This document shows, one piece after another, positions 1 to 64,000 of a DNA stretch of 64,000 nt. This DNA is from Paenibacillus sp. FJAT-26967. Lineage in GTDB: Bacteria; Bacillota; Bacilli; Paenibacillales; NBRC-103111. The notes below the pieces were generated by a model. It saw nothing but the letters and a program-made list of their open reading frames with translations. It did no database searches and was not told the DNA's origin. The stretch spans positions 1 to 64,000 of the forward strand of contig NZ_LMXH01000008.1 of assembly GCF_001541095.1 (NCBI RefSeq). Reading direction: 5' to 3'. Positions within the stretch are counted from its first letter, which is position 1. Every line of letters starts with the position of its first letter. The position numbers were made by a program, and so were the translations under genes.

Positions 1-50
1 CACAGCAATGTGTGGAGCTGACCAATACTAATCGGTCGAGGGCTTGACCT
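1..50 (+). rRNA. rrl: 23S rRNA, 3' end (partial)
   Basis: The first 50 bases match the conserved 3' tail of bacterial 23S rRNA, including the ACCAATACTAATCGGTCGAG block and the closing GGCTTGACC. The rest of the gene lies left of the window. The spacer from 51 to 234 holds no tRNA that I can fold. It carries a small imperfect hairpin near 205-226 shortly before the 5S gene, probably processing signal. Confidence 0.95.
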
Positions 51-234
51 ACAGGTCTTTACGCGAGTAGAGGCCAACATCGGAAGCATGGCCTATGGCT
101 GTGCACCACAAGATCTTTGGATGGATCTCATACATCTTTCGCTGCTAGTTTTCAGGGTACAACCCTGCTATGAGTAGTATGTCCGCAAGGAGATGCTGCG
201 ATTTTCGAAGTCTCTAACACTTCGGAACATCCTG

Positions 235-351
235 TTTGGTGACGATGGCGGAAGGGAACCACGCGTACCCATCCCGAACACGACCGTTAAGCCTTCCAGC
301 GCCGATGGTACTTGGACCGCAGGGTCCTGGGAGAGTAGGACGTTGCCAAGC
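235..351 (+). rRNA. rrf: 5S rRNA
   Basis: Complete 5S gene of about 117 nt. It begins TTTGGTGACGATGGCGGAAG, contains the conserved CCCATCCCGAACACG and GAGAGTAGGACG blocks, and its 5' and 3' ends (TTTGGTGACG and CGTTGCCAAGC) pair as helix I. It closes the rRNA operon entering from the left and is followed at once by a strong terminator. The ends are assigned by analogy with Bacillus 5S and could be off by one or two bases. Confidence 0.95.
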
Positions 352-363
352 AATAAAGTAGTT

Positions 364-410
364 AACAGACTGTTGCATAGTGAATTCACTGTGCAACAGT
401 CTGTTTCGTT
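364..410 (+). terminator. rRNA operon terminator
   Basis: Arms AACAGACTGTTGCA (364-377) and TGCAACAGTCTGTT (392-405) are perfectly complementary over 14 bp. The intervening bases are themselves almost palindromic around a central GAATTC, so the hairpin is nearly continuous. A T-rich stretch follows. It lies 13 nt after 5S, as expected for the end of an rrn operon. Confidence 0.9.
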
Positions 411-519
411 ATTTAATGTTTGTTTTTTATTATTTTTTTAAAAGCATAAAGTAAAGGGGCTACCAATTTATCCTGAGAATACTTAGGATGGAATGATCTT
501 CAAGCATGATTCAAAGTTT

Positions 520-550
520 GTCCGCATATCTTGAGAAAGAATATGTGGAC
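520..550 (+). promoter_or_regulatory. stem-loop touching the mntP ribosome binding site
   Basis: GTCCGCATAT (520-529) pairs with ATATGTGGAC (541-550) over 10 bp (one G-U) around an 11-nt loop. The very next bases, AGGGGG (551-556), are the Shine-Dalgarno of mntP. The position suggests an influence on translation start or mRNA stability. I see no yybP-ykoY manganese riboswitch signature around it. Confidence 0.5.
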
Positions 551-563
551 AGGGGGAAATTCC

Positions 564-1136
564 ATGATGGCGTTGCTGAACGCGTCACCCGTTGCGTGGG
601 GCCAGATGCTGACTATTTTGATTATGGCTGTAGCACTCGGGTTCGATGCGTTTTCTTTGGGAATAGGTATAGGGATGAGAGGCATACGATATCGGCATAT
701 TTTAAAAATCAGTATCGTCATCGGGTTATTCCATATCGTAATGCCTTTACTGGGAATGTACGCAGGCAGCTATCTGGGTGTTCTTCTTGGACATGTTGCT
801 GTAGCTGCAGGGGGAGGACTGCTTATATTACTCGGTTCTCATATGGTATACAGCTCTGTGCGTGGAGAAGATAGTGCAGCATTTAACCACAATACCTTTT
901 GGGGAATGATTCTTTTTGCTCTGAGTGTAAGTGTCGATTCCTTCTCGGTTGGAGTATCACTTGGAATTTTTGCGACAGACATAGTCATGACTGTTTTGCT
1001 TTTTGGACTTCTGGGTGGAGGTATGTCTATACTAGGGTTAGTACTCGGGCGTCACGTTGGAAGCTGGATCGGGGAATACGGAGAGGCACTGGGCGGTGTG
1101 ATATTGTTCCTGTTCGGTTTGAAATTTCTTCTCTAA
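564..1136 (+). CDS. mntP: MntP-type manganese efflux pump
   Basis: A 190-aa polytopic membrane protein with six hydrophobic segments in two halves. Each half carries the acidic helix motif of the MntP (DUF204/YtaF-YebN) family: GFDAFSLGIGIG near residue 25 and SVDSFSVGVSLG near residue 125. The family exports Mn2+ across the cytoplasmic membrane. I chose the ATG at 564 because AGGGGG (551-556) sits 7 nt upstream. The in-frame 531 TTG would place the Shine-Dalgarno inside the gene. The gene is monocistronic between the rRNA terminator and ywlE. The sequence alone cannot distinguish manganese from another divalent metal. Confidence 0.85.
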   Translation: MMALLNASPVAWGQMLTILIMAVALGFDAFSLGIGIGMRGIRYRHILKISIVIGLFHIVMPLLGMYAGSYLGVLLGHVAVAAGGGLLILLGSHMVYSSVRGEDSAAFNHNTFWGMILFALSVSVDSFSVGVSLGIFATDIVMTVLLFGLLGGGMSILGLVLGRHVGSWIGEYGEALGGVILFLFGLKFLL

Positions 1137-1248
1137 GGCACCCTGTTATTTGAAATTTACGTTACAATAATTTGTATCAACCATAAATCTAAGGGGTTAC
1201 AAATAGATAAGAATCATAACTCGTCCATATCAAAGGAGGTTGTTAATC

Positions 1249-1830
1249 ATGAAACATATTCTGTTTGTATGCACAGGGAATACATGCCGAAGTCCTCTTG
1301 CGGAAGGTATGCTAAAACAATTGGCCGGGCAGGAAAATCTGGAGATTCATATTCGTTCTGCAGGTGTTTACGCCAATGATGGGAGTCCAATATCGCAGCA
1401 ATCATCCTCGGTGTTACGGGAAAAAGGCTGTGAGGCATCGATAACCAGCAGACTATTGGGAATTCAAGAGGTAAAGTGGGCAGATCTCATCTTAACGATG
1501 ACCAACGAGCATAAACGCGGCGTGGTTCAACGATTTCCAGAGGCAGCAGGTAAGACTTTTTCGCTTAAAGAATATGTAGAGGACGACCCGTCAGTACTAG
1601 CCGCTGTACAAGAGCATGAGCAGTTAATCGCAGAAGTTCAAGTCAAGGTGGCTCTATCCGAACCTATTACTCAGGAAGAAAAAAGTCAACTCCTTCTATT
1701 GGAAAGGCAGCTTCCCGTTTATGATATATCGGATCCTTACGGAGGTTCTTTGTCTGTGTATCGCAGAACGGCTGCAGAGATTGAAGAAGCGCTGCTCAAG
1801 CTAATTAGCCAGCTAAAGAAGAATAGATAG
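1249..1830 (+). CDS. ywlE: low-molecular-weight protein arginine phosphatase YwlE
   Basis: A 193-aa LMW-PTP-fold enzyme. The P-loop at residues 8-15 reads CTGNTCRS: Cys8 nucleophile, Arg14 and Thr12. A threonine here is the residue that makes B. subtilis YwlE specific for phospho-arginine, the mark written by McsB. The general-acid segment DPYGGS is at the C-terminal end, as in YwlE. AAGGAGG (1233-1239) supports the ATG at 1249 over an upstream TTG. The protein is about 40 aa longer than YwlE because of an acidic, helix-like insertion between the LKEYV segment and DPYGG. It sits just upstream of rpiB-ywlG-glyA as in Bacillus, but a riboswitch and terminator separate them here. Confidence 0.88.
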   Translation: MKHILFVCTGNTCRSPLAEGMLKQLAGQENLEIHIRSAGVYANDGSPISQQSSSVLREKGCEASITSRLLGIQEVKWADLILTMTNEHKRGVVQRFPEAAGKTFSLKEYVEDDPSVLAAVQEHEQLIAEVQVKVALSEPITQEEKSQLLLLERQLPVYDISDPYGGSLSVYRRTAAEIEEALLKLISQLKKNR

Positions 1831-2009
1831 CAGATAGGTGAATTGGTGCACACAAAGATGCAACCCACCGTTTCCCCCTTGGGGCTGTTAATTAAAAACT
1901 GTGCTTCAAATGAGCATAAATACGAACATTAACGAGTAATTCCTATAAAATGTTCATGATTTCGGGCTTTACAGCTCTTCGTGGATGCGTTAAGATAAAG
2001 GTATCATTT

Positions 2010-2085
2010 AAGACCCGGTGTAACTGGCGACAAGTGGGTGTAACCACAATGGAGCATCGGGATATACGGCCGGTCGCCTGGGCAA
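2010..2085 (+). ncRNA. ZTP (pfl-motif) riboswitch
   Basis: Matches the pfl/ZTP aptamer in order. CCCGGTG (2014-2020) pairs with CATCGGG (2055-2061). ACTGGCGA follows the first strand (2023-2030). A GTGG...CCAC hairpin closes the internal loop (2034-2046), then TGGAGC. The 3' domain has the hallmark CGCCTGGGCA (2075-2084), whose TCGCC can pair with the upstream GGCGA to form the pseudoknot. Known members sense ZTP/ZMP (AICAR nucleotides) under folate stress and switch on purine and one-carbon genes. Here the regulated unit would be rpiB-ywlG-glyA; glyA is a classic member of this regulon. Confidence 0.85.
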
Positions 2086-2128
2086 AAGAGCAGTGCATGC
2101 GTATTTACGCGTGTCATGCTCTTTTTTT
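2086..2128 (+). terminator. riboswitch expression-platform terminator
   Basis: AAGAGCA (2086-2092) pairs with TGCTCTT (2117-2123). The helix continues, with two mismatches and wobbles, through TGCG/CGCG, and T7 (2122-2128) follows. It starts immediately after the aptamer's 3' domain and lies about 115 nt before rpiB, so read-through depends on the aptamer. This is the arrangement expected of a ligand-activated ZTP switch. Confidence 0.82.
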
Positions 2129-2242
2129 CATACCATTTCCTTGCAGCTAATGTCGGATACTAGCTTATTTTCGCTCCGGCGTGTCGGTTTGGGGTATAAT
2201 AAAGCCAAACGCATATTTATTTCCATCCGAGGAGGAATCGTT

Positions 2243-2701
2243 ATGAAAATAGCAATTGGCGCCGATCACGCCGGATACCGGCTTAAAGATGTTATCGTTC
2301 CTTATTTAGAATCACTGGGTCATGAAATCACGGATGTAGGCTGCAACTGCGATCAATCTGTGGATTACCCGGATTACGCTGTGCCTGTGTGTGATCTTGT
2401 ACTGGCTGGTAAGGCAGACAAGGGCATATTGATTTGTGGGACGGGAATCGGCATGACGATCGCAGCCAACAAGTTCCCAGGCATCCGCTGCGCGCTTGTA
2501 CATGACATGTTCTCGGCGAAAGCGACACGCGAGCATAATGATACGAATGTGTTAGCGATGGGCGAACGTGTAGTCGGACCGGGGGTTGCTCAGGAAATCG
2601 TTAAGATTTGGCTGGAAACTGAGTTTTCAAACGGTGAACGTCATGAGAACCGTTTAAGCAAGGTAAAACTTCTTGAAGAGAAATATACGATTCATCCTTA
2701 A
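2243..2701 (+). CDS. rpiB: ribose-5-phosphate isomerase B
   Basis: A 152-aa RpiB/LacAB-family protein, normal length. It shows GADHAG at residues 6-11, the YPDYA segment, catalytic Cys65 in CGTGIGM, and the HDMFSAKATREHNDTN phosphate-binding segment. It interconverts ribose-5-P and ribulose-5-P in the pentose phosphate pathway, feeding PRPP. GAGGAGG upstream fixes the ATG at 2243; a longer in-frame reading from 2093 would run through the riboswitch terminator and is rejected. A TATAAT at 2195-2200 may provide a second promoter inside the leader. The gene heads the unit controlled by the ZTP riboswitch. ywlG starts 18 nt downstream. Confidence 0.92.
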   Translation: MKIAIGADHAGYRLKDVIVPYLESLGHEITDVGCNCDQSVDYPDYAVPVCDLVLAGKADKGILICGTGIGMTIAANKFPGIRCALVHDMFSAKATREHNDTNVLAMGERVVGPGVAQEIVKIWLETEFSNGERHENRLSKVKLLEEKYTIHP

Positions 2702-2719
2702 AGGAAGCGGTGAGATCGT

Positions 2720-3370
2720 ATGAGCTCAGAACAACAAAAGATGTTGGATGGAATCGGCCCGGCTGTTGAGACGAATTTCCGCGCATTAATTGAAGCAGGC
2801 GGTTTACGTTCGGGCCAGATCGTGGTTATCGGCACTTCGACGAGCGAAGTGCGTGGGCAAAGAATCGGCACTTCCGGTACTCCGGAAGCTGCCGAGCGGA
2901 TCTATGCGGCAGCAGCCCGCGTGGCCGCCGAGCATGGCCTGTGGCTCGCATTCCAATGCTGCGAGCACTTAAACCGCGCTCTCGTCATAGAAGAGGCGCT
3001 GCTGGAGAAACTGCCGTCCCTCGAAGAAGTGAGGGTCGTCCCGGTTCCTAAAGCCGGCGGCTCAATGGCGGCTCACGCCTATCAGCACATGGCGCGTCCC
3101 TGCGTTGTGGAGGAAATCGCGGCGCATGCCGGAATTGACATCGGCGATACGCTCATCGGTATGCATCTCCGCCGGGTCGCTGTACCGGTACGGCCGCCTG
3201 TGCCCCGGGTTGGCGAAGCCCATGTGACGATGGCTTACACACGCCCCAAACTAATCGGCGGGCCTCGCGCAGTTTACGAATTATATTCAGAGGGAAATGA
3301 CTCGGGTAAAGCAGAATCATCCTCTAAGAGCTACTCCTATGCTGCCAAAGATAGCGATGCCTGTGAGTAA
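2720..3370 (+). CDS. ywlG: YwlG family protein (UPF0340, TIGR01440)
   Basis: A 216-aa soluble protein of the UPF0340 family, function unknown. It is recognised by GTSTSEVRGQRIGTSGTPEA near residue 38, FQCCEHLNRALV near 78, and the AGGSMAAHAYQH and DIGDTLIGMHLRRVAVPVR segments. These line up with B. subtilis YwlG, which is about 180 aa. The last 30 or so residues are a low-complexity Ser/Lys/Ala tail absent from the core family. Its constant place between rpiB and glyA, here under a ZTP riboswitch, hints at a role in one-carbon or purine metabolism; that is inference only. The middle of the gene is noticeably GC-richer than glyA. Confidence 0.85.
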   Translation: MSSEQQKMLDGIGPAVETNFRALIEAGGLRSGQIVVIGTSTSEVRGQRIGTSGTPEAAERIYAAAARVAAEHGLWLAFQCCEHLNRALVIEEALLEKLPSLEEVRVVPVPKAGGSMAAHAYQHMARPCVVEEIAAHAGIDIGDTLIGMHLRRVAVPVRPPVPRVGEAHVTMAYTRPKLIGGPRAVYELYSEGNDSGKAESSSKSYSYAAKDSDACE

Positions 3371-3454
3371 TGAGGCTAAGAGTGAATGACCTGATTGAGC
3401 AATAAGAAATTGTAATGAATACTGAGATCTTAATCCATGGGAGGTATTTTGGAA

Positions 3455-4705
3455 ATGGTAGAATTCTTACGTAAACAGGACCCTAAAATTGTAGAAGCGA
3501 TGAACTTGGAGCTTGGGCGTCAACGTGACAAAATCGAACTGATTGCATCTGAGAACTTTGTCAGCGAGGCTGTTCTTGAAGCGATGGGAACTGTCTTGAC
3601 GAACAAATATGCGGAAGGCTATCCAAACAAACGTTACTACGGCGGATGTGAATACGTAGATATCGTGGAAGATATCGCTCGTGACCGTGCAAAAGAACTT
3701 TTCGGTGCTGAGCATGCCAACGTACAACCTCACTCTGGTGCACAAGCAAACATGGCTGTTTACCTCGCAGCTTTGAAGCCTGGTGATACCGTTCTGGGTA
3801 TGAACCTTGCACACGGCGGTCACTTGACTCACGGCAGCCCGGTTAACGCATCCGGTATTCTTTATAATTTCGTTGCTTACGGTGTAAGCGAGAAAGATTC
3901 CCGCATTGATTATGAAGACGTGCGCAAAGCGGCTTTCAAACATAGACCTCGGATGATCGTTGCGGGTGCAAGCGCATATCCGCGCGTAATCGACTTCGAG
4001 AAACTGGCTCAGATCGCTGATGAAGTCGGTGCCCTGTTCATGGTCGATATGGCTCATATCGCGGGCCTTGTTGCAGCAGGTCTTCACCCGAATCCGGTGC
4101 CTCATGCACATTTCGTTACGACTACAACGCACAAAACACTCCGTGGACCTCGCGGCGGTATGATCTTGTGCCGTAAAGCATGGGCAGCTGCTATCGATAA
4201 AGCTGTGTTTCCAGGCTCCCAGGGCGGACCCCTAATGCACATTATCGCAGCAAAAGCGGTAGCTCTGGGCGAAGCTCTTCAAGCGGATTTTAAAACATAC
4301 GGTCAAAACGTAATTGACAACGCGAAAACTCTTGCAGAAGGCTTAGCGGCAGAAGGCATCGATCTCGTTTCCGGCGGAACAGACAACCACCTTATTCTGA
4401 TCGACCTTCGTAACCTGAACATCACAGGTAAAGATGCTGAACATCTGCTCGATGAAGTCGGAGTTACGGTGAACAAGAATGCTATTCCTTTCGACCCGAC
4501 CAGTCCGTTTGTAACAAGTGGTGTCCGCATTGGTACACCTGCAGCGACTTCCCGCGGTATGGGCAGCGATGCAATGAAGAAGATCGCGAAAATTATCGCG
4601 CTTACGCTCAAAAATCCATCTGACACTGCTGTTCATGAGCAGGTTCGCGGCCTGGTTAAAGACGTGACTTCCCAATATCCGCTCTACAAAGGTCTCGAGT
4701 ATTAA
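3455..4705 (+). CDS. glyA: serine hydroxymethyltransferase
   Basis: A 416-aa PLP enzyme of full family length. The internal aldimine lysine is Lys227 in [14 protein letters not shown]; the IASENF and [13 protein letters not shown] segments are intact. It converts serine plus tetrahydrofolate to glycine plus methylene-THF, the main source of one-carbon units for purine and thymidylate synthesis. GGGAGG (3439-3444) points to the ATG at 3455, not the ATG at 3437 that overlaps the Shine-Dalgarno. It is last in the riboswitch-controlled unit and is followed by a terminator. Codon choice is that of a highly expressed gene. Confidence 0.96.
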
Positions 4706-4782
4706 TAACAATATTCGTGTGGAATATAAATGAATACAGTTAGTTGCTTTTATTTAAATAGAAACTAATATAAAGTTACTTG

Positions 4783-4808
4783 AGGAACCCTATAGGGTTC
4801 CTTTTTTT
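4783..4808 (+). terminator. terminator after glyA
   Basis: AGGAACCCTATAGGGTTCCT (4783-4802) is a perfect 20-bp palindrome followed by seven T. It separates the rpiB-glyA unit from upp. A TATAAT at 4900-4905 just upstream of upp suggests that upp has its own promoter, although no good -35 is visible. Confidence 0.92.
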
Positions 4809-4956
4809 AGGAAATAAAATTGCTATGTAATTTTAAATATGTAAGTTCTTGTAATAGATCACAGTGCTTTTTGGGGAGGATATCTAAAGAGACATATGAT
4901 ATAATAAACAGGGTTTATGGGAAAGTCAGCGAGATCGAAATTCGGGAGGAAATACT

Positions 4957-5586
4957 ATGAGTAAGGTGTTCATTTGCGATCACCCTTTGATTCAGCACAA
5001 ACTTACATACATTAGAGACGTAAATACGAAAACCAAGGATTTCCGCGAGCTGGTTGACGAAGTTGCAACTTTGATGGCTTATGAAATTACACGTGACATT
5101 CAACTAGAGAATATTCAGGTTAAGACGCCAGTGGCAACTGCTGATTGCCGCATTATTTCTGGCCGCATGCTGGGTATTATTCCGATTCTGCGTGCAGGAC
5201 TGGGTATGGTAGACGGGATTCTGAACTTGATTCCTGCCGCTAAAGTGGGACACATCGGACTGTACAGGGATCCGGAAACACTTCAGCCGGTGGAATACTA
5301 TGCTAAGCTGCCTACCGATGTACAGGAGCGCGAGCTGATAGTCGTTGATCCGATGCTGGCTACAGGCGGTTCCGCTAATGCGGCGATCACTGCCTTGAAG
5401 AACAGAGATTGCCACCAGATTAAGCTGATGTGTCTGATCGCTGCTCCAGAAGGCATTGAAGCTGTTCAGAAAGCACACCCGGATATCGATATCTATGTTG
5501 CGGCAATTGATGATTATTTGGATGACCACGGGTACATTATTCCCGGCCTTGGAGACGCAGGTGACCGGTTATTTGGCACGAAATAA
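4957..5586 (+). CDS. upp: uracil phosphoribosyltransferase
   Basis: A 209-aa type I PRTase, the normal length. The PRPP loop is [10 protein letters not shown] (about residues 129-138). [17 protein letters not shown] and the C-terminal uracil-binding [13 protein letters not shown] are conserved. It salvages uracil to UMP with PRPP. GGGAGGAAATACT precedes the ATG. Gene order glyA-upp-atp matches Bacillus. The next gene, mnaA, starts 22 nt later and probably shares the transcript. Confidence 0.96.
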
Positions 5587-5608
5587 GAGGTAGGAGGACT
5601 TTAGTCCA

Positions 5609-6745
5609 ATGAAAAAGTTGAAAGTCATTACGATTTTCGGTACAAGACCGGAAGCCATTAAGATGGCTCCGCTTATTCTCGAACTTCAAAAGCATCCCGA
5701 ATCTATTGAATCACTTGTAGCCGTAACGGCACAGCACCGTCAAATTCTGGATCAGGTTCTGGAGATTTTTAGAATCCAGCCCGATTTTGACCTTAACGTA
5801 ATGAAGGATCGCCAGACTCTAAATGAGGTAACGATCCGTGTCCTCCAAGGACTGGAGCCTGTTTTTAGCGAAGCAAAGCCGGACTTGATTCTAGTGCATG
5901 GGGACACGCTGACGACATTCCTGGCGAGCTATGCTGCCTTCTTACAGCAGATTAAGGTAGGTCATGTAGAGGCGGGACTCCGTACATGGAATAAGATGTC
6001 CCCGTATCCGGAGGAAATGAATCGTCAGCTGACCGGGGTTCTTGCAGACCTGCACTTTGCTCCAACCGAATGGTCGGCGGGCAATTTGCGCAGAGAGAAC
6101 AAGTCAGAAAGCTCGATTTATGTGACCGGGAATACGGTAACGGATGTATTCCAATACACGATTAAGAAGGACTTCAAACATCCGGTTTTGGATTGGGCGC
6201 AAGGTAAGCGTCTTATCCTAATGACTGCACACCGCAGGGAATCGCAGGGTGAGCCTCACCGCCAAATCTTTAACGCGGTCAAGCGGATTGCCGATGAGTT
6301 TGACGATGTGGCTATTGTTTATCCGGTCCATCCAAGCCCGGCTGTTAAAGAGCCCGCATACGAAATTCTTGGAAATCATCCGAGAATCAAACTGATTGAA
6401 CCGCTGGATGTATTCGAACTGCATAATTTCTATCCGCATACGTATATGATTCTGACTGATTCCGGCGGACTTCAGGAAGAAGCTCCGACTTTTGGCGTTC
6501 CGGCTCTGGTACTACGCGATACGACAGAGCGGCCAGAGGGCGTTGAAGCGGGCACATTGGAGTTAGTCGGTACGGATGGGCAGAAGGTATACGATCGTAC
6601 ACGCGCGCTTCTGACGGATGCACAGACCTATGATCGGATGAAACAAGCTGCCAACCCTTATGGGGACGGACAAGCTTCGCGAAGAATTGTACAGGGAATT
6701 CTGCATCATTTTGGATATGAAGCTGACAGACCGGACTCGTTCTGA
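5609..6745 (+). CDS. mnaA: UDP-N-acetylglucosamine 2-epimerase (non-hydrolysing)
   Basis: A 378-aa GT-B fold epimerase of the WecB/MnaA family. Diagnostic segments are FGTRPEAIKMAPL at the N-terminus, VHGDTLTT, GHVEAGLRT, MTAHRRES and LTDSGGLQEEAPTFGVP. It interconverts UDP-GlcNAc and UDP-ManNAc in the cytoplasm, supplying ManNAc for wall teichoic acid linkage units or SCWP. That fits the tagO-tagA-csaB genes at 40-43 kb. TAGGAGGACTTTAGTCC lies upstream of the ATG. The gene probably ends the upp-mnaA unit: no T-tailed terminator is evident, only the hairpins described for 6746-6884. Confidence 0.93.
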   Translation: MKKLKVITIFGTRPEAIKMAPLILELQKHPESIESLVAVTAQHRQILDQVLEIFRIQPDFDLNVMKDRQTLNEVTIRVLQGLEPVFSEAKPDLILVHGDTLTTFLASYAAFLQQIKVGHVEAGLRTWNKMSPYPEEMNRQLTGVLADLHFAPTEWSAGNLRRENKSESSIYVTGNTVTDVFQYTIKKDFKHPVLDWAQGKRLILMTAHRRESQGEPHRQIFNAVKRIADEFDDVAIVYPVHPSPAVKEPAYEILGNHPRIKLIEPLDVFELHNFYPHTYMILTDSGGLQEEAPTFGVPALVLRDTTERPEGVEAGTLELVGTDGQKVYDRTRALLTDAQTYDRMKQAANPYGDGQASRRIVQGILHHFGYEADRPDSF

Positions 6746-6914
6746 TGTATTTTTTCTAACATTGTGACGATGCTATGACAAAGGTCACAGCATACAGTTG
6801 TACTGTTTGGTTTTATTTGTCTGAAACCCTTGATATATAAGGGTTCTTGCGAATGAGTTCACGAAAATTTTGATTTTGTTCGAATTGACAAACTAGACTT
6901 TGCTCCGATACAAT
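6746..6914 (+). promoter_or_regulatory. intergenic region and sigma-A promoter of the atp operon
   Basis: TTGACA (6885-6890), 18-bp spacer, TACAAT (6909-6914): a near-consensus vegetative promoter 28 nt before atpZ. Upstream are two hairpins without a good T-tract: TGCTATGAC/GTCACAGCA (6771-6792, one mismatch) and AACCCTT/AAGGGTT (6825-6845). They may end the mnaA transcript weakly or be regulatory. Confidence 0.8.
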
Positions 6915-6941
6915 ATATGAGGATTGATAGGGGTCAAAGCC

Positions 6942-7175
6942 ATGAATAACAAAGGAAATCGCGATAATCCTTGGAAAGCTGCCGGAATGGTAGGGGCCAT
7001 CGGGATTGATATCGCCTTCTGTATGATTGCCGGTTATGCTATCGCTACCTATCTGGTGAACCGTTTCGGCGGTTCTAAGGCTTGGATCGCGGGCGGTTTG
7101 ATGATCGGTCTCTTCGTCGGAATCGTATCCGTTGTCATGTTGCTCAAGAAGTTTTTGGAGGAATCCGATGAATGA
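6942..7175 (+). CDS. atpZ: AtpZ/AtpI family protein
   Basis: A 77-aa protein with two predicted transmembrane helices (about residues 15-37 and 47-68) and a short charged N-terminus. It is the typical first gene of Firmicute ATP synthase operons (AtpZ, 'gene 1', proposed Mg2+/Ca2+ transport or assembly role). ATG 6942 has AGGGG 8-12 nt upstream; the in-frame TTG at 6924 lies too near the promoter's start point. It overlaps atpI by 8 bp, so the two are probably translationally coupled. Confidence 0.82.
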   Translation: MNNKGNRDNPWKAAGMVGAIGIDIAFCMIAGYAIATYLVNRFGGSKAWIAGGLMIGLFVGIVSVVMLLKKFLEESDE

Positions 7176-7536
7176 CCTGCTTAAAACCGCATTACGCATA
7201 ACGCTTTTTGTATTGGCTGCAAGTATTCTAATTTGGGCTGCATACCCACCCTTGCGTACAATTACTGCAGGGCTGACTATGGGCGCCGTTGCAAGCGGAA
7301 TCAATGCCCTGCTGCTTCAACGCAGAGTCGATATGATCGGCAGAACCATTGCAGAGCAAGGCGTTCAGCGTACGAGCCTAGGTTTTATGAGCCGGCTGGC
7401 AACTGTGCTACTTGCTGTTATGTTTGCGCTTAAATTTCCACAACACCTCGATATCGTCTCAACCATCATTGGTTGCTTTTTGGTACCATTCTTTATTTTG
7501 CTAGTCGGTATTACAAAACGACAACACAAACCGTAA
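7168..7536 (+). CDS. atpI: ATP synthase subunit I
   Basis: A 122-aa membrane protein with four hydrophobic helices, the size and position of AtpI, which helps assemble the c-ring. TTGGAGGAATCCG precedes the ATG at 7168, inside the end of atpZ. Sequence similarity within this family is low, so the call rests on length, topology and position between atpZ and atpB. Confidence 0.85.
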   Translation: MNDLLKTALRITLFVLAASILIWAAYPPLRTITAGLTMGAVASGINALLLQRRVDMIGRTIAEQGVQRTSLGFMSRLATVLLAVMFALKFPQHLDIVSTIIGCFLVPFFILLVGITKRQHKP

Positions 7537-7562
7537 TGCATGGAAAGGGGTGAAAATGAAAA

Positions 7563-8339
7563 ATGCATGAGTTTCCCGTGCTACATTTTAACAACGGAAT
7601 AGATATTGATATTTCCACTTTCTTTGCTATTACCGTTACATGTTTGGTTGTGTTTATTCTCGCCCGTCTATCCGTACGTAATCTGTCGGTCGATAAACCT
7701 TCCAAGATGCAGAACTTTATGGAGTGGGTACTTGAGTTTGTCCACAATACGGTTGCTAGCACCATGCCACTGAGCAAAGCTAAGACATATGTTTCGCTCG
7801 GTATGACACTGATCATGTTCATCTTCGTTGCCAACCTGCTAGGTCTTCCGTTTGGTATTGTAACGGATCATACAGAAGAGTTCAGTTTATTTGGCCAAAG
7901 CGTTCTATCGGATGCTCGCATTCATGAACTGCATGACCAGGGCAAGCACGCTTCAATCGCTTGGTGGAAATCGCCTACAGCCGATCTTTCCGTAACTTCA
8001 GCGCTTGCCATTATGGTGTTTGTAATGACTAACACCCTTGGCTTGACACGTAACACTAAGCACTACCTGAAACACTATATTGAACCGTTCTGGTTCTTCC
8101 TGCCGCTGAACATTATTAAAGAGCTTTCCAAGCCTTTGACGCTTGCTCTTCGTTTGTTCGCGAATATTTTCGCCGGCGAGGTTTTGATCTCCACCATCTT
8201 AATGCTAGGTGTCGTTGGGGTACCGCTTCTTGCCATCTGGCAGGGCTTCAGTATCTTCGTAGGCGCCATTCAGGCATTCTTGTTCACAATTCTTACCATG
8301 GTTTACATTTCCCAAGCCAGTGTTCATGAAGAACACTAA
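7563..8339 (+). CDS. atpB: F1Fo ATP synthase subunit a
   Basis: A 258-aa polytopic Fo subunit. The essential arginine of the proton path is Arg197 in KPLTLALRLFANIFAGE. The C-terminal helices end in QAFLFTILTMVYISQA, as in other Firmicutes. Together with subunit c it forms the proton half-channels. AAAGGGG (7544-7550) serves the ATG at 7563. An overlapping 4-codon reading frame (7556-7570) sits between them and may only be chance. Confidence 0.96.
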   Translation: MHEFPVLHFNNGIDIDISTFFAITVTCLVVFILARLSVRNLSVDKPSKMQNFMEWVLEFVHNTVASTMPLSKAKTYVSLGMTLIMFIFVANLLGLPFGIVTDHTEEFSLFGQSVLSDARIHELHDQGKHASIAWWKSPTADLSVTSALAIMVFVMTNTLGLTRNTKHYLKHYIEPFWFFLPLNIIKELSKPLTLALRLFANIFAGEVLISTILMLGVVGVPLLAIWQGFSIFVGAIQAFLFTILTMVYISQASVHEEH

Positions 8340-8422
8340 CGATCGGCATGCAAGTCTTTGCAGGTTGAAGTTCGGTTAATTTAGCGCTAGGCGCGGGATC
8401 ATAATACACACAATAAGGTTAA

Positions 8423-8665
<243 letters not shown>

Positions 8666-8771
8666 TTCATATTGACTCGGTTGGGCGGGGAAGGCCTGAG
8701 CCATCCGCGCCTTCGTTGTGAATTAGGATTGTAGGATCGCCAGCACACAGATACGGAAAGGAGTGACTCGA

Positions 8772-9257
8772 ATGGCTTGGAATTGGGAATCTTTTGTATT
8801 CGCGCTTGTCGCCTTCGGGATTTTATATTGGCTGCTAAGCAAGTATGCATTTGGGCCATTAATGGCTACGATGGAAGAGCGCAGAAAGCTGATAGCTGAG
8901 CAAATGAACTCGGCGGACGCTAACCGTGCTCAAGCTGAGCAGATGCTCGCAGAGCAGAAGCAGGTTATCCAGGATGCTCGTAAAGAAGCATATCAAATGA
9001 TCGAGCAAGCTAAACAAACGAGCTCCAAGCAAGCGGAAGAGATCGTTGATAAAGCAAAATCCGAAGCGGATCGTGTGAAAGAAGAAGCAATCCGTGAAAT
9101 CGATAGCGAGAAAAACAAAGCGGTTGCGGCTCTGCGCGGTCAAGTTAGCGCTATGTCCGTTATGATCGCTTCCAAAATTATTGAAAAGCAAGTGGACGAA
9201 AAGTCGCAGGAAGAATTGGTGAACCATTACCTTAATGAGGTAGGGGGACAAAAATGA
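8772..9257 (+). CDS. atpF: F1Fo ATP synthase subunit b
   Basis: A 161-aa protein: one N-terminal membrane helix (about residues 8-27) followed by a long charged, Ala/Gln/Glu/Lys-rich coiled coil, the stator stalk. AAAGGAG (8757-8763) with 8-nt spacing selects the ATG at 8772 rather than an in-frame GTG at 8763 that lies in the Shine-Dalgarno. Its stop overlaps the atpH start (ATGA). Confidence 0.95.
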   Translation: MAWNWESFVFALVAFGILYWLLSKYAFGPLMATMEERRKLIAEQMNSADANRAQAEQMLAEQKQVIQDARKEAYQMIEQAKQTSSKQAEEIVDKAKSEADRVKEEAIREIDSEKNKAVAALRGQVSAMSVMIASKIIEKQVDEKSQEELVNHYLNEVGGQK

Positions 9258-9802
9258 GTGACATCGTTGTAGCGAAAAGATATGCGAGAGCACTTTTTGA
9301 GGCGGCGAAAGAGCAGAGTGCGGTCGCTCAAGTCGAAACCGAATTGAACGAAGTTGTTCAGACAGTTCAGAATCATGCGGAGCTCCGCAAAGTACTGGAT
9401 CATCCGAACATCGACGTACCTGCGAAACGCCAGCTCATGTCAAGCATCTTTGCGGGTCGGCTGTCGCCGCTCGTTCTGAATATAATTAATCTTCTGATTG
9501 ATAGAAGACGTCAATCTCTGCTTCCTATTGTACTTTCCGACTTTGTTCAGATTTCCAACGAGTCGCTTGGCCAAGCTGACGCGACGGTATATACCGCGCT
9601 GCCGCTGACGGAAGCACAGGTTAAGGAAATTGCAGAACAGTTTAGCCGGATGACTGGCAAGCAAATTCGTGTACAGACGGTAATCGACCCGAGCCTTCTT
9701 GGCGGCATTACCGTTCGGATCGGTGACCGTCTCTACGACGGTAGTTTGGCAGGCAAACTCGAACGTTTGGAAAAATCACTGAAACAAGCTCAAGCAATGT
9801 AG
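9254..9802 (+). CDS. atpH: F1Fo ATP synthase subunit delta
   Basis: A 182-aa OSCP/delta subunit that joins the b-stalk to the top of F1. It opens with VAKRYARALFEAA and ends with the conserved DPSLLGGITVRIGDRLYDGSL segment. It overlaps atpF by 4 bp, so it is translationally coupled. Length is typical. Confidence 0.95.
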   Translation: MSDIVVAKRYARALFEAAKEQSAVAQVETELNEVVQTVQNHAELRKVLDHPNIDVPAKRQLMSSIFAGRLSPLVLNIINLLIDRRRQSLLPIVLSDFVQISNESLGQADATVYTALPLTEAQVKEIAEQFSRMTGKQIRVQTVIDPSLLGGITVRIGDRLYDGSLAGKLERLEKSLKQAQAM

Positions 9803-9812
9803 ATAGGGGTGA

Positions 9813-11333
<1,521 letters not shown>

Positions 11334-11381
11334 TTATGAGAATTGTTGATTCCATAATAAAGCTGCAGGGGGTGAAACAGT

Positions 11382-12245
11382 ATGGCTAAAGGTATACGCG
11401 AAATTAAACGGCAAATTAAGAGTAAACAAAACACCAGGCAAATCACGAAAGCAATGGAAATGGTTGCCGCTTCCAAGCTGAAAAGAGCGCAGAACAACGC
11501 GGAGGCTTCTCGCCCCTATGCGGATAAGATTCGCGAAGTTGCATTCAGCGTAGCCGCGGGCTCAAAGGGGATCCAACACCCGATGCTCCAGGTTCGTGAA
11601 GTTAAACGTACGGGATATTTGGTTCTGACTTCCGATCGTGGACTCGCTGGAGGATTCAACGCGAACGTCCTGCGTAAAGCGCTCACTACAATTCGTGCAC
11701 GCCATAAATCTACAGATGAGTATGCAGTTTTCGTTGTAGGACGTAAAGGGAAGGATTTCTTCAAGCGTAGAAATATTCCTGTCTTCGATGAAGTGACGGG
11801 GTTAAGCGATTCTCCTACCTTTGCCGATATCAAGCAGCTTGCTTCTTCGGCCGTGCAGAATTTCATCGATGGCAGCTATGACGAGCTGTATGTAATCTAT
11901 AATCAGTTCCACAATGCTCTTACGCAAACACCGATTGAGAAGAAGCTACTGCCTCTTGAGCAGACTGAATCCGGTGGAAATGCCATCTCTTCCTATGAAT
12001 ATGAACCCTCCGCCGAAGGTGTTCTGGAAGTACTGCTTCCGAAATATGCGGAAACGGTCATTTTCAGCGCCGTGCTGGAAAGCAAAGCGAGTGAATTCGG
12101 CGCGCGGATGACCGCAATGGGAAGCGCGACGAAGAATGCGTCGAAGATGATTGCAGAGCTTACACTTTCCTACAACCGTGCACGTCAGGCGGCAATCACC
12201 CAAGAAATCTCGGAAATTGTCGCTGGCGCGAACGCATTGAATTAA
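11382..12245 (+). CDS. atpG: F1Fo ATP synthase subunit gamma
   Basis: A 287-aa central rotor shaft. The N-terminal helix MAKGIREIKRQIKSKQNTRQ and the C-terminal helix ending RQAAITQEISEIVAGANAL form the coiled coil inside the alpha3beta3 head. The TSDRGLAGGFNANV segment is conserved. AGGGGGTGA precedes the ATG. Confidence 0.96.
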   Translation: MAKGIREIKRQIKSKQNTRQITKAMEMVAASKLKRAQNNAEASRPYADKIREVAFSVAAGSKGIQHPMLQVREVKRTGYLVLTSDRGLAGGFNANVLRKALTTIRARHKSTDEYAVFVVGRKGKDFFKRRNIPVFDEVTGLSDSPTFADIKQLASSAVQNFIDGSYDELYVIYNQFHNALTQTPIEKKLLPLEQTESGGNAISSYEYEPSAEGVLEVLLPKYAETVIFSAVLESKASEFGARMTAMGSATKNASKMIAELTLSYNRARQAAITQEISEIVAGANALN

Positions 12246-12264
12246 TGCGGAATACGGATCTTAG

Positions 12265-13698
<1,434 letters not shown>

Positions 13699-13754
13699 GC
13701 AATCAGTACAAGCAGGCTCTGTCTGCCAATTCTGATTATAAGCCGAGCTAGCGG

Positions 13755-13814
13755 GGGAATTAATTCCCTGCAAGTGAGGCGAAGCTTACGAAGCGAACTT
13801 TCTAGCGAAAGTTC
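13755..13814 (+). promoter_or_regulatory. two hairpins in the atpD-atpC gap
   Basis: The perfect palindrome GGGAATTAATTCCC (13755-13768) is followed by a hairpin GAACTTTC-TAGC-GAAAGTTC (13795-13814, 8-bp stem, 4-nt loop). The second ends one base before the GGGGAGG ribosome binding site of atpC. No T-tract follows either, so they are not terminators. They may set how much epsilon is made relative to beta. Confidence 0.5.
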
Positions 13815-13829
13815 TGGGGAGGAATGAGC

Positions 13830-14234
13830 GTGAGTACTTTCCTATTGGAAATTGTAACTCCGGAGCGCATCGTATATACCCAGAATGTTCGCATGATCAC
13901 TGTCGAGGGCGTTGACGGCCAACTGGGGATTCTTCCGAACCACATTCCGTTTGTGACACCTTTGAAAATCGCACCTGCCTCAATCAAGCTTGAGAATGGC
14001 AAGAATGAATCTGTTGCATTAAACGGAGGATTCATGGAAGTGCGTAAGGATAAGGTTGTTATACTTGCGGAGAGTGCGGAACTGCCGAGCGACATTGACA
14101 TCGAACGTGCTAAAGCAGCGAAGGAACGCGCCGAGAAGCGTTTGAGCGGTAAAAAGGACGAGGCGGATTTCAAGCGCGCCGAGCTTTCACTCAAACGGGC
14201 GTTGACCCGGATCGGGGTACACGAGCACAGATAA
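13830..14234 (+). CDS. atpC: F1Fo ATP synthase subunit epsilon
   Basis: A 134-aa protein: N-terminal beta-barrel (LEIVTPERIVYTQNVRMI, DGQLGILPNHIPFVTPLKI) and a C-terminal two-helix arm rich in Ala/Lys/Glu that can inhibit ATP hydrolysis. I chose the GTG at 13830 because GGGGAGG (13816-13822) is 7 nt upstream. The ATG at 13824, two codons earlier, would be only 1 nt away from it. The choice adds or removes two residues. It is the last gene of the atp operon. Confidence 0.92.
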   Translation: MSTFLLEIVTPERIVYTQNVRMITVEGVDGQLGILPNHIPFVTPLKIAPASIKLENGKNESVALNGGFMEVRKDKVVILAESAELPSDIDIERAKAAKERAEKRLSGKKDEADFKRAELSLKRALTRIGVHEHR

Positions 14235-14243
14235 GAATAAAGG

Positions 14244-14278
14244 ACAGAGGACGTTGCATCAACGTTCTCTGTTTTTTT
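14244..14278 (+). terminator. terminator of the atp operon
   Basis: ACAGAGGACGTT (14244-14255) pairs with AACGTTCTCTGT (14261-14272) through 12 bp with G-U pairs, and seven T follow (14272-14278). It lies 9 nt after atpC. Confidence 0.92.
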
Positions 14279-14285
14279 GTGTCCA

Positions 14286-14299
14286 AGGAAACGTTTTCA
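14286..14299 (+). promoter_or_regulatory. candidate CcpA (cre) site upstream of nuo
   Basis: AGGAAACGTTTTCA matches the cre consensus TGNAARCGNWWWCA at 13 of 14 positions. It lies about 16 nt upstream of the nuo -35. Carbon-catabolite control of complex I would be plausible. A single-site match by eye is weak evidence. Confidence 0.4.
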
Positions 14300-14315
14300 T
14301 TAAATTCATTTTCAT

Positions 14316-14345
14316 TAGACACAAAATTTTAGCGTATGCTATAAT
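14316..14345 (+). promoter_or_regulatory. sigma-A promoter of the nuo operon
   Basis: TAGACA (14316-14321), 18-bp spacer, TATAAT (14340-14345) preceded by TGC, an extended -10. Transcription would start near 14352, which rules out the long nuoA reading frame beginning at 14345 and supports the start at 14420. Confidence 0.8.
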
Positions 14346-14419
14346 TGGAAGGTGTTGTATTACCATATTTTATGAGATCAATTAGAATATCTTATGAAAA
14401 TGGAGGCGGTTTCAAGCGG

Positions 14420-14785
14420 ATGTATACGGTGAAATATTTGATCGTTGCCATTTTCGTTGCACTCGGCGTCTTACTGCCCATTGCAGCTTTGACGATCGGC
14501 AGATTGCTAAGGCCTAATAAACCTACAGAAGACAAGGCAACCACCTATGAGAGCGGCAACGAGCCAATTGGGGAAGGTCAGATCCGGTTTAATATCCGGT
14601 ATTACCTTTATGCGTTGATGTTTGTCATTTTTGATGTAGAAACTGTGTTTCTGTATCCGTGGGCAGTCGCATACAATCAACTTGGGCTATTTGCATTGGT
14701 TGAAATGTGTATTTTCATTGTGCTTCTTGGTGTCGGACTACTTTACGCTTGGAAGAAGAAGGTGCTGCAATGGACTTCAATTTAG
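14420..14785 (+). CDS. nuoA: complex I subunit A
   Basis: A 121-aa membrane subunit with three helices. It has the conserved [22 protein letters not shown] loop and [15 protein letters not shown], which carries the acidic residues of the second helix. It sits at the hinge between the peripheral and membrane arms of NADH-quinone oxidoreductase-type complexes. GGAGGCGG upstream supports the ATG at 14420, which is also the first start downstream of the promoter. It overlaps nuoB by 16 bp. Confidence 0.93.
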
Positions 14786-15288
14786 GATCAATTACACCGG
14801 AAGAACGCGATGAGCTTAACCGCAATGTATTTATGACCACCCTTGAGCAGGTAAAAGCCTGGGCCCGGAGCAATTCACTGTGGCCGCTTACTTTCGGTCT
14901 CGCCTGTTGTGCTATTGAAATGATGGGGACTGGCGCGTCTCATTACGACCTTGATCGTTTTGGGGTCATTTTCAGGACTTCCCCCCGGCAGTCCGATGTA
15001 ATGATTGTGGCAGGTACGGTTACTAAGAAGATGGCTCCTTTGTTGAAAAGGTTATACGATCAAATGCCCGAACCGAAATGGGTCATTGCGATGGGTTCCT
15101 GTGCCACTGCCGGAGGGCCCTATGTGAAATCGTATGCCGTTGTAAAAGGGGTCGATCAAATTGTACCGGTCGATATATACATACCTGGTTGTCCACCGAA
15201 TCCAGCCGCATTAATCTACGGAATTAATAAACTTCAGGAAAAGATCCGTTACGAAGCTAAGACCGGGAAGCAGGTGACGAATCGTTGA
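14770..15288 (+). CDS. nuoB: complex I subunit B
   Basis: A 172-aa iron-sulfur subunit. The four ligands of the terminal [4Fe-4S] cluster N2 are visible as Cys46, Cys47 (LACCAIEMM), Cys111 (GSCATAGGP) and Cys141 (PGCPPNP). It passes electrons to quinone at the interface with subunit D. ATG 14770 is inside the end of nuoA. Its stop overlaps the TTG start of nuoC. Confidence 0.96.
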
Positions 15289-16004
15289 GCGACAAGGATA
15301 AAGATAACCAAAAACAGCAGGATGTGACAAACTCACCTGAAGTTTTGGAAGTGCATACAATTGAATTAGAGGAAAAAGAAGTAAATAGATCGAAAATGGG
15401 GGAATCCACCGCAGAGGCTTCCGCAGACGTCGGCAAAGCGCAGGCAGCGGCTGAAGCGCGAGCTAACCGTGCGAAAGCCCGCAGCGCTAAGGATGCAGCT
15501 GATTCGGCTGCGCCGAAGGAGCCATCCCCTAACCAGCCGCTGCTGGATCGGCTGGTGGAGATTCTTAAGGGAGCGGTGAACGAACAGGCCGTTGAAGAGG
15601 CATACATCAACGAGATTGACGGTCACCGCCCCTTTGTGGTGATCCGCAGCGAGGACTGGCTGCGGACTGCTGAGGTCTTGCTGCAGCACAAGGAGCTGCA
15701 GTGTACGTATTTACGCAATGTAACGGGTCTTGATACAGAGTCGAACCTGGAGGTTGTGTATCACTTTCTCTCGATTCCTCTGCGTAAAGAATACGGCGTT
15801 AAAGTTCGGACAGACCGTACAGCTCCAGCTGTACCCTCTGTATCGGCAATATGGCCGACGGCAGATTGGAATGAACGCGAAATCTACGATTTGCTGGGCA
15901 TTGAGTTCCCGGGTCATCCGAATTTGACCCGCATTATGATGCCGGATGAATGGATCGGACATCCGCTTCGCAAAGATTATGAAGCGTACGACCCGGAGGT
16001 GTAG
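15285..16004 (+). CDS. nuoC: complex I subunit C
   Basis: A 239-aa 30-kDa-type subunit. The catalytic-arm core begins near residue 84 and carries the signature [21 protein letters not shown], then RIMMPDEW and LRKDYE. The first 80 or so residues are a charged, Ala/Glu/Lys-rich tail with no recognisable fold, longer than in most bacteria. The start is a TTG overlapping the nuoB stop (TTGA). Confidence 0.92.
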
Positions 16005-16007
16005 CAC

Positions 16008-17105
16008 TTGTTACGGACTGAAGAACTTCTGTTAAACGTCGGCCCTCAGCATCCGAGTACGCACGGGGTATTCCGCATTATAGTAAAACTCGACGGGGAG
16101 ATTATCCGGGAAGCTATTCCTGTTATGGGCTACCTGCACCGTGGGACGGAGAAGTTAGCGGAGAACTTAACCTATACACAAATTATTCCATATACGGACC
16201 GAATGGATTATGTGTCTGCCATGACGAACAATTATGTGCTAGTGAACGCTGTTGAGCGAATGATGAACGTACAAATACCAGAAAGAGCGGAGTATTTGCG
16301 TGTACTTGTCATGGAACTTCAGCGGATTGCCAGCCACCTCGTATGGTGGGGGACTTATCTGCTGGATATTGGAGCTATGAGTCCCTTCTTATATGCATTC
16401 CGTGACAGAGAGATGATCATTGATTTTTTTAACGAGCTATGTGGTGCAAGGCTAACCTACAATTATATGCGCGTGGGTGGAGTGAAATGGGACGCACCGG
16501 ACGGCTGGCTGGACAAAATCCGCGCATTTATTCCTTATATGAGAAGTAAGCTTGAGGAATATGACCGGCTGGTCAGCGGTAATGAGATTTTCCTTGCCCG
16601 TATTAAAGGCGTAGGCAAATACGATGCGGCAACTGCCATTGCATATGGTCTGAGCGGAGCCAATCTCAGGTGCACTGGAGTGAGCTGGGATTTGAGGAAA
16701 GACCAGCCTTACAGCATTTACGAACGCTTTGAGTTTGACGTACCCGTGGGTCAGAATGGAGACTGCTACGACCGTTATTTGATCCGGCTGGAGGAGATTG
16801 AACAGTCACTCCGGATTATTGAACAAGTACTGGATCAAATACCCGAGGGCGATACGATGGCGAAAGGATTGCGGGTAATTAGGCCGCCCGAAGGCGATAT
16901 TTATGCACCGATTGAATCGCCAAGAGGGGAAATCGGGTGTTTTATTATGTCTAAAGGGAAGACCGAGCCTTACCGGTTAAAATTTCGGCGGCCTTCTTTT
17001 GTCAATCTGCAAATCCTGCCTAAACTGCTGGTAGGCGAAACCATGACCAACTTAATTACGATTCTGGGTGGTATTGATATCGTTGTTGGGGAGGTGGATT
17101 GCTGA
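16008..17105 (+). CDS. nuoD: complex I subunit D
   Basis: A 365-aa 49-kDa-type subunit related to the large subunit of [NiFe] hydrogenases, with the nickel cysteines absent as in all complex I. It shows NVGPQHPSTHGVFR with the quinone-binding His, HRGTEKL, PYTDRMDYV and GEIGCFIMSKG. The TTG at 16008 follows GGAGGT (15995-16000). The stop overlaps the nuoH start by one base. Confidence 0.95.
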   Translation: MLRTEELLLNVGPQHPSTHGVFRIIVKLDGEIIREAIPVMGYLHRGTEKLAENLTYTQIIPYTDRMDYVSAMTNNYVLVNAVERMMNVQIPERAEYLRVLVMELQRIASHLVWWGTYLLDIGAMSPFLYAFRDREMIIDFFNELCGARLTYNYMRVGGVKWDAPDGWLDKIRAFIPYMRSKLEEYDRLVSGNEIFLARIKGVGKYDAATAIAYGLSGANLRCTGVSWDLRKDQPYSIYERFEFDVPVGQNGDCYDRYLIRLEEIEQSLRIIEQVLDQIPEGDTMAKGLRVIRPPEGDIYAPIESPRGEIGCFIMSKGKTEPYRLKFRRPSFVNLQILPKLLVGETMTNLITILGGIDIVVGEVDC

Positions 17106-18112
17106 TGCTGGATTTGGTCGGACAACCGCTGACATGGACTCATACCCTTATATTTGTGGCTTACGGTGTAGTGCTCCTTCTAATTATTCTGGGATTCGTC
17201 ACCTATGCCATTTATTTTGAACGTAAAGTGATCGGCTGGATGCAGGGCCGCTACGGCCCTAACCGGACGGGTCCTTTTGGACTACTTCAGACGGTTGCAG
17301 ACGTGTTTAAGCTCCTGATTAAGGAGGATACAATTCCGCGTAAGGCAGACCGGCCATTGTTTATTTTGGCTCCCGTAATTACATTCATTCCGGCGTTTGT
17401 CGTTGTAGCGACGATTCCGTTCACGGCCAACCTGATTCATGCCGATCTGAATGTGGGCCTCCTGTATTATGTTGCTCTGTCCGGCATATCGACTATCGGA
17501 ATGATACTCGGAGGCTGGGCTTCGAATAACAAGTATGCACTGCTCGGGGGTATGCGTTCCGCTGCTCAAATGATCAGTTACGAGGTACCGCTTGTCATTT
17601 CTGTAATCGGGGTCATTATGATGACGGGCACGCTGAATCTTCATAAGATTGTGGAGGCTCAGGGCGACAATTTCTGGAACTGGAACTTCCTCCCTCAAAT
17701 CGTCGGGTTTATCGTTTTCATGATTGCAGGCGTTTCGGAGCTGAACCGGACTCCTTTCGATCTTCCTGAGGCTGAATCGGAGCTGGTCGCAGGATATCAC
17801 GTGGAGTATAGCGGTTTCCGTTTTGCTTTCTTCATGCTCGCCGAATATGTATATGTATTTGCCATTGCATCTTTGACGACCGTCCTTTTTCTGGGAGGGT
17901 GGCATGCCCCGCTTGCCTTTCTTGCCTTTATACCGGGTATCGTCTGGTTTCTGCTTAAGTTCTCAATCATCGTATTCTTCTTCTTCTGGATCCGGGCGAC
18001 AATGCCGAGGATCCGTATCGATCAGCTGATGGGATTGGGCTGGAAAGTCCTTTTACCGTTAGCACTGCTCAATATTTTTATTACCGCGGTCTATATGGGC
18101 ATTACTGCATAG
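17105..18112 (+). CDS. nuoH: complex I subunit H
   Basis: A 335-aa polytopic subunit forming the quinone chamber. It has YFERKVIGWMQGRYGPNRTGP, the FDLPEAESELVAGYHVEYSG loop and IRATMPRIRIDQLM. GGGGAGGTGG (17088-17097) selects the ATG at 17105 over a TTG two codons earlier. Length is normal. Confidence 0.95.
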   Translation: MLDLVGQPLTWTHTLIFVAYGVVLLLIILGFVTYAIYFERKVIGWMQGRYGPNRTGPFGLLQTVADVFKLLIKEDTIPRKADRPLFILAPVITFIPAFVVVATIPFTANLIHADLNVGLLYYVALSGISTIGMILGGWASNNKYALLGGMRSAAQMISYEVPLVISVIGVIMMTGTLNLHKIVEAQGDNFWNWNFLPQIVGFIVFMIAGVSELNRTPFDLPEAESELVAGYHVEYSGFRFAFFMLAEYVYVFAIASLTTVLFLGGWHAPLAFLAFIPGIVWFLLKFSIIVFFFFWIRATMPRIRIDQLMGLGWKVLLPLALLNIFITAVYMGITA

Positions 18113-18151
18113 GGCGTCGGATTGTAAAGACACAGGAGGAGGAGAAAGCTC

Positions 18152-18604
18152 ATGAAAGGATTGCTCCAAGGACTAGGCGTGACGCTCAAGACGATGACTC
18201 AGAAGAAAGTAACCTATGCGTATCCCGATGTTCCTCTGACCATGCCGGACCGTTTCCGTGGAATCCAGCATTTTGAACCCGATAAATGTATCGTATGCAA
18301 TATGTGCGTGAAGGTCTGCCCGACCGAATGTATCTCTTTGACCGGCAAGGCTAACCCTGATCCCGAGAAGAAGGGGAAAGTGATCGAAACCTACGATATT
18401 AACTTTGAAATCTGTATTCTCTGTGATTTATGTACAGAGGTCTGTCCGACGGAAGCCGTCGTAATGACGAATCATTTTGAGCTGAGTACATACAGTCGTG
18501 ACGATCTGTTTAAGGATATGAAATGGCTGACTGACAACAATACTCTGGTTAGAAAAGAAAATAATTATGCCTTTCCAAGGGGAGGCGCGAAGAAGGATGT
18601 TTAG
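18152..18604 (+). CDS. nuoI: complex I subunit I
   Basis: A 150-aa ferredoxin-like subunit with two [4Fe-4S] motifs: Cys46-49-52-56 (CIVCNMCVKVCP) and Cys88-91-94-98 (CILCDLCTEVCP). It relays electrons toward cluster N2. In this organism it may also be the entry point for electrons, because the nuoEFG module is missing. A strong AGGAGGAG site precedes the ATG. Confidence 0.95.
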   Translation: MKGLLQGLGVTLKTMTQKKVTYAYPDVPLTMPDRFRGIQHFEPDKCIVCNMCVKVCPTECISLTGKANPDPEKKGKVIETYDINFEICILCDLCTEVCPTEAVVMTNHFELSTYSRDDLFKDMKWLTDNNTLVRKENNYAFPRGGAKKDV

Positions 18605-19121
18605 CGGACTGGGCGGTTTCCTGTCTGACGGGCATAACTGGTGGTTCCTGTTATTCGCGATAGGTGCGATTGGCGGAGCAATCTATATGATTAACTTCAC
18701 GAAAGTGGTTCATATGGTCTTGTCCGTTGCCTTTACTTTTATAAGTCTGGCAGGTTTATACGTACTCTTGGAAGCGGAATTTGTCGGCTTTGTTCAAATT
18801 CTCATTTATGCGGGTGCGATTTCTATTCTTATGATCTTTGGAATCATGATGACGAATCATAAAGGAGAGGAAGCATCGAAGAAAAGACCGGTATATCATG
18901 TACTTTTGACTATAGGGTCTTTGGGATTGTTCTTTATTCTCTTCTATGCGATTCAGAATACATCGTTTCCATCCGGCACTTTCGAAGCAGGGGGAGATAA
19001 TACGCTTGAAATCGGCAAGCTGCTGTACAGCCAGCATGTCATTGCATTTGAAATTATGTCCGTTCTGCTAACGGTTGCGTTCATCGGCGCTATCGTCATA
19101 GCTAAGAGGGAGGAGGATTAA
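18597..19121 (+). CDS. nuoJ: complex I subunit J
   Basis: A 174-aa subunit with five hydrophobic helices and the conserved [23 protein letters not shown] segment. ATG 18597 overlaps the end of nuoI by 8 bp and has AAGGGGAGG upstream. A longer reading from 18567 would put the Shine-Dalgarno inside the gene. Confidence 0.93.
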
Positions 19122-19123
19122 CC

Positions 19124-19435
19124 TTGAGTGGTGTTGCTACTCCTTACTTGACGCTGGCGGCCATTCTTTTCTGCATAGGGTTGTATGGGGCTTTGTCCAA
19201 AAAAAGCGGCGTCATCGTGCTTCTCTCCATCGAGCTGATGCTCAATGCCGTGAACCTCAATCTTATTGCCTTCGCGAAACTGGGCGCAAATCCAGCGCTG
19301 ACGGGCCATATTTTTTCCCTGTTTACCATCACGGTAGCCGCAGCTGAAGCTGCTGTCGGCGTTGCTATTCTGATAGCACTCTATCGTAACCGTGGGACAG
19401 GTGACGTTGAGGACATGAATTCGATGAAACATTAG
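19124..19435 (+). CDS. nuoK: complex I subunit K
   Basis: A 103-aa, three-helix subunit. It keeps the buried glutamates of the antiporter-like family in [16 protein letters not shown] and [14 protein letters not shown]. The start is TTG at 19124, two bases after the nuoJ stop, with GGGAGGAGG upstream. Confidence 0.95.
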
Positions 19436-19515
19436 ACCCGGCTCGGTTCGTGAATCGGTTCAAGTATCCGAATAGTGGTTTAACGTCACTGACTTGAAGG
19501 AGGAAGGGAAGAAAT

Positions 19516-21399
19516 ATGGTATCCGTATTTTCACAATATGCCTGGCTCATCCCTGTATTTCCCCTGCTTGCCTTTGTACTACTGGCGGCAGCCGGAAGCA
19601 AAGCCCGCACAGCCGGCCCCTACGCAGGAATTGCTGCTATACTTGCATCCTTTATTATGGCACTGCTGGTTTGTATCGAAAGGCTTGACAGTGGTGCGCA
19701 GAATTATATCCGGGATGGTTTCAAGTGGCTTCAGGTCGGAGATTTCACACTGAGCATGGGCTTCGAAGTGAGCAACCTGAATGCCGTCATGCTGCTGATT
19801 GTTACGTTAGTCAGTCTGCTCGTCCATATATACTCCCTCGGGTATATGAAAACAGATGAACGAATTCACGTATTCTTCAGTTATATCGCGCTCTTTTCAT
19901 TCGCTATGTTGGGCCTTGTGCTATCTGTTAATATGGTGCAATTTTACCTGTTCTGGGAGTTGGTCGGGGTCTGCTCCTTCCTGCTCGTCGGTTTCTGGTA
20001 CAGTAAGCCAGAGGCTAAGGCAGCCGCCAAGAAAGCGTTTCTCGTGACGCGGATCGGGGATCTGGGCCTCTTCATTGGTATTCTGCTGCTGTTCTGGAGC
20101 ATGCCGGGTCATGCACTCGATTTCGCCTCGATTCAAGCGGCCTTTGCATCCGGAGGGATTCCGGCGGAGACAACGACCTGGATCGCCGTGTTGTTCTTCA
20201 TCGGAGCTATCGGCAAATCAGGCCAATTCCCGCTTCATACTTGGCTGCCTGATGCGATGGAAGGGCCTACACCGATCAGTGCCCTTATCCATGCGGCTAC
20301 AATGGTAGCAGCCGGTGTGTACCTCGTCGCACGCAACTTTGATATCTTCCTGGCATCGGATACCGCTATGCAGATCGTCGCCTACGTAGGCGGATTTACC
20401 GCTATTTTTGCCGCGACTATTGCCATAGCCCAGAGCGACATCAAGCGGATTTTAGCTTATTCCACAATTAGCCAGCTTGGCTATATGATGATGGCGCTTG
20501 GAGTCAGCGATACTTACACAGCCGGGATTTTTCATTTGCTGACGCATGCATTCTTTAAGGCGTTACTCTTCCTTGGAGCGGGAAGCGTAATTCATGCCAT
20601 ACATACACAGAATATCCATGAGATGGGCGGCCTCGGTAAACGAATGAAGATTACGGCATGGACATTCGCTGTCGGTGCTCTGGCTCTTTCGGGCATCCCG
20701 CCATTCTCGGGGTTTTGGTCCAAAGATGCGATTCTCTCCGCAGCCTACGATAACAATCAGCTGCTATTCTGGATCGGCATTGTTACCGCATTTTTCACGG
20801 CCCTGTACATGGCACGCCTGTTCTTTCTGGTCTTCTGGAGAAAGGCGGAGACGGAGGCCGGACAGTCCGCTCACGAATCTCCCTCTACGATGACAGTACC
20901 TCTGCTAGTCCTGGCTGTTCCTGCTGCACTCGCGGGTTTCTTGTATACGCCTTGGAACGAAGGGTTCGGAAGCTGGCTGAGCGGGGTCGATCAACAGCAC
21001 AAAATACACCTGTTCGTGATGCTCCTATCCTCGTTTGCGGGAATTCTGGGTATAATGGTCGGCTATATTCTTTATGCGAAGAACGCTATCGCGAAGGATC
21101 CTTTGCAAGCTAAATTACCGATGCTGTATACCCTTCTTGAGCGTAAGTATTATGTTGATGAGATCTACCGTTACTTCATTATCATTCCGTTCTACGGAAT
21201 CGGAGCGGTACTGAAGACCATTGATACATATATCGTTGGCGGAACGGTACGACTCGTAACGGCTGCCGCATTCGGATTTGGTCAAACCAGTACGCGGATG
21301 CAGAATGGCCAGGTACAGACCTATGGTCTTATAACGCTGCTGGGCCTCCTGATTCTGATACTTGCAGTGGCAGGAAGGAGGTTCATTGATGTCGGATAA
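19516..21399 (+). CDS. nuoL: complex I subunit L
   Basis: A 627-aa antiporter-like proton-pumping subunit. It has FYLFWELVGVCSFLLVGFW, the HTWLPDAMEGPTPISALIHAATMV channel motif with the key lysine and histidines, and the long C-terminal region that carries the lateral helix. GAAGGAGGAAG lies upstream. It overlaps nuoM by 11 bp. Confidence 0.95.
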   Translation: MVSVFSQYAWLIPVFPLLAFVLLAAAGSKARTAGPYAGIAAILASFIMALLVCIERLDSGAQNYIRDGFKWLQVGDFTLSMGFEVSNLNAVMLLIVTLVSLLVHIYSLGYMKTDERIHVFFSYIALFSFAMLGLVLSVNMVQFYLFWELVGVCSFLLVGFWYSKPEAKAAAKKAFLVTRIGDLGLFIGILLLFWSMPGHALDFASIQAAFASGGIPAETTTWIAVLFFIGAIGKSGQFPLHTWLPDAMEGPTPISALIHAATMVAAGVYLVARNFDIFLASDTAMQIVAYVGGFTAIFAATIAIAQSDIKRILAYSTISQLGYMMMALGVSDTYTAGIFHLLTHAFFKALLFLGAGSVIHAIHTQNIHEMGGLGKRMKITAWTFAVGALALSGIPPFSGFWSKDAILSAAYDNNQLLFWIGIVTAFFTALYMARLFFLVFWRKAETEAGQSAHESPSTMTVPLLVLAVPAALAGFLYTPWNEGFGSWLSGVDQQHKIHLFVMLLSSFAGILGIMVGYILYAKNAIAKDPLQAKLPMLYTLLERKYYVDEIYRYFIIIPFYGIGAVLKTIDTYIVGGTVRLVTAAAFGFGQTSTRMQNGQVQTYGLITLLGLLILILAVAGRRFIDVG

Positions 21400-23017
21400 T
21401 CTGCTTAGTCTGATTGTATTTTCTCCGCTTATTGGGATTATTGTTCTTCTTTTCCTACCGAAAGACCGGAAGGTAATCCTGCAAAAAGTCGGAATCGCGG
21501 CGACGGTGCTCCCGCTTCTTCTGAGCGTCTGGTTATATGCGGCATATGTCACTCAAAATTCGGGGATGCAGTTCAAGCAGCAATTCGACTGGATCACGAT
21601 TCCGCTTAATAAGGAAGGTGTGGAGGGTCTTACGAATTTTTACTGGACCATTCCGTATCACCTATCCGTAGACGGCTTGTCGATGCCGCTCGTATTTTTG
21701 TCCGCCCTTATTTTTACCATGGCTGCGCTTGCGTCTATCTACATCAAGAAAAGATGGAAGGCATACTTCATCTGGCTTCTGCTGCTTGAGGTAGGTGTAC
21801 TCGGGGTCTTTACCTCTCAGGATCTCGTCTTATTCTTCTTATTCTTCGAAATCACCCTCGTTCCGATGTTTTTCCTGATTGGAATCTGGGGCAATATAGA
21901 CCGCGAAAAAGCCGCGAACCGTTTCCTGATCTATAATGGGTTAGGTTCCGCAATCATGCTGATTGTCTTTGCTATTTTGATTTCCACTGCGGGTATTTCC
22001 CAAGAAATCGCTGACAATAGTCTGACGGTTTCATACAGCGGAGATATTCAGAATATAACGCGCAATCTGCTGCAGGATTCGGAATCGCTGGTGAATCAGG
22101 CATCGGGGGATCCGCAGAATCAGAATCCCTTTTATCTTAGCGACGCGATGAAAACAACACTATTCTTGCTGCTGCTTGCTGCATTTGGAATCAAACTGCC
22201 CATCTTCCCGTTCCATACTTGGATGCTCAAAGTTCATACAGAGGCACCGCCTTCTGTCGTGATGATTCATTCAGGTATTCTGCTCAAAATGGGTGCGTAC
22301 GGTCTGATCCGTTTCGGTGTGCTGCTGTTCCCGGCAGAGGCTTTGCAGTGGGCTTGGATCCTTGCCCTGCTTGGTGTAATCAACATTCTTTATGGAGCGA
22401 TACTGGCTTTTATGCAAAAAGAGTTCCGGCTCGTGCTGGCATACTCCAGCATCAGCCATATGGGGATTGTGCTGCTCGGCCTGGCTGCTTTCAATCCGAT
22501 CGGCATGCAGGGAGCGGTTTTCCAGATGATCTCACACGGCTTGATCTCAGCACTCATGTTCCTGCTTGTCGGCAGTATATACGAGCGGACTTCAACGACG
22601 GAACTGGATAAGCTCGGCGGTCTAGCTAAATCCATGCCATTCCTTAGCGCTGTGCTGCTGATTGGGGGTCTGGCTTCACTGGGGCTGCCCGGATTATCAG
22701 GGTTTGTCAGTGAATTGCTTGCTTTCCTCGGCTTGTTTGGATCAGCGCGCACACTCGCCGTTATTGGGGCGGTTGGCATCATACTGACAGCTGCTTATGT
22801 GCTGAGGGGGATTATGAAAATTACGTATGGACCTATTCGGGATAAGCACCTCGGTTTACCTGACGCCAAATGGATCGAGGCTGTGCCGATGATTACGCTT
22901 GTTGCTTTTATTTTGCTGCTCGGTGTGTATCCGGCTGTACTCAGTGAACCTCTGCAGCAGACCGTAAACGGGTTCGATCGTATGATTCACAGTATAGCCG
23001 GGAAGGTGGGGGGGTAG
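21389..23017 (+). CDS. nuoM: complex I subunit M
   Basis: A 542-aa antiporter-like subunit. It shows FFLFFEITLVPMFFLIGIWG and the channel motif FPFHTWMLKVHTEAPPSVVMI. AAGGAGG (21373-21381 region) selects the ATG at 21389. A hydrophilic insert near residues 205-250 (DSESLVNQASGDPQNQNP) is longer than in E. coli. Confidence 0.95.
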   Translation: MSDNLLSLIVFSPLIGIIVLLFLPKDRKVILQKVGIAATVLPLLLSVWLYAAYVTQNSGMQFKQQFDWITIPLNKEGVEGLTNFYWTIPYHLSVDGLSMPLVFLSALIFTMAALASIYIKKRWKAYFIWLLLLEVGVLGVFTSQDLVLFFLFFEITLVPMFFLIGIWGNIDREKAANRFLIYNGLGSAIMLIVFAILISTAGISQEIADNSLTVSYSGDIQNITRNLLQDSESLVNQASGDPQNQNPFYLSDAMKTTLFLLLLAAFGIKLPIFPFHTWMLKVHTEAPPSVVMIHSGILLKMGAYGLIRFGVLLFPAEALQWAWILALLGVINILYGAILAFMQKEFRLVLAYSSISHMGIVLLGLAAFNPIGMQGAVFQMISHGLISALMFLLVGSIYERTSTTELDKLGGLAKSMPFLSAVLLIGGLASLGLPGLSGFVSELLAFLGLFGSARTLAVIGAVGIILTAAYVLRGIMKITYGPIRDKHLGLPDAKWIEAVPMITLVAFILLLGVYPAVLSEPLQQTVNGFDRMIHSIAGKVGG

Positions 23018-23020
23018 ACC

Positions 23021-24535
23021 GTGGGACCGATTAGACTGCATTTGCAGGACTTGACGCACTTGCTACCGGAGATCACGCTTGTGGTCACTGCGGTACTACT
23101 TACCGTGATTGACCTGCTGCTGCCGAAGAAGATCGACCGCAAACTGATCGGGTGGCTGTCTTTGGCGGGTATAGCCGTCTCTATCGGATTTGTCAGCATG
23201 CAGATGAATCCTGCACAGGCTGTAAGCCTGCTGAACGGCAGCTACCGTATTGATGATTTTGGTAACTTGCTTAAGCTTGTATTTCTGGGAGGCACTGCCC
23301 TTATAACGCTCATGAGTCTGGGCAGTGTAGAAGAGAAAGACATCCCGCACATAGGAGAATATTATTATTTCCTGCTGCCGGCTGTGCTTGGAGCCATGAT
23401 TATGGCCTCATCCTCTGACTTAATCACATTGTTCGTCGGTTTGGAGCTGCTCAGTATTACCTCTTACGTCATGGTTGCCATGAAGAAAAAGGATACAAAA
23501 TCTAATGAAGCCGCATTTAAGTATGTTGTACTAGGCGGCATCTCGTCGGCCATCATTCTATACGGTATGTCCTTCCTGTATGGAATGTCGGGTTCGACGA
23601 ACCTTGCAGTCATCCAGCAAGCGATCATATCGGGCTATTCGGATTACAAACCTCTGCTTTATGTGGCGGTGTTCCTGCTGCTGGCGGGCTTCGGCTTTAA
23701 GATAGCGGCTGCTCCTTTTCATTCGTGGGCGCCTGATGTTTATCAGGGTGCTCCTACACCGATCACCGCGTTTTTGGCGGTTGTGTCCAAAGGGGCTGCT
23801 TTTGCGATTTTGTTCCGCGTGTTTTACGCGCTGTTTGCCCTTGGTCAATTTCCGGAGGACCAGCTGACAGAAGATGTGTTCCTGGCGTTATCAGTCGTAG
23901 CTGCCGCCGCCATGATTGTGGGGAATACCGCTGCTCTGCGCCAGAGGAATGTCAAACGATTGTTGGCTTATTCCGGTGTGGCGAATGCCGGTTATCTGCT
24001 CGTACCGCTCGCGGTTCATATCAACTTGGTGCAAGTGGATAATTTCTCTAAGTTCCTGTTCTATTTAATCGCTTATCTGCTGATGAATATCGGGCTATTC
24101 GCTGTCCTGATAGTAATTGAGAAATCCATGGGGGATACTGATCTTAAAGGCTTTTCAGGCTTATACTACCGTGCGCCGTTTACGGCGGTCGCTACAATTC
24201 TGCTCATTCTTTCCCTTACGGGAATACCGGTATCCGCCGGCTTTTTCGGTAAATTGTATCTTCTCATCGGAACCATGCAGGCGCATATGTACTGGCTTGG
24301 CGGTGTGATGATCATAACGGCTGTTCTATCCTTTTACTATTACTTCGGATTAATCCGTCAGATGTTCATGCGCGTTGACTCGGAAGACAGGCCGATTCGA
24401 ATCACCGCTCCCCTTGGTATTGTGATCTGGTTCTGTGCAGGAATCAGTCTGGCGCTTGGTATTTTACCAGGACTTTTGCTCCGTTATATCGATTCTATTT
24501 TTAGTTTGACTAGAGACCTCCTAATCCTGTCATAA
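23021..24535 (+). CDS. nuoN: complex I subunit N
   Basis: A 504-aa antiporter-like subunit, the last of the operon. It has GLELLSITSYVMVAMKK and the channel motif AAPFHSWAPDVYQGAPTPITAF. The start is GTG at 23021 just after the nuoM stop, with a G-rich stretch as ribosome binding site. A terminator follows, and no nuoE, nuoF or nuoG appears on either side of the operon. Confidence 0.94.
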   Translation: MGPIRLHLQDLTHLLPEITLVVTAVLLTVIDLLLPKKIDRKLIGWLSLAGIAVSIGFVSMQMNPAQAVSLLNGSYRIDDFGNLLKLVFLGGTALITLMSLGSVEEKDIPHIGEYYYFLLPAVLGAMIMASSSDLITLFVGLELLSITSYVMVAMKKKDTKSNEAAFKYVVLGGISSAIILYGMSFLYGMSGSTNLAVIQQAIISGYSDYKPLLYVAVFLLLAGFGFKIAAAPFHSWAPDVYQGAPTPITAFLAVVSKGAAFAILFRVFYALFALGQFPEDQLTEDVFLALSVVAAAAMIVGNTAALRQRNVKRLLAYSGVANAGYLLVPLAVHINLVQVDNFSKFLFYLIAYLLMNIGLFAVLIVIEKSMGDTDLKGFSGLYYRAPFTAVATILLILSLTGIPVSAGFFGKLYLLIGTMQAHMYWLGGVMIITAVLSFYYYFGLIRQMFMRVDSEDRPIRITAPLGIVIWFCAGISLALGILPGLLLRYIDSIFSLTRDLLILS

Positions 24536-24549
24536 ATTTGATATAATAT

Positions 24550-24587
24550 AAGCTTCTCCGCTTTTTTATGAGCCGGGAGGCTTTTTT
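24550..24587 (+). terminator. terminator of the nuo operon
   Basis: AAGCTTCTCCGC (24550-24561) pairs with GCCGGGAGGCTT (24572-24583) with two wobbles and one mismatch, followed by six T. It begins 15 nt after nuoN. Confidence 0.85.
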
Positions 24588-24918
24588 CTTGTGTTTCCTG
24601 TATAGTAGAGGGTCTAGCTGTCTGTACAAAAGGAGTCCCTTGTCCGTCGCATTGCGAACAGCTGAACAACTATTGAATTCTGCAAAGCTGAATGTTAAGC
24701 CAGTTTCTAATGTTCCTACACAATGAAATTGCGATTGCCATAGCTGCAGCGGAAGTGCCGTCTGTCGTCATCCTTTCCATATTTACAGCATCTGAGCAGG
24801 TAAAGATCAATTTCAGTGACTTTGCTAACAGAAAAACGAGAAAATGGCAGAGGTTCGTTTTCCCGATTTGGCTGTAAATTTAGAAATTTTTTAAAAATGC
24901 CGAAAGAGGACTCTCCAA
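24588..24918 (+). other. 331-nt gap without a supported gene
   Basis: A 61-codon open frame (24692-24877) has no ribosome binding site and no recognisable motif, so I leave it out. An imperfect hairpin (GAAAAACGA near 24830, TCGTTTTC near 24858) lies about 60 nt before the subtilase gene. No clear promoter is visible. In Bacillus this interval carries ywmA/ywmB-type genes, which I do not find. Confidence 0.5.
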
Positions 24919-27471
24919 ATGAAACCAATATTACGATATAAATGGATGTACGGAATAATTGGCATGCTTGTAATCGTCTTGGGGCTGGGTACGTCCTATG
25001 CGAAGGCATACTCAGTGTCCAGCGATCCGATGCGTATCAAACAAACTTATTTGGATCAAATTCATATGGATCAAGCTTGGCCGGAGGCGGGGATGTCTGA
25101 GGAGCCGCTGATTGTGGCGGTGGTGGACACCGGTGTGGATCTCGACCACCCCGATTTGGAAGGGCGGCTCGTCCCGGGAACTAATTTGCTCAATCCCCAA
25201 GCTAAGCCTATGGACGATAACGGCCATGGAACGAATGTAGCGGGTGTAATTGCTGCCAAGATGAATAATGACAAGGGCATAGCGGGGATTGCGCCTAATG
25301 CCAGAATCATGCCGATCAAAGCACTCGAAGCGGATGGCACCGGCGGAGAAACGAAGCTGGGTGAAGGTATCCGCTATGCCGTCGACCACGGTGCGAAGAT
25401 CGTAGTGCTCTCCCTGGGCTTGAATAAATATTCAAGCTATATGGCGGGGACGGTCCGCTATGCCGAGGAGCGCGGGGTACTGTTAGTTGCCGCTTCAGGT
25501 AATGAGGGAGGCAGCGTGAAGTATCCGGCGGCCTACCCGACGGTATTGGCCGTAGGCGGCATGACCGCCGGAAGACAGGCGGATGTGCGGTCGAACTACG
25601 GGCCCGATCTAGATCTTGTAGCGCCTTGGAGCGTATATACCACTGCAAGGGGCGGAGGCTATGAGAACAAGGAGGGGACTTCCATGGCGGCTCCTCAGGT
25701 TGCCGGGGCTGCGGCCCTTCTGTGGGGCAAATTCTCTTACCTGGAGCCGTGGCAAGTTCGCGAGATGATCAAGCAAACGGCTGAAGATCTGGGTCAGACC
25801 GGATGGGATGCTGCGACCGGATATGGTCTTCTCCGCGCGGACCGTTTGCTCAAGGAATCTCTGCTGGGTGATCGGTTTGAGCCGAATGACGAGAGAAACC
25901 AAGCCCGCATGCTGCCCGTCCACACGATGGTCCATGCAGATTTCAGCTCGGGAGCGGACATAGATTGGTATAAGATTGACAGCCCCTATGACGGGTATGT
26001 GAAACTTGTTGTAAAGTCAAGTGACGCTAGTCCTGTTTCTATTCGTCACATTCAGGATAATAAAGAGGCAGAAGATGTTTTTATCACGGACCCTAAAAGC
26101 CGGACGGTTACTCTTCCTGTTAAGAAGGGAATAAATGAGATTTCTCTACGTCTGTCGGATCCAAATGAAGTGCAGCCGATAACGTATTCTGTGCAGACGG
26201 AGTTTCTGATTTATTCAGATGCTTTTGAAGATAATGACAAGCAATACAAGGCATCTGCGCTGCCCGCGAGAAGCCAAGTTGTGAAGGGCACGTTTCATCA
26301 AGAGAATGATCAGGATTGGTTTGTGATTTCTTTCGATAAATCGGGGACTCTGCGCTTGAAAACTTCCGTGGATACAGCTAGAATAGACCCGGTAGTATTG
26401 ATTCAGAAAAAGGGAGAAAAATCGACAACGTTTGATCAATTTGGAGAAGGAACGACCGAAGTGACTTCTCTCCTGAATATAATGCCCGGGGAATATTATA
26501 TCCGGATCAGCAATGTGAAGGATAATACGCAACCGGTCATGGGAGAGTATACGCTTGAGGTCGATTACACGCCTAAACTGATTGACCCGAATGAACCTAA
26601 TGACAAGCCGTACCAGGCTGCTACACTGGCCTTGCATGTAGATCATCCCGGCGTAATCGACTCTGCACGTGACGTGGATTGGTTTCAGTTCACACTTGAG
26701 CAGGAAAGTCTCGTACAATTGAATCTCAGATTACCTCAATTCGGTGGCGATGCTTCCTTTAAGCTATACGATCATGCTCTGGGGGGAATCGGCAGCGAAA
26801 GCACGAAGGGTATGGCGGGCAACTTTATACTCGAACGGCGCTTGCCGGCGGGTTTGTATTACATCAAACTGCAAAGTGAGCAGACCGCAACCGAGATTAT
26901 GTATGAACTGAATGCAAGCACGATGCCGCTTGTCGCCGGATTTTCAGATATTCATGGGCATTGGGCTGAGAATGCGATTGCCGATCTGGCCCGTGATCAG
27001 GTTGTTGGCGGGGGCGAAAGCTACCGGTTTGAACCGGATCAGCCCATTACACGTGCGGAAGCTGCAGTGATGCTGAGCAACGGATTTCGTCTGGAAAGAA
27101 TTAAACCGGCGGAATACCCGGACGTCAGTAAAAGCCATTGGGCGTATCATGCCATCGCCAAAACGACGCTGGCCGGATACATGGACGGATATGAGGATGG
27201 GCACTTTCGTCCGGATCAGCCTCTGACCCGAATGGAGATGACTCGGGTTCTTGCGAATGCGATGGGAATGGCCGGCAAGTACCGCGGCCGGTCTCCTTAC
27301 CGCGATGTAGCGGATGATTATTGGGGGGTTGGCATTCTCAAGCAGATGGCCTTGGACAACTGGATTCGCGGGTTTCCTGACGGGACCTACCGACCAGACG
27401 TGAAGGCCACCCGAGCGGAATTTGCAGCCCTATTGTCCCGGTTTACGCATTCGGTAGGGAAGAAGAGGTAG
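24919..27471 (+). CDS. S-layer-anchored subtilisin-like serine protease (S8 + PPC repeats + SLH)
   Basis: An 850-aa exported protease. Signal peptide is residues 1-30. The S8 domain has the catalytic triad Asp70 (VVDTGVD), His103 (GHGTNVAG) and Ser255 (GTSMAAPQ), and oxyanion Asn195. Three PPC-like beta-sandwich repeats follow (about 315-440, 434-545, 555-665), each with an ExND and a D-DW signature. Three SLH domains end the protein (674-850; TRAE or TRME motifs), which should bind pyruvylated SCWP made by csaB. No classical pro-domain is evident between the signal peptide and the catalytic core. Likely role: maturation or turnover of surface proteins (inference). It stands alone, 4 nt before ywzB. 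Confidence 0.9.
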   Translation: MKPILRYKWMYGIIGMLVIVLGLGTSYAKAYSVSSDPMRIKQTYLDQIHMDQAWPEAGMSEEPLIVAVVDTGVDLDHPDLEGRLVPGTNLLNPQAKPMDDNGHGTNVAGVIAAKMNNDKGIAGIAPNARIMPIKALEADGTGGETKLGEGIRYAVDHGAKIVVLSLGLNKYSSYMAGTVRYAEERGVLLVAASGNEGGSVKYPAAYPTVLAVGGMTAGRQADVRSNYGPDLDLVAPWSVYTTARGGGYENKEGTSMAAPQVAGAAALLWGKFSYLEPWQVREMIKQTAEDLGQTGWDAATGYGLLRADRLLKESLLGDRFEPNDERNQARMLPVHTMVHADFSSGADIDWYKIDSPYDGYVKLVVKSSDASPVSIRHIQDNKEAEDVFITDPKSRTVTLPVKKGINEISLRLSDPNEVQPITYSVQTEFLIYSDAFEDNDKQYKASALPARSQVVKGTFHQENDQDWFVISFDKSGTLRLKTSVDTARIDPVVLIQKKGEKSTTFDQFGEGTTEVTSLLNIMPGEYYIRISNVKDNTQPVMGEYTLEVDYTPKLIDPNEPNDKPYQAATLALHVDHPGVIDSARDVDWFQFTLEQESLVQLNLRLPQFGGDASFKLYDHALGGIGSESTKGMAGNFILERRLPAGLYYIKLQSEQTATEIMYELNASTMPLVAGFSDIHGHWAENAIADLARDQVVGGGESYRFEPDQPITRAEAAVMLSNGFRLERIKPAEYPDVSKSHWAYHAIAKTTLAGYMDGYEDGHFRPDQPLTRMEMTRVLANAMGMAGKYRGRSPYRDVADDYWGVGILKQMALDNWIRGFPDGTYRPDVKATRAEFAALLSRFTHSVGKKR

Positions 27472-27475
27472 ATTC

Positions 27476-27727
27476 ATGTCGAATTTCGAACAATTAACGA
27501 ATGAAGTACCGCAGATGCCATTGATTAACATCTTGGTTTATCTGATTGCTGTCGCCTTGTCTTGGTGGGCGCTCCAGGAATTTCGCTTTGACGTCCTGCT
27601 CAAGCGTCCCCGAAGCGCCCCGGCCAAAATGCTGCAAATCTTTATGTCCATCGGACTTGGGTATTTGGTCGCAAGTTTTTTCTTGAAATACCTGGAGTGG
27701 TCTGTAGGATTAAACGGAATTTTTTAA
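27476..27727 (+). CDS. ywzB: YwzB family membrane protein (DUF1146)
   Basis: An 83-aa protein with two transmembrane helices (about residues 17-34 and 52-70) and the loop WWALQEFRFDVLLKRPRS typical of the DUF1146/YwzB family. Function unknown. It lies just upstream of murA, as in Bacillus, and starts 4 nt after the subtilase stop, with AAGAAGAGGTAG as ribosome binding site. Confidence 0.8.
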   Translation: MSNFEQLTNEVPQMPLINILVYLIAVALSWWALQEFRFDVLLKRPRSAPAKMLQIFMSIGLGYLVASFFLKYLEWSVGLNGIF

Positions 27728-27748
27728 CATTTTGTCGAATAACATCAC

Positions 27749-27870
27749 GTTTACTTGTAAACAATGGTAGTACAACGGTGCCAAACTGAGAACCCACTGC
27801 GAATAGTATGAAATGTTGTGCGTTCATGACACATAGACGGATTGTCACGTAACAGGGAAAGATCAATAAT
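27749..27870 (+). promoter_or_regulatory. murA upstream region: palindrome and promoter
   Basis: GTTTAC-TT-GTAAAC (27749-27762) is a perfect inverted repeat that may be an operator. Further down, TTGTCA (27842-27847), 17-bp spacer, AATAAT (27865-27870) makes a good sigma-A promoter 22 nt before murA. Confidence 0.55.
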
Positions 27871-27892
27871 ATAAAGACGCGGAGGGACCGAG

Positions 27893-29221
27893 ATGAGCAA
27901 AATTATCGTCCGCGGTGGCCGTAAATTAGCCGGAAGGGTAAAAGTTAACGGCGCCAAGAATGCCGTACTCCCCATCATTGCGGCCTCAATTTTAGCTGCG
28001 GAAGGAGAAAGCGTGATACATGACGCTCCTCCGCTTGACGATGTACTGGTAATTAACAAGGTACTGGAGAGCCTGGGTTTACAGCTCAGCTATGATAATC
28101 AAAGTGTTCGTGTGAATGCCGAAACGATCCACACCTGTGAGGCATCCTATGAGCTTGTCCGCAAAATGAGGGCTTCTTTCCTTGTGATGGGACCACTTTT
28201 GGCCCGTATGGGCAAAGCGCGTATTTCTCTTCCAGGAGGCTGTGCCATCGGGACGCGCCCAATCGATCAGCATCTCAAAGGCTTTGAAGCCATGGGTGCG
28301 GAAATTGAGCTGGGACAGGGTTATATCGAAGCACGGGTAAACAATCGTTTAAAAGGCGCCAAAATCTATCTGGACGTAGCCAGTGTGGGTGCAACAGAGA
28401 ACATTATGATGGCTGCCGCTCTTGCTGAGGGAACGACGGTCATCGAGAATGCGGCTAAAGAGCCGGAAATCGTTGACTTGGCCAATTACCTGAATGCCAT
28501 GGGCGCCATTGTCCGTGGAGCGGGAACGGGTGTCATCCGCATTGAGGGTGTCGAGAAGATGAAGGGCGCGGTACATACCGTCATTCCGGACCGCATTGAA
28601 GCGGGTACTTATATGATTGCCGCCGCTATTACTCAAAGTGAGCTTTATGTAGAAGGAGCGATTGGAGATCACCTTCGTCCGGTCGTCTCCAAGCTTCAGG
28701 AAATGGGAGTCAGCGTCGAAGAAGACGAGAACGGGATTATGGTGCGTGCTGATAAACCGCTGCGTGCAGCAGATATCAAGACGCTTCCCTACCCGGGCTT
28801 CCCGACTGATATGCAGTCTCAGATGATGGCACTGCAGCTCGTTGTTGACGGAACCAGCCTGGTAACGGAGACGGTGTTCGAGAACCGTTTCATGCATGTG
28901 GATGAGTTCATGCTGATGAACGCCTCTATCAAAGTGGACGGCCGTACAGCGGTTGTCAGCGGAAGCAACAAGCTTAGAGGCGCCAAAGTGTGCGCAACCG
29001 ACCTTCGTGCAGGCGCAGCCTTGATTCTGGCCGCACTTGTTGCAGAAGGGGAGACGGAAATAACCGGTCTGCATCATATTGATCGGGGTTACGTGGACAT
29101 CGCTTCCGCTCTGCGTTCCGTGGGAGCGGATATATACCGGGTAGCACCGCAGGAAGAACAGCAGACGCAGGAACAGACGCAGGAAATCGGAATGTTTGCG
29201 GTCCAGCCTACTTGGGCCTAA
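27893..29221 (+). CDS. murA: UDP-N-acetylglucosamine 1-carboxyvinyltransferase
   Basis: A 442-aa EPSP-synthase-fold enzyme that transfers enolpyruvate from PEP to UDP-GlcNAc, the first committed step of peptidoglycan synthesis. Lys22 and Asn23 are in NGAKNAVLP; the active-site Cys117 (target of fosfomycin) is in [12 protein letters not shown]. The C-terminus carries a Gln/Glu-rich tail of about 25 residues beyond the usual end. Position before spoIID corresponds to murAA of Bacillus. CGGAGGG precedes the ATG. Confidence 0.95.
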
Positions 29222-29259
29222 TTCATTCGGATAGCGCGAAACTATAGCAAATCAGGTAC

Positions 29260-29302
29260 AGAACGAAGCCGGCCCTTCACTCAGAGGGGCCGGCTTCGTT
29301 CT
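29260..29302 (+). terminator. hairpin terminator after murA
   Basis: AGAACGAAGCCGGCCC (29260-29275) is perfectly complementary to GGGCCGGCTTCGTTCT (29287-29302), a 16-bp GC-rich stem. The following tract is T-rich but interrupted (ATTCTATT). The 3' arm overlaps the presumed sigma-E -35 of spoIID. Confidence 0.8.
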
Positions 29303-29327
29303 ATTCTATTAATCTGCCTCATAAAAT
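29298..29327 (+). promoter_or_regulatory. candidate sigma-E promoter of spoIID
   Basis: GTTCTATT (29298-29305), 14-bp spacer, CATAAAAT (29320-29327). The -10 fits the sigma-E CATA(N)3T pattern and the -35 fits partly. spoIID is a known mother-cell sigma-E gene. The leader would be about 105 nt. Confidence 0.5.
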
Positions 29328-29440
29328 GAAAGTAATCCCGCTCCGGCAGGTAGGCGATGAGAATGAAGAAGAAGGGCAACCCTGTTAGTTCTAATCATGC
29401 CTGACAGTCTGCTTGGAACGGACATTTCGGAGGCGCTTCT

Positions 29441-30484
29441 ATGAAATTCAAAAAACGATCGAAGCCGATTCACCCTGCTATTTTATGGACGACTCTTGTA
29501 TGTTCGGGTCTGCTGTTTGTGACGATCCTGCTTCCTGCTCTTCTAGTAAGTAAAGAGGATACATCGTCTGAAGTAATGAAAGAACCGGAGGCGGACAGAT
29601 CAAAGGTGAAGCCGGTCATGGTGCCGATCTACTTATCCAAGCAGCAGCAGATCCGTACCATAAGCTTGGAAGAGTATGTGCGGGGAGTGGTCGCAGCAGA
29701 GATGCCCGCTGATTTTTCGGCGGAGGCGTTAAAAGCTCAGGCGATGGCAGCGCGGACCTACATGGTAAGGAGAATTCTGGAGAAGGATTTCAGTAATGTG
29801 CCTGTCAAGGAGGCTTGGGTGACCGATACGATCCAGCATCAGGCCTACGCGACCGAAGAACAGCTGCATAGACAGTGGACAGGCTCCTCTTATGAAACCA
29901 ACCTCCGTAAGATTGAGGCAGCCGTGAAGGCGACAGAGGGCAAAATCATTATCTATTCAGGCCGGCCCATACAGGCGACCTTCTTCTCTACTTCGAATGG
30001 ATACACGGAGAATGCCAAAGAAGTCTGGGGATCGGAAGTGCCGTATTTAAAATCAGTCGATAGTCCCTGGGATGCTAAGCTTTCCCCGAAGTTCAAGCAG
30101 AATCTCTTATTTTCATATAAGGATGTCTTACAAAAGATGGGCCTTCCGAATTCCAGTGCAGCGGCAGGAAAAGAAGACGTTCGTATCTTAGAACGAACTG
30201 AATCCAAGCGAGTCAAAAAGGTCTCTATTGCAGGCAAAATATTTAGCGGTAGAGAAGTACGAGAAAAACTGGGGCTGAATTCTACTGATTTCGAGGTAAC
30301 GGGCAGCGGCAGCAATTGGACATTCAAGGTCACCGGTTACGGTCACGGCGTAGGGATGAGTCAGTGGGGAGCCAACGGCATGGCGTTGGACGGCAAAAAA
30401 GCGGAGGAGATCATCGATTATTATTATACGGGTACAGAAATAGCTTTAGCCTCTTCTCTATTGAACCATCTGGAGCTGCAGTAA
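29441..30484 (+). CDS. spoIID: stage II sporulation protein D
   Basis: A 347-aa protein with an N-terminal membrane anchor (about residues 14-36) and an extracytoplasmic SpoIID/LytB domain. It shows SLEEYVRGVVAAEMPADFS with the catalytic glutamate, KAQAMAARTYM, and the C-terminal GYGHGVGMSQWGANGMA. It is the lytic transglycosylase of the DMP engulfment machine, acting on peptidoglycan from the mother-cell side. CGGAGGCGC lies upstream. Followed by spoIIQ as in Bacillus. Confidence 0.95.
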   Translation: MKFKKRSKPIHPAILWTTLVCSGLLFVTILLPALLVSKEDTSSEVMKEPEADRSKVKPVMVPIYLSKQQQIRTISLEEYVRGVVAAEMPADFSAEALKAQAMAARTYMVRRILEKDFSNVPVKEAWVTDTIQHQAYATEEQLHRQWTGSSYETNLRKIEAAVKATEGKIIIYSGRPIQATFFSTSNGYTENAKEVWGSEVPYLKSVDSPWDAKLSPKFKQNLLFSYKDVLQKMGLPNSSAAAGKEDVRILERTESKRVKKVSIAGKIFSGREVREKLGLNSTDFEVTGSGSNWTFKVTGYGHGVGMSQWGANGMALDGKKAEEIIDYYYTGTEIALASSLLNHLELQ

Positions 30485-30510
30485 CCTGCTAGAATTTCTT
30501 TTCTGCAAAT

Positions 30511-30538
30511 GTATAAAACTCTCAAACGTGTCAAGAAT
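30511..30538 (+). promoter_or_regulatory. candidate sigma-F promoter of spoIIQ
   Basis: GTATA (30511-30515), 14-bp spacer, GTCAAGAAT (30530-30538). It resembles the forespore sigma-F pattern (GTATA -35; G-rich, A-rich -10), and spoIIQ is a known sigma-F gene. The match is by eye. Confidence 0.4.
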
Positions 30539-30559
30539 GGTTACTGAGGTGATAACCAT

Positions 30560-31303
30560 ATGAGAGATGGTAAACAAGAGTTTCAAAAGAAGGAAGACGC
30601 TCCCCAAACTGCAATGGGAGCCGCAAATGTACCTAACTCCGCATGGAAAAGATTTTTAGCCAAAAAGTGGGTATTCCCGGCAACCTATGTAGCGGCAGCG
30701 GCAATTATCTTAACCATAATGTGGGTCTATCAGGATGCGATGAAGAAACCGGTAGCACTAGACACACCGGCCAACGTCCAGTCCGATAAACCTGCAGGCG
30801 AAACGGCTGGCAAAGACAATGCCGTTCCGGTAGGCGCCAAAGCCGAGAGCATGCAATGGCCGGTTAAAGACCGCAGCCAAGTCACGGTTACCCTTCCGTC
30901 TTACGACAGCAAGGCTTCCAATGAAGCCAAGCAAGCCGCTATGGTAGAATACGGCGACACTCTTACGCCGCATGTCGGTATTGACCTGGCACGTAATGAC
31001 AAGCAAGCTTTTGAAGTAAGTGCTGCCCTGAGCGGTAAAGTAACAGCGGTTGATAAGAATCCTGTTGTAGGTAACCTGGTTGAAATTACGCACGAGAACG
31101 GTCTTGTAACCGTGTACCAGAGTCTGGGTGATATTAAAGTGGCTGCCGGTGCAACTGTGAAGCAGGGCGAAATTATTGCACAAGCCGGCCGTAACGAGCT
31201 GGAGAAAGATCAAGGCGTTCATCTTCACTTCGAAGTACGCAAGGGTGAAGCAGGTGCAGTGGAACTTCCGGAACAGCTTCTTCCGGAATATAAACAGCAA
31301 TAA
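30560..31303 (+). CDS. spoIIQ: stage II sporulation protein Q (LytM/M23 domain)
   Basis: A 247-aa forespore membrane protein: cytoplasmic head, one transmembrane helix (about 38-57), linker, and a LytM/M23 domain (about 125-230). It pairs with mother-cell SpoIIIAH to form the channel joining the two cells. The M23 zinc site is complete here: His138 and Asp142 (HVGID) and His221, His223 (HLHFEV). The B. subtilis protein has a serine instead of the first histidine and is inactive as a peptidase, so this version could retain endopeptidase activity. Identification rests on the domain layout and on its place between spoIID and spoIIID. Confidence 0.93.
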   Translation: MRDGKQEFQKKEDAPQTAMGAANVPNSAWKRFLAKKWVFPATYVAAAAIILTIMWVYQDAMKKPVALDTPANVQSDKPAGETAGKDNAVPVGAKAESMQWPVKDRSQVTVTLPSYDSKASNEAKQAAMVEYGDTLTPHVGIDLARNDKQAFEVSAALSGKVTAVDKNPVVGNLVEITHENGLVTVYQSLGDIKVAAGATVKQGEIIAQAGRNELEKDQGVHLHFEVRKGEAGAVELPEQLLPEYKQQ

Positions 31304-31314
31304 AATGAATCTTG

Positions 31315-31343
31315 GCGGATGGGGCAACCTGTCCGCTTTTTTT
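31315..31343 (+). terminator. terminator after spoIIQ
   Basis: GCGGAT-GG (from 31316) pairs with CC-T-GTCCGC (to about 31336), followed by TTTTTTT (31337-31343). It lies 12 nt after the stop. Confidence 0.82.
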
Positions 31344-31455
31344 GCGCGAATTTGTGGGATAGCGGATTGGAGGCAATAAGGCCGAATTAGGACAGGCTTA
31401 TGTCTTGTCCGTCAAAATAAATGGACGGAAATGGCTTGTCGGCCAAGGAAACAAA

Positions 31456-31483
31456 GAATATTAGGCCCTGCCTCTCATATAAT
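31456..31483 (+). promoter_or_regulatory. sigma-E promoter of spoIIID
   Basis: GAATATT (31456-31462), 13-bp spacer, CATATAAT (31476-31483). Both elements match the sigma-E consensus (ATATT and CATAnnnT) closely, and spoIIID is transcribed by sigma-E in Bacillus. It lies 33 nt before the GTG start. Confidence 0.72.
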
Positions 31484-31516
31484 GTACCAAACTATCCGAG
31501 TAGGGAGGCGAGGGGA

Positions 31517-31807
31517 GTGCACGATTACATCAAAGAGCGAACCATTAAGATCGGAACTTGCATCGTTGAGACGAGAAACACGGTTCGCACCATAGCGAAG
31601 GAGTTTGGAGTTTCCAAAAGCACGGTGCACAAAGATTTGACGGAGAGGCTGCCCGAGATCAACCCGGAGCTGGCCAACCAGGTCAAAACGATCCTCGAGT
31701 ATCACAAATCCATCCGGCATCTTAGGGGAGGGGAAGCGACCAAGATTAAATATCGCAAGACGAAAAACGTCAAATCCGCCGAACCGCTTGTTACGGTTAA
31801 ATCCTGA
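31517..31807 (+). CDS. spoIIID: sporulation transcriptional regulator SpoIIID
   Basis: A 96-aa DNA-binding protein with a helix-turn-helix (TVRTIAKEFGVSKSTVHKDL, about residues 21-40) and the conserved YHKSIRHLRGGEATKIKY segment. It switches many mother-cell genes on or off between sigma-E and sigma-K. The start is GTG at 31517: the N-terminus then aligns with other SpoIIID proteins (HDYIKERTIKIG), and GGGAGGCGAGGGG lies upstream. The C-terminal tail after residue 85 differs from Bacillus. Confidence 0.95.
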   Translation: MHDYIKERTIKIGTCIVETRNTVRTIAKEFGVSKSTVHKDLTERLPEINPELANQVKTILEYHKSIRHLRGGEATKIKYRKTKNVKSAEPLVTVKS

Positions 31808-31975
31808 TTCCCGAGGCCCGCCCTTCCTTCCGGAAAATTGTCGAAAAGAATCTGAAAAAAGAGGAGTTTCTGTTTTTTTCAACGAAATTAGCTTATAATG
31901 AAAAATATGTATACTATTCGAAGCACCGCTTCAGTTTATGGGGATGGACGGTTAGTTTAGGGAGGATTCAGTTTC

Positions 31976-32974
31976 ATGTTTAGTAAGGATATCGGAATCG
32001 ATTTGGGCACTGCGAACGTCTTGATTCATGTGAAAGGACGCGGCGTAGTGCTTGATGAGCCCTCGGTAGTGGCAATCGAAAGCGATACAAAGCGTGTACT
32101 TGCGGTTGGAGAAGAAGCAAGAAGAATGGTCGGGCGTACACCCGGCAGTATTGTGGCGATTCGCCCTCTTCGTGATGGCGTAATCGCCGATTTTGAAATT
32201 ACGGAAGCCATGCTCAAGTATTTTATCTCCAAAGTCGGAGGTAAAAGTTGGTACTCACATCCTAGGATCCTCATCTGTGCCCCGACCAACATAACCTCTG
32301 TGGAGCAAAAGGCGATTAGAGAAGCGGCCGAACGCAGCGGAGCCCGGGAAGTTTTCATGGAAGAAGAACCGAAGGCTGCGGCCATCGGCGCCGGAATGGA
32401 TATTTATCAGCCGAGCGGTAATATGGTAGTGGATATAGGCGGAGGGACGACTGATGTAGCTGTTCTTTCTATGGGAGACGTCGTCACCTCCTCCTCCATC
32501 AAGATTGCCGGCGATAAGTTTGATACGGCGATCACGAAGTATATCAAGAACAAATACAAATTGTTAATCGGAGAACGCACATCCGAAGATATTAAGATCA
32601 AAATCGGTACGGTACAAGCTGATTCATCCTTGTCTGAAATGGATATTCGCGGCCGGGATATGGTGTCGGGTCTGCCGCTTACGGTTACGATCCGCTCAAG
32701 TGAAGTACAGGAAGCGCTATGGGATCCGATTTCTTCCATTGTCACTGCAGCAAAAAGTGTATTAGAACGTACACCTCCAGAACTTTCTGCCGATATAATA
32801 GATAGAGGGGTTATTTTGACAGGCGGAGGAGCTATGCTGCATGGTTTGGATCAACTGCTGGCGGACGAGCTTAAGGTTCCTGTCCTTATTGCGGAAGATC
32901 CTATGCATTGTGTAGTAAAAGGCACGGGCATCATGCTCGACAACCTGGATAAAGTGACCAAACGAAAATTCTGA
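31976..32974 (+). CDS. mbl: rod shape-determining protein Mbl (MreB-like actin)
   Basis: A 332-aa actin homologue. Phosphate-binding loops are GIDLGTANVLIHVKG near residue 7 and VVDIGGGTTDVAVLS near 155; the adenosine motif LTGGGAMLHGLDQL lies near 283. It polymerises under the membrane and guides side-wall synthesis. The neighbour spoIIID identifies it as Mbl rather than MreB. A TATAAT at 31894-31899 is the likely -10. GGGAGGA precedes the ATG. Confidence 0.95.
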   Translation: MFSKDIGIDLGTANVLIHVKGRGVVLDEPSVVAIESDTKRVLAVGEEARRMVGRTPGSIVAIRPLRDGVIADFEITEAMLKYFISKVGGKSWYSHPRILICAPTNITSVEQKAIREAAERSGAREVFMEEEPKAAAIGAGMDIYQPSGNMVVDIGGGTTDVAVLSMGDVVTSSSIKIAGDKFDTAITKYIKNKYKLLIGERTSEDIKIKIGTVQADSSLSEMDIRGRDMVSGLPLTVTIRSSEVQEALWDPISSIVTAAKSVLERTPPELSADIIDRGVILTGGGAMLHGLDQLLADELKVPVLIAEDPMHCVVKGTGIMLDNLDKVTKRKF

Positions 32975-32987
32975 TAGAGGGTGACTT

Positions 32988-33803
32988 ATGCTTAGGGGAT
33001 TATATACTGCGGCATCTGGAATGACGACGCAGCAGCGCAAGCACGATACCGTTACCAATAACATTGCCAACATGAATACACCTGGTTTTAAGCAAGAAAC
33101 GACCTCAGCCCGCTCTTTTCCGGAAATTCTTATTTCCCGGATTAACGGTGGACAAGACTCTGCCGGAGCTTTAAACGTCGGACGTCTGCACACGGGCGTG
33201 TTTGCGGAGGAAACGATTCGGAAGATGCAGCAGGGTGATTTGCAGCAGACCGGCAATGTGCTTGACTATGCCCTAGTCTCGGACATTCAGGTAAATGGGA
33301 TGAACTTTGACAATGGCGGCAAGGCTATTCGTCCGGATGGAACGGTTGCTTATCAGCCGCAAGCATTGTTTGTCGTCGAGAATCCCCAGACGCCGGGAGA
33401 TTTGCGGTATACGCGTAACGGCAAGTTTACGGTAGATGCAGAGGGATACGTCGCGAATACGGATGGATACCGTGTTCGGGGAGCGGATGGTCAGCCGATG
33501 CTGTATAATCCGGCCGACCCTCCTGCGCCGCTTGTTATGAAAGTAGACAATCCGAATGTTCTTCTTCCGCAAGGTAACGGATTGTTCGCCGTAAGCGAAG
33601 AAGATCAGCAGCAGATCGTGGCTGTAGCCGCGAACGATCAGGTTGAGGTCCGCAATGGTTTCGTCGAGCGTTCCAACGTAGACCCGACTCAAGCTATGGT
33701 AGATATGACAACGGCTGCGCGTGCTTATGAAGCCAACCAGAAGATGGTGCAGTTCTATGACCGCAGTATGGATAAGCTAGTTAATGAAGTGGGCCGTGTA
33801 TAA
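32988..33803 (+). CDS. flhO: flagellar hook-basal body protein FlhO
   Basis: A 271-aa member of the FlgF/FlgG rod family. The N-terminal rod motif TAASGMTTQQRKHDTVTNNIANMNTPGFKQE and the C-terminal motif NVDPTQAMVDMTTAARAYEANQKMVQ are intact; these pack as a coiled coil in the axial structure. As in Bacillus, it lies downstream of mbl and upstream of flhP, away from the main fla/che operon. It starts 13 nt after mbl. Confidence 0.9.
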   Translation: MLRGLYTAASGMTTQQRKHDTVTNNIANMNTPGFKQETTSARSFPEILISRINGGQDSAGALNVGRLHTGVFAEETIRKMQQGDLQQTGNVLDYALVSDIQVNGMNFDNGGKAIRPDGTVAYQPQALFVVENPQTPGDLRYTRNGKFTVDAEGYVANTDGYRVRGADGQPMLYNPADPPAPLVMKVDNPNVLLPQGNGLFAVSEEDQQQIVAVAANDQVEVRNGFVERSNVDPTQAMVDMTTAARAYEANQKMVQFYDRSMDKLVNEVGRV

Positions 33804-33872
33804 TACAATAAGATTGCCGGCTCCAATGGAAATGTTCGAGGGCTTTCGGCTGAAAGCCCGGAGGAGACCAGA

Positions 33873-34751
33873 ATGAATAATTCGATTATAAACGCATCGA
33901 TTTCGATGCAAGGGCTGCAGCAGAAGCTGGATATTCTGGCTAACAACATGGCTAATGCGGATACGGCGGGTTATAAGAAGAAGGAAGCGAGCTTTCAGAA
34001 CGTGCTGACGAATGTTCTCGGAGAGCCGGAAGGCTTTCGGCAGAACGGACGGATGACGCCGCTCGGACTGCCACAAGGCTGGGGATCCAGGCTGGTTGGC
34101 CTGCAGAGCAATATGAAGCAGGGAAGCCTGAATCAGACGGACAACCCTTACGATCTGGCAATTGAAGGCGACGGTTTGTTTGAAGTAACGGTGCCTGGAT
34201 CACAGGAACCGGTATGGACACGTGACGGCTCATTCAAGTTGAGCGTTTATGAGAAAGTCGATCCTGCAACGGGAGCCCGCACCAAAGCAATGGGATTGAC
34301 GACCAAAGACGGCTATTTTGTTAAGGACGCCGCGAACAATGAACCTATACAAATCGCGATCAATCCCGCAGATCCGACTCTGCAGAACACTCGGGTAAGA
34401 ATCGATGAGCTGGGCCGTGTCTATGTCCGCAATCAATCCGATCCTTCGGATGCGGGCAGAATGGCTGGGCAAATTAAGCTGGTAAAGGTTGTAGCCCCAC
34501 AACTGCTGACTGAAGCAGACGGGAACTATTTCCGTATACCGCCTAACATCGCGCAGAATACTGTGATAACACCTGTAAACACAACAGCGGATGGTGTAGC
34601 TGTGAAGCAGGGCTTCATTGAGAAATCTAATGTAAGCCTTCAGGATGAGATGACGGAACTAATTATGGTTCAGCGGGCATTTCAGCTTAATTCCAGAGCG
34701 ATTTCTTCAGCGGATACGATGATGGGGCTCGCTAATAACCTGCGTGGGTAA
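33873..34751 (+). CDS. flhP: flagellar hook-basal body protein FlhP
   Basis: A 292-aa rod/hook paralogue of FlhO. N-terminal SMQGLQQKLDILANNMANADTAGYKKKE and C-terminal KSNVSLQDEMTELIMVQRAFQLNSRAI are the family motifs. In Bacillus, FlhO and FlhP form the distal rod. CCGGAGGAGACC precedes the ATG. The middle domain (about 90-230) is variable, as expected. Confidence 0.9.
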   Translation: MNNSIINASISMQGLQQKLDILANNMANADTAGYKKKEASFQNVLTNVLGEPEGFRQNGRMTPLGLPQGWGSRLVGLQSNMKQGSLNQTDNPYDLAIEGDGLFEVTVPGSQEPVWTRDGSFKLSVYEKVDPATGARTKAMGLTTKDGYFVKDAANNEPIQIAINPADPTLQNTRVRIDELGRVYVRNQSDPSDAGRMAGQIKLVKVVAPQLLTEADGNYFRIPPNIAQNTVITPVNTTADGVAVKQGFIEKSNVSLQDEMTELIMVQRAFQLNSRAISSADTMMGLANNLRG

Positions 34752-34772
34752 TACGTAAAGGAGGCGATTCTC

Positions 34773-35024
34773 ATGTCAACGGAAGCAAACAATGAGGAGA
34801 AACCTTCCCGGACGGAGCAGAGCAGCAGCAAGCCGAAGAAACGGTCTTCGGGTGTGTCGACCGCACTTCGCATCCTCAAAATATTGCGTATCCCGCTTAT
34901 TTGTTTGGCCGCCCTATTTATCGGGCTTTGGCTGGGGTATGCGTGGTTTGGTGGACAGCCCGCATCAGATATATTTAAAATCAGCACATGGAAGCATCTT
35001 TTTAATCTGGTGTTTGCAGACTGA
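34773..35024 (+). CDS. EpuA-like small membrane protein (annotated elsewhere as RNA polymerase beta-like subunit)
   Basis: An 83-aa protein: Ser/Lys-rich cytoplasmic N-terminus (1-30), one transmembrane helix (about 36-55), then GGQPASDIFKISTWKHLFNLVF, the short signature of the EpuA family (PF11772). That family is often labelled DNA-directed RNA polymerase subunit beta because of fusion or proximity, without functional proof. AAAGGAGGCG is the ribosome binding site. A terminator follows. Confidence 0.7.
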   Translation: MSTEANNEEKPSRTEQSSSKPKKRSSGVSTALRILKILRIPLICLAALFIGLWLGYAWFGGQPASDIFKISTWKHLFNLVFAD

Positions 35025-35032
35025 GCCCTCCG

Positions 35033-35055
35033 CTCCCGCAAGGGAGTTTTCTTTT
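35033..35055 (+). terminator. terminator after the EpuA-like gene
   Basis: CTCCC-GCAA-GGGAG (35033-35046) followed by TTTTCTTTTT. A short stem with a stable tetraloop; it closes the mbl-flhO-flhP transcript. A TATAAT at 35071-35076 then probably starts pgsA. Confidence 0.82.
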
Positions 35056-35141
35056 TGCCTTAAGAAACGGTATAATGGAAAACAATGAAAATCAGGAAAA
35101 GTACCTCGTAACCAGCCGGAGTCATAGAAAGGGAGAGACGA

Positions 35142-35696
35142 TTGAATTTACCAAACCTGCTTACTTTAAGCCGATTTTTTCTAATTCCCGTCTATCTGTA
35201 TATTTTCTATGAAGGCTATACGAAAGTGGCTTTTCTTATTGTCGTCCTTGCAGGCATCACTGATATTGTAGACGGATATATCGCCCGTAAGCGGAACCTG
35301 GTAACACAACTGGGGATTATGCTCGATCCGCTTGCCGATAAACTGATGATGATTGCAGTCATCATTTCCCTGTTAAGCTCCGGGATGATCCCATGGCTGG
35401 CAGCGGTGGCATTCTTTATCCGGGATATCGGCATGATCGTGGGGTCGGCTTTTTTTCATTTTCGCGGCAAGAATACGCTGCCCGCTAATGCGATGGGCAA
35501 GCTGACGACGGTATTGTATTACTTGGCCGTGCTGCTGATCATTTTCCGCATTCCATATGCAACGGAATACTTAATTGCCGTTATTCTATTTTCTTTCGTT
35601 ACATCCATTATTTATGTGGTTCAGTTCGCTGCTGCGAACCCAGGTAAGAAAGAATTGCTGCGCGAGCAGTCGGCTCCGGTAAAAAAAGGGTCATAA
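35142..35696 (+). CDS. pgsA: CDP-diacylglycerol-glycerol-3-phosphate 3-phosphatidyltransferase
   Basis: A 184-aa CDP-alcohol phosphotransferase with about six membrane helices. The catalytic signature is complete: Asp41, Asp44-Gly45, Ala48-Arg49, Gly58, Asp62, Asp66 (DIVDGYIARK ... GIMLDPLAD). It makes phosphatidylglycerol phosphate, the PG precursor. The start is TTG at 35142 after GGGAGAG. Such genomes often carry two CDP-alcohol transferases, so this could be a paralogue of the main pgsA. Confidence 0.82.
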   Translation: MNLPNLLTLSRFFLIPVYLYIFYEGYTKVAFLIVVLAGITDIVDGYIARKRNLVTQLGIMLDPLADKLMMIAVIISLLSSGMIPWLAAVAFFIRDIGMIVGSAFFHFRGKNTLPANAMGKLTTVLYYLAVLLIIFRIPYATEYLIAVILFSFVTSIIYVVQFAAANPGKKELLREQSAPVKKGS

Positions 35697-35744
35697 AGAC
35701 CTTGTTCGAACCCTGAAAAATTGTTTATAAAAGATAGGGAAGAT

Positions 35745-35790
35745 AAAAAAGAGCATATTCTACGGTCTAGCGTGACCGCAAAATACGCTC
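35745..35790 (-). terminator. hairpin with T-tract on the minus strand
   Basis: Bases 35751-35767 pair with 35774-35790 over 17 positions with three A-C mismatches. Read on the minus strand the hairpin is followed by TTTTTT (plus-strand A6 at 35745-35750), the layout of an intrinsic terminator for minus-strand transcription. No minus-strand gene lies upstream of it. On the plus strand the trailing sequence (CCTTATATC) is not a T-tract, so it is a poor terminator for pgsA. Confidence 0.5.
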
Positions 35791-35801
35791 CCTTATATCA
35801 A

Positions 35802-35825
35802 CCTTCACTTCTGCAGTCGTGAAGG
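35802..35825. repeat. second hairpin upstream of fabZ
   Basis: CCTTCAC (35802-35808) pairs with GTGAAGG (35819-35825) around a 10-nt loop. It lies 11 nt beyond the minus-strand terminator-like hairpin, and the two could belong to one structured RNA. The rest of the 35697-35894 gap shows nothing else clear apart from AAGGAG before fabZ. Confidence 0.45.
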
Positions 35826-35894
35826 AATATGTTTAGTTTGGGTTGATTCAAACCAAAATATACAAACGTAAGAGTATTGGAAGGAGCAACAAAC

Positions 35895-36323
35895 ATGTTG
35901 GACAGCAAACAAATCCAGGAAATTATTCCTCACCGCTACCCCTTTTTATTGGTAGACCGTATTTTGGAGGTTGAAGACGGGGTACGTGCCGTCGGTCTCA
36001 AAAACGTAACCGTTAACGAACCCTTTTTTCAGGGGCACTTTCCAGGTTATCCGGTTATGCCGGGAGTCCTTATTACAGAGGCGCTTGCACAAGTTGGCGC
36101 ATTTGCTATTCTGAATGTGGAAGCTAACCATGGCAAAATCGGTCTTCTTGCAGGGATTGATAACTTCCGATTCCGCAGACAAGTCGTGCCGGGAGATACA
36201 CTGACGCTGGAAGTTAACATTACCCGGCTGAAGGGATCAATCGGTAAAGGCCAAGCTACAGCTAAGGTAGGAGACGAGCTGGTAGCCGAAGGTGAGATTA
36301 TGTTTGCTATTGTAAACGCTTAG
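35895..36323 (+). CDS. fabZ: 3-hydroxyacyl-ACP dehydratase FabZ
   Basis: A 142-aa hot-dog-fold dehydratase. Catalytic His48 and Glu62 lie in [22 protein letters not shown]. The N-terminal [14 protein letters not shown] is typical. It removes water in fatty acid elongation. GGAAGGAG selects the ATG at 35895; an in-frame ATG at 35877 lies before it. The Bacillus homologue is also downstream of flhP. Confidence 0.95.
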
Positions 36324-36372
36324 GAATCAAGGCGATGATTCAGTATCATTTTAAATAAGGGGACGATAACGA

Positions 36373-38067
36373 ATGACTCGTGTGCATGAGCTTTATGAAA
36401 AATGGGTGCAGGATCCAGCTATTGATGAAGAGACCAAAAAAGAACTGATTTCAATCGCCGAACAAGCGAAAGAAATCGAGGATCGCTTTTATAAAGATTT
36501 GGAATTCGGAACCGGTGGATTACGCGGCGTTATTGGCGCAGGTACGAACCGGATGAACATATATACGGTAGGAAAAGCGACTCAAGCTTTAGCGGAGTTC
36601 GCATTAAATCAAGGGGTGGCGAGTCCTTCGGTTGTCATTGCTTATGACTCCCGCCATCGCTCTCCGGAATTCGCGCTGGAAGCTGCTTTAGTACTTGCCG
36701 GCAACGGTGTTAAGGCCTATGTGTTTGAATCACTGCGTCCGACTCCGGAGCTGTCCTTTGCCGTTCGGGAACTGAACGCTTCTGCAGGTATCGTTGTCAC
36801 GGCCAGCCACAATCCGCCTGAATACAACGGGTACAAAGTATACGGGGCAGATGGCGGGCAGCTGGTTCCGCAGGATGCTGCGGAAGTGCTTGCCAATATT
36901 CAGAAGATTGAAGGCTTTGACGGGGTGAAGAAAATTTCCCGGAGTGAAGCGGAGGAGAAAGGCTTACTGGAATGGCTGGGCAGCGAGATGGATGAGAAAT
37001 ACTTGGCGGCGGTTACGTCGGTAAGCCAGCATCCCGAGATTGTGAAGCAGACAAGCGGAGACTTCCGCATTGTATTTACTCCTCTGCACGGTACGGGCAA
37101 CAAGCCGGTACGCGAAGCACTGGGGCGAATAGGTTTTGAGCAGGTGCATATTGTCAAGGAGCAGGAACAGCCGGACAGCAACTTCTCTACCGTGAAATCT
37201 CCCAACCCGGAAGAGCGTGAGGCATTTACACTGGCTCTTCAGGTTGCCAGAGAGACTGACGCCGACATTATTGTCGGTACAGATCCGGATGCTGACCGCA
37301 TGGGAGCTGTCGTCAAAGACGATAAAGGGGATTATTTCGTGCTGACGGGCAACCAATCCGGTGCGATTATCGTCAATTACTTGTTGGGTTCTCTGAAAGA
37401 GCGCGGTGAACTGCCTGCTAATGGCGTTGTCATCAAAACAATCGTAACCAGTGAAATGGGTGCGGTGATTGCGGAAAGCTATGGAGCGAAGGTTCTTAAC
37501 ACGCTGACCGGATTTAAATATATCGGTGAAAAAATGACCGAATTCGAATCCACAGGCGAGTATCAATTCTTATTCGGTTATGAGGAAAGCTACGGTTATC
37601 TGGCAGGTACCTATGCCCGTGATAAGGACGCCATCGTTGCAGCTATGCTAATTTGTGAAGCGGCCGCTTATTACAAGAGCCAAGGCAAGACGCTGTATGA
37701 TGTGCTTCAAGAGTTGTACCGCACGCACGGATATTTTCTGGAGAAGCTGGAATCCAAGACGCTTAAAGGGAAAGATGGCGTGGAACAAATCGGTCGTATG
37801 ATGGAAGACTGGAGAGCCAATCCGCCGGAAGCCATTGAAGGGATCGAAGTAGCAGAAGCTATGGATTACAGCAAAGGTATTCAAGGATTGCCTAAGGAAA
37901 ATGTTTTGAAATTCATCATGAAGGATGGCTCATGGTTCTGCCTGCGTCCATCCGGAACCGAACCTAAGATTAAATTTTATTTTGCCGTAAAAGGTACGAC
38001 CGGAGAAGAGTCCGCTGAGAAGCTGGATCAGTTGGTCCGCTTCGTACTCAGCAGAGTAGAACAATAA
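36373..38067 (+). CDS. pgcA: alpha-phosphoglucomutase
   Basis: A 564-aa phosphohexomutase of the long PgcA type. The phosphoserine is Ser145 in TASHNPPEYNGYKVYG; the Mg2+ loop is DPDADR (304-309); the C-terminal phosphate-binding RPSGTEPKIKFY is present. It interconverts glucose-6-P and glucose-1-P, feeding UDP-glucose for glycolipid and wall polymers. It starts 49 nt after fabZ. GlmM proteins are about 450 aa, so length favours PgcA. Confidence 0.9.
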   Translation: MTRVHELYEKWVQDPAIDEETKKELISIAEQAKEIEDRFYKDLEFGTGGLRGVIGAGTNRMNIYTVGKATQALAEFALNQGVASPSVVIAYDSRHRSPEFALEAALVLAGNGVKAYVFESLRPTPELSFAVRELNASAGIVVTASHNPPEYNGYKVYGADGGQLVPQDAAEVLANIQKIEGFDGVKKISRSEAEEKGLLEWLGSEMDEKYLAAVTSVSQHPEIVKQTSGDFRIVFTPLHGTGNKPVREALGRIGFEQVHIVKEQEQPDSNFSTVKSPNPEEREAFTLALQVARETDADIIVGTDPDADRMGAVVKDDKGDYFVLTGNQSGAIIVNYLLGSLKERGELPANGVVIKTIVTSEMGAVIAESYGAKVLNTLTGFKYIGEKMTEFESTGEYQFLFGYEESYGYLAGTYARDKDAIVAAMLICEAAAYYKSQGKTLYDVLQELYRTHGYFLEKLESKTLKGKDGVEQIGRMMEDWRANPPEAIEGIEVAEAMDYSKGIQGLPKENVLKFIMKDGSWFCLRPSGTEPKIKFYFAVKGTTGEESAEKLDQLVRFVLSRVEQ

Positions 38068-38071
38068 TAGC

Positions 38072-38127
38072 GAAACCTCTCCAGGTCCCTGCGTTTTTTG
38101 AAAATGCCGGATACCGGAGAGGTTTTC
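38072..38127 (+). terminator. hairpin after pgcA
   Basis: GAAACCTCTCC (38072-38082) pairs with GGAGAGGTTTTC (38116-38127). The long loop has a further partial helix. The 3' arm runs into TTTTC. Probably an intrinsic terminator just after the stop codon. Confidence 0.6.
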
Positions 38128-38174
38128 GAGTGTAATTGATGAAGCAGGAATCATGAAACGGAGTGAACAGATTG

Positions 38175-40235
38175 ATGCACGGATATAATGCGGCAAACCG
38201 GATGCTGCGCAAGCTATTATGGTGGTTTGTCATTGTGGGGCTTTTGGCTTCTCTGCCGCTTGCGTTCTTCCGTCAAGAGACGGAAACCTCGGCGAACCAG
38301 GTTGAATTTGTATTCGATTATCGCGACTTACTGGAGATGTCGGACGTGCGTCCGAATCCGCGGGGATTCGTTCTGCAGCAGCTACAGGCAATGAAACAGG
38401 CTGGCATCGAGTCCCTGGCCGTGTATGAGTCGACCTTGTCTGAACTTAGGCTGAGCAGGCGGATCGAAGTGTTCTCCTCACGTGAGGCCACCTCGCTGAC
38501 GCAAAAGCCTATTTCGCCCAATGAAAACTTCACGTACATTTTGTTTACGGATCCTTCTTCCGAAGCGAAAATAAAGCCGATGATCGAGAACACTTTTGCG
38601 AAGCTTAACGTGAAGACAAGCCCGTGGGATTTTAAAAACCAACCGGGTCTAATCATCGAAATGAATATGGAAGAAGCCAACCTGAAGCCAATGGATCCGG
38701 ATCCGATCACGCTTGAAATGCTGAAGGATCATGGTTTTCATATCGTCGTCCGTCTCGGAAACAAACGTGAGTTTGTAACGAATGAAATGGATGCTATGCT
38801 TGCTAATTTATACAAAATGGGGGTTCGCCGCTTACTGATTGATGGTGACTACGCCCCGGGATTCTCTGATGATCCCAAACAAGTCCAGCTTCACAAGATG
38901 GGTATTTTACTCGAGAAATACGACATGGGCTTAGCCAATATTGAGATGCTGAAGCAACCTCAAAAAGGCTTTGGCGTTCTTGCCGAAGAAACTGGCTACA
39001 ATGTAGTGCGGCTCCACTCCTTTACCGAGAAAGATGGGGAGAAATTGACCGAAAGTCTCGTCAAAGAAGATAGGGAAGCACGGATTCAACAGACGGCGGA
39101 CCGGATCGTACTGGCCGTCAAGGACCGCAACATCCGTATGATTTTCCTGAATGGCAGAGCTGTTAAGAATCTGGAAAAAGGTGCGATTATAACACCTTTG
39201 GACGCTATCTATGAAAGTTTGAATGGGCCAGATGGAGCCATTAAGCGTATAGAAGAAGCAGGTTTTACTGTAGCTCCTGCCCAAAAATTCGACTATAGCT
39301 ATAACGACTATCAGAATATCGCAAGATTCTTTATGCTGCTTGGCAGTATCAGCCTAATTGTTTTGCTGTTGGGGTATTTTATACCCGAAGCGTCGCTGCT
39401 TTTGTTTGTTCTAGGCCTTATTGGCGCATCGGGCTTGTATTTCTTGTCACCAAGTCTGTATGCTCAAGCGCTCGCTTTGGGCACATCAATCGCCGCTCCG
39501 AGTATCGCAGTCATTGAGGCGATTCGTTCCGTTCAAGCAGGCAGGGCAGCCAAGGCCAAATCAGCTGTGGTCTATGCGATCGTTCAATTAGTCAAAACAA
39601 CCCTGATCTCATTGATCGGTGTCGTGTACGTTGTGGGCCTGCTGAATCACATTTCTTATTTCCTGGTTATGCAGCAGTTCAGAGGTGTAAGTCTGCTGCA
39701 TTTGCTCCCGATCGCAATCGTAGGGCTCTATCTGCTCCTCTTCCGCGAAAAGCTTAACTACCAGCAGCGCGGGGAGCAGGTTAAGAAGCTCCTTAAAGCC
39801 AATATCAGCGTTTTATGGGTAGTTGTAGCTGCAGCAGGTGCCGCTGTTATTTTCTACTACCTCTCACGAACAGGTAATGAAGGACAAGCTTCGCCGTTTG
39901 AACGTTATTTCCGTTCATTCCTGGAGAACACTCTGGGTGTGCGTCCGCGGACGAAAGAATTCTTGTTGTCTCATCCGCTCTTCTTGTTCGGTGCGTATCT
40001 CACGGTAAAATACCGGAATGCGGTATACCTGCTTCTGATCGGCGTAATCGGGCAGCTCTCCATTGTGGATACATTCGCACATCTGCACACCCCGCTTCAC
40101 ATTTCAGGCATTCGTGTCGTGTACGGAATTGTGTTCGGACTCATCATCGGCTTGCTCTTGATTGCAGCCTGGGAAATCGTCACAAGGAGTTGGAAAGCAT
40201 GGGCAGCCAAACGCCGCGCAGCGGTAAAAGGGTAG
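38175..40235 (+). CDS. DUF5693-type large membrane protein upstream of csaB
   Basis: A 686-aa protein: an N-terminal membrane helix (about residues 13-32), a large extracytoplasmic domain of about 340 residues, then roughly eight hydrophobic segments from residue 390 to the end. I believe it is the DUF5693 family that commonly precedes csaB in Paenibacillus; no function is established. It overlaps csaB by 37 bp, so the two are almost certainly co-translated, and a role in SCWP export, ligation or modification is the natural guess. In B. anthracis the csaB partner is csaA, a putative oligosaccharide transporter. The start could be TTG 38172 or ATG 38175; GGAG lies at 38160-38163. Confidence 0.75.
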   Translation: MHGYNAANRMLRKLLWWFVIVGLLASLPLAFFRQETETSANQVEFVFDYRDLLEMSDVRPNPRGFVLQQLQAMKQAGIESLAVYESTLSELRLSRRIEVFSSREATSLTQKPISPNENFTYILFTDPSSEAKIKPMIENTFAKLNVKTSPWDFKNQPGLIIEMNMEEANLKPMDPDPITLEMLKDHGFHIVVRLGNKREFVTNEMDAMLANLYKMGVRRLLIDGDYAPGFSDDPKQVQLHKMGILLEKYDMGLANIEMLKQPQKGFGVLAEETGYNVVRLHSFTEKDGEKLTESLVKEDREARIQQTADRIVLAVKDRNIRMIFLNGRAVKNLEKGAIITPLDAIYESLNGPDGAIKRIEEAGFTVAPAQKFDYSYNDYQNIARFFMLLGSISLIVLLLGYFIPEASLLLFVLGLIGASGLYFLSPSLYAQALALGTSIAAPSIAVIEAIRSVQAGRAAKAKSAVVYAIVQLVKTTLISLIGVVYVVGLLNHISYFLVMQQFRGVSLLHLLPIAIVGLYLLLFREKLNYQQRGEQVKKLLKANISVLWVVVAAAGAAVIFYYLSRTGNEGQASPFERYFRSFLENTLGVRPRTKEFLLSHPLFLFGAYLTVKYRNAVYLLLIGVIGQLSIVDTFAHLHTPLHISGIRVVYGIVFGLIIGLLLIAAWEIVTRSWKAWAAKRRAAVKG

Positions 40236-41389
40236 TTCTCTCCGGTTATTACGGCTTCGATAACAGCGGAGATGAGGCTGTACTGCAGTCTATTCTGCTT
40301 GCGCTGCAAGAACAGGGTGAAGCGGCTGGTGTGCGCATTCAGCCGGTCGTTCTGTCAGCTAATCCTCAGCGGACTACCGAAATGTACGGAGTCGAGGCGG
40401 TACACCGGATGAAGATCCCGGATTTATTCCGGACGATCCGTTCATCGGACGGGCTCATCAGCGGAGGCGGCAGCCTGCTGCAGGATGCGACTAGCTCACG
40501 CACCATCCCGTACTACCTGTTGGTTCTTAAACTGGCCCAGTGGTTCCGCAAACCGACGTTTATTTATTCGCAAGGTGTCGGTCCCGTGAGCAATCGCCGC
40601 TTCTATTCCTGGATCGGGTCCACATTTAAGAAATGTCCCATGATTTCGGTACGAGACCAGGAATCTGCAGATTTACTCGGCACCATGGGCGTGCCGGCTT
40701 CGTCCGTCCGGGTTGTACCGGACCCGGTGATGGGTCTTCCGCTGCGCTCGGCAGAGGCGGGAGCGGAGAGCGACAGCTCCTCCGGTCACCAGTCGCCACT
40801 AACTGCCGGCAGGGCGGGACAAGCACCCGATGACGGCGCAGGATCTGCGGTTCCCGTCATCGGAGTATCGGTCCGTTACTGGAACACGGACCGCTCCGAG
40901 CTGGACGCGCTGGCAGAAGCGCTGCGCGTCGTGATGAGCAGGCGGCAAGTTCAAATCCGCCTGCTGCCGTTTCATCTCCCTTCGGACGAGGAAGCATCCG
41001 CTTACGTGGCGGATCGAGTCGGCCCGAAGGGCGAAGGGCATGACGTCCGCATTGTCAGCGGCGTCACGCATCCGCAGGACATGCTCGCCGAGGTGAGCGC
41101 CTGCGATGTGCTCGTCGGCATGAGATTGCATTCGCTGATCTATGCCGCCTCGCAGTTTGTTCCGATGGTCGGCGTGTCCTACGACCCTAAGATCGATCAA
41201 TTCCTCGCGAGGCTCGGAATGGTTGCGGCCGCGTCGACGGAGCAATTCGATCCGGCGGCTGTAGCCGCCGAGATCGAGAGGCTGCTCGACGGGCGCGAGG
41301 CTTGGGCGGCCGAGAAGAAAGCCGCCATTGACCGGCTGAAGAAAGAAGCGCAGCAGCCGGCGCAACAAATCGTGCAATATTACCGTTAA
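40199..41389 (+). CDS. csaB: polysaccharide pyruvyl transferase CsaB
   Basis: A 396-aa member of the pyruvyltransferase family (PF04230). It opens with VVLSGYYGFDNSGDEAVLQSIL, followed by SGGGSLLQDATSSRTIPYY and the C-terminal DVLVGMRLHSLIYAAS. CsaB adds the 4,6-pyruvyl ketal to ManNAc of the SCWP; this group is what SLH domains bind. Residues about 185-225 form a low-complexity Ser/Gly/Ala insert encoded by GC-rich DNA (40740-40860). AAGGAG (40184-40189) selects the ATG at 40199, inside the upstream gene. Three SLH-domain proteins in this window are expected clients. Confidence 0.93.
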   Translation: MGSQTPRSGKRVVLSGYYGFDNSGDEAVLQSILLALQEQGEAAGVRIQPVVLSANPQRTTEMYGVEAVHRMKIPDLFRTIRSSDGLISGGGSLLQDATSSRTIPYYLLVLKLAQWFRKPTFIYSQGVGPVSNRRFYSWIGSTFKKCPMISVRDQESADLLGTMGVPASSVRVVPDPVMGLPLRSAEAGAESDSSSGHQSPLTAGRAGQAPDDGAGSAVPVIGVSVRYWNTDRSELDALAEALRVVMSRRQVQIRLLPFHLPSDEEASAYVADRVGPKGEGHDVRIVSGVTHPQDMLAEVSACDVLVGMRLHSLIYAASQFVPMVGVSYDPKIDQFLARLGMVAAASTEQFDPAAVAAEIERLLDGREAWAAEKKAAIDRLKKEAQQPAQQIVQYYR

Positions 41390-41403
41390 GAGGGATGAGA
41401 CCA

Positions 41404-42177
41404 ATGACTGCTAACGATAACGCAATGGTGCCGATTGTTCGGATATACGGCGTTCCCGTTTCCAAGATGAACATGCAAGACACGGTAGCCTACTTAACTG
41501 AAGCGATAGAATCTCGCCGGCCGCACCATGTCATTACGGCGAATCCGATCATGATTATGGCAGCTCTTCAAGATCCTGATTACATGCGGATGATGCATAC
41601 CGCGGATCTGATTGTACCGGACGGGAACGGGCTTGTTTGGGCCACCAAATACGTAGGCCAGCCGGTATCGGAGCGAGTTCCGGGAATCGATCTTATTCAT
41701 GAGTTAATGAGAACCGGCGAAGCCCGGAGATGGAAAGTTTATATGCTCGGAACGACCCGGGAGACGATAGCGGCCGCGGCTGCCAAACTTGCGCAGCAGT
41801 ATCCGCTGATTGATATTGTCGGGTTTCGTGACGGTTTTTTCGGAGAAGAGGAAGACGATGCGGTCGTAGGTCAGATCAGGGCTCTTGAGCCTGATATTCT
41901 ACTGGTCGGGCGTTCGGCTTCGACTCAAGAACCTTGGATTTCGAAACATAAGCAGGGGTTGGCCGTTCCTGTTATAATGGGTGTAGGCGGGAGTTTTGAT
42001 GTTTTTGCAGGGAAGCTTAAAAGAGCCCCCAAATTGTTTCAGAAGCTTAAATTAGAATGGTTTTACCGGCTGCTGCAAGAGCCTTCGAGGCTTGGAAGAA
42101 TGATGGTTTTGCCGCAATTTGTAATGAAAGTGGTTCGAGACAAAGAAAATGTGTTAAAAACCGTTGAAAAGCGATGA
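41404..42177 (+). CDS. tagA: WecG/TagA/CpsF family glycosyltransferase
   Basis: A 257-aa GT26 enzyme. Conserved features: HHVITANPIMIM with the threonine near the active site, ADLIVPDGNGLVWA with the catalytic aspartate, ERVPGIDL, and the C-terminal GGSFDVFAGKLKRAP and LEWFYRL. TagA transfers ManNAc from UDP-ManNAc onto lipid-linked GlcNAc. The usual G-x-P-K/R-Q-E-K-W loop is altered here to SASTQEPW. GAGGG (41390-41394) favours the ATG at 41404 over that at 41395. It lies between csaB and tagO, consistent with SCWP synthesis. Confidence 0.9.
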   Translation: MTANDNAMVPIVRIYGVPVSKMNMQDTVAYLTEAIESRRPHHVITANPIMIMAALQDPDYMRMMHTADLIVPDGNGLVWATKYVGQPVSERVPGIDLIHELMRTGEARRWKVYMLGTTRETIAAAAAKLAQQYPLIDIVGFRDGFFGEEEDDAVVGQIRALEPDILLVGRSASTQEPWISKHKQGLAVPVIMGVGGSFDVFAGKLKRAPKLFQKLKLEWFYRLLQEPSRLGRMMVLPQFVMKVVRDKENVLKTVEKR

Positions 42178-42305
42178 AAATTGGCCGCTGTACGCTGAAT
42201 TGAGATGAAATTGAGATTAGCGTTCTCAATCGAGTAGAAGTATAATTTGGTCGGCAGAACAATCAGTACAAGTTACTCGCAATAAGAGGGGTTGAAAAAC
42301 CGATT

Positions 42306-43421
42306 ATGAATGTATTATATGTGCTAGGCTTTGTTGTATCCTGCCTATTCGCACTGTTGTTAACACCGCTAGTCAAACGGTTTGCTTTCTGGGTTGGCGC
42401 CACGGATAAACCTAACCACCGGAAAGTACATACCAAGATTATGGCGCGGATGGGCGGAGTAGCTATATTCCTGGCATTTGTAGGTGCTTTCTTTGTAATA
42501 TCTCCGGCGCTTTCGGGAGTAAATGCCAATGCGGCGCTTGCACTGGTGCTTGGCGGATTGGTCATTGTAATTACAGGAGCACTGGATGACCGCTTTGAAC
42601 TCTCGCCTAAATGGAAGCTGCTTGGACAGATTATTGCGGCCTGTATCGTAGTTGCTTTTGGTTTGAAAATTAATGAATTCAATGTCCCGTTCGGCGGACA
42701 TATTTCTTTACCCGATTACATCAGCATGCCTTTGACTGTCCTATGGATTGTAGGCGTTTCGAATGCTGTTAATCTGATCGATGGACTTGACGGTCTATCG
42801 GCTGGTGTTTCTGGAATCGGAACAGGGACCATTCTTATTCTCGCACTGCTGACACCATTCAGTGATGCGGTTACGGTTGTGCTGTTATGTACCATTTTAC
42901 TTGGAAGCATTACAGGCTTTCTGTTCTACAACTTCCATCCGGCCAAAATTTTTATGGGCGATTCGGGAGCGCTTTTCTTGGGTTTCGCGCTGGCGACACT
43001 TTCTATCCTCGGATTTAAAGTATCGGTCGTACTCTCCTTGCTTACACCGATTATGATCTTGGGTGTGCCGCTTTCGGATACTTTCTTTGCTATCATGCGC
43101 CGTTTCCTGAACAAGAAGCCGATTTCTGAAGCAGATAAGAACCACTTGCACCACTGCCTGCTGCAGCTTGGGTTTAGTCACCGGACGACTGTGTTGATTA
43201 TTTACGGCATCGCTGCTATGTTTGGCGGAGTAGCAATTGTCTTGAATAATTATAATGATTCCGCTTGGTTAACGGTTCTGATTGTAGCCATCCTGCTGTT
43301 TGTTCTAGTGGTAGGTGCAGAGGCTATCGGAATTATCAGCAGCAGCAAAAAGCCGGTTATCCGGTTCTTGCAGAAGCTGGGTGTTAAATCAACAAGTTTC
43401 AACAGCCGCTTGCCGAAGTGA
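42306..43421 (+). CDS. tagO: undecaprenyl-phosphate GlcNAc-1-phosphate transferase (TagO/WecA)
   Basis: A 371-aa polytopic enzyme of the MraY/WecA family. It has KPNHRKVHTKIMARMGG, GALDDRFEL, NLIDGLDGLSAG, HPAKIFMGDSGALFLG and the C-terminal HLHHCLLQLGFSHR with the UDP-GlcNAc histidines. It loads GlcNAc-1-P onto undecaprenyl phosphate at the membrane, the first step of teichoic acid or SCWP synthesis, followed by TagA. GAGGGG lies about 14 nt before the ATG, slightly long. A TATAAT at 42240-42245 may be a local promoter. Confidence 0.93.
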   Translation: MNVLYVLGFVVSCLFALLLTPLVKRFAFWVGATDKPNHRKVHTKIMARMGGVAIFLAFVGAFFVISPALSGVNANAALALVLGGLVIVITGALDDRFELSPKWKLLGQIIAACIVVAFGLKINEFNVPFGGHISLPDYISMPLTVLWIVGVSNAVNLIDGLDGLSAGVSGIGTGTILILALLTPFSDAVTVVLLCTILLGSITGFLFYNFHPAKIFMGDSGALFLGFALATLSILGFKVSVVLSLLTPIMILGVPLSDTFFAIMRRFLNKKPISEADKNHLHHCLLQLGFSHRTTVLIIYGIAAMFGGVAIVLNNYNDSAWLTVLIVAILLFVLVVGAEAIGIISSSKKPVIRFLQKLGVKSTSFNSRLPK

Positions 43422-43539
43422 TAGTGACGTTATAAAGATGACCTAATGTGAGTTTTGGATAGACTATATCTGTTGATAAGGCTAAGCGACCGTTCTAATA
43501 TTTTCTTTCATAAATAAATACCTGTTTTTTTATATGAGA

Positions 43540-43568
43540 AGGCCACTCCGTTGCGGGGTGGCTTTTTT
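43540..43568 (+). terminator. terminator after tagO
   Basis: AAGGCCACTCCG (43539-43550) pairs with CGGGGTGGCTT (43554-43564), followed by T6. It ends the csaB-tagA-tagO group. The remaining 185 nt before the SLH gene are AT-rich, without a gene. AGGAGG at 43681 has no usable start at a suitable distance. Confidence 0.88.
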
Positions 43569-43753
43569 GGTGGGTTTTAATTTCCAAATACTGATAAACA
43601 CCTAAACTTTTCAGAAAGGCATACCGATATTTAAAATACGACTACTTTATTTTAAGACGGCTTATTTGCTTTGAATTGGAAGGAGGCCCCTTAAAGCAAT
43701 ACCTTTTCATGCTATCCGTCGATTAGAACCTATTTATATAAGGAGGAGTTATT

Positions 43754-46700
43754 TTGAAAATGAAATCCCGCAAATGGCTCAGCGTCGTGATGATGTTTGC
43801 CATGTTGATCAGTCTGCTTCCGCCCCTTACGGCGTATGCGGCTTCGACCATTTCCATTACGAATATGTACAATAAGACCGTTAACTTCGGCACGGATAAG
43901 GAAGCTCCCGAGGATTACAACAACGTAACCCGTGTAACTCGCAATCCTTTTACTTTAAAAGCAAGTATTTCTAACATCAGTGAATCACAAATCCCTACAA
44001 TTTATTACGAAATTACGAATGTAAATACAAAGCAAGTTACGGTAGAAAAGTCTCACAAACCTTCGCTGACAAGCGCTAATGAAATTACCTTTACGAACAT
44101 TACCCTGTCAGAGGGTCTTAACCGCATTGTTATCAAAATGGGCGATACCAACCAGCTTTCTTCCGCACCCGGCTGGATTTATTATACGCCTACAACGAAC
44201 CTGACCGATTTTACAATCAACAACGAAAACCTTGTAGACGGTAAAATTTATCCGGTAGACCGCAACAACATCAGAATGGGAGTCACCGCGGTAGATATTA
44301 AAGCGAAGGCTTCCAATGCCAATCAAGTTAAGGCATATGAGTCGGGCAGTGCCAATGCGAAGCTTGGTATCCTGAACCGCAGCGAAGGCATGGTGTATTT
44401 CCGTGGCGGCGACGCAGCAGGCAATTGTGGGGCCACCGGCGAGATCTGTTTGAAAGCCGGGGATAACCGGATCGTTTTTGATTCGAGCAATGATTCGAAT
44501 TCCTACCAGACTGAGAAGCGCTTTGTTTATGACAACGGCCAGCCATTTGCTTTTGGCGTGGAGATGGGAAAAACCAGCGCAGGACAAACGGAATCTCTGT
44601 TAAACAAACCAAACTTCGATGTTAAAGACCTGACACTCAAAACAAATCTTAAAGTAGACTACAACAGAGATGGTACGAATGCGCCTACATCTCTTCGTTA
44701 TAACTTGGTAGATATCATGGTGAATGGTAACCAGGTTGCAGCTAATCTGGATCTTAACACACCATCTTCCTCTGTCGGGGGTGCTGTTAAGCAGTTTGGC
44801 AAAGGAACAGGCCTGAAGAATGAGTACGATGTATTCAACCTTACTCTTGATCTGAATGTAGCCGGGATATCTGAATGGACAGCAGTCCGCAACCCTCAGC
44901 AAGTTCAGTTTATTTTTAAAGATTCACTGGGAGTAGCCGGAACAGCGTCTTCTACTTACACCTTCAGCTACACCAATCCGAGCGAAGCCGGAGTAACGGA
45001 TGTTGCTATGGTAACGGGTAAAGATGCGGCAACGAATCAGAATATTTATACTTCCTTGTCTGAGTTGGCGACTACAGAAGTTAATGAATTACCAGTAGAA
45101 ATGAAGATTCTAACGAATGCTCATACAGCTAAAATTAGAGTTCTGCTTGATAACAAACAAGTTTCTGAAATCTCTAACCCAGGGAACAACGAATTTATTT
45201 ACAAACTGGAGAACATAACGGACGGGCAAAAGCAGTTGAAATTCCTGCCGATAGATGCAGCGGGGATTCCGGTTGAGAATGGCAGCCGGGAGTATAGCAT
45301 CCAAATCAACAATGCACCTTACATTATTGCCAATCAAATTTCCAGTCCTGGTAACACAGGGATTACGATCCGTGGTGTGGATCAGCTCACTTGTGGAACA
45401 ACAGTAGGATGTCTTTCCGGTAAAGCGGTCAACTACCTTCCAACCGGAGCAGGCAATAAAGTTGAGCTTTATGTGAATGACAAAATGATCGAGCTTCAGG
45501 CAGCAGATTTTGATGCTAATCGTCAATTCAAATTTGAATTAACCAAATTAGCGGCAAAATACGGAATTACAGCAGCTCAACTGTTTAGCGAAGGAGCTAA
45601 CCAGATCAAGTTCTATATGTATGTTAACAATTCATTGATCAGCCGGGCTGTCTATAATGTTAACTTGATTACGGCTGAAGCTCCTGAAGTTGTTCTTTTC
45701 TTGCCGAAGGAAGATACAGCTGGCAAAACTAAGTTTCCCAAAGCTCAGAAGCCGGATATGTATGCAACTACAGAGCGCACTGTTCAATTGAACGGTAAAT
45801 ATTTTAATACGAATGCAGGCAATGTGACCGTTTCCCTGAACGTTTACTCCAAAGATAAAGACGGCAATCCAAAAAACGATTACCATACTTGGAGCTCCAC
45901 TACTGGATCTAGCACATCGGTATCAGGCGGATTTTTCGCAAGTATGCCATCTTCGGGGGTAGACTTCACAACCAATGCAATCGCCCTTCCGGAAAGAGGC
46001 GAGATGACATTCCAGTTCACGGTGACCAATCAAGCGAATATGAGCGTGTCCAAAACCGTTACTATCGCTAGAGAGCCCTTGGCCTATGTCATTAAAGAAC
46101 CGATATTGATTGAGAATGAAAAGCATGAATACCAAGCCAATATTAATAGTAACTTTACCAAAATTGTGATTGACGCTGAGAAAGCGGATAGTGTTGTTTT
46201 CGGTAAAGAAAAAGCGGATAAAGAGACTTTGTATGAAAACGGTTTGGAAGTCGATCGTTTTACTTATGAAGTGAGAGATCTTAAGGCTGGCAAGAACACA
46301 GTCAAATTTACTGTTAACCGGGGCAGCACCAAAACAAGCGGAAGTATCGTACTCTTTAATACGAATACGCCAGTTGCAGGCGCGCAGTATCTGGATAACA
46401 TGGGCTCCAGCTTCAAAGTGTTTGATGGCGGACTCCAGCTGAAATTTGATAAAGACACGAAGCTTAAACGTTATAAGCCTACATTTGATAACAAAGAGTA
46501 TATTACCGCGGACCGCAAATTGTATTTCGGTATCGCGGATAGCATTGACGGACGAGTGGATAAGTTCTCCATTCACAATCAGTTCCCTAACGATTATGCG
46601 AAATCCCGCTTAGCTGTCAAAGGCAAGTCTGATAACTTCAGTACGGCTAGCAAGTTATATTATGTGGATGCGGGTGTGATTAATGAGAAATCAAGCGCAC

Positions 46701-47623
46701 AAACTCCAGAAGACTATTTAAGCTATGCTTTGCAAGGCAGAGGTATTGAGCCATACGATCCAAAGACAAACTTCTTTACACGCTCAGTCGATCAAACAGT
46801 AGTTCCTACTAAACGTGGTACTTTAACGCTTAAGTTTGATCCTTCTATCCGTGATGATGCCGGCAAATACATTTCGGTCTTCTTCTTTGATACGTATGAG
46901 CAGTACAACACTTTGACTGGCCGCGGATGGGTTAATCTCGGTGGTACAGTGAATACGGGAAGCAACACCATTACCGTACCTTTCGAGAAATTCGGTTACT
47001 ATCAAGTTATGTACATGGACAAAGGATTCGATGATTTAACGGGTCACCCGTGGGCAAGAAATGAATTGGAGATGTTATTCTCCAAAGGAATTATGAACAG
47101 TAAGACAAATTACTCGTTTAGTCCGAACGAGCCGATTTCCCGCGGTGAGTTCGCGACGATGCTTGTCCGTATCTTTGATCTCCCGCTGAATTACGGGGGG
47201 ACACCAACGTTTATTGACGTATTCAAAGTCGAGAACCTCTACGGACTGTATGATTATAAGTACATTGAGACGGCAGCTCGTGCCGGTATCATTCGTGGTA
47301 CTGCCGGCAACCGTTTCAGTCCGGATAGTTCTATTACCCGTCAAGATATGGCGGTCATGATTGCACGCGCAGCTGATTTGAAGCTTGCAACGGACGCGAA
47401 TAAGACTTTGAGCAGCCTGCAGAAGACATTTACGGATGGCAGCGCCATTGACTATTATGCACGCCCGGCCGTAGAAGCGGTATTCAAGAAGAAGTATATT
47501 GAGGGCAAACCTAACGTTCTTATTGAAGGCCAGAAGAAAGAAACCGTGCGTTTCGATCCGCTGGAGACCTTCACAAGAGCAGAGGCTGCTATTGTGGCAT
47601 CGCGAGTTATGGGTACTAAGTAA
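43754..47623 (+). CDS. large secreted SLH-domain surface protein
   Basis: A 1289-aa exported protein. Signal peptide is residues 1-31 (MKMKSRKWLSVVMMF ... AYAA). The middle (about 40-1080) is a long series of beta-rich segments that I cannot assign to a named family; they look like tandem Ig-like modules. Three SLH domains close the protein (about 1090-1289) with SRGE, TRQD and TRAE motifs. Two small cysteine loops occur, Cys225-Cys232 and Cys547-Cys553, unusual in an exposed Firmicute protein. The start is TTG at 43754 with AGGAGGAG six nt upstream. It probably coats the wall through pyruvylated SCWP; its ligand or activity is unknown. Confidence 0.85.
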   Translation: MKMKSRKWLSVVMMFAMLISLLPPLTAYAASTISITNMYNKTVNFGTDKEAPEDYNNVTRVTRNPFTLKASISNISESQIPTIYYEITNVNTKQVTVEKSHKPSLTSANEITFTNITLSEGLNRIVIKMGDTNQLSSAPGWIYYTPTTNLTDFTINNENLVDGKIYPVDRNNIRMGVTAVDIKAKASNANQVKAYESGSANAKLGILNRSEGMVYFRGGDAAGNCGATGEICLKAGDNRIVFDSSNDSNSYQTEKRFVYDNGQPFAFGVEMGKTSAGQTESLLNKPNFDVKDLTLKTNLKVDYNRDGTNAPTSLRYNLVDIMVNGNQVAANLDLNTPSSSVGGAVKQFGKGTGLKNEYDVFNLTLDLNVAGISEWTAVRNPQQVQFIFKDSLGVAGTASSTYTFSYTNPSEAGVTDVAMVTGKDAATNQNIYTSLSELATTEVNELPVEMKILTNAHTAKIRVLLDNKQVSEISNPGNNEFIYKLENITDGQKQLKFLPIDAAGIPVENGSREYSIQINNAPYIIANQISSPGNTGITIRGVDQLTCGTTVGCLSGKAVNYLPTGAGNKVELYVNDKMIELQAADFDANRQFKFELTKLAAKYGITAAQLFSEGANQIKFYMYVNNSLISRAVYNVNLITAEAPEVVLFLPKEDTAGKTKFPKAQKPDMYATTERTVQLNGKYFNTNAGNVTVSLNVYSKDKDGNPKNDYHTWSSTTGSSTSVSGGFFASMPSSGVDFTTNAIALPERGEMTFQFTVTNQANMSVSKTVTIAREPLAYVIKEPILIENEKHEYQANINSNFTKIVIDAEKADSVVFGKEKADKETLYENGLEVDRFTYEVRDLKAGKNTVKFTVNRGSTKTSGSIVLFNTNTPVAGAQYLDNMGSSFKVFDGGLQLKFDKDTKLKRYKPTFDNKEYITADRKLYFGIADSIDGRVDKFSIHNQFPNDYAKSRLAVKGKSDNFSTASKLYYVDAGVINEKSSAQTPEDYLSYALQGRGIEPYDPKTNFFTRSVDQTVVPTKRGTLTLKFDPSIRDDAGKYISVFFFDTYEQYNTLTGRGWVNLGGTVNTGSNTITVPFEKFGYYQVMYMDKGFDDLTGHPWARNELEMLFSKGIMNSKTNYSFSPNEPISRGEFATMLVRIFDLPLNYGGTPTFIDVFKVENLYGLYDYKYIETAARAGIIRGTAGNRFSPDSSITRQDMAVMIARAADLKLATDANKTLSSLQKTFTDGSAIDYYARPAVEAVFKKKYIEGKPNVLIEGQKKETVRFDPLETFTRAEAAIVASRVMGTK

Positions 47624-47640
47624 GGATTATTATGGAAGAT

Positions 47641-47665
47641 ACGGCCGTGCACAATGTGCGGTCGT
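47641..47665 (+). terminator. weak hairpin after the SLH gene
   Basis: ACGGCCGTGC (47641-47650) pairs with GTGCGGTCGT (47656-47665) with wobbles around ACAAT. Only TTCTC follows, so termination would be weak. Confidence 0.5.
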
Positions 47666-47781
47666 TTCTCTATATATAGTAGAAAAACGGCTTAATAGCA
47701 GTGAAATTGGACATGCCTAATAATTCCAAGCTATAATACATAAGAAGTTACAAAATAATTTCAAAAAAAATCGCAACAACC

Positions 47782-47809
47782 GCAACTTTTTCCGAAACCG
47801 TTCGTTTAA
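47782..47809 (+). promoter_or_regulatory. ECF-sigma-like promoter upstream of the S-layer gene
   Basis: GCAAC (47782-47786) followed by TTTTTCC, then 16 nt to CGTTTAA (47803-47809). The AAC -35 with a T-run and a CGT -10 at this spacing is the layout of sigma-W/sigma-M class promoters. A similar GTAACTTTTT element precedes the glycosidase gene at 53878. Confidence 0.45.
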
Positions 47810-47875
47810 TACATTGGAAGAGAAAGAAAGCCCCTAAACACTAAGGTTTTCTGGAATCATTTCTCAAAATTCTTC

Positions 47876-47904
47876 TTTACGTAGCAATAACGCCAATGTA
47901 TAAT
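47876..47904 (+). promoter_or_regulatory. sigma-A promoter of the S-layer gene
   Basis: TTTACG (47876-47881), 17-bp spacer, TATAAT (47899-47904). Transcription from here would give a leader of about 125 nt to the first start codon and 200 nt to the second, typical of long-lived S-layer mRNAs. A further TATACT at 47991-47996 lacks a good -35. Confidence 0.6.
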
Positions 47905-48018
47905 GTTTAAAGTGGTGTTAGATGTCTACATATCTATTATTTTCTCGTTACTAGATTCTATGCGGACATGAGATCTGCAGATGAATTAGTTATACTATTT
48001 CAGGCTCTACAACTCTGG

Positions 48019-48112
48019 AAAGGGGGTGAATCAAACAATGAGGAATATGAGCTCTAGATTTCCCAATCACTCTCAAAACCCGAAAGATATTCAAGGAGGA
48101 GACAAAAAGGTT
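48019..48112 (+). promoter_or_regulatory. upstream in-frame translation start of the S-layer gene
   Basis: AAAGGGGGTGA (48019-48029) sits 8 nt before an ATG at 48038. That ATG is in frame with the S-layer protein and reads 25 polar residues into the signal-peptide start at 48113, which has its own AAGGAGGA (48093-48100). Both sites look functional. Use of the first would give a longer precursor, or translation through it could load ribosomes for the second. Confidence 0.6.
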
Positions 48113-51031
48113 ATGAAAAAAAGTTTATCCGTTATTCTTTCCACAGCTATGGCATTATCCGTATTTTCTTCCGTAGCATTCGGTGCTAAAGCAGACGATT
48201 TCTCCGATCTTAAAGATCTGGACGCGGCTACAAAAGCCAAGTTTGATTCGATGATTCAAGCAGGTATCTTCGACGGTGTTGAAGAAGGCCGCTTTGGTCT
48301 GAAAGACAAAATGAACCGCGCTCAATTCGCTAAAGTTGCAGCTTTGGTTTTCGAACTGAAATCCAATGCTACTACTTCCAGCTTCACTGATGTTAAATCC
48401 AGTGACCCAGCTAACGGCTATGCACTTCCTTACATCGAAGCTCTTAGAGTTGCTGGTCTTACTGATGGTAAAGAAGAAGGCAAGTACGTACCAGCTGGCG
48501 ACGTAACTAAAGAAGAGCTTGCTACTTTCTTAGTTCGTGGTCTTGGCAAAGAAAGCGAAGCGCTAGCTAAGCCAGGCGTTTCTGACCAAACCGTATCCGG
48601 TTGGGCTAAAGGCTATGTTCAAATGGCTCAAGAACTGAAATTGTTCGATACTCCAGCTGGCCAGCCTTTCAACGGTTCCACACCTGCTACTCGTGACCTG
48701 CTTGTAACAGCTTCTTACCAAGCTCAACAAGTCGTTAACGCTAGCAAGAAGCTTTCCGTAACTGAAGCTAAAGCTACAGGCATTAAGAAAGTATCGGTTA
48801 AATTTAACCGTGAAGTAGATACAACTAAAGCTACACTGGCTCTGAAAAGAGGAACTGCAGCAGTAGCTACAGACGTAGTATGGGCAGAAGACAAGAAGTC
48901 TGCTGAACTTACTCTGAAAGACGTTAAAATCATCGATGGTACTTACAGTGTAACTCTGTCCGGTGTAGATTCCTCTACAGTAGACAAATCCACTGCTGAG
49001 TTCCAAGCTACTGATGAGAAAGTAACTAGCATTGATTTCTTGAATACTTCCGACACAATTGCTTATGGTAAAAAAGTCGGTATCAAGATCAAAGCAAGCA
49101 ACCAATATGGCGAGAATGCGTCTTTCTCCGCTAGCAACTACACTGTTTTCACTTCCAACGTTGAGAACAGCCTGAAGAAGAACGAAGACGGAACTTTGAT
49201 TCTGACTCTCAAAGTTGACGATCGTGATTCCAATGGAAAATCTTTGAACGGTATCACTCAAGGTATGGGTGTTATCCCAGTTAATATCTTTAACAACGAG
49301 TCCCGTGTTGCTAAAGACAAGACTTTCAAAGTAAACGTAGCTCCTTATGCTACCAAGCTTGAACTTAGTGATGTTGTATACAGCAACACTAACAAAACAC
49401 TTGCTAATGTTGGAGAAACAGCAACTGTAAATCTTTATCAATACGACCAATTCGGCAACATCATCTCTGATGTTGATGCTGGCAACATCTCCAGTGTACC
49501 GAACGTAATCGTAACTCCTTACGAAAAAGGCCTGTCAGTTTCCGAGAAAACATTTGAGAAAGTTGTATTCTCTCTAACTGAAAAAGCTAGCTCGAGTGCT
49601 GAGTACACAGCTACTATCTATGCTGGTGCATCTTCCGCAACTACGAAGCTTAGCGTGAAATCCAACAAATTTGCTAAAAAAGTTGAATTCGGAGATTTCA
49701 GCGGATCTTTAGCGGCTGGCGATGGCGAGAAATTCCTCCCAATCAATGTTTATGACGAGAGCGGCAATGCTCTTACAGCACAAGAAATCGTAGACAATGC
49801 TGATATCATCAAAGTTAACAGCAGCGTTGAAAACGTATCTCTGCAGCTTACTGGTGAGAACAAAGGTAAAATCAGAATTGCTGGTATTCCTGCAACTCTT
49901 GAGAATGGATACATGAACATCAGTGTTTCCATCATTGCTCCAGGAGTTAACAGCTATGTTAACAAGAACTTCAAAATCGACAAATCTCGTATCGCTGATT
50001 CACTTTCTGTAGCTACTGAGTCCAAGCAAAAAGCAATCGCTGGTGCAGAAACCGATCTGATTCTGAAAGTTAAAGATCAAAACGGTGAAGTAGTTAACAG
50101 TGTGAGTAATGCAGACTACAGTGTTAAAGTTACCCTTGAAGGCAACTCCACTAATGTTTCCTTAGTAAATAAAGACCAACAAACTCTTACTCAAAATTAT
50201 GCTAACACTGATTTAGAAACATTCAATAAAGGTTTCACAATTAAAACTGCACCAGGTGCTACTGGAACCTTTAAAGTTGTAACTAAGCTCTATAAAGGTA
50301 CTAATGAAATTGATTCAATCTCCAGAGAAGTAACTATCGCTAAAGCTGACGAGAAATTGACTTACAACGTTGCTGCTGTGAGTGACCTGTTTGCAATCCT
50401 CGACAATGCTAATGCACCTGCTGCTGATAAAGCAAATGCTTATGACAGCAAAATGGGTCGCAGTGTAACTATTGAAGCTAAAGATGCAGCAGGTAAGACT
50501 GTAGCTGTACCTACTAACTTCATTACAGGCGTATCGTCTTCCGATAATACTGTAGTTAAAGCAGTTTATGCTGACAATGCAGGAAAAGCTAAACTTGTTG
50601 GTAACAAAGCAGGTACTGCAAACGTAGTTGTTACTTTCAAAACAGCATCCGGTGAGTCTAGTGACCAAACATTGGCTGTTAAAGTTAAGAATGATGCTGT
50701 AGCAGTAGCTTCTCTGACTTCTAAGTCGGCTAAGAAATATGTTAATGATGTGTACACTACTATGGAACTGAAAGCAAAAGACAACTATGGCATTGAGTAT
50801 GCTTACGATGCAAACATCGCAGCAATTGATACCAATGTTATCGAGAAATATGACGCTTTCCTTGGTATTCGTTTCTCCATCAGCGGTATTGTAACAAAAG
50901 CTAATGGTACGGATAATGGTGTTTCCTTGGGATCTAATGGTACCCTGAACATTGGTAATGATGTAATTGAGTTCACACTCAAAGCAACTGCTCCTAACGG
51001 TACTTCCACAACTACACTTGTAACTAAGTAA
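48113..51031 (+). CDS. S-layer protein with N-terminal SLH domains
   Basis: A 972-aa exported protein without cysteine. Signal peptide is about residues 1-25 (MKKSLSVILSTAMALSVFSS then FGAKA). Three divergent SLH domains follow (about 28-80, 88-145, 155-205; NRAQ, TKEE, ATRD motifs), then a long run of Ig-like beta-sandwich modules (SVTEAKATGIKKVSVKFNREV and later), the build of self-assembling S-layer proteins. Codon use is very biased (GCT, AAC, GAA, ACT), unlike its neighbours, implying extreme expression. The regulatory set is strong: two promoters, two ribosome binding sites, and a perfect terminator. The SLH domains should attach it to pyruvylated SCWP. The start at 48113 gives the canonical signal peptide; 48038 is the alternative. 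Confidence 0.9.
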   Translation: MKKSLSVILSTAMALSVFSSVAFGAKADDFSDLKDLDAATKAKFDSMIQAGIFDGVEEGRFGLKDKMNRAQFAKVAALVFELKSNATTSSFTDVKSSDPANGYALPYIEALRVAGLTDGKEEGKYVPAGDVTKEELATFLVRGLGKESEALAKPGVSDQTVSGWAKGYVQMAQELKLFDTPAGQPFNGSTPATRDLLVTASYQAQQVVNASKKLSVTEAKATGIKKVSVKFNREVDTTKATLALKRGTAAVATDVVWAEDKKSAELTLKDVKIIDGTYSVTLSGVDSSTVDKSTAEFQATDEKVTSIDFLNTSDTIAYGKKVGIKIKASNQYGENASFSASNYTVFTSNVENSLKKNEDGTLILTLKVDDRDSNGKSLNGITQGMGVIPVNIFNNESRVAKDKTFKVNVAPYATKLELSDVVYSNTNKTLANVGETATVNLYQYDQFGNIISDVDAGNISSVPNVIVTPYEKGLSVSEKTFEKVVFSLTEKASSSAEYTATIYAGASSATTKLSVKSNKFAKKVEFGDFSGSLAAGDGEKFLPINVYDESGNALTAQEIVDNADIIKVNSSVENVSLQLTGENKGKIRIAGIPATLENGYMNISVSIIAPGVNSYVNKNFKIDKSRIADSLSVATESKQKAIAGAETDLILKVKDQNGEVVNSVSNADYSVKVTLEGNSTNVSLVNKDQQTLTQNYANTDLETFNKGFTIKTAPGATGTFKVVTKLYKGTNEIDSISREVTIAKADEKLTYNVAAVSDLFAILDNANAPAADKANAYDSKMGRSVTIEAKDAAGKTVAVPTNFITGVSSSDNTVVKAVYADNAGKAKLVGNKAGTANVVVTFKTASGESSDQTLAVKVKNDAVAVASLTSKSAKKYVNDVYTTMELKAKDNYGIEYAYDANIAAIDTNVIEKYDAFLGIRFSISGIVTKANGTDNGVSLGSNGTLNIGNDVIEFTLKATAPNGTSTTTLVTK

Positions 51032-51036
51032 TTTGT

Positions 51037-51074
51037 AAAAAAATAAGAGGGCCTAGGCCCTCTTATTTTTTTTT
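51037..51074 (+). terminator. terminator of the S-layer gene
   Basis: A perfect 36-bp palindrome centred between 51054 and 51055 (core AAGAGGGCCTAGGCCCTCTT), with A-run on the left and T9 on the right. It begins 6 nt after the stop. The flanking A and T runs make it work in both directions. Confidence 0.95.
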
Positions 51075-51103
51075 AGAAAAAATCAAATATGGAGGTGGTT
51101 TAC

Positions 51104-51673
51104 ATGAAGAAGTATTTCTTAATGACAACCACATTGTTGGTTTTCGTATCTACTATATCTATTACTAATGCCGCTGCCCCGACCCCAGGCTCTGTGGACG
51201 ATCCAGTCGTTACAAAAAGCTACTTAGAACAATACGTCCAAAATCTTGGAGGATCTACAGGCGGGGGGAACAATTCAGGTTTAACGGAGAGCAAGGTTAG
51301 AGAAATTATTGCTCAAGAAGTGGCCAAGCTGCCCAACAATGGCGGGGGAGGTACTACTTCTCCAGGCACATCTGCTGATTTGAAAGTTGTCGTTTTGAAA
51401 TCAGGCCAAACTCTCTATGCAGATGCAGGTGCTGAACTGATTGTCCGCACGGGCAAGACGATTGCAGTAAGCAGTGATGATAATGGGATTCCAGACGTAA
51501 CAGCGGGTAAGGATCTAGCCGCTGGGACTGTTATTACTAATAATCATCTGCTTATTTTCCCTAGAGACGGACGCGGTGTTAAACCGGATCTCAAGGAAAC
51601 AGCAGAGGTATATGTAATGGTACGTGGAGGCTATGTGGTTCAGAATGCCGATGGAACACGTGTGGCGCAATGA
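51104..51673 (+). CDS. small secreted protein of unknown function
   Basis: A 189-aa exported protein. Signal peptide is residues 1-25 (MKKYFLMTTTLLVFVSTIS then TNAAA). A Gly/Asn-rich linker flanks a short helix (SKVREIIAQEVAKLP, about 65-79), then a compact beta domain (about 95-189) with ELIVRTGKTIAVSSDDNG, DVTAGKDLAAG and NHLLIFPRDGRGVKP. I have seen such domains in uncharacterised Paenibacillus proteins but cannot assign a function. GGAGGTGG precedes the ATG. Directly downstream of the S-layer gene, it may be an accessory surface protein. Confidence 0.75.
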   Translation: MKKYFLMTTTLLVFVSTISITNAAAPTPGSVDDPVVTKSYLEQYVQNLGGSTGGGNNSGLTESKVREIIAQEVAKLPNNGGGGTTSPGTSADLKVVVLKSGQTLYADAGAELIVRTGKTIAVSSDDNGIPDVTAGKDLAAGTVITNNHLLIFPRDGRGVKPDLKETAEVYVMVRGGYVVQNADGTRVAQ

Positions 51674-51684
51674 TGGCTATATAA

Positions 51685-51727
51685 CACAACAAGTTAGTTC
51701 ATATCGAAATGCTTGTTGTGTTTTTTT
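51685..51727 (+). terminator. terminator after the secreted protein gene
   Basis: CACAACAAG (51685-51693) pairs perfectly with CTTGTTGTG (51712-51720) around an 18-nt loop; T7 follows (51721-51727). Confidence 0.88.
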
Positions 51728-51836
51728 CGTGTGTTTTTCTCTCCATAAATTAACCCTGCTGACAAGAAATTATCCGCGTTTTTTGTGAGGAGAAGGTGAT
51801 ACTATCTGTACCAATATGTAGAGGAGTGAAAGAAAC

Positions 51837-52112
51837 ATGGCAAGCAACAAAAAAGTAGTACCTGAGTCCCATAAGGCACTTGATTTACTCAAGTATGAAA
51901 TTGCTGCGGAAATGGGTCTTCCTGTAGGGAAACAAGCTTTGAACAGCTTAGATTTCAATACGGAATTCGCTTCGGATCTTGGTTCCATACCAGCCGCTTC
52001 CATTAAAGAAGATTACTGGGGACATATATCCTCACGTGATTCGGGAGCAGTAGGCGGGGCTATTACAAGCCGTTTAATACGTAAGGCGGAAGAGGTTCTT
52101 TTTACGTTATAA
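51837..52112 (+). CDS. alpha/beta-type small acid-soluble spore protein
   Basis: A 91-aa SASP. Helix 1 has LKYEIAAEMGLPVG with the GPR protease cleavage context; helix 2 has HISSRDSGAVGGAITSRLIRKAEE, matching the conserved SR-SG-VGG-IT-RL pattern that contacts DNA. About 28 residues separate the two, longer than in B. subtilis SspA and closer to Paenibacillus and clostridial forms. These proteins coat and protect spore DNA and are normally made in the forespore under sigma-G. I could not place a convincing sigma-G promoter. GAGGAGTG precedes the ATG. Confidence 0.85.
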   Translation: MASNKKVVPESHKALDLLKYEIAAEMGLPVGKQALNSLDFNTEFASDLGSIPAASIKEDYWGHISSRDSGAVGGAITSRLIRKAEEVLFTL

Positions 52113-52197
52113 TTTATGATTGTTTCTAGGTTATGCTGGTTTGACTTTCCCTTATAAATACAGTAATATATTTTGAAGAAGGTCATGTTAAGCAAGC

Positions 52198-52230
52198 AAC
52201 CTTTTCCATCACGGAAAAGGTTCATTTTTT
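52198..52230 (+). terminator. terminator between the SASP gene and metK
   Basis: AACCTTTTCC (52198-52207) pairs perfectly with GGAAAAGGTT (52213-52222), loop ATCAC, followed by CATTTTTT. A TATAAT at 52259-52264 just after it is the likely -10 of metK. Confidence 0.9.
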
Positions 52231-52284
52231 GTGTAAGTTTGCACTTGTTTTTACATACTATAATGGAGTAGGAGGTCGGTGACA

Positions 52285-53487
52285 TTGACACTAGAACGCG
52301 GCAGACGTTTATTTACATCCGAGTCCGTGACAGAAGGTCATCCCGATAAAATTTGCGATCAAATTTCCGATGCGGTGTTAGACGCATTTTTGGAGAACGA
52401 TCCGAACGCACGCGTAGCTTGTGAGGTATCTGTAGCTACCGGTTTGGTACTCGTCATCGGCGAAATTACTTCTCGTTCCGAGTACGTGGACATTCAAGCA
52501 ATCGCACGTAAAACGATCAAAGATATCGGTTATACACGCGCTAAGTTTGGTTTTGACTACCAGACATGTGCCGTACTGACTTCCCTTAACGAACAATCCC
52601 CTGACATCGCACAAGGGGTTGACCAAGCTCTTGAGGCTCGCGAAGGTCAAATGAGTGACGCTGAGATCGAGGCAATCGGTGCAGGCGACCAAGGTCTTAT
52701 GTTTGGTTACGCGACGAATGAAACACCTGAATTGATGCCGCTGCCGATTTCGATGGCTCATCAGCTCTCCCGTAGGCTTACTGAAGTTCGTAAGAACGGT
52801 ACCCTGGACTATCTTCGTCCGGACGGTAAAACTCAAGTAACGGTTGAGTATGACGGGGACAAGCCTGTTCGTGTAGATGCAATTGTTGTATCCACTCAGC
52901 ATGCTGAAGAAGTTACGCTGGAGCAAATCCAGAAGGACATCAAAGAGCACGTGATTAAACCCATCGTTCCAGAACAATTCCTGGATGAAAATACGAACTA
53001 CTTTATTAACCCGACTGGCCGCTTTGTAATCGGTGGACCTCAAGGGGATGCCGGCTTGACTGGCCGCAAAATTATCGTGGATACTTACGGTGGTTATGCG
53101 CGTCATGGCGGTGGAGCATTCTCCGGTAAAGATCCGACAAAAGTCGACCGTTCTGGTGCTTACGCAGCTCGCTACGTAGCTAAGAACATCGTCGCTGCGG
53201 GCCTTGCTGAGAAGTGTGAAGTTCAGCTTGCGTATGCCATTGGCGTTGCTAAGCCGGTATCCATTAGCGTGGATACATTCGGTACAGGCGTAGTAGCAGA
53301 GGACAAGCTTGTTGATTTGATTCGCAAGCATTTTGATCTGCGCCCGGCGGGAATTATTAAACAGCTGGATCTGCGTCGTCCAATCTACAAGCAAACTGCT
53401 GCTTACGGTCACTTTGGCCGCAATGATTTGGATGTTCCTTGGGAGCGTACAGACAAAGCGGATCTTCTGAAAGCCGATGCTCTGTAA
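52285..53487 (+). CDS. metK: S-adenosylmethionine synthetase
   Basis: A 400-aa enzyme making SAM from methionine and ATP. It has [21 protein letters not shown], the [12 protein letters not shown] loop and the P-loop-like [16 protein letters not shown]. Start is TTG at 52285, 8 nt from GGAGGT (52271-52276); a GTG at 52279 is too close. No S-box (SAM riboswitch) is present in the short leader: transcription must start after the SASP terminator, leaving too little room. Confidence 0.96.
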
Positions 53488-53507
53488 ACTATAAGATATC
53501 TTGAAGA

Positions 53508-53543
53508 ACACGGTCTACCCATTGCGGGGAGGCCGTGTTTTTT
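53508..53543 (+). terminator. terminator after metK
   Basis: ACACGGTCTACCC (53508-53520) pairs with GGGGAGGCCGTGT (53526-53538) with one wobble and one mismatch, followed by T6. Confidence 0.9.
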
Positions 53544-53600
53544 AAGTGTTGGGAAATAATTTCGCTTGAGTAGTCTGTAATTTGAGATTAGGTTATCAGG

Positions 53601-53632
53601 AGATTGCTAGATTGCTAGATTGCTAGATTTCT
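53601..53632 (+). repeat. 8-bp tandem repeat in the metK-glycosidase gap
   Basis: AGATTGCT is repeated three times exactly (53601-53624) and a fourth copy has one change (AGATTTCT, 53625-53632). The surrounding 420-nt gap (53544-53963) is AT-rich with no credible gene. Confidence 0.8.
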
Positions 53633-53877
53633 AGAGTAACACCCGTGTGCACTGGAATTGAATAGATTGTCCTTTTCTATAAGACTTATGTAACTCAAGA
53701 CTCAAAAATCCCTCAAATATCATCCTCCCTACGAATCCTATAGCTAGTAACTAGAGATTCCTTTCACTACTGCACTATTAAAACTCACTTTTTAAAGCAA
53801 AAAGACTCTATTATTCGCTACTTTGACACTCAAATAGTCCCTTTTCCTCTTATTCTGTGAAAAATCGAACGAAATAC

Positions 53878-53907
53878 GTAACTTTTTGGCTAGAATGAGA
53901 GTCTATA
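53878..53907 (+). promoter_or_regulatory. ECF-sigma-like promoter upstream of the glycosidase gene
   Basis: GTAAC (53878-53882) followed by TTTTTGG, then AGTCTATA (53900-53907) after 17 nt. It resembles the element upstream of the S-layer gene (GCAACTTTTT then CGTTTAA). TATACT (53904-53909) could instead be a sigma-A -10. Confidence 0.35.
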
Positions 53908-53963
53908 CTATTGTGCGTTCTAGTTGATTTTACCTATTTAGGAGAGAGGAAAGTGAAACAAGC

Positions 53964-56579
53964 ATGAGATTTACCAGCAAGTTGTGGAGAACGACACTGG
54001 CTTTTGTCGTCGCATTTCAAGTCGTCGCTTCCACACCTTTACCGACCTTTGCCGCAGAGCCGTCCGTCACTCTCAAATCGGAGAACATACTAACATCGGG
54101 TGCCGTGATGAAAAGATATGTTTGGAAGTTTACCAGAAACAATAAGCAGGTTACGGCGAATGCCAATGTTATTGAAGTGGATTTAACAAGTCCCTATGTC
54201 AAACTGGATGTAATGTCGGGGAAGACTACGACGTTAACGGATAAGCAGACCGTAATCACTATGGCCAAAGAATCAGGAGCTGTAGCTGGTGTGAATGGAG
54301 ACTTTTTTAATACCCAAGCAGAGGGTGTGCCGTTAGGTCCGCAAATTACTAATGGTCAAATTATTACTTCGCCGGTTAATAACATGAAAGGCTTGTATGC
54401 CTTTGGTGTAACGAAAGACAACAAACCGGTAATTGATCTGTTCGCGTTCCAAGGTACGATTAAAGCAAGCAATGGTGCGGCTTTTGATCTGGGTGGTATC
54501 AACAAAACCTACTATTGGTTCGACGATGGTACTCACAGCCATAAAGACGGGTTGTTCATGTATACAGAAGCATGGGGACAAGTGGAACGCTCGAATGACG
54601 GTCAATCGACTCCTACTGAGGTGTTAGTGCAAGATGGAGTGATCAAGCAAATTGCCGTTAACTCTGTCATTAAACAGGTGCCGCCGGCGAACGGCTATAT
54701 CCTGCGCGCTGCAGGCAAGTCTGCTGAGTTCGTTAAAACGAATTTGAAGGTAGGCGAGAAGCTGACTTCGAATTATGCTTTTACAAATCAAAGAACGGGT
54801 GCAGTTTATCCCAACGATACATTCAAAATGATGATTGGAGGCCACTCTATTCTAGTAGACGGGGGCAAGGCTACAACCTTCTCCAGAGATGTTTCTTCTC
54901 TAGGCGGCTACCGTTCCCGTACAGGAGTAGGGTACTCGAAGGATATGAAGACGGCTTACGTAGTTACAGCCGATAAGAATGACAACAGCGCGGGCATGAG
55001 TCTGCAAGAGTTCCAGAAGTTCCTGATCGCCATAGGTGCCGATAAAGCTATGAACCTGGATGGCGGCGGGTCGACCCAAATGGTAGAGCGTCCGCTTGGC
55101 ACTACAAATATACAGCTGGCCAATCAGACGGAATACGGTTCTCAGCGAATTGTCGTCAATGGACTGGGTGTTTTTTCGACAGCTCCGAAGGGTCAGGTCA
55201 AGAGCTTAGTCGTTAAAGGCGATACAGAGCTGTTCTTGAATGAGAAATCTTCTTATACATTCAGCGCTTATGATACTTATTACAACCCGATGGCCTCGAA
55301 TGGAATTCAGCCTCAGTGGCAGGTAACGAATGGACTGGGTAAATTCGAAGGAAACTCGTTTATCCCGACGAAATTCGGCAGTGGAAAGCTAACGGCATCA
55401 TCCGGGGAAGGTTCATCCAGCCTGGATGTTAAAGTCATCCGACGTGCGGACCTTAGCTCGATGAAGGTTACTAAATCCGGCGGGCCTGGCCTGGTTGCGG
55501 GTGGAAGCTATAACCTGACGGTGTCGGCTACGACCAAAAGCGGCAAAACCAAGCAGCTCTCTCCGGCATCGCTCGAATGGGAAGTGCTAGGCATTAAGGG
55601 AGCAGTGAAAGATGGCGTGCTTCATGTAGAAAGTCTGGAGGGCGCTAAAAATGCCCAGGTTATTGCCCGTTATGACGGTTTCAGCAGCATGGTTAGTATT
55701 CCGATTGGCAATGAGTCCATGTGGTACAACCTGGACGACAAGTCTGTCCTGACCAATACGGATAAATATCCGGCAGAGGTAGAGGCGAAGGCGAGCATTG
55801 TGAAGAATGAGGCGGGCAACAACAGTTTGCAGCTGGCCTACGATTTTACAAAAGGTAAAGGTAACAAAGCAGCTTACGCGGTATTTAACACGAACGGAGC
55901 ACAGCTCTACGGGTATCCTCAAGCCATTAATTTGCGCGTGAAAGGGGACGAAAGCGAGAACTGGCTGCGTGCGGAGATCATTGATGCAAATGGTAAAAAA
56001 GAGCTGGTCGAACTGGCCAAAAATATTAACTGGCAGGGATGGAAGTCCGTATCTGCCAATTTATCGGGTTTAAATCTAAAATATCCGCTGACTATACGCA
56101 GTATTTATGTCGTGAATCCTGAGCAGGGCCAGGACGAGCGTGCACTGCAAGGCAAAATAGAACTCGATGATATTTCATTCAGTTATCCGGATTACGGTAC
56201 GGCGGGATCTATGTCCAAAGTGAAGCTGCAAATCGGAAGCAAGACAGCGACCGTCGATGGTAAATCGTATGTGCTGGAACAAGCTCCTATTAATGATGCA
56301 GGCAACACACTGGTCCCTATACGTTTCGTGTCCGAAGCGCTCGGAGCTAAAGTATTGTGGAATCAGGAAGAGCTGCGCGCGACCGTAGTTAAGAATAGTA
56401 ACATCGTAGATATGTGGAACAATCAGCTGGATTTAATTGCCGACGGCAAGCGTGTTACAGCGGAAGTCCCTCCACGGATTGTGAACAATTTGACGATGGT
56501 ACCCCTGCGGATTATCACTGAAAATCTGGGCTGGAAAGTCACTTGGAACCAGCAAGAACAGTCCGTTACACTGCAATAA
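53964..56579 (+). CDS. secreted phosphodiester glycosidase (NAGPA domain) with copper-amine-oxidase-N-like stalk domain
   Basis: An 871-aa exported protein. Signal peptide is about residues 1-31. The NAGPA domain (about 75-405) shows GVNGDFF and the hallmark MNLDGGGSTQM around Asp366; the family cleaves sugar-1-phosphodiesters. Ig-like segments follow (about 410-580), then a beta-sandwich that may bind carbohydrate (about 600-740), and a C-terminal domain of the copper-amine-oxidase N1 type (about 755-871; LVPIRFVSEALGAKVLWN and MVPLRIITENLGWKVTWN repeats), common in Paenibacillus secreted enzymes. Likely substrate: a phosphodiester-linked wall polymer or its linkage unit (inference from the SCWP/S-layer neighbourhood). 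AGGAGAGAGG lies upstream. Confidence 0.85.
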   Translation: MRFTSKLWRTTLAFVVAFQVVASTPLPTFAAEPSVTLKSENILTSGAVMKRYVWKFTRNNKQVTANANVIEVDLTSPYVKLDVMSGKTTTLTDKQTVITMAKESGAVAGVNGDFFNTQAEGVPLGPQITNGQIITSPVNNMKGLYAFGVTKDNKPVIDLFAFQGTIKASNGAAFDLGGINKTYYWFDDGTHSHKDGLFMYTEAWGQVERSNDGQSTPTEVLVQDGVIKQIAVNSVIKQVPPANGYILRAAGKSAEFVKTNLKVGEKLTSNYAFTNQRTGAVYPNDTFKMMIGGHSILVDGGKATTFSRDVSSLGGYRSRTGVGYSKDMKTAYVVTADKNDNSAGMSLQEFQKFLIAIGADKAMNLDGGGSTQMVERPLGTTNIQLANQTEYGSQRIVVNGLGVFSTAPKGQVKSLVVKGDTELFLNEKSSYTFSAYDTYYNPMASNGIQPQWQVTNGLGKFEGNSFIPTKFGSGKLTASSGEGSSSLDVKVIRRADLSSMKVTKSGGPGLVAGGSYNLTVSATTKSGKTKQLSPASLEWEVLGIKGAVKDGVLHVESLEGAKNAQVIARYDGFSSMVSIPIGNESMWYNLDDKSVLTNTDKYPAEVEAKASIVKNEAGNNSLQLAYDFTKGKGNKAAYAVFNTNGAQLYGYPQAINLRVKGDESENWLRAEIIDANGKKELVELAKNINWQGWKSVSANLSGLNLKYPLTIRSIYVVNPEQGQDERALQGKIELDDISFSYPDYGTAGSMSKVKLQIGSKTATVDGKSYVLEQAPINDAGNTLVPIRFVSEALGAKVLWNQEELRATVVKNSNIVDMWNNQLDLIADGKRVTAEVPPRIVNNLTMVPLRIITENLGWKVTWNQQEQSVTLQ

Positions 56580-56669
56580 ATAGTTCTATTAGTTTACTCT
56601 CAAATGATCCAAAGTATGGTACTATAGAAGGCAGACCAATTTGTTTTTGATAAAGGAGTTTGGAGCGAG

Positions 56670-57857
56670 TTGCAGGTAGATGCATTGGATCGTGTCATCA
56701 AGAATGCTATCGAAGTCATGGAAAGCAGCAAGTATCAGGTCTTCGAAATTTGTGAAAGTGCGAGGAGCGAACGCGAATCCCTTCTCAAAGAATTGCAGCA
56801 AATTATCGAGGAAGTTTCCCAGACAATTGAATCGGTAGATACCCTGGAACGCGATTACAAGCGTGCACGCGTACGTCTGACGGATGTGAGCCGCGACTTT
56901 GCCAAATACCGGGAAACCCATATTAAAGTTGCATATGAGGCGGCCATCTCGCTACAGCTTCAGCTTACCGTTTCAAGAGAAAAAGAGAATCATCTGAAAG
57001 CAAGACGCAATGATATTCAAAAGCGTATTAAGAATGTAGATAGACAGCTCGAGCGGGCGGAAATGATTGTCTCTCAAATGAATGTGGTGCTTGAGTACTT
57101 ATCGGGAGATTTGAATCAGGTAACCCGTATTCTGGAGTCGGCTAAAAATCGTCAGCTGCTCGGGCTTAAAATTATTTTAGGGCAGGAAGAAGAACGTAAA
57201 CGAATTGCCCGTGAAATTCACGATGGCATGGCCCAGACCATGGCAAACCTTGTACTTCGTACAGAGATTGCAGAAAGAATGGTAACAAAGCAAGAGTACC
57301 AGGCTGCCAAAGAAGAACTTATGGATCTTAAGTCCCAGTTACGCAGCGGGCTAGAAGAAGTACGTAAAACGATCTATAATCTTAGGCCAATGGCTCTAGA
57401 TGACCTTGGGTTAATTCCAACCTTGCGGAAATTTTTGCAGGATTTCGAGGATAAGACCCAAGTACATACAAAATTCGAGCTTTCTGGAAAAGAAACAAGA
57501 CTTCCATCCGGGATGGAAGTTGCTATATTCCGTTTGGTTCAAGAAGCATTTTCAAATATTCTCAAACATGCTCAGGCAACATTTGTCACACTCGAATTAT
57601 CTCTTCGTGAAGATCTGGTCAACATATCGATTAACGATAACGGAATCGGATTTAATGTGGAATTGACCGAGCACAAGATCGCCAAAGGTAATAATTTCGG
57701 AATACTGGGGATGCGGGAACGGTTGAAGCTACTCGAAGGGGACATGGCCATCTACTCAGAAAAGGACGTGGGAACGAAAATTACGATGTTGATTCCCATT
57801 CGCGCAGAGAACAAGGAGGAAATTGGTAATGGACAACCAGGGGAGTCCCAAGCGTAA
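56670..57857 (+). CDS. degS: sensor histidine kinase DegS
   Basis: A 395-aa cytoplasmic kinase without membrane segments. The N-terminal DegS sensor region is coiled coil (about 1-165). The HisKA_3 phosphoacceptor is His184 in REIHDGMAQTMANL. The ATPase domain has LVQEAFSNILKHA (N box) and NDNGIGF and FGILGMRERL (G boxes). It phosphorylates DegU, controlling exoenzymes, motility, competence and biofilm. TTG start at 56670 with AAAGGAG upstream. It overlaps degU by 29 bp. Confidence 0.95.
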   Translation: MQVDALDRVIKNAIEVMESSKYQVFEICESARSERESLLKELQQIIEEVSQTIESVDTLERDYKRARVRLTDVSRDFAKYRETHIKVAYEAAISLQLQLTVSREKENHLKARRNDIQKRIKNVDRQLERAEMIVSQMNVVLEYLSGDLNQVTRILESAKNRQLLGLKIILGQEEERKRIAREIHDGMAQTMANLVLRTEIAERMVTKQEYQAAKEELMDLKSQLRSGLEEVRKTIYNLRPMALDDLGLIPTLRKFLQDFEDKTQVHTKFELSGKETRLPSGMEVAIFRLVQEAFSNILKHAQATFVTLELSLREDLVNISINDNGIGFNVELTEHKIAKGNNFGILGMRERLKLLEGDMAIYSEKDVGTKITMLIPIRAENKEEIGNGQPGESQA

Positions 57858-58554
57858 TGTAAAACTCATTCTTGCGGACGATCATCAGCTGTTTCGGGAA
57901 GGCCTCAAACGAATTATCAACATGGAAGATGATATGGAAGTTATCGGAGAATGCGGAGACGGCATTCAGGTAATCGAGCTTTGCAATGACCTGCAGCCAG
58001 ATGTGGTTTTGATGGACATTAACATGCCGCTGGAGAATGGTGTAGTCGCTACAGAGCGTTTGAAACTTATTTTTCCGGATATCAAAGTCATTATTCTATC
58101 TATCCATGATGATGAAAGTTACGTATTCGAGACACTTCGTAAAGGGGCATCCGGATACCTGCTTAAAGATATGGAAGCAGAGGCACTGATTAATGCGATC
58201 CGTTCCGTAGTTGCGGGACATGCTTACATCCACCCGAAAGTTACAGGCAAACTGATCAATCAGCTGCGTCGTATGACTTACCTGGACGATAACGGAGTTA
58301 TGGGTTCAGGCAATGGTGTGCAAGAATCAGGCTTGAAGTATATTCACGTGCCAACAAGCCCGCTTACTAAGCGTGAGGCGGAAGTACTGCGTCTAATGGC
58401 TGAGGGCAAAAGCAACAAACTGATCGGAGAGTTCCTCTACATCAGTGAGAAAACCGTTAAGAACCACGTGAGCAGCATTCTTCAGAAAATGGAAGTCGAC
58501 GACCGTACGCAGGCCGTTATTATAGCCATCAAGAACGGCTGGGTTACCTTATAG
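57829..58554 (+). CDS. degU: response regulator DegU
   Basis: A 241-aa NarL/LuxR-type regulator. Receiver domain is about 11-130 with phosphoacceptor Asp63 (LMDINMP). The C-terminal helix-turn-helix (about 172-235) shows LTKREAEVLRLMAEGKSNKLIGEFLYISEKTVKNHVSSILQKMEV, quoted in parts: LTKREAEVL, ISEKTVKNH. AAGGAGGA selects the ATG at 57829 inside degS. It may act on comFA and the flagellar genes downstream, as DegU does in Bacillus. Confidence 0.95.
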   Translation: MDNQGSPKRNVKLILADDHQLFREGLKRIINMEDDMEVIGECGDGIQVIELCNDLQPDVVLMDINMPLENGVVATERLKLIFPDIKVIILSIHDDESYVFETLRKGASGYLLKDMEAEALINAIRSVVAGHAYIHPKVTGKLINQLRRMTYLDDNGVMGSGNGVQESGLKYIHVPTSPLTKREAEVLRLMAEGKSNKLIGEFLYISEKTVKNHVSSILQKMEVDDRTQAVIIAIKNGWVTL

Positions 58555-58561
58555 GAACCAA

Positions 58562-58597
58562 CCCTCCCGCCAAGGCATATAGTATGCTAAGGGAGGG
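58562..58597 (+). promoter_or_regulatory. hairpin enclosing a ribosome binding site
   Basis: CCCTCCC (58562-58568) pairs with GGGAGGG (58591-58597), and inside GCATA (58575-58579) pairs with TATGC (58583-58587). The right arm GGGAGGG is itself the ribosome binding site of the gene at 58605, so the folded RNA would hide it. No T-tract follows. Confidence 0.6.
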
Positions 58598-58604
58598 AGC
58601 CGTC

Positions 58605-58997
58605 ATGTGGATTGGATTATTGTGTGTGGTAGGGAGCTACATCCTGAGTGTATGTATGCTCCACGTGTTTAATCGTTCCAGGAAGGCCGATCGCACGTAT
58701 CGCCTGCTGCTTGTTACCAAAGATAATCAGCTGCATATTGAATGGTACATCCGCTCTTTATTTTTTATAACCCGTCTCAGCGGAAAATCCATATCTGTCA
58801 CCTTAATTGACGAAGGATCAACGGATGATACGCTTGGAATCGCCGAGCGGTTATCGAAGTTGTATGAACTGGAGATTATGGCAAACAGACCGGATCATTC
58901 CTGGCAACAATGGGCGGAATCGTCTCAGCGCGATGAAATCGTTATTATGCATGTAAGCAATCAAAAACAGTTGGTCAAACTACCTTTGTTTGAATAA
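58605..58997 (+). CDS. short membrane-anchored protein resembling the start of a family 2 glycosyltransferase
   Basis: A 130-aa protein: one N-terminal membrane helix (about 2-20), then a domain with RLLLVTKDNQLHIEWYIRSL and VTLIDEGSTDDTLGIAERL. The latter resembles the first half of a GT-A fold (nucleotide-binding DxGS/T-D motif), but the protein ends before any catalytic second half. I see no frameshifted continuation downstream, so this seems to be a short family rather than a fresh pseudogene. Position between degU and comFA is that of yviA/degV in Bacillus, to which it is not related. Function unknown. Confidence 0.65.
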   Translation: MWIGLLCVVGSYILSVCMLHVFNRSRKADRTYRLLLVTKDNQLHIEWYIRSLFFITRLSGKSISVTLIDEGSTDDTLGIAERLSKLYELEIMANRPDHSWQQWAESSQRDEIVIMHVSNQKQLVKLPLFE

Positions 58998-59037
58998 GCG
59001 ATTGCAGATCAATTCCGGGTAAACGGGACTAATTTTG

Positions 59038-59051
59038 CGTAATCGTTTACA
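59038..59051 (-). promoter_or_regulatory. candidate cre site upstream of comFA
   Basis: On the minus strand TGTAAACGATTACG matches the CcpA consensus TGNAARCGNWWWCA at all but the last base. It lies 29 nt before comFA. Single-site match, so uncertain. Confidence 0.35.
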
Positions 59052-59079
59052 TGAAAACAATCCATAAAGCGGGTGAGCT

Positions 59080-61368
59080 ATGAAGGTTCATGTCTACGCC
59101 GCTGTCAACGATACAAATTGGCAATGGCATATCTCTTTATCGATTTCTGTTGATTGCGAGTATTGGTTCGAAAGGTTCGGGCCTACAGTACGGATTGTGC
59201 TGCTGGAGCCCCCTGTCTCTATGGGACAAGCTCTTAGTATAATTGAGTATTTTGTTTCGAAAGATACAAATCCGCTTGCAATATCAAGCTTAACTGCCGC
59301 ATATACCATAAATTCAAATGAATATAATAAAATTCCCCCAGATACCCCTTATTATAGAGAAACCTGTCAATTGGCAGATAACACGTTAGAAGCGGCTGCA
59401 TTATTCCCGGCTCTCTGCCCGAAAGAACGATACCCCTCTTTGGATGAAAAGCACTCTCTTGTATCAACTAGTATGTTCCCCGGTTCTAAAGGCCCAGCAC
59501 GACAACAACCTTCACCCGATCCATCTCAGAATAATCTCCGATCCTGTTCAGCCCATGTAACTCCACCCCAGTCGAATTCAATGCCGCTTATTTCAAACGT
59601 TCCCCCTGATCCTTCTAAACAATTCCATCTAGGTATAAAGACTCACCCCGCAGCAGAGCTTAGAAATTCTATTCATCTACATAAACCTATCCCAAAAGAA
59701 ATTTATAAATTTCTCCCAAAAAATTTTTTCGAGATATTTTCGGATTTACACTTTCACATAATTACTTTTGATAGTTGGATATCCAGCAACAAGCTGAAGA
59801 AGTTAATTGATGTTGACCTTTATATAAATATCGTGCGGGCCCTTGAGGGCAGGAATTTGCAGAAAGATGAGGTGCTGAGATTACTGGATTCTATAGGTCT
59901 GCAGCATTTAATCACAGAAAAAGGGGAATGGAAAGATTATCTGCAGTTAGCTTATCTAAACGAGGATATAAAGGTGACGAATGGCTTGGAGTGGCATCGA
60001 CGGGGCACCTTTCCTGCGTGGTGGCGTAAAGTGCTGCATTATTCATGCAAGCGCTGCGGAAGTTCAAGATTCCACACAACTCTTTGCTATCACTGCGGAA
60101 CGGACTGCCCTTATTGTGAAGAGTGTCTCACTATGGGGCGCATGAGATTTTGTACTTTATTAGTCCAGGGGAGCCGGAATCCAACTGCAGCAGTCCTGGC
60201 TAATGATTTCGATCGAAGAGATCTGCTTGAGGGTGAAAGCACTAAAGAAGAATTTGAACGCTTTCTAAAGCCGTGGGGTCTAAGTTCGGCACAGATGGCT
60301 GCTTCGCTTGAAGCGCTGTCTTTTCTCTGCACCACAGCTCCCGGCGCGGCGGCGATTCAACAGCCGCGCCAAGAGCCGGCGCCCAGTTTTCTAATCTGGG
60401 CCGTAACAGGAGCGGGAAAAACCGAAATGATTTTCCCGCTCCTCCAGTACGAGCTTGCGCACAGACGCAAGCTTGCCATCGCCACGCCGCGCAGGGACGT
60501 CGTGCTCGAATTGCAGCCGCGTCTTATGCGCGCATTCGAAGGCTGCAGGATCGTCACGCTCTACGGCGGCGGCAGCCAGACCTGGGAAAGCGGCGATATT
60601 ACGATAGCTACCACGCATCAGCTTATGCGCTTCGCGCATGCGTTTGATTGCGTAATTATCGATGAGATCGACGCTTTCCCGTACCTGAACAGCGCGGCGC
60701 TAGAATTCGCCGCGCGCAAGGCTCTGGCGCCGGGAGGACGCTATGTCCTCCTCTCGGCGACGCCTCCACGGGCACTGCAGCGCGAGGCAGCGGCGGGCCG
60801 CCTGCCTCATGTCACCGTGCCCGTGCGCTATCACCGACAGCCGCTGCCCGTTCCGCAGCGCCTGTCGGTACCTCCGCTGCGGAAGATCCTCCGCAGCGGG
60901 GTCCTGCCTCAGGCGCTGCACACACGCCTGAGGGGTTCGCTCGAACGCGGCGCGCAGCTGTTCGTGTTCGTGCCGCAGATCAAGCTGGTGGACCCGCTGG
61001 TGCAGCTGCTTGAGACTTTTTGGCCGGACAAGCGGATTGCCGGCACTTCGTCTAAGGACAGCGAACGATCGGGTAAAGTAACCGACTTTCGGGGGAAGAA
61101 TACCGATATTCTTGTGACTACGACGATATTGGAGAGGGGAGTGACTGTTCCCAAGACCGATGTTTTTATTCTCGACGCAGACTCCTCGCTGTTCAACGAA
61201 GCGGCTCTTGTTCAGATGGCCGGCCGCGCGGGCCGTTCTAAAGACGATCCCAAAGGGCGCGTTTATTTGGCAGCACCCGAAAAAACATCGTCACAAGCAC
61301 GTGCTGTAAAGCAAATACAAAGAATGAACTCCATAGCCCGAAGAAGAGGTTATCTGCTTAAAGAGTAA
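59080..61368 (+). CDS. comFA: competence DNA translocase ComFA (DEAD-type helicase)
   Basis: A 762-aa ATPase. The N-terminal 300 residues are weakly conserved and AT-rich. A four-cysteine zinc cluster follows from residue 323 (CKRC, CYHCG, CPYCEEC). Walker A is VTGAGKTE (442-449), the DEAD-box equivalent is DEID (528-531), and helicase motifs VTTTILERGVTVP and QMAGRAGRS are present. ComFA drives uptake of single-stranded DNA at the membrane. DNA from about 60330 to 61020 is far GC-richer than the first third. GCGGGTGAG precedes the ATG. No comFB lies between it and comFC. Confidence 0.92.
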   Translation: MKVHVYAAVNDTNWQWHISLSISVDCEYWFERFGPTVRIVLLEPPVSMGQALSIIEYFVSKDTNPLAISSLTAAYTINSNEYNKIPPDTPYYRETCQLADNTLEAAALFPALCPKERYPSLDEKHSLVSTSMFPGSKGPARQQPSPDPSQNNLRSCSAHVTPPQSNSMPLISNVPPDPSKQFHLGIKTHPAAELRNSIHLHKPIPKEIYKFLPKNFFEIFSDLHFHIITFDSWISSNKLKKLIDVDLYINIVRALEGRNLQKDEVLRLLDSIGLQHLITEKGEWKDYLQLAYLNEDIKVTNGLEWHRRGTFPAWWRKVLHYSCKRCGSSRFHTTLCYHCGTDCPYCEECLTMGRMRFCTLLVQGSRNPTAAVLANDFDRRDLLEGESTKEEFERFLKPWGLSSAQMAASLEALSFLCTTAPGAAAIQQPRQEPAPSFLIWAVTGAGKTEMIFPLLQYELAHRRKLAIATPRRDVVLELQPRLMRAFEGCRIVTLYGGGSQTWESGDITIATTHQLMRFAHAFDCVIIDEIDAFPYLNSAALEFAARKALAPGGRYVLLSATPPRALQREAAAGRLPHVTVPVRYHRQPLPVPQRLSVPPLRKILRSGVLPQALHTRLRGSLERGAQLFVFVPQIKLVDPLVQLLETFWPDKRIAGTSSKDSERSGKVTDFRGKNTDILVTTTILERGVTVPKTDVFILDADSSLFNEAALVQMAGRAGRSKDDPKGRVYLAAPEKTSSQARAVKQIQRMNSIARRRGYLLKE

Positions 61369-61389
61369 AAAAACAATTGGAGGCTGAAG

Positions 61390-62193
61390 ATGATAGGCCT
61401 GTCTGAACCGGAAAAAAGCACGAGATGGTGGAGTAAAATAAAGCAGATGTTTCAACTTGTTGTTGGTGCCGGCAGTCACGGATCTGGCCGTTCGGCTTGT
61501 CTTAGCTGCGGAGGAAGCAGAAATGGGCAGGAGAACTCACTGGCTCTTTGCAGGGGTTGCTTTGATAGGATCCCATGGATTACTGAAATCTGCTGCCTCA
61601 TATGCGGCCGTCCCGAAGATTGCCCAGACTGTAGACGGCGTCCGGATACCTATTATTGCTATAGCAGAAGCGCTGTAAAATATGATGCCTTGATGAAGGA
61701 GTGGCTGGCCGCTTACAAGTATAGGGGGAACGAGCGGATGGTTTCCGTCTTGACCGGCATGCTTGTACACGCTTATCATCAGCTGCATAAAGAAATCTTG
61801 GCCCAGGGTGGAAGTTTTGACTGTGTGAGCTATGTTCCGATGAACCCAAGCCGGTTAGAAGAAAGAGGATTCAACCAGGCGGAAGCAATGGCATCTGATC
61901 TGGGAGTTCTGCTCCGGCTTCCCGTTGTCCCTCTTTTGGAAAGGACTCGTCATACGGCCAAGCAGAGCTTCAAAAGCAGATCAGATCGACTTCGGGATCT
62001 GGAAGGAGCTTTTCAAGTAAGAAGGGAAGGCAGAGAATGGCTGCGGGGTTATTCTCAGACATTCGGCCGAACCACCTTACGTGTGCTCATTCTCGATGAT
62101 GTGTACACGACGGGGAGCACCCTTAATCAATGTGCGAAGACTCTGACAAGGGAATTTCCTTTAGAGGTATACGGGTTGATGTGGGCCCGATAA
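61390..62193 (+). CDS. comFC: ComF family protein (ComFC)
   Basis: A 267-aa phosphoribosyltransferase-fold protein with an N-terminal zinc finger: Cys37, Cys40, Cys54, Cys57, then CCLIC (68-72) and CPDC (78-81). The PRPP loop VLILDDVYTTGSTLN starts near residue 234. It works with ComFA in natural transformation. GGAGGCTGA lies 22 nt after the comFA stop, so the two form one operon. Confidence 0.92.
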   Translation: MIGLSEPEKSTRWWSKIKQMFQLVVGAGSHGSGRSACLSCGGSRNGQENSLALCRGCFDRIPWITEICCLICGRPEDCPDCRRRPDTYYCYSRSAVKYDALMKEWLAAYKYRGNERMVSVLTGMLVHAYHQLHKEILAQGGSFDCVSYVPMNPSRLEERGFNQAEAMASDLGVLLRLPVVPLLERTRHTAKQSFKSRSDRLRDLEGAFQVRREGREWLRGYSQTFGRTTLRVLILDDVYTTGSTLNQCAKTLTREFPLEVYGLMWAR

Positions 62194-62218
62194 TTTTTTG
62201 CTTAGAGACCAGCGGTAG

Positions 62219-62247
62219 TTGATTATCGGTTAGAATTTTGGTGTAAT
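62219..62247 (+). promoter_or_regulatory. candidate sigma-A promoter downstream of comFC
   Basis: TTGATT (62219-62224), 17-bp spacer, TGTAAT (62242-62247). It would serve the small open frame at 62314 and yvyF. Confidence 0.35.
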
Positions 62248-62313
62248 TTATTCTTCAGGCAGCTTTTTAGCATAAGGATTCTGGTTGGTTAATTAAATAA
62301 GGTGGAACTCCAT

Positions 62314-62451
62314 ATGTTTCTTTTATTTTATGGGTATACCCGTTGTACGCTTTGTCCTATAAAAGGCGAATTCTTCAAAATTTCCACATACTTCCGGGCA
62401 GCTCTTCTCAAGGTCAGATGGATACGTTACACTAGGTACATACCCTATTAA
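62314..62451 (+). CDS. possible 45-aa protein with a CxxC motif
   Basis: ATG at 62314 has AAGGTGG (62299-62305) at 8-nt spacing and opens a 45-codon frame. The start MFLLFYGYTRCTLCPIKGEF holds a CTLC pair; the rest is basic and aromatic. It ends 15 nt before yvyF. The good ribosome binding site is the main argument. The C-terminal part is not obviously a folded protein, and chance is a serious alternative. Confidence 0.3.
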   Translation: MFLLFYGYTRCTLCPIKGEFFKISTYFRAALLKVRWIRYTRYIPY

Positions 62452-62465
62452 CAAAGGTGATTACA

Positions 62466-62882
62466 ATGAGTATGAACGTACAGAACTGTCCGAGATGCGG
62501 CAAGTTATTTGTAAAGAGCTTCGCAGAGTCCTGCCCGGCGTGTGTAAAAGAAACAGAGGCGCAATACACGGCGTGTGTAGAATTTCTCCGCAACAATCGC
62601 AAATCCGACCTTCAGGAACTCCATGAGGGAACCGAAGTCCCAATGCGGCAGATTATCCGGTTTATCCGGGAAGGCAGAATTTCCATTGCGGATTCCCCTA
62701 ATGTCACATATCCATGTGAAGTTTGCGGTTCGCCGATTCGGGAACACACGATGTGTGACTCCTGCCGCCAGAGATTAGTTAAGGATGTTAACCAGGTTTT
62801 GGAAGAAGGCAAAAGCAGCGCAGCTGCTGAGAAGGAGTCTCTTCATTACCGGATTACAGACCGTTTGAAAGAGCGTCATTAA
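62466..62882 (+). CDS. yvyF: YvyF family flagellar-operon protein (TIGR03826)
   Basis: A 138-aa protein with two paired zinc-ribbon-like units: NCPRCGKLF with CPAC near the N-terminus, and CEVCGSPI with CDSCRQRL around residues 84-100. Between them is VPMRQIIRFIREGRI, a helix-turn-helix-like segment. It is a probable regulator of the late flagellar operon, always upstream of flgM in Bacillus relatives. AAAGGTGA (62453-62460) supports the ATG at 62466; 62472 is possible. Confidence 0.87.
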   Translation: MSMNVQNCPRCGKLFVKSFAESCPACVKETEAQYTACVEFLRNNRKSDLQELHEGTEVPMRQIIRFIREGRISIADSPNVTYPCEVCGSPIREHTMCDSCRQRLVKDVNQVLEEGKSSAAAEKESLHYRITDRLKERH

Positions 62883-62901
62883 CAGAAACCCGTTTTTTAA
62901 C

Positions 62902-62929
62902 TAAAAAGATTATACTCTCCTGCCGATAA
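62902..62929 (+). promoter_or_regulatory. sigma-D promoter of flgM
   Basis: TAAA (62902-62905), 16-nt spacer, GCCGATAA (62922-62929), one base from the consensus GCCGATAT. flgM in Bacillus also has a sigma-D promoter in this place. The -10 overlaps the left arm of the terminator described next. Confidence 0.85.
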
Positions 62930-62955
62930 TAGTAATAACGATTATCGGTTTTTTT
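62923..62955 (+). terminator. terminator after yvyF, overlapping the sigma-D -10
   Basis: CCGATAAT (62923-62930) pairs perfectly with ATTATCGG (62941-62948), 10-nt loop, followed by T7 (62949-62955). A palindrome AAACCGGCCGGTTT follows at 62960-62973 in the flgM leader. Confidence 0.8.
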
Positions 62956-63022
62956 GTAAAAACCGGCCGGTTTCCGGTCGTTGCTACATAGAATCCTCCA
63001 AATGATATGAAGAGGTGATGAG

Positions 63023-63286
63023 ATGAAAATCAACGAGAGCCACCGGATTGGGAACGTAAATCCGTATGCCAAACATAAAGATCAAATGCAGGTATCAGCA
63101 GCAGATAAAAGAAACCGCCCGAAGGACGAGGTTCAAATTTCAACGGAAGCCAAGGAACTTCTCGGAGCCGCTGGAGATGACATCCGGACCCGTAAAGTAG
63201 AGGAACTGAAGCAGCAGGTGAAATCAGGTACGTATCATGTTGAAGCCGGCAAAATCGCAGAGAAGCTCCTCCCTTATCTTAAATAA
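63023..63286 (+). CDS. flgM: anti-sigma-D factor FlgM
   Basis: An 87-aa protein, disordered and charged at the N-terminus. The C-terminal sigma-binding region has VQISTEAKELL, RTRKVEELKQQVKSGTYHVEAGKIAEKLL. It binds SigD until the hook is complete and FlgM is removed. Its own promoter is sigma-D dependent, so the loop is autoregulatory. GAGGTGATGAG precedes the ATG. Confidence 0.93.
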   Translation: MKINESHRIGNVNPYAKHKDQMQVSAADKRNRPKDEVQISTEAKELLGAAGDDIRTRKVEELKQQVKSGTYHVEAGKIAEKLLPYLK

Positions 63287-63310
63287 GACTGACAGAAATA
63301 GGTGACTACC

Positions 63311-63811
63311 ATGCCTGTAACGGAAATTGCGTCTGTACTGGACCGGATGATCGAATGCCACCAGCAGCTTCAAGTAATCGGTGTTCGCAAGAGAGAAGCG
63401 ATTCTGCAGAATTCTATTCAAGAGCTCTCGGCTCTTGTTCACAAGGAATCGAAGTGTGTTCGTGAAATACAGGAACTCGACCAGCAGCGGATTCTCAAGA
63501 TTAACGAATACCTCGTTTCAAGATGTTATAAAATGAATCCCAATATTACCGTGAGTGAGCTCGTTAAGCTTGTTTTTAAGGCAGAGGAGAAGCAGCTTCT
63601 AATGGATCGTCAAGAGAAGCTGCTTCGTGAGCTGCTGCAGCTCAAAGAGCTTAACGAGACGAACCGTCAACTGGTTGAACAGTCTCTTGGATATATAGAT
63701 CTTTCCCTTGATCTATTGACGGCTACGCCTGAGCAAGACGCGGTGTATGCACATCCGGCTCAGCAAGGACAATCCAAGCGGAAGAACGCTTATTTTGACA
63801 CAAGAGCTTAA
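63311..63811 (+). CDS. flgN: flagellar export chaperone FlgN
   Basis: A 166-aa, mostly helical FlgN-family protein (YvyG), with long heptad-like stretches (SALVHKESKCVREIQELDQQ and LLMDRQEKLLRELLQLKELN). It would chaperone the hook-filament junction proteins FlgK and FlgL before export. AGGTGA supports the ATG at 63311 rather than the GTG at 63302. Placed between flgM and flgK. Confidence 0.85.
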   Translation: MPVTEIASVLDRMIECHQQLQVIGVRKREAILQNSIQELSALVHKESKCVREIQELDQQRILKINEYLVSRCYKMNPNITVSELVKLVFKAEEKQLLMDRQEKLLRELLQLKELNETNRQLVEQSLGYIDLSLDLLTATPEQDAVYAHPAQQGQSKRKNAYFDTRA

Positions 63812-63864
63812 CTCTATAAACATACTTGCCGTTAGCAGCGGCGAACAGCAAAGGAAGTGAGTAC

Positions 63865-64000
63865 ATGCGTTCAACATTCCACGGTCTGGAGCTTGGCAAG
63901 CGCGGCGTTATTGCCCAGCAAGTTGCCCTCAATACTACCGGACATAACATATCGAATGTAAATACACCAGGTTATTCCCGTCAGGTAGCGCACATGGTTG
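63865..64000 (+). CDS. flgK: flagellar hook-associated protein FlgK (5' part, cut by window)
   Basis: The first 45 codons only. [18 protein letters not shown] and [20 protein letters not shown] are the N-terminal rod-type motif of FlgK (HAP1). AAGGAAGTGAG lies upstream. The gene continues beyond the right edge. Confidence 0.93.

Follow-up and report, generated by a model that had tools for sequence, protein, structure and literature searches.

We analyzed a 64,000-nucleotide stretch of Paenibacillus sp. FJAT-26967 (hereafter the window), in which a comFA-like gene, a comFC-like gene, yvyF, flgM and flgN follow one another in that order (Table 1). The name comFA is our presumption, taken from gene order and not from a model of that name. 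The nearest named record for YvyF belongs to Paenibacillus lutrae and is 99% identical. The region of interest is the spacer between yvyF and flgM, which holds a SigD-type promoter and a hairpin; the ribosome-binding site of flgM lies about 60 nt past this hairpin and is not sequestered by it.

Table 1. Genes and sequence elements at the comF-yvyF-flgM locus (window coordinates)
Feature	Position	Strand	Basis and remarks
comFA-like DEAD/helicase ORF	59080..61368	+	PF00270 and PF00271, both over cut-off; possible source of upstream read-through
comFC-like gene	61390..62193	+	TIGR00201 (comF), E 3.8e-20, 72.6 bits, under cut-off 233.55
yvyF	62466..62882	+	TIGR03826, E 8e-35, 119.8 bits, just below cut-off 124.15
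SigD -35, TAAA	62902-62905	+	Read from sequence; TAAA in 96/100 family promoters
-35/-10 spacer, 16 nt			16-nt spacer in 100/100 family promoters
SigD -10, GCCGATAA	62922-62929	+	Read from sequence
Terminator left arm, CCGATAAT	62923-62930	+	Sequence, RNA fold, covariation
Hairpin loop	62931-62940	+	10 nt
Predicted transcription start, A	62937	+	8th base past the -10, in the loop; conserved TA
Terminator right arm, ATTATCGG	62941-62948	+	Sequence, covariation; near 5′ end of predicted flgM message
Terminator T7 tract	62949-62955	+	Sequence
flgM ribosome-binding site, AGAGGTG	63011..63017	+	Read from sequence; outside hairpin
flgM (anti-SigD factor)	63023..63286	+	PF04316, E 1.7e-16, and TIGR03824, both over cut-off
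flgN	63311..63811	+	PF05130, E 4e-21; listed ORF starts at GTG 63302

The consensus of SigD (sigma-28) promoters comprises TAAA, a spacer of 15–16 nt and GCCGATAW, and all three elements are present in TAAA-N16-GCCGATAA at 62902–62929. This promoter string occurs once in the window, and 1 of 100 shuffled windows contained one. Its -10 overlaps the left arm of a hairpin in which 62923–62930 pairs perfectly with 62941–62948, a further G-U pair being possible between G62922 and 62949. The G+C-containing stem exceeds six pairs and the U-tract follows directly, as in an intrinsic terminator. The stem is short and moderately stable, with 8–9 pairs closing the 10-nt loop; RNA folding of 62915–62955 yielded −10.9 kcal/mol (z −3.6), a value equaled by 2 of 200 shuffles. 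The combined hairpin and T string occurs once in the window and in none of 100 shuffled windows, and a generic hairpin scan omitted it because its loop of 10 nt lies beyond the limit of 8 set in that scan. The first-pass annotation had the -10 and the left arm sharing 62923–62929 within a terminator formed by 62923–62948 plus T7, coordinates that we confirmed to the base; the overlap itself is close to certain.

The bases just past the -10 point to where transcription begins. Across 87 distinct hairpin-bearing sequences, T occupies base 7 at a frequency of 0.98 and A base 8 at 0.95, and the corresponding values in 42 distinct hairpin-less sequences are 0.76 and 0.93 (a profile built from 43 of the 60 hairpin-less promoters outside the own family, namely those whose -35 reads TAAA or TTAA and whose distance to flgM is below 110 nt). 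Since this TA is conserved without the hairpin too, the start seems to be set by the promoter and to fall in the loop, and we predict, in agreement with the first-pass annotation, that flgM transcription begins at 62937, four bases ahead of the right arm. In addition, CGGTTTTTTT within 62945–62968 is able to pair with GTAAAAACCG, which would give the predicted SigD transcript a 5′ hairpin; by eye, this pairing is not kept in locus L003.

We consider it highly probable that this is a self-insulating SigD promoter, whose -10 doubles as the left arm of the intrinsic terminator ending the yvyF (comF-yvyF) transcript. RNA polymerase arriving from comF/yvyF would transcribe both arms, allowing the hairpin to form and to terminate transcription just inside the flgM leader. 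Polymerase initiated by SigD at about 62937 would never make the left arm and would pass, and the resulting flgM message would have the right arm and U-tract among its first ~20 nt. An almost identical set of eight bases would start flgM transcription and stop that of its neighbor; the promoter itself would still be transcribed across despite the overlap, and flgM is what the overlap would spare. Such an arrangement would tie flgM to SigD, giving negative feedback, and would protect the gene from transcription that arrives from upstream. We infer termination, start, SigD dependence and shielding of the FlgM level from sequence, and insulation of flgM is very plausible on these grounds; termination may be partial, because the stem is short and moderately stable and has a 10-nt loop. 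The proposal of the first-pass annotation that read-through stops at the hairpin and SigD-started RNA escapes is supported, as a prediction of function, by this anatomy, by the start-like TA in the loop and by RNA-type covariation of the arms.

The arrangement is widespread among relatives. FlgM was detected in 101 of 104 genomes of the own family, giving 100 analyzed upstream regions, and in 204 of 299 genomes of the class, of which the class loci analyzed (109 in the comparison with ComK) are a hand-picked part. We scored a terminator as embedded when a hairpin of at least six Watson-Crick pairs (3 G-C) used the -10 and was followed by at least four T in eight bases, and derived expected counts by applying the identical relaxed rule after dinucleotide shuffling of the 45 nt downstream. 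Co-occurrence of promoter and terminator, which the first-pass annotation had raised for relatives, holds in 144 of 224 regions upstream of flgM (4.2 expected from shuffles). The rule was relaxed after the misses of a stricter version were known: that version demanded an overlap of at least 5 bases and allowed short loops only, so that regions of the ACCGATAA type escaped it and the count was 107 of 224 (6.5 expected). Left out of the counts were L100, for which no start was located, L168 and L190, in which the script located no flgM start, L226, for which a wrong start had been picked, L237, L238, L241, L245 and L253 (guessed stretches), L173, L185 and L196 (no flgM in the stretch) and loci from genomes already represented, with the exception of G303, which contributes two regions (L218 and L270).

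Within the own family, a SigD-like promoter is present in all 100 regions; its spacer always measures 16 nt, and its -10 is GCCGATAA in 56, ACCGATAA in 37, TCCGATAW in 6 and GCCGATAT in 1. The -10 lies within the left arm of a terminator in 90 of them (2.2 expected), and among the 10 regions failing the rule are those of genera g12 (all four examined) and g2 (both), in which the T-run or the stem is missing. Strong interrupted hairpins that use the -10 only partly occur at three further exceptions (L151, L157 and L159), and the count given by the rule may therefore be slightly low. At L116, from genus g12, the hairpin TCCGATAA/TTATCGGA is kept and the T-run is absent, possibly representing a decaying terminator.

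Among other families of the class, the embedded terminator is present in 54 of 124 regions and the rule fails in 70. It was found in f2 (1/1), f4 (2/2), f6 (3/3), f8 (4/4), f9 (2/2), f10 (11/13), f12, f22, f28 and f30 (1/1 each), f17 (4/5), f21 (10/11), f23 (1/2), f32 (9/13) and f46 (3/4). It was absent from the regions of f13 (0/14), f24 (0/6), f47 (0/4), f26, f29, f37, f39 and f43 (0/3 each) and of smaller groups, including f3, f5 and f7 of the own order (0/1 each). Three loci of f32 (L290, L291 and L087), a family that has the terminator in 9 of 13 regions, retain a SigD-like promoter with GCCGATGT and lack the terminator, a possible recent loss suited to comparison.

Covariation between the arms was assessed over nine pairs in 55 distinct sequences aligned with MAFFT and drawn from those passing the hairpin rule. 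Paired cells amounted to 91.3% (shuffled mean 81.8), a percentage biased upward because the set was pre-chosen by that rule. Cells differing from the common pair on both sides numbered 51 (shuffled mean 11.6), the covariation score was 0.337 (shuffled mean 0.172), and 0 of 500 shuffles reached any of these three values. When the partner was shifted by one to three columns, pairing fell to 22–48%. The number of further pair types, 13, was not unusual (shuffled mean 11.1; reached by 83 of 500). Unpaired cells were present in the three pairs nearest the loop (12, 9 and 13) and in column pair 10/37, where the six unpaired cells are ACCGATAA-type rows misaligned by MAFFT. Specifically, the -10 and its partner arm change together, as in GCCGATAA/TTATCGG, GCCGATGA/TCATCGG, GCCGATTA/TAATCGG or TAGTCGG, ACCGATAC/GTATCGG and GTCGATAA/TTATCGAC, and between families GATAA/TTATC alternates with GATGA/TCATC, GATTA/TAATC or TAGTC, and GATAC/GTATC. 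Two positions hold G-U pairs in 20 and 17 of the 55 cells, and stem extensions differ in sequence between genera. Covariation that includes G-U pairs suggests selection at the RNA level.

In the own family, one exact promoter-plus-hairpin pattern was seen at flgM alone. A search of 103 family genomes with TAAA-N16-GCCGATAA-N(4-16)-TTATCGG returned 48 matches, one in each of 48 genomes and all at flgM by by-eye comparison of coordinates, and the reversed pattern returned 0. With the -35 omitted, the hairpin-plus-T pattern gave 42 matches in 102 genomes, 40 of them at flgM by eye and the other two at G061:C5 and G030:C19. The promoter string alone matched 34 times (13 genomes searched, matches in 10), including 26 sites not at flgM. 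None of these 26 carries the hairpin, a weak control, since the reversed string gives 24 matches in the same 13 genomes and most of the 26 are therefore probably chance. Within the genome of the window, allowing R as the first base of the -10 gave 8 matches to the string versus 3 to its reverse.

These data bear on three other readings of the overlap. On the first, a dimeric regulator of flgM would bind the inverted repeat as its DNA operator and the T-run would be incidental; an inverted repeat centered near +1 is in a common position for operators. We regard this as very unlikely. Of the 224 regions, 144 pass a rule that demands a T-rich tail, arm sequences vary between families while their pairing is kept, and different genera extend their stems with different sequences. 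The G-U pairs, moreover, keep an RNA stem and break a DNA palindrome, thus favoring an RNA hairpin over an operator.

Alternatively, the overlap may reflect mere economy: GCCGAT makes a good stem, the shared bases would be incidental, and insulation would carry no regulatory importance. Any terminator at this place would serve yvyF, and the -10 lies only 58–71 nt before flgM in most family members. The overlap is nevertheless kept where space is ample, in f21 at promoters 73–291 nt before flgM, and in the window the -10 begins 101 nt ahead of the gene; space saving therefore fails to explain it, and the "minimal space" invoked in the first-pass annotation is unsupported. Absence of the overlap from the 26 other promoter-string sites also speaks against economy but counts for little, most of these probably not being promoters. 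On balance, economy appears improbable. A similarly low probability attaches to a conditional terminator, or attenuator, through which regulated comF/yvyF read-through would feed flgM under some condition. The moderate stability of the window stem and the G-U closing pairs of many stems would suit such a device, but an Rfam search of 62150–63100 matched no family at E up to 1, and by eye the spacers hold no further conserved element.

The self-insulating promoter has partial counterparts in known systems. The transposase gene of IS10/Tn10 is reportedly protected from external promoters (Davis, Simons and Kleckner, 1985): its own transcript starts inside an inverted repeat, and only read-through RNA contains both arms and is silenced. 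The flgM arrangement would resemble it in having its own start between the arms, as predicted from the conserved TA in the loop. It differs in that the IS10 hairpin hides a ribosome-binding site, whereas the flgM hairpin is a predicted terminator and the promoter -10 is itself the arm. The E. coli frd terminator is likewise reported to overlap the ampC attenuator (Grundstrom and Jaurin, 1982); in both cases, sequence that terminates an upstream operon also belongs to the region controlling the gene after it. The ampC transcripts, however, contain the entire hairpin and undergo attenuation, whereas the predicted flgM transcripts lack the left arm, which is the -10 and lies upstream of their start.

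In B. subtilis, according to PMC5540618, Rho-dependent termination acts at slrA, slrR and the flhO-flhP antisense RNA, and flgM expression is unchanged without Rho. As predicted for the flgM terminator, termination there guards motility regulation from stray transcription; it is Rho-dependent in those cases, in contrast to the predicted intrinsic terminator described here. The main text of a P. riograndensis RNA-seq paper (PMC5670726) contains neither "flgM" nor "SigD". Among the literature matches listed, seen in part and with subscription papers mostly outside their scope, none described a promoter-embedded terminator at flgM. The element would represent a conserved natural design in which the insulating stop signal is not set off by transcripts from the promoter itself, and it lends itself to engineering as a compact, self-insulated promoter.

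The absence of the embedded terminator from some families coincides with the presence of the competence regulator ComK. The six f24 regions without it comprise L207, L209 and L210, which we take to belong to the B. subtilis group because their FlgM resembles that of B. subtilis, and three others. The lineage around B. subtilis seems to lack the element. There, comFA likewise lies upstream of flgM, and flgM is under SigD control; transcription of comFA driven by ComK continues into flgM and reduces motility (PMC4793158, quoting Liu and Zuber 1998). An embedded terminator would block exactly this ComK-driven path from comF into flgM.

A search for ComK (PF06338) recovered it from 121 of the 299 class genomes. 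The FlgM and ComK surveys (299 class genomes each) were assumed to be the same draw, with 158 ComK negatives unlisted, and 109 loci could be classified for both ComK and the terminator. The embedded terminator was present at 0 of 40 loci with clear ComK (E below 1e-15), 5 of 9 with weak matches and 37 of 60 with none. Counted by family, it occurred in 0 of 12 with ComK versus 9 of 20 others, including those with weak matches only (Fisher p 0.012, overstated because the families are related). In the own family, ComK was matched in 1 of 103 genomes (E 6e-4), and the terminator is nevertheless missing from 10 of 100 regions, which shows that a genome without ComK need not carry it; many other families without ComK lack it as well.

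The pattern fits the idea that lineages using comF read-through lack the insulator, but the association is confounded with phylogeny and could equally stem from one old event inherited by one branch. We tentatively propose, with rather less than even confidence, that the terminator is an old Bacilli element separating motility from comF, and that the lineage bearing ComK, by lacking it, became open to the comF-to-flgM read-through with which B. subtilis shuts off SigD in competence. If true, the textbook B. subtilis circuit would be the derived, uninsulated state. The embedded terminator itself yields a direct prediction of why transcription in competence enters flgM in B. subtilis and should not do so in Paenibacillus or other lineages bearing the element.

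Lack of the embedded hairpin does not always leave flgM without a nearby terminator-like hairpin. Another terminator-like hairpin lies within 250 nt upstream of flgM at 15 of the 70 hairpin-less promoters, and not all of these are therefore uninsulated; the count is an underestimate because the scan is strict and misses half of the 144 embedded terminators, detecting 72. In f13, the loci L258, L264 and L272, from ComK-bearing genomes, have a separate, non-overlapping terminator-like hairpin about 80–95 nt before flgM, possibly another way of insulating the gene.

Several further candidates were noted around yvyF. The comFC-yvyF spacer (62187–62250) contains another CCGATAAT..ATTATCGG inverted repeat, whose loop is long, and TAAA-N16-ACCGATAA on the minus strand; neither is kept in the close relatives L031–L034, and both were treated as chance. 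An antisense SigD promoter reading from the right arm was rejected, as by eye the minus strand of the window has no TAAA 15–16 nt upstream of its ACCGATAA. At L035 and L036, a -10-like site, GCCGATAAACTATA, just upstream of yvyF hints at a SigD promoter for that gene.
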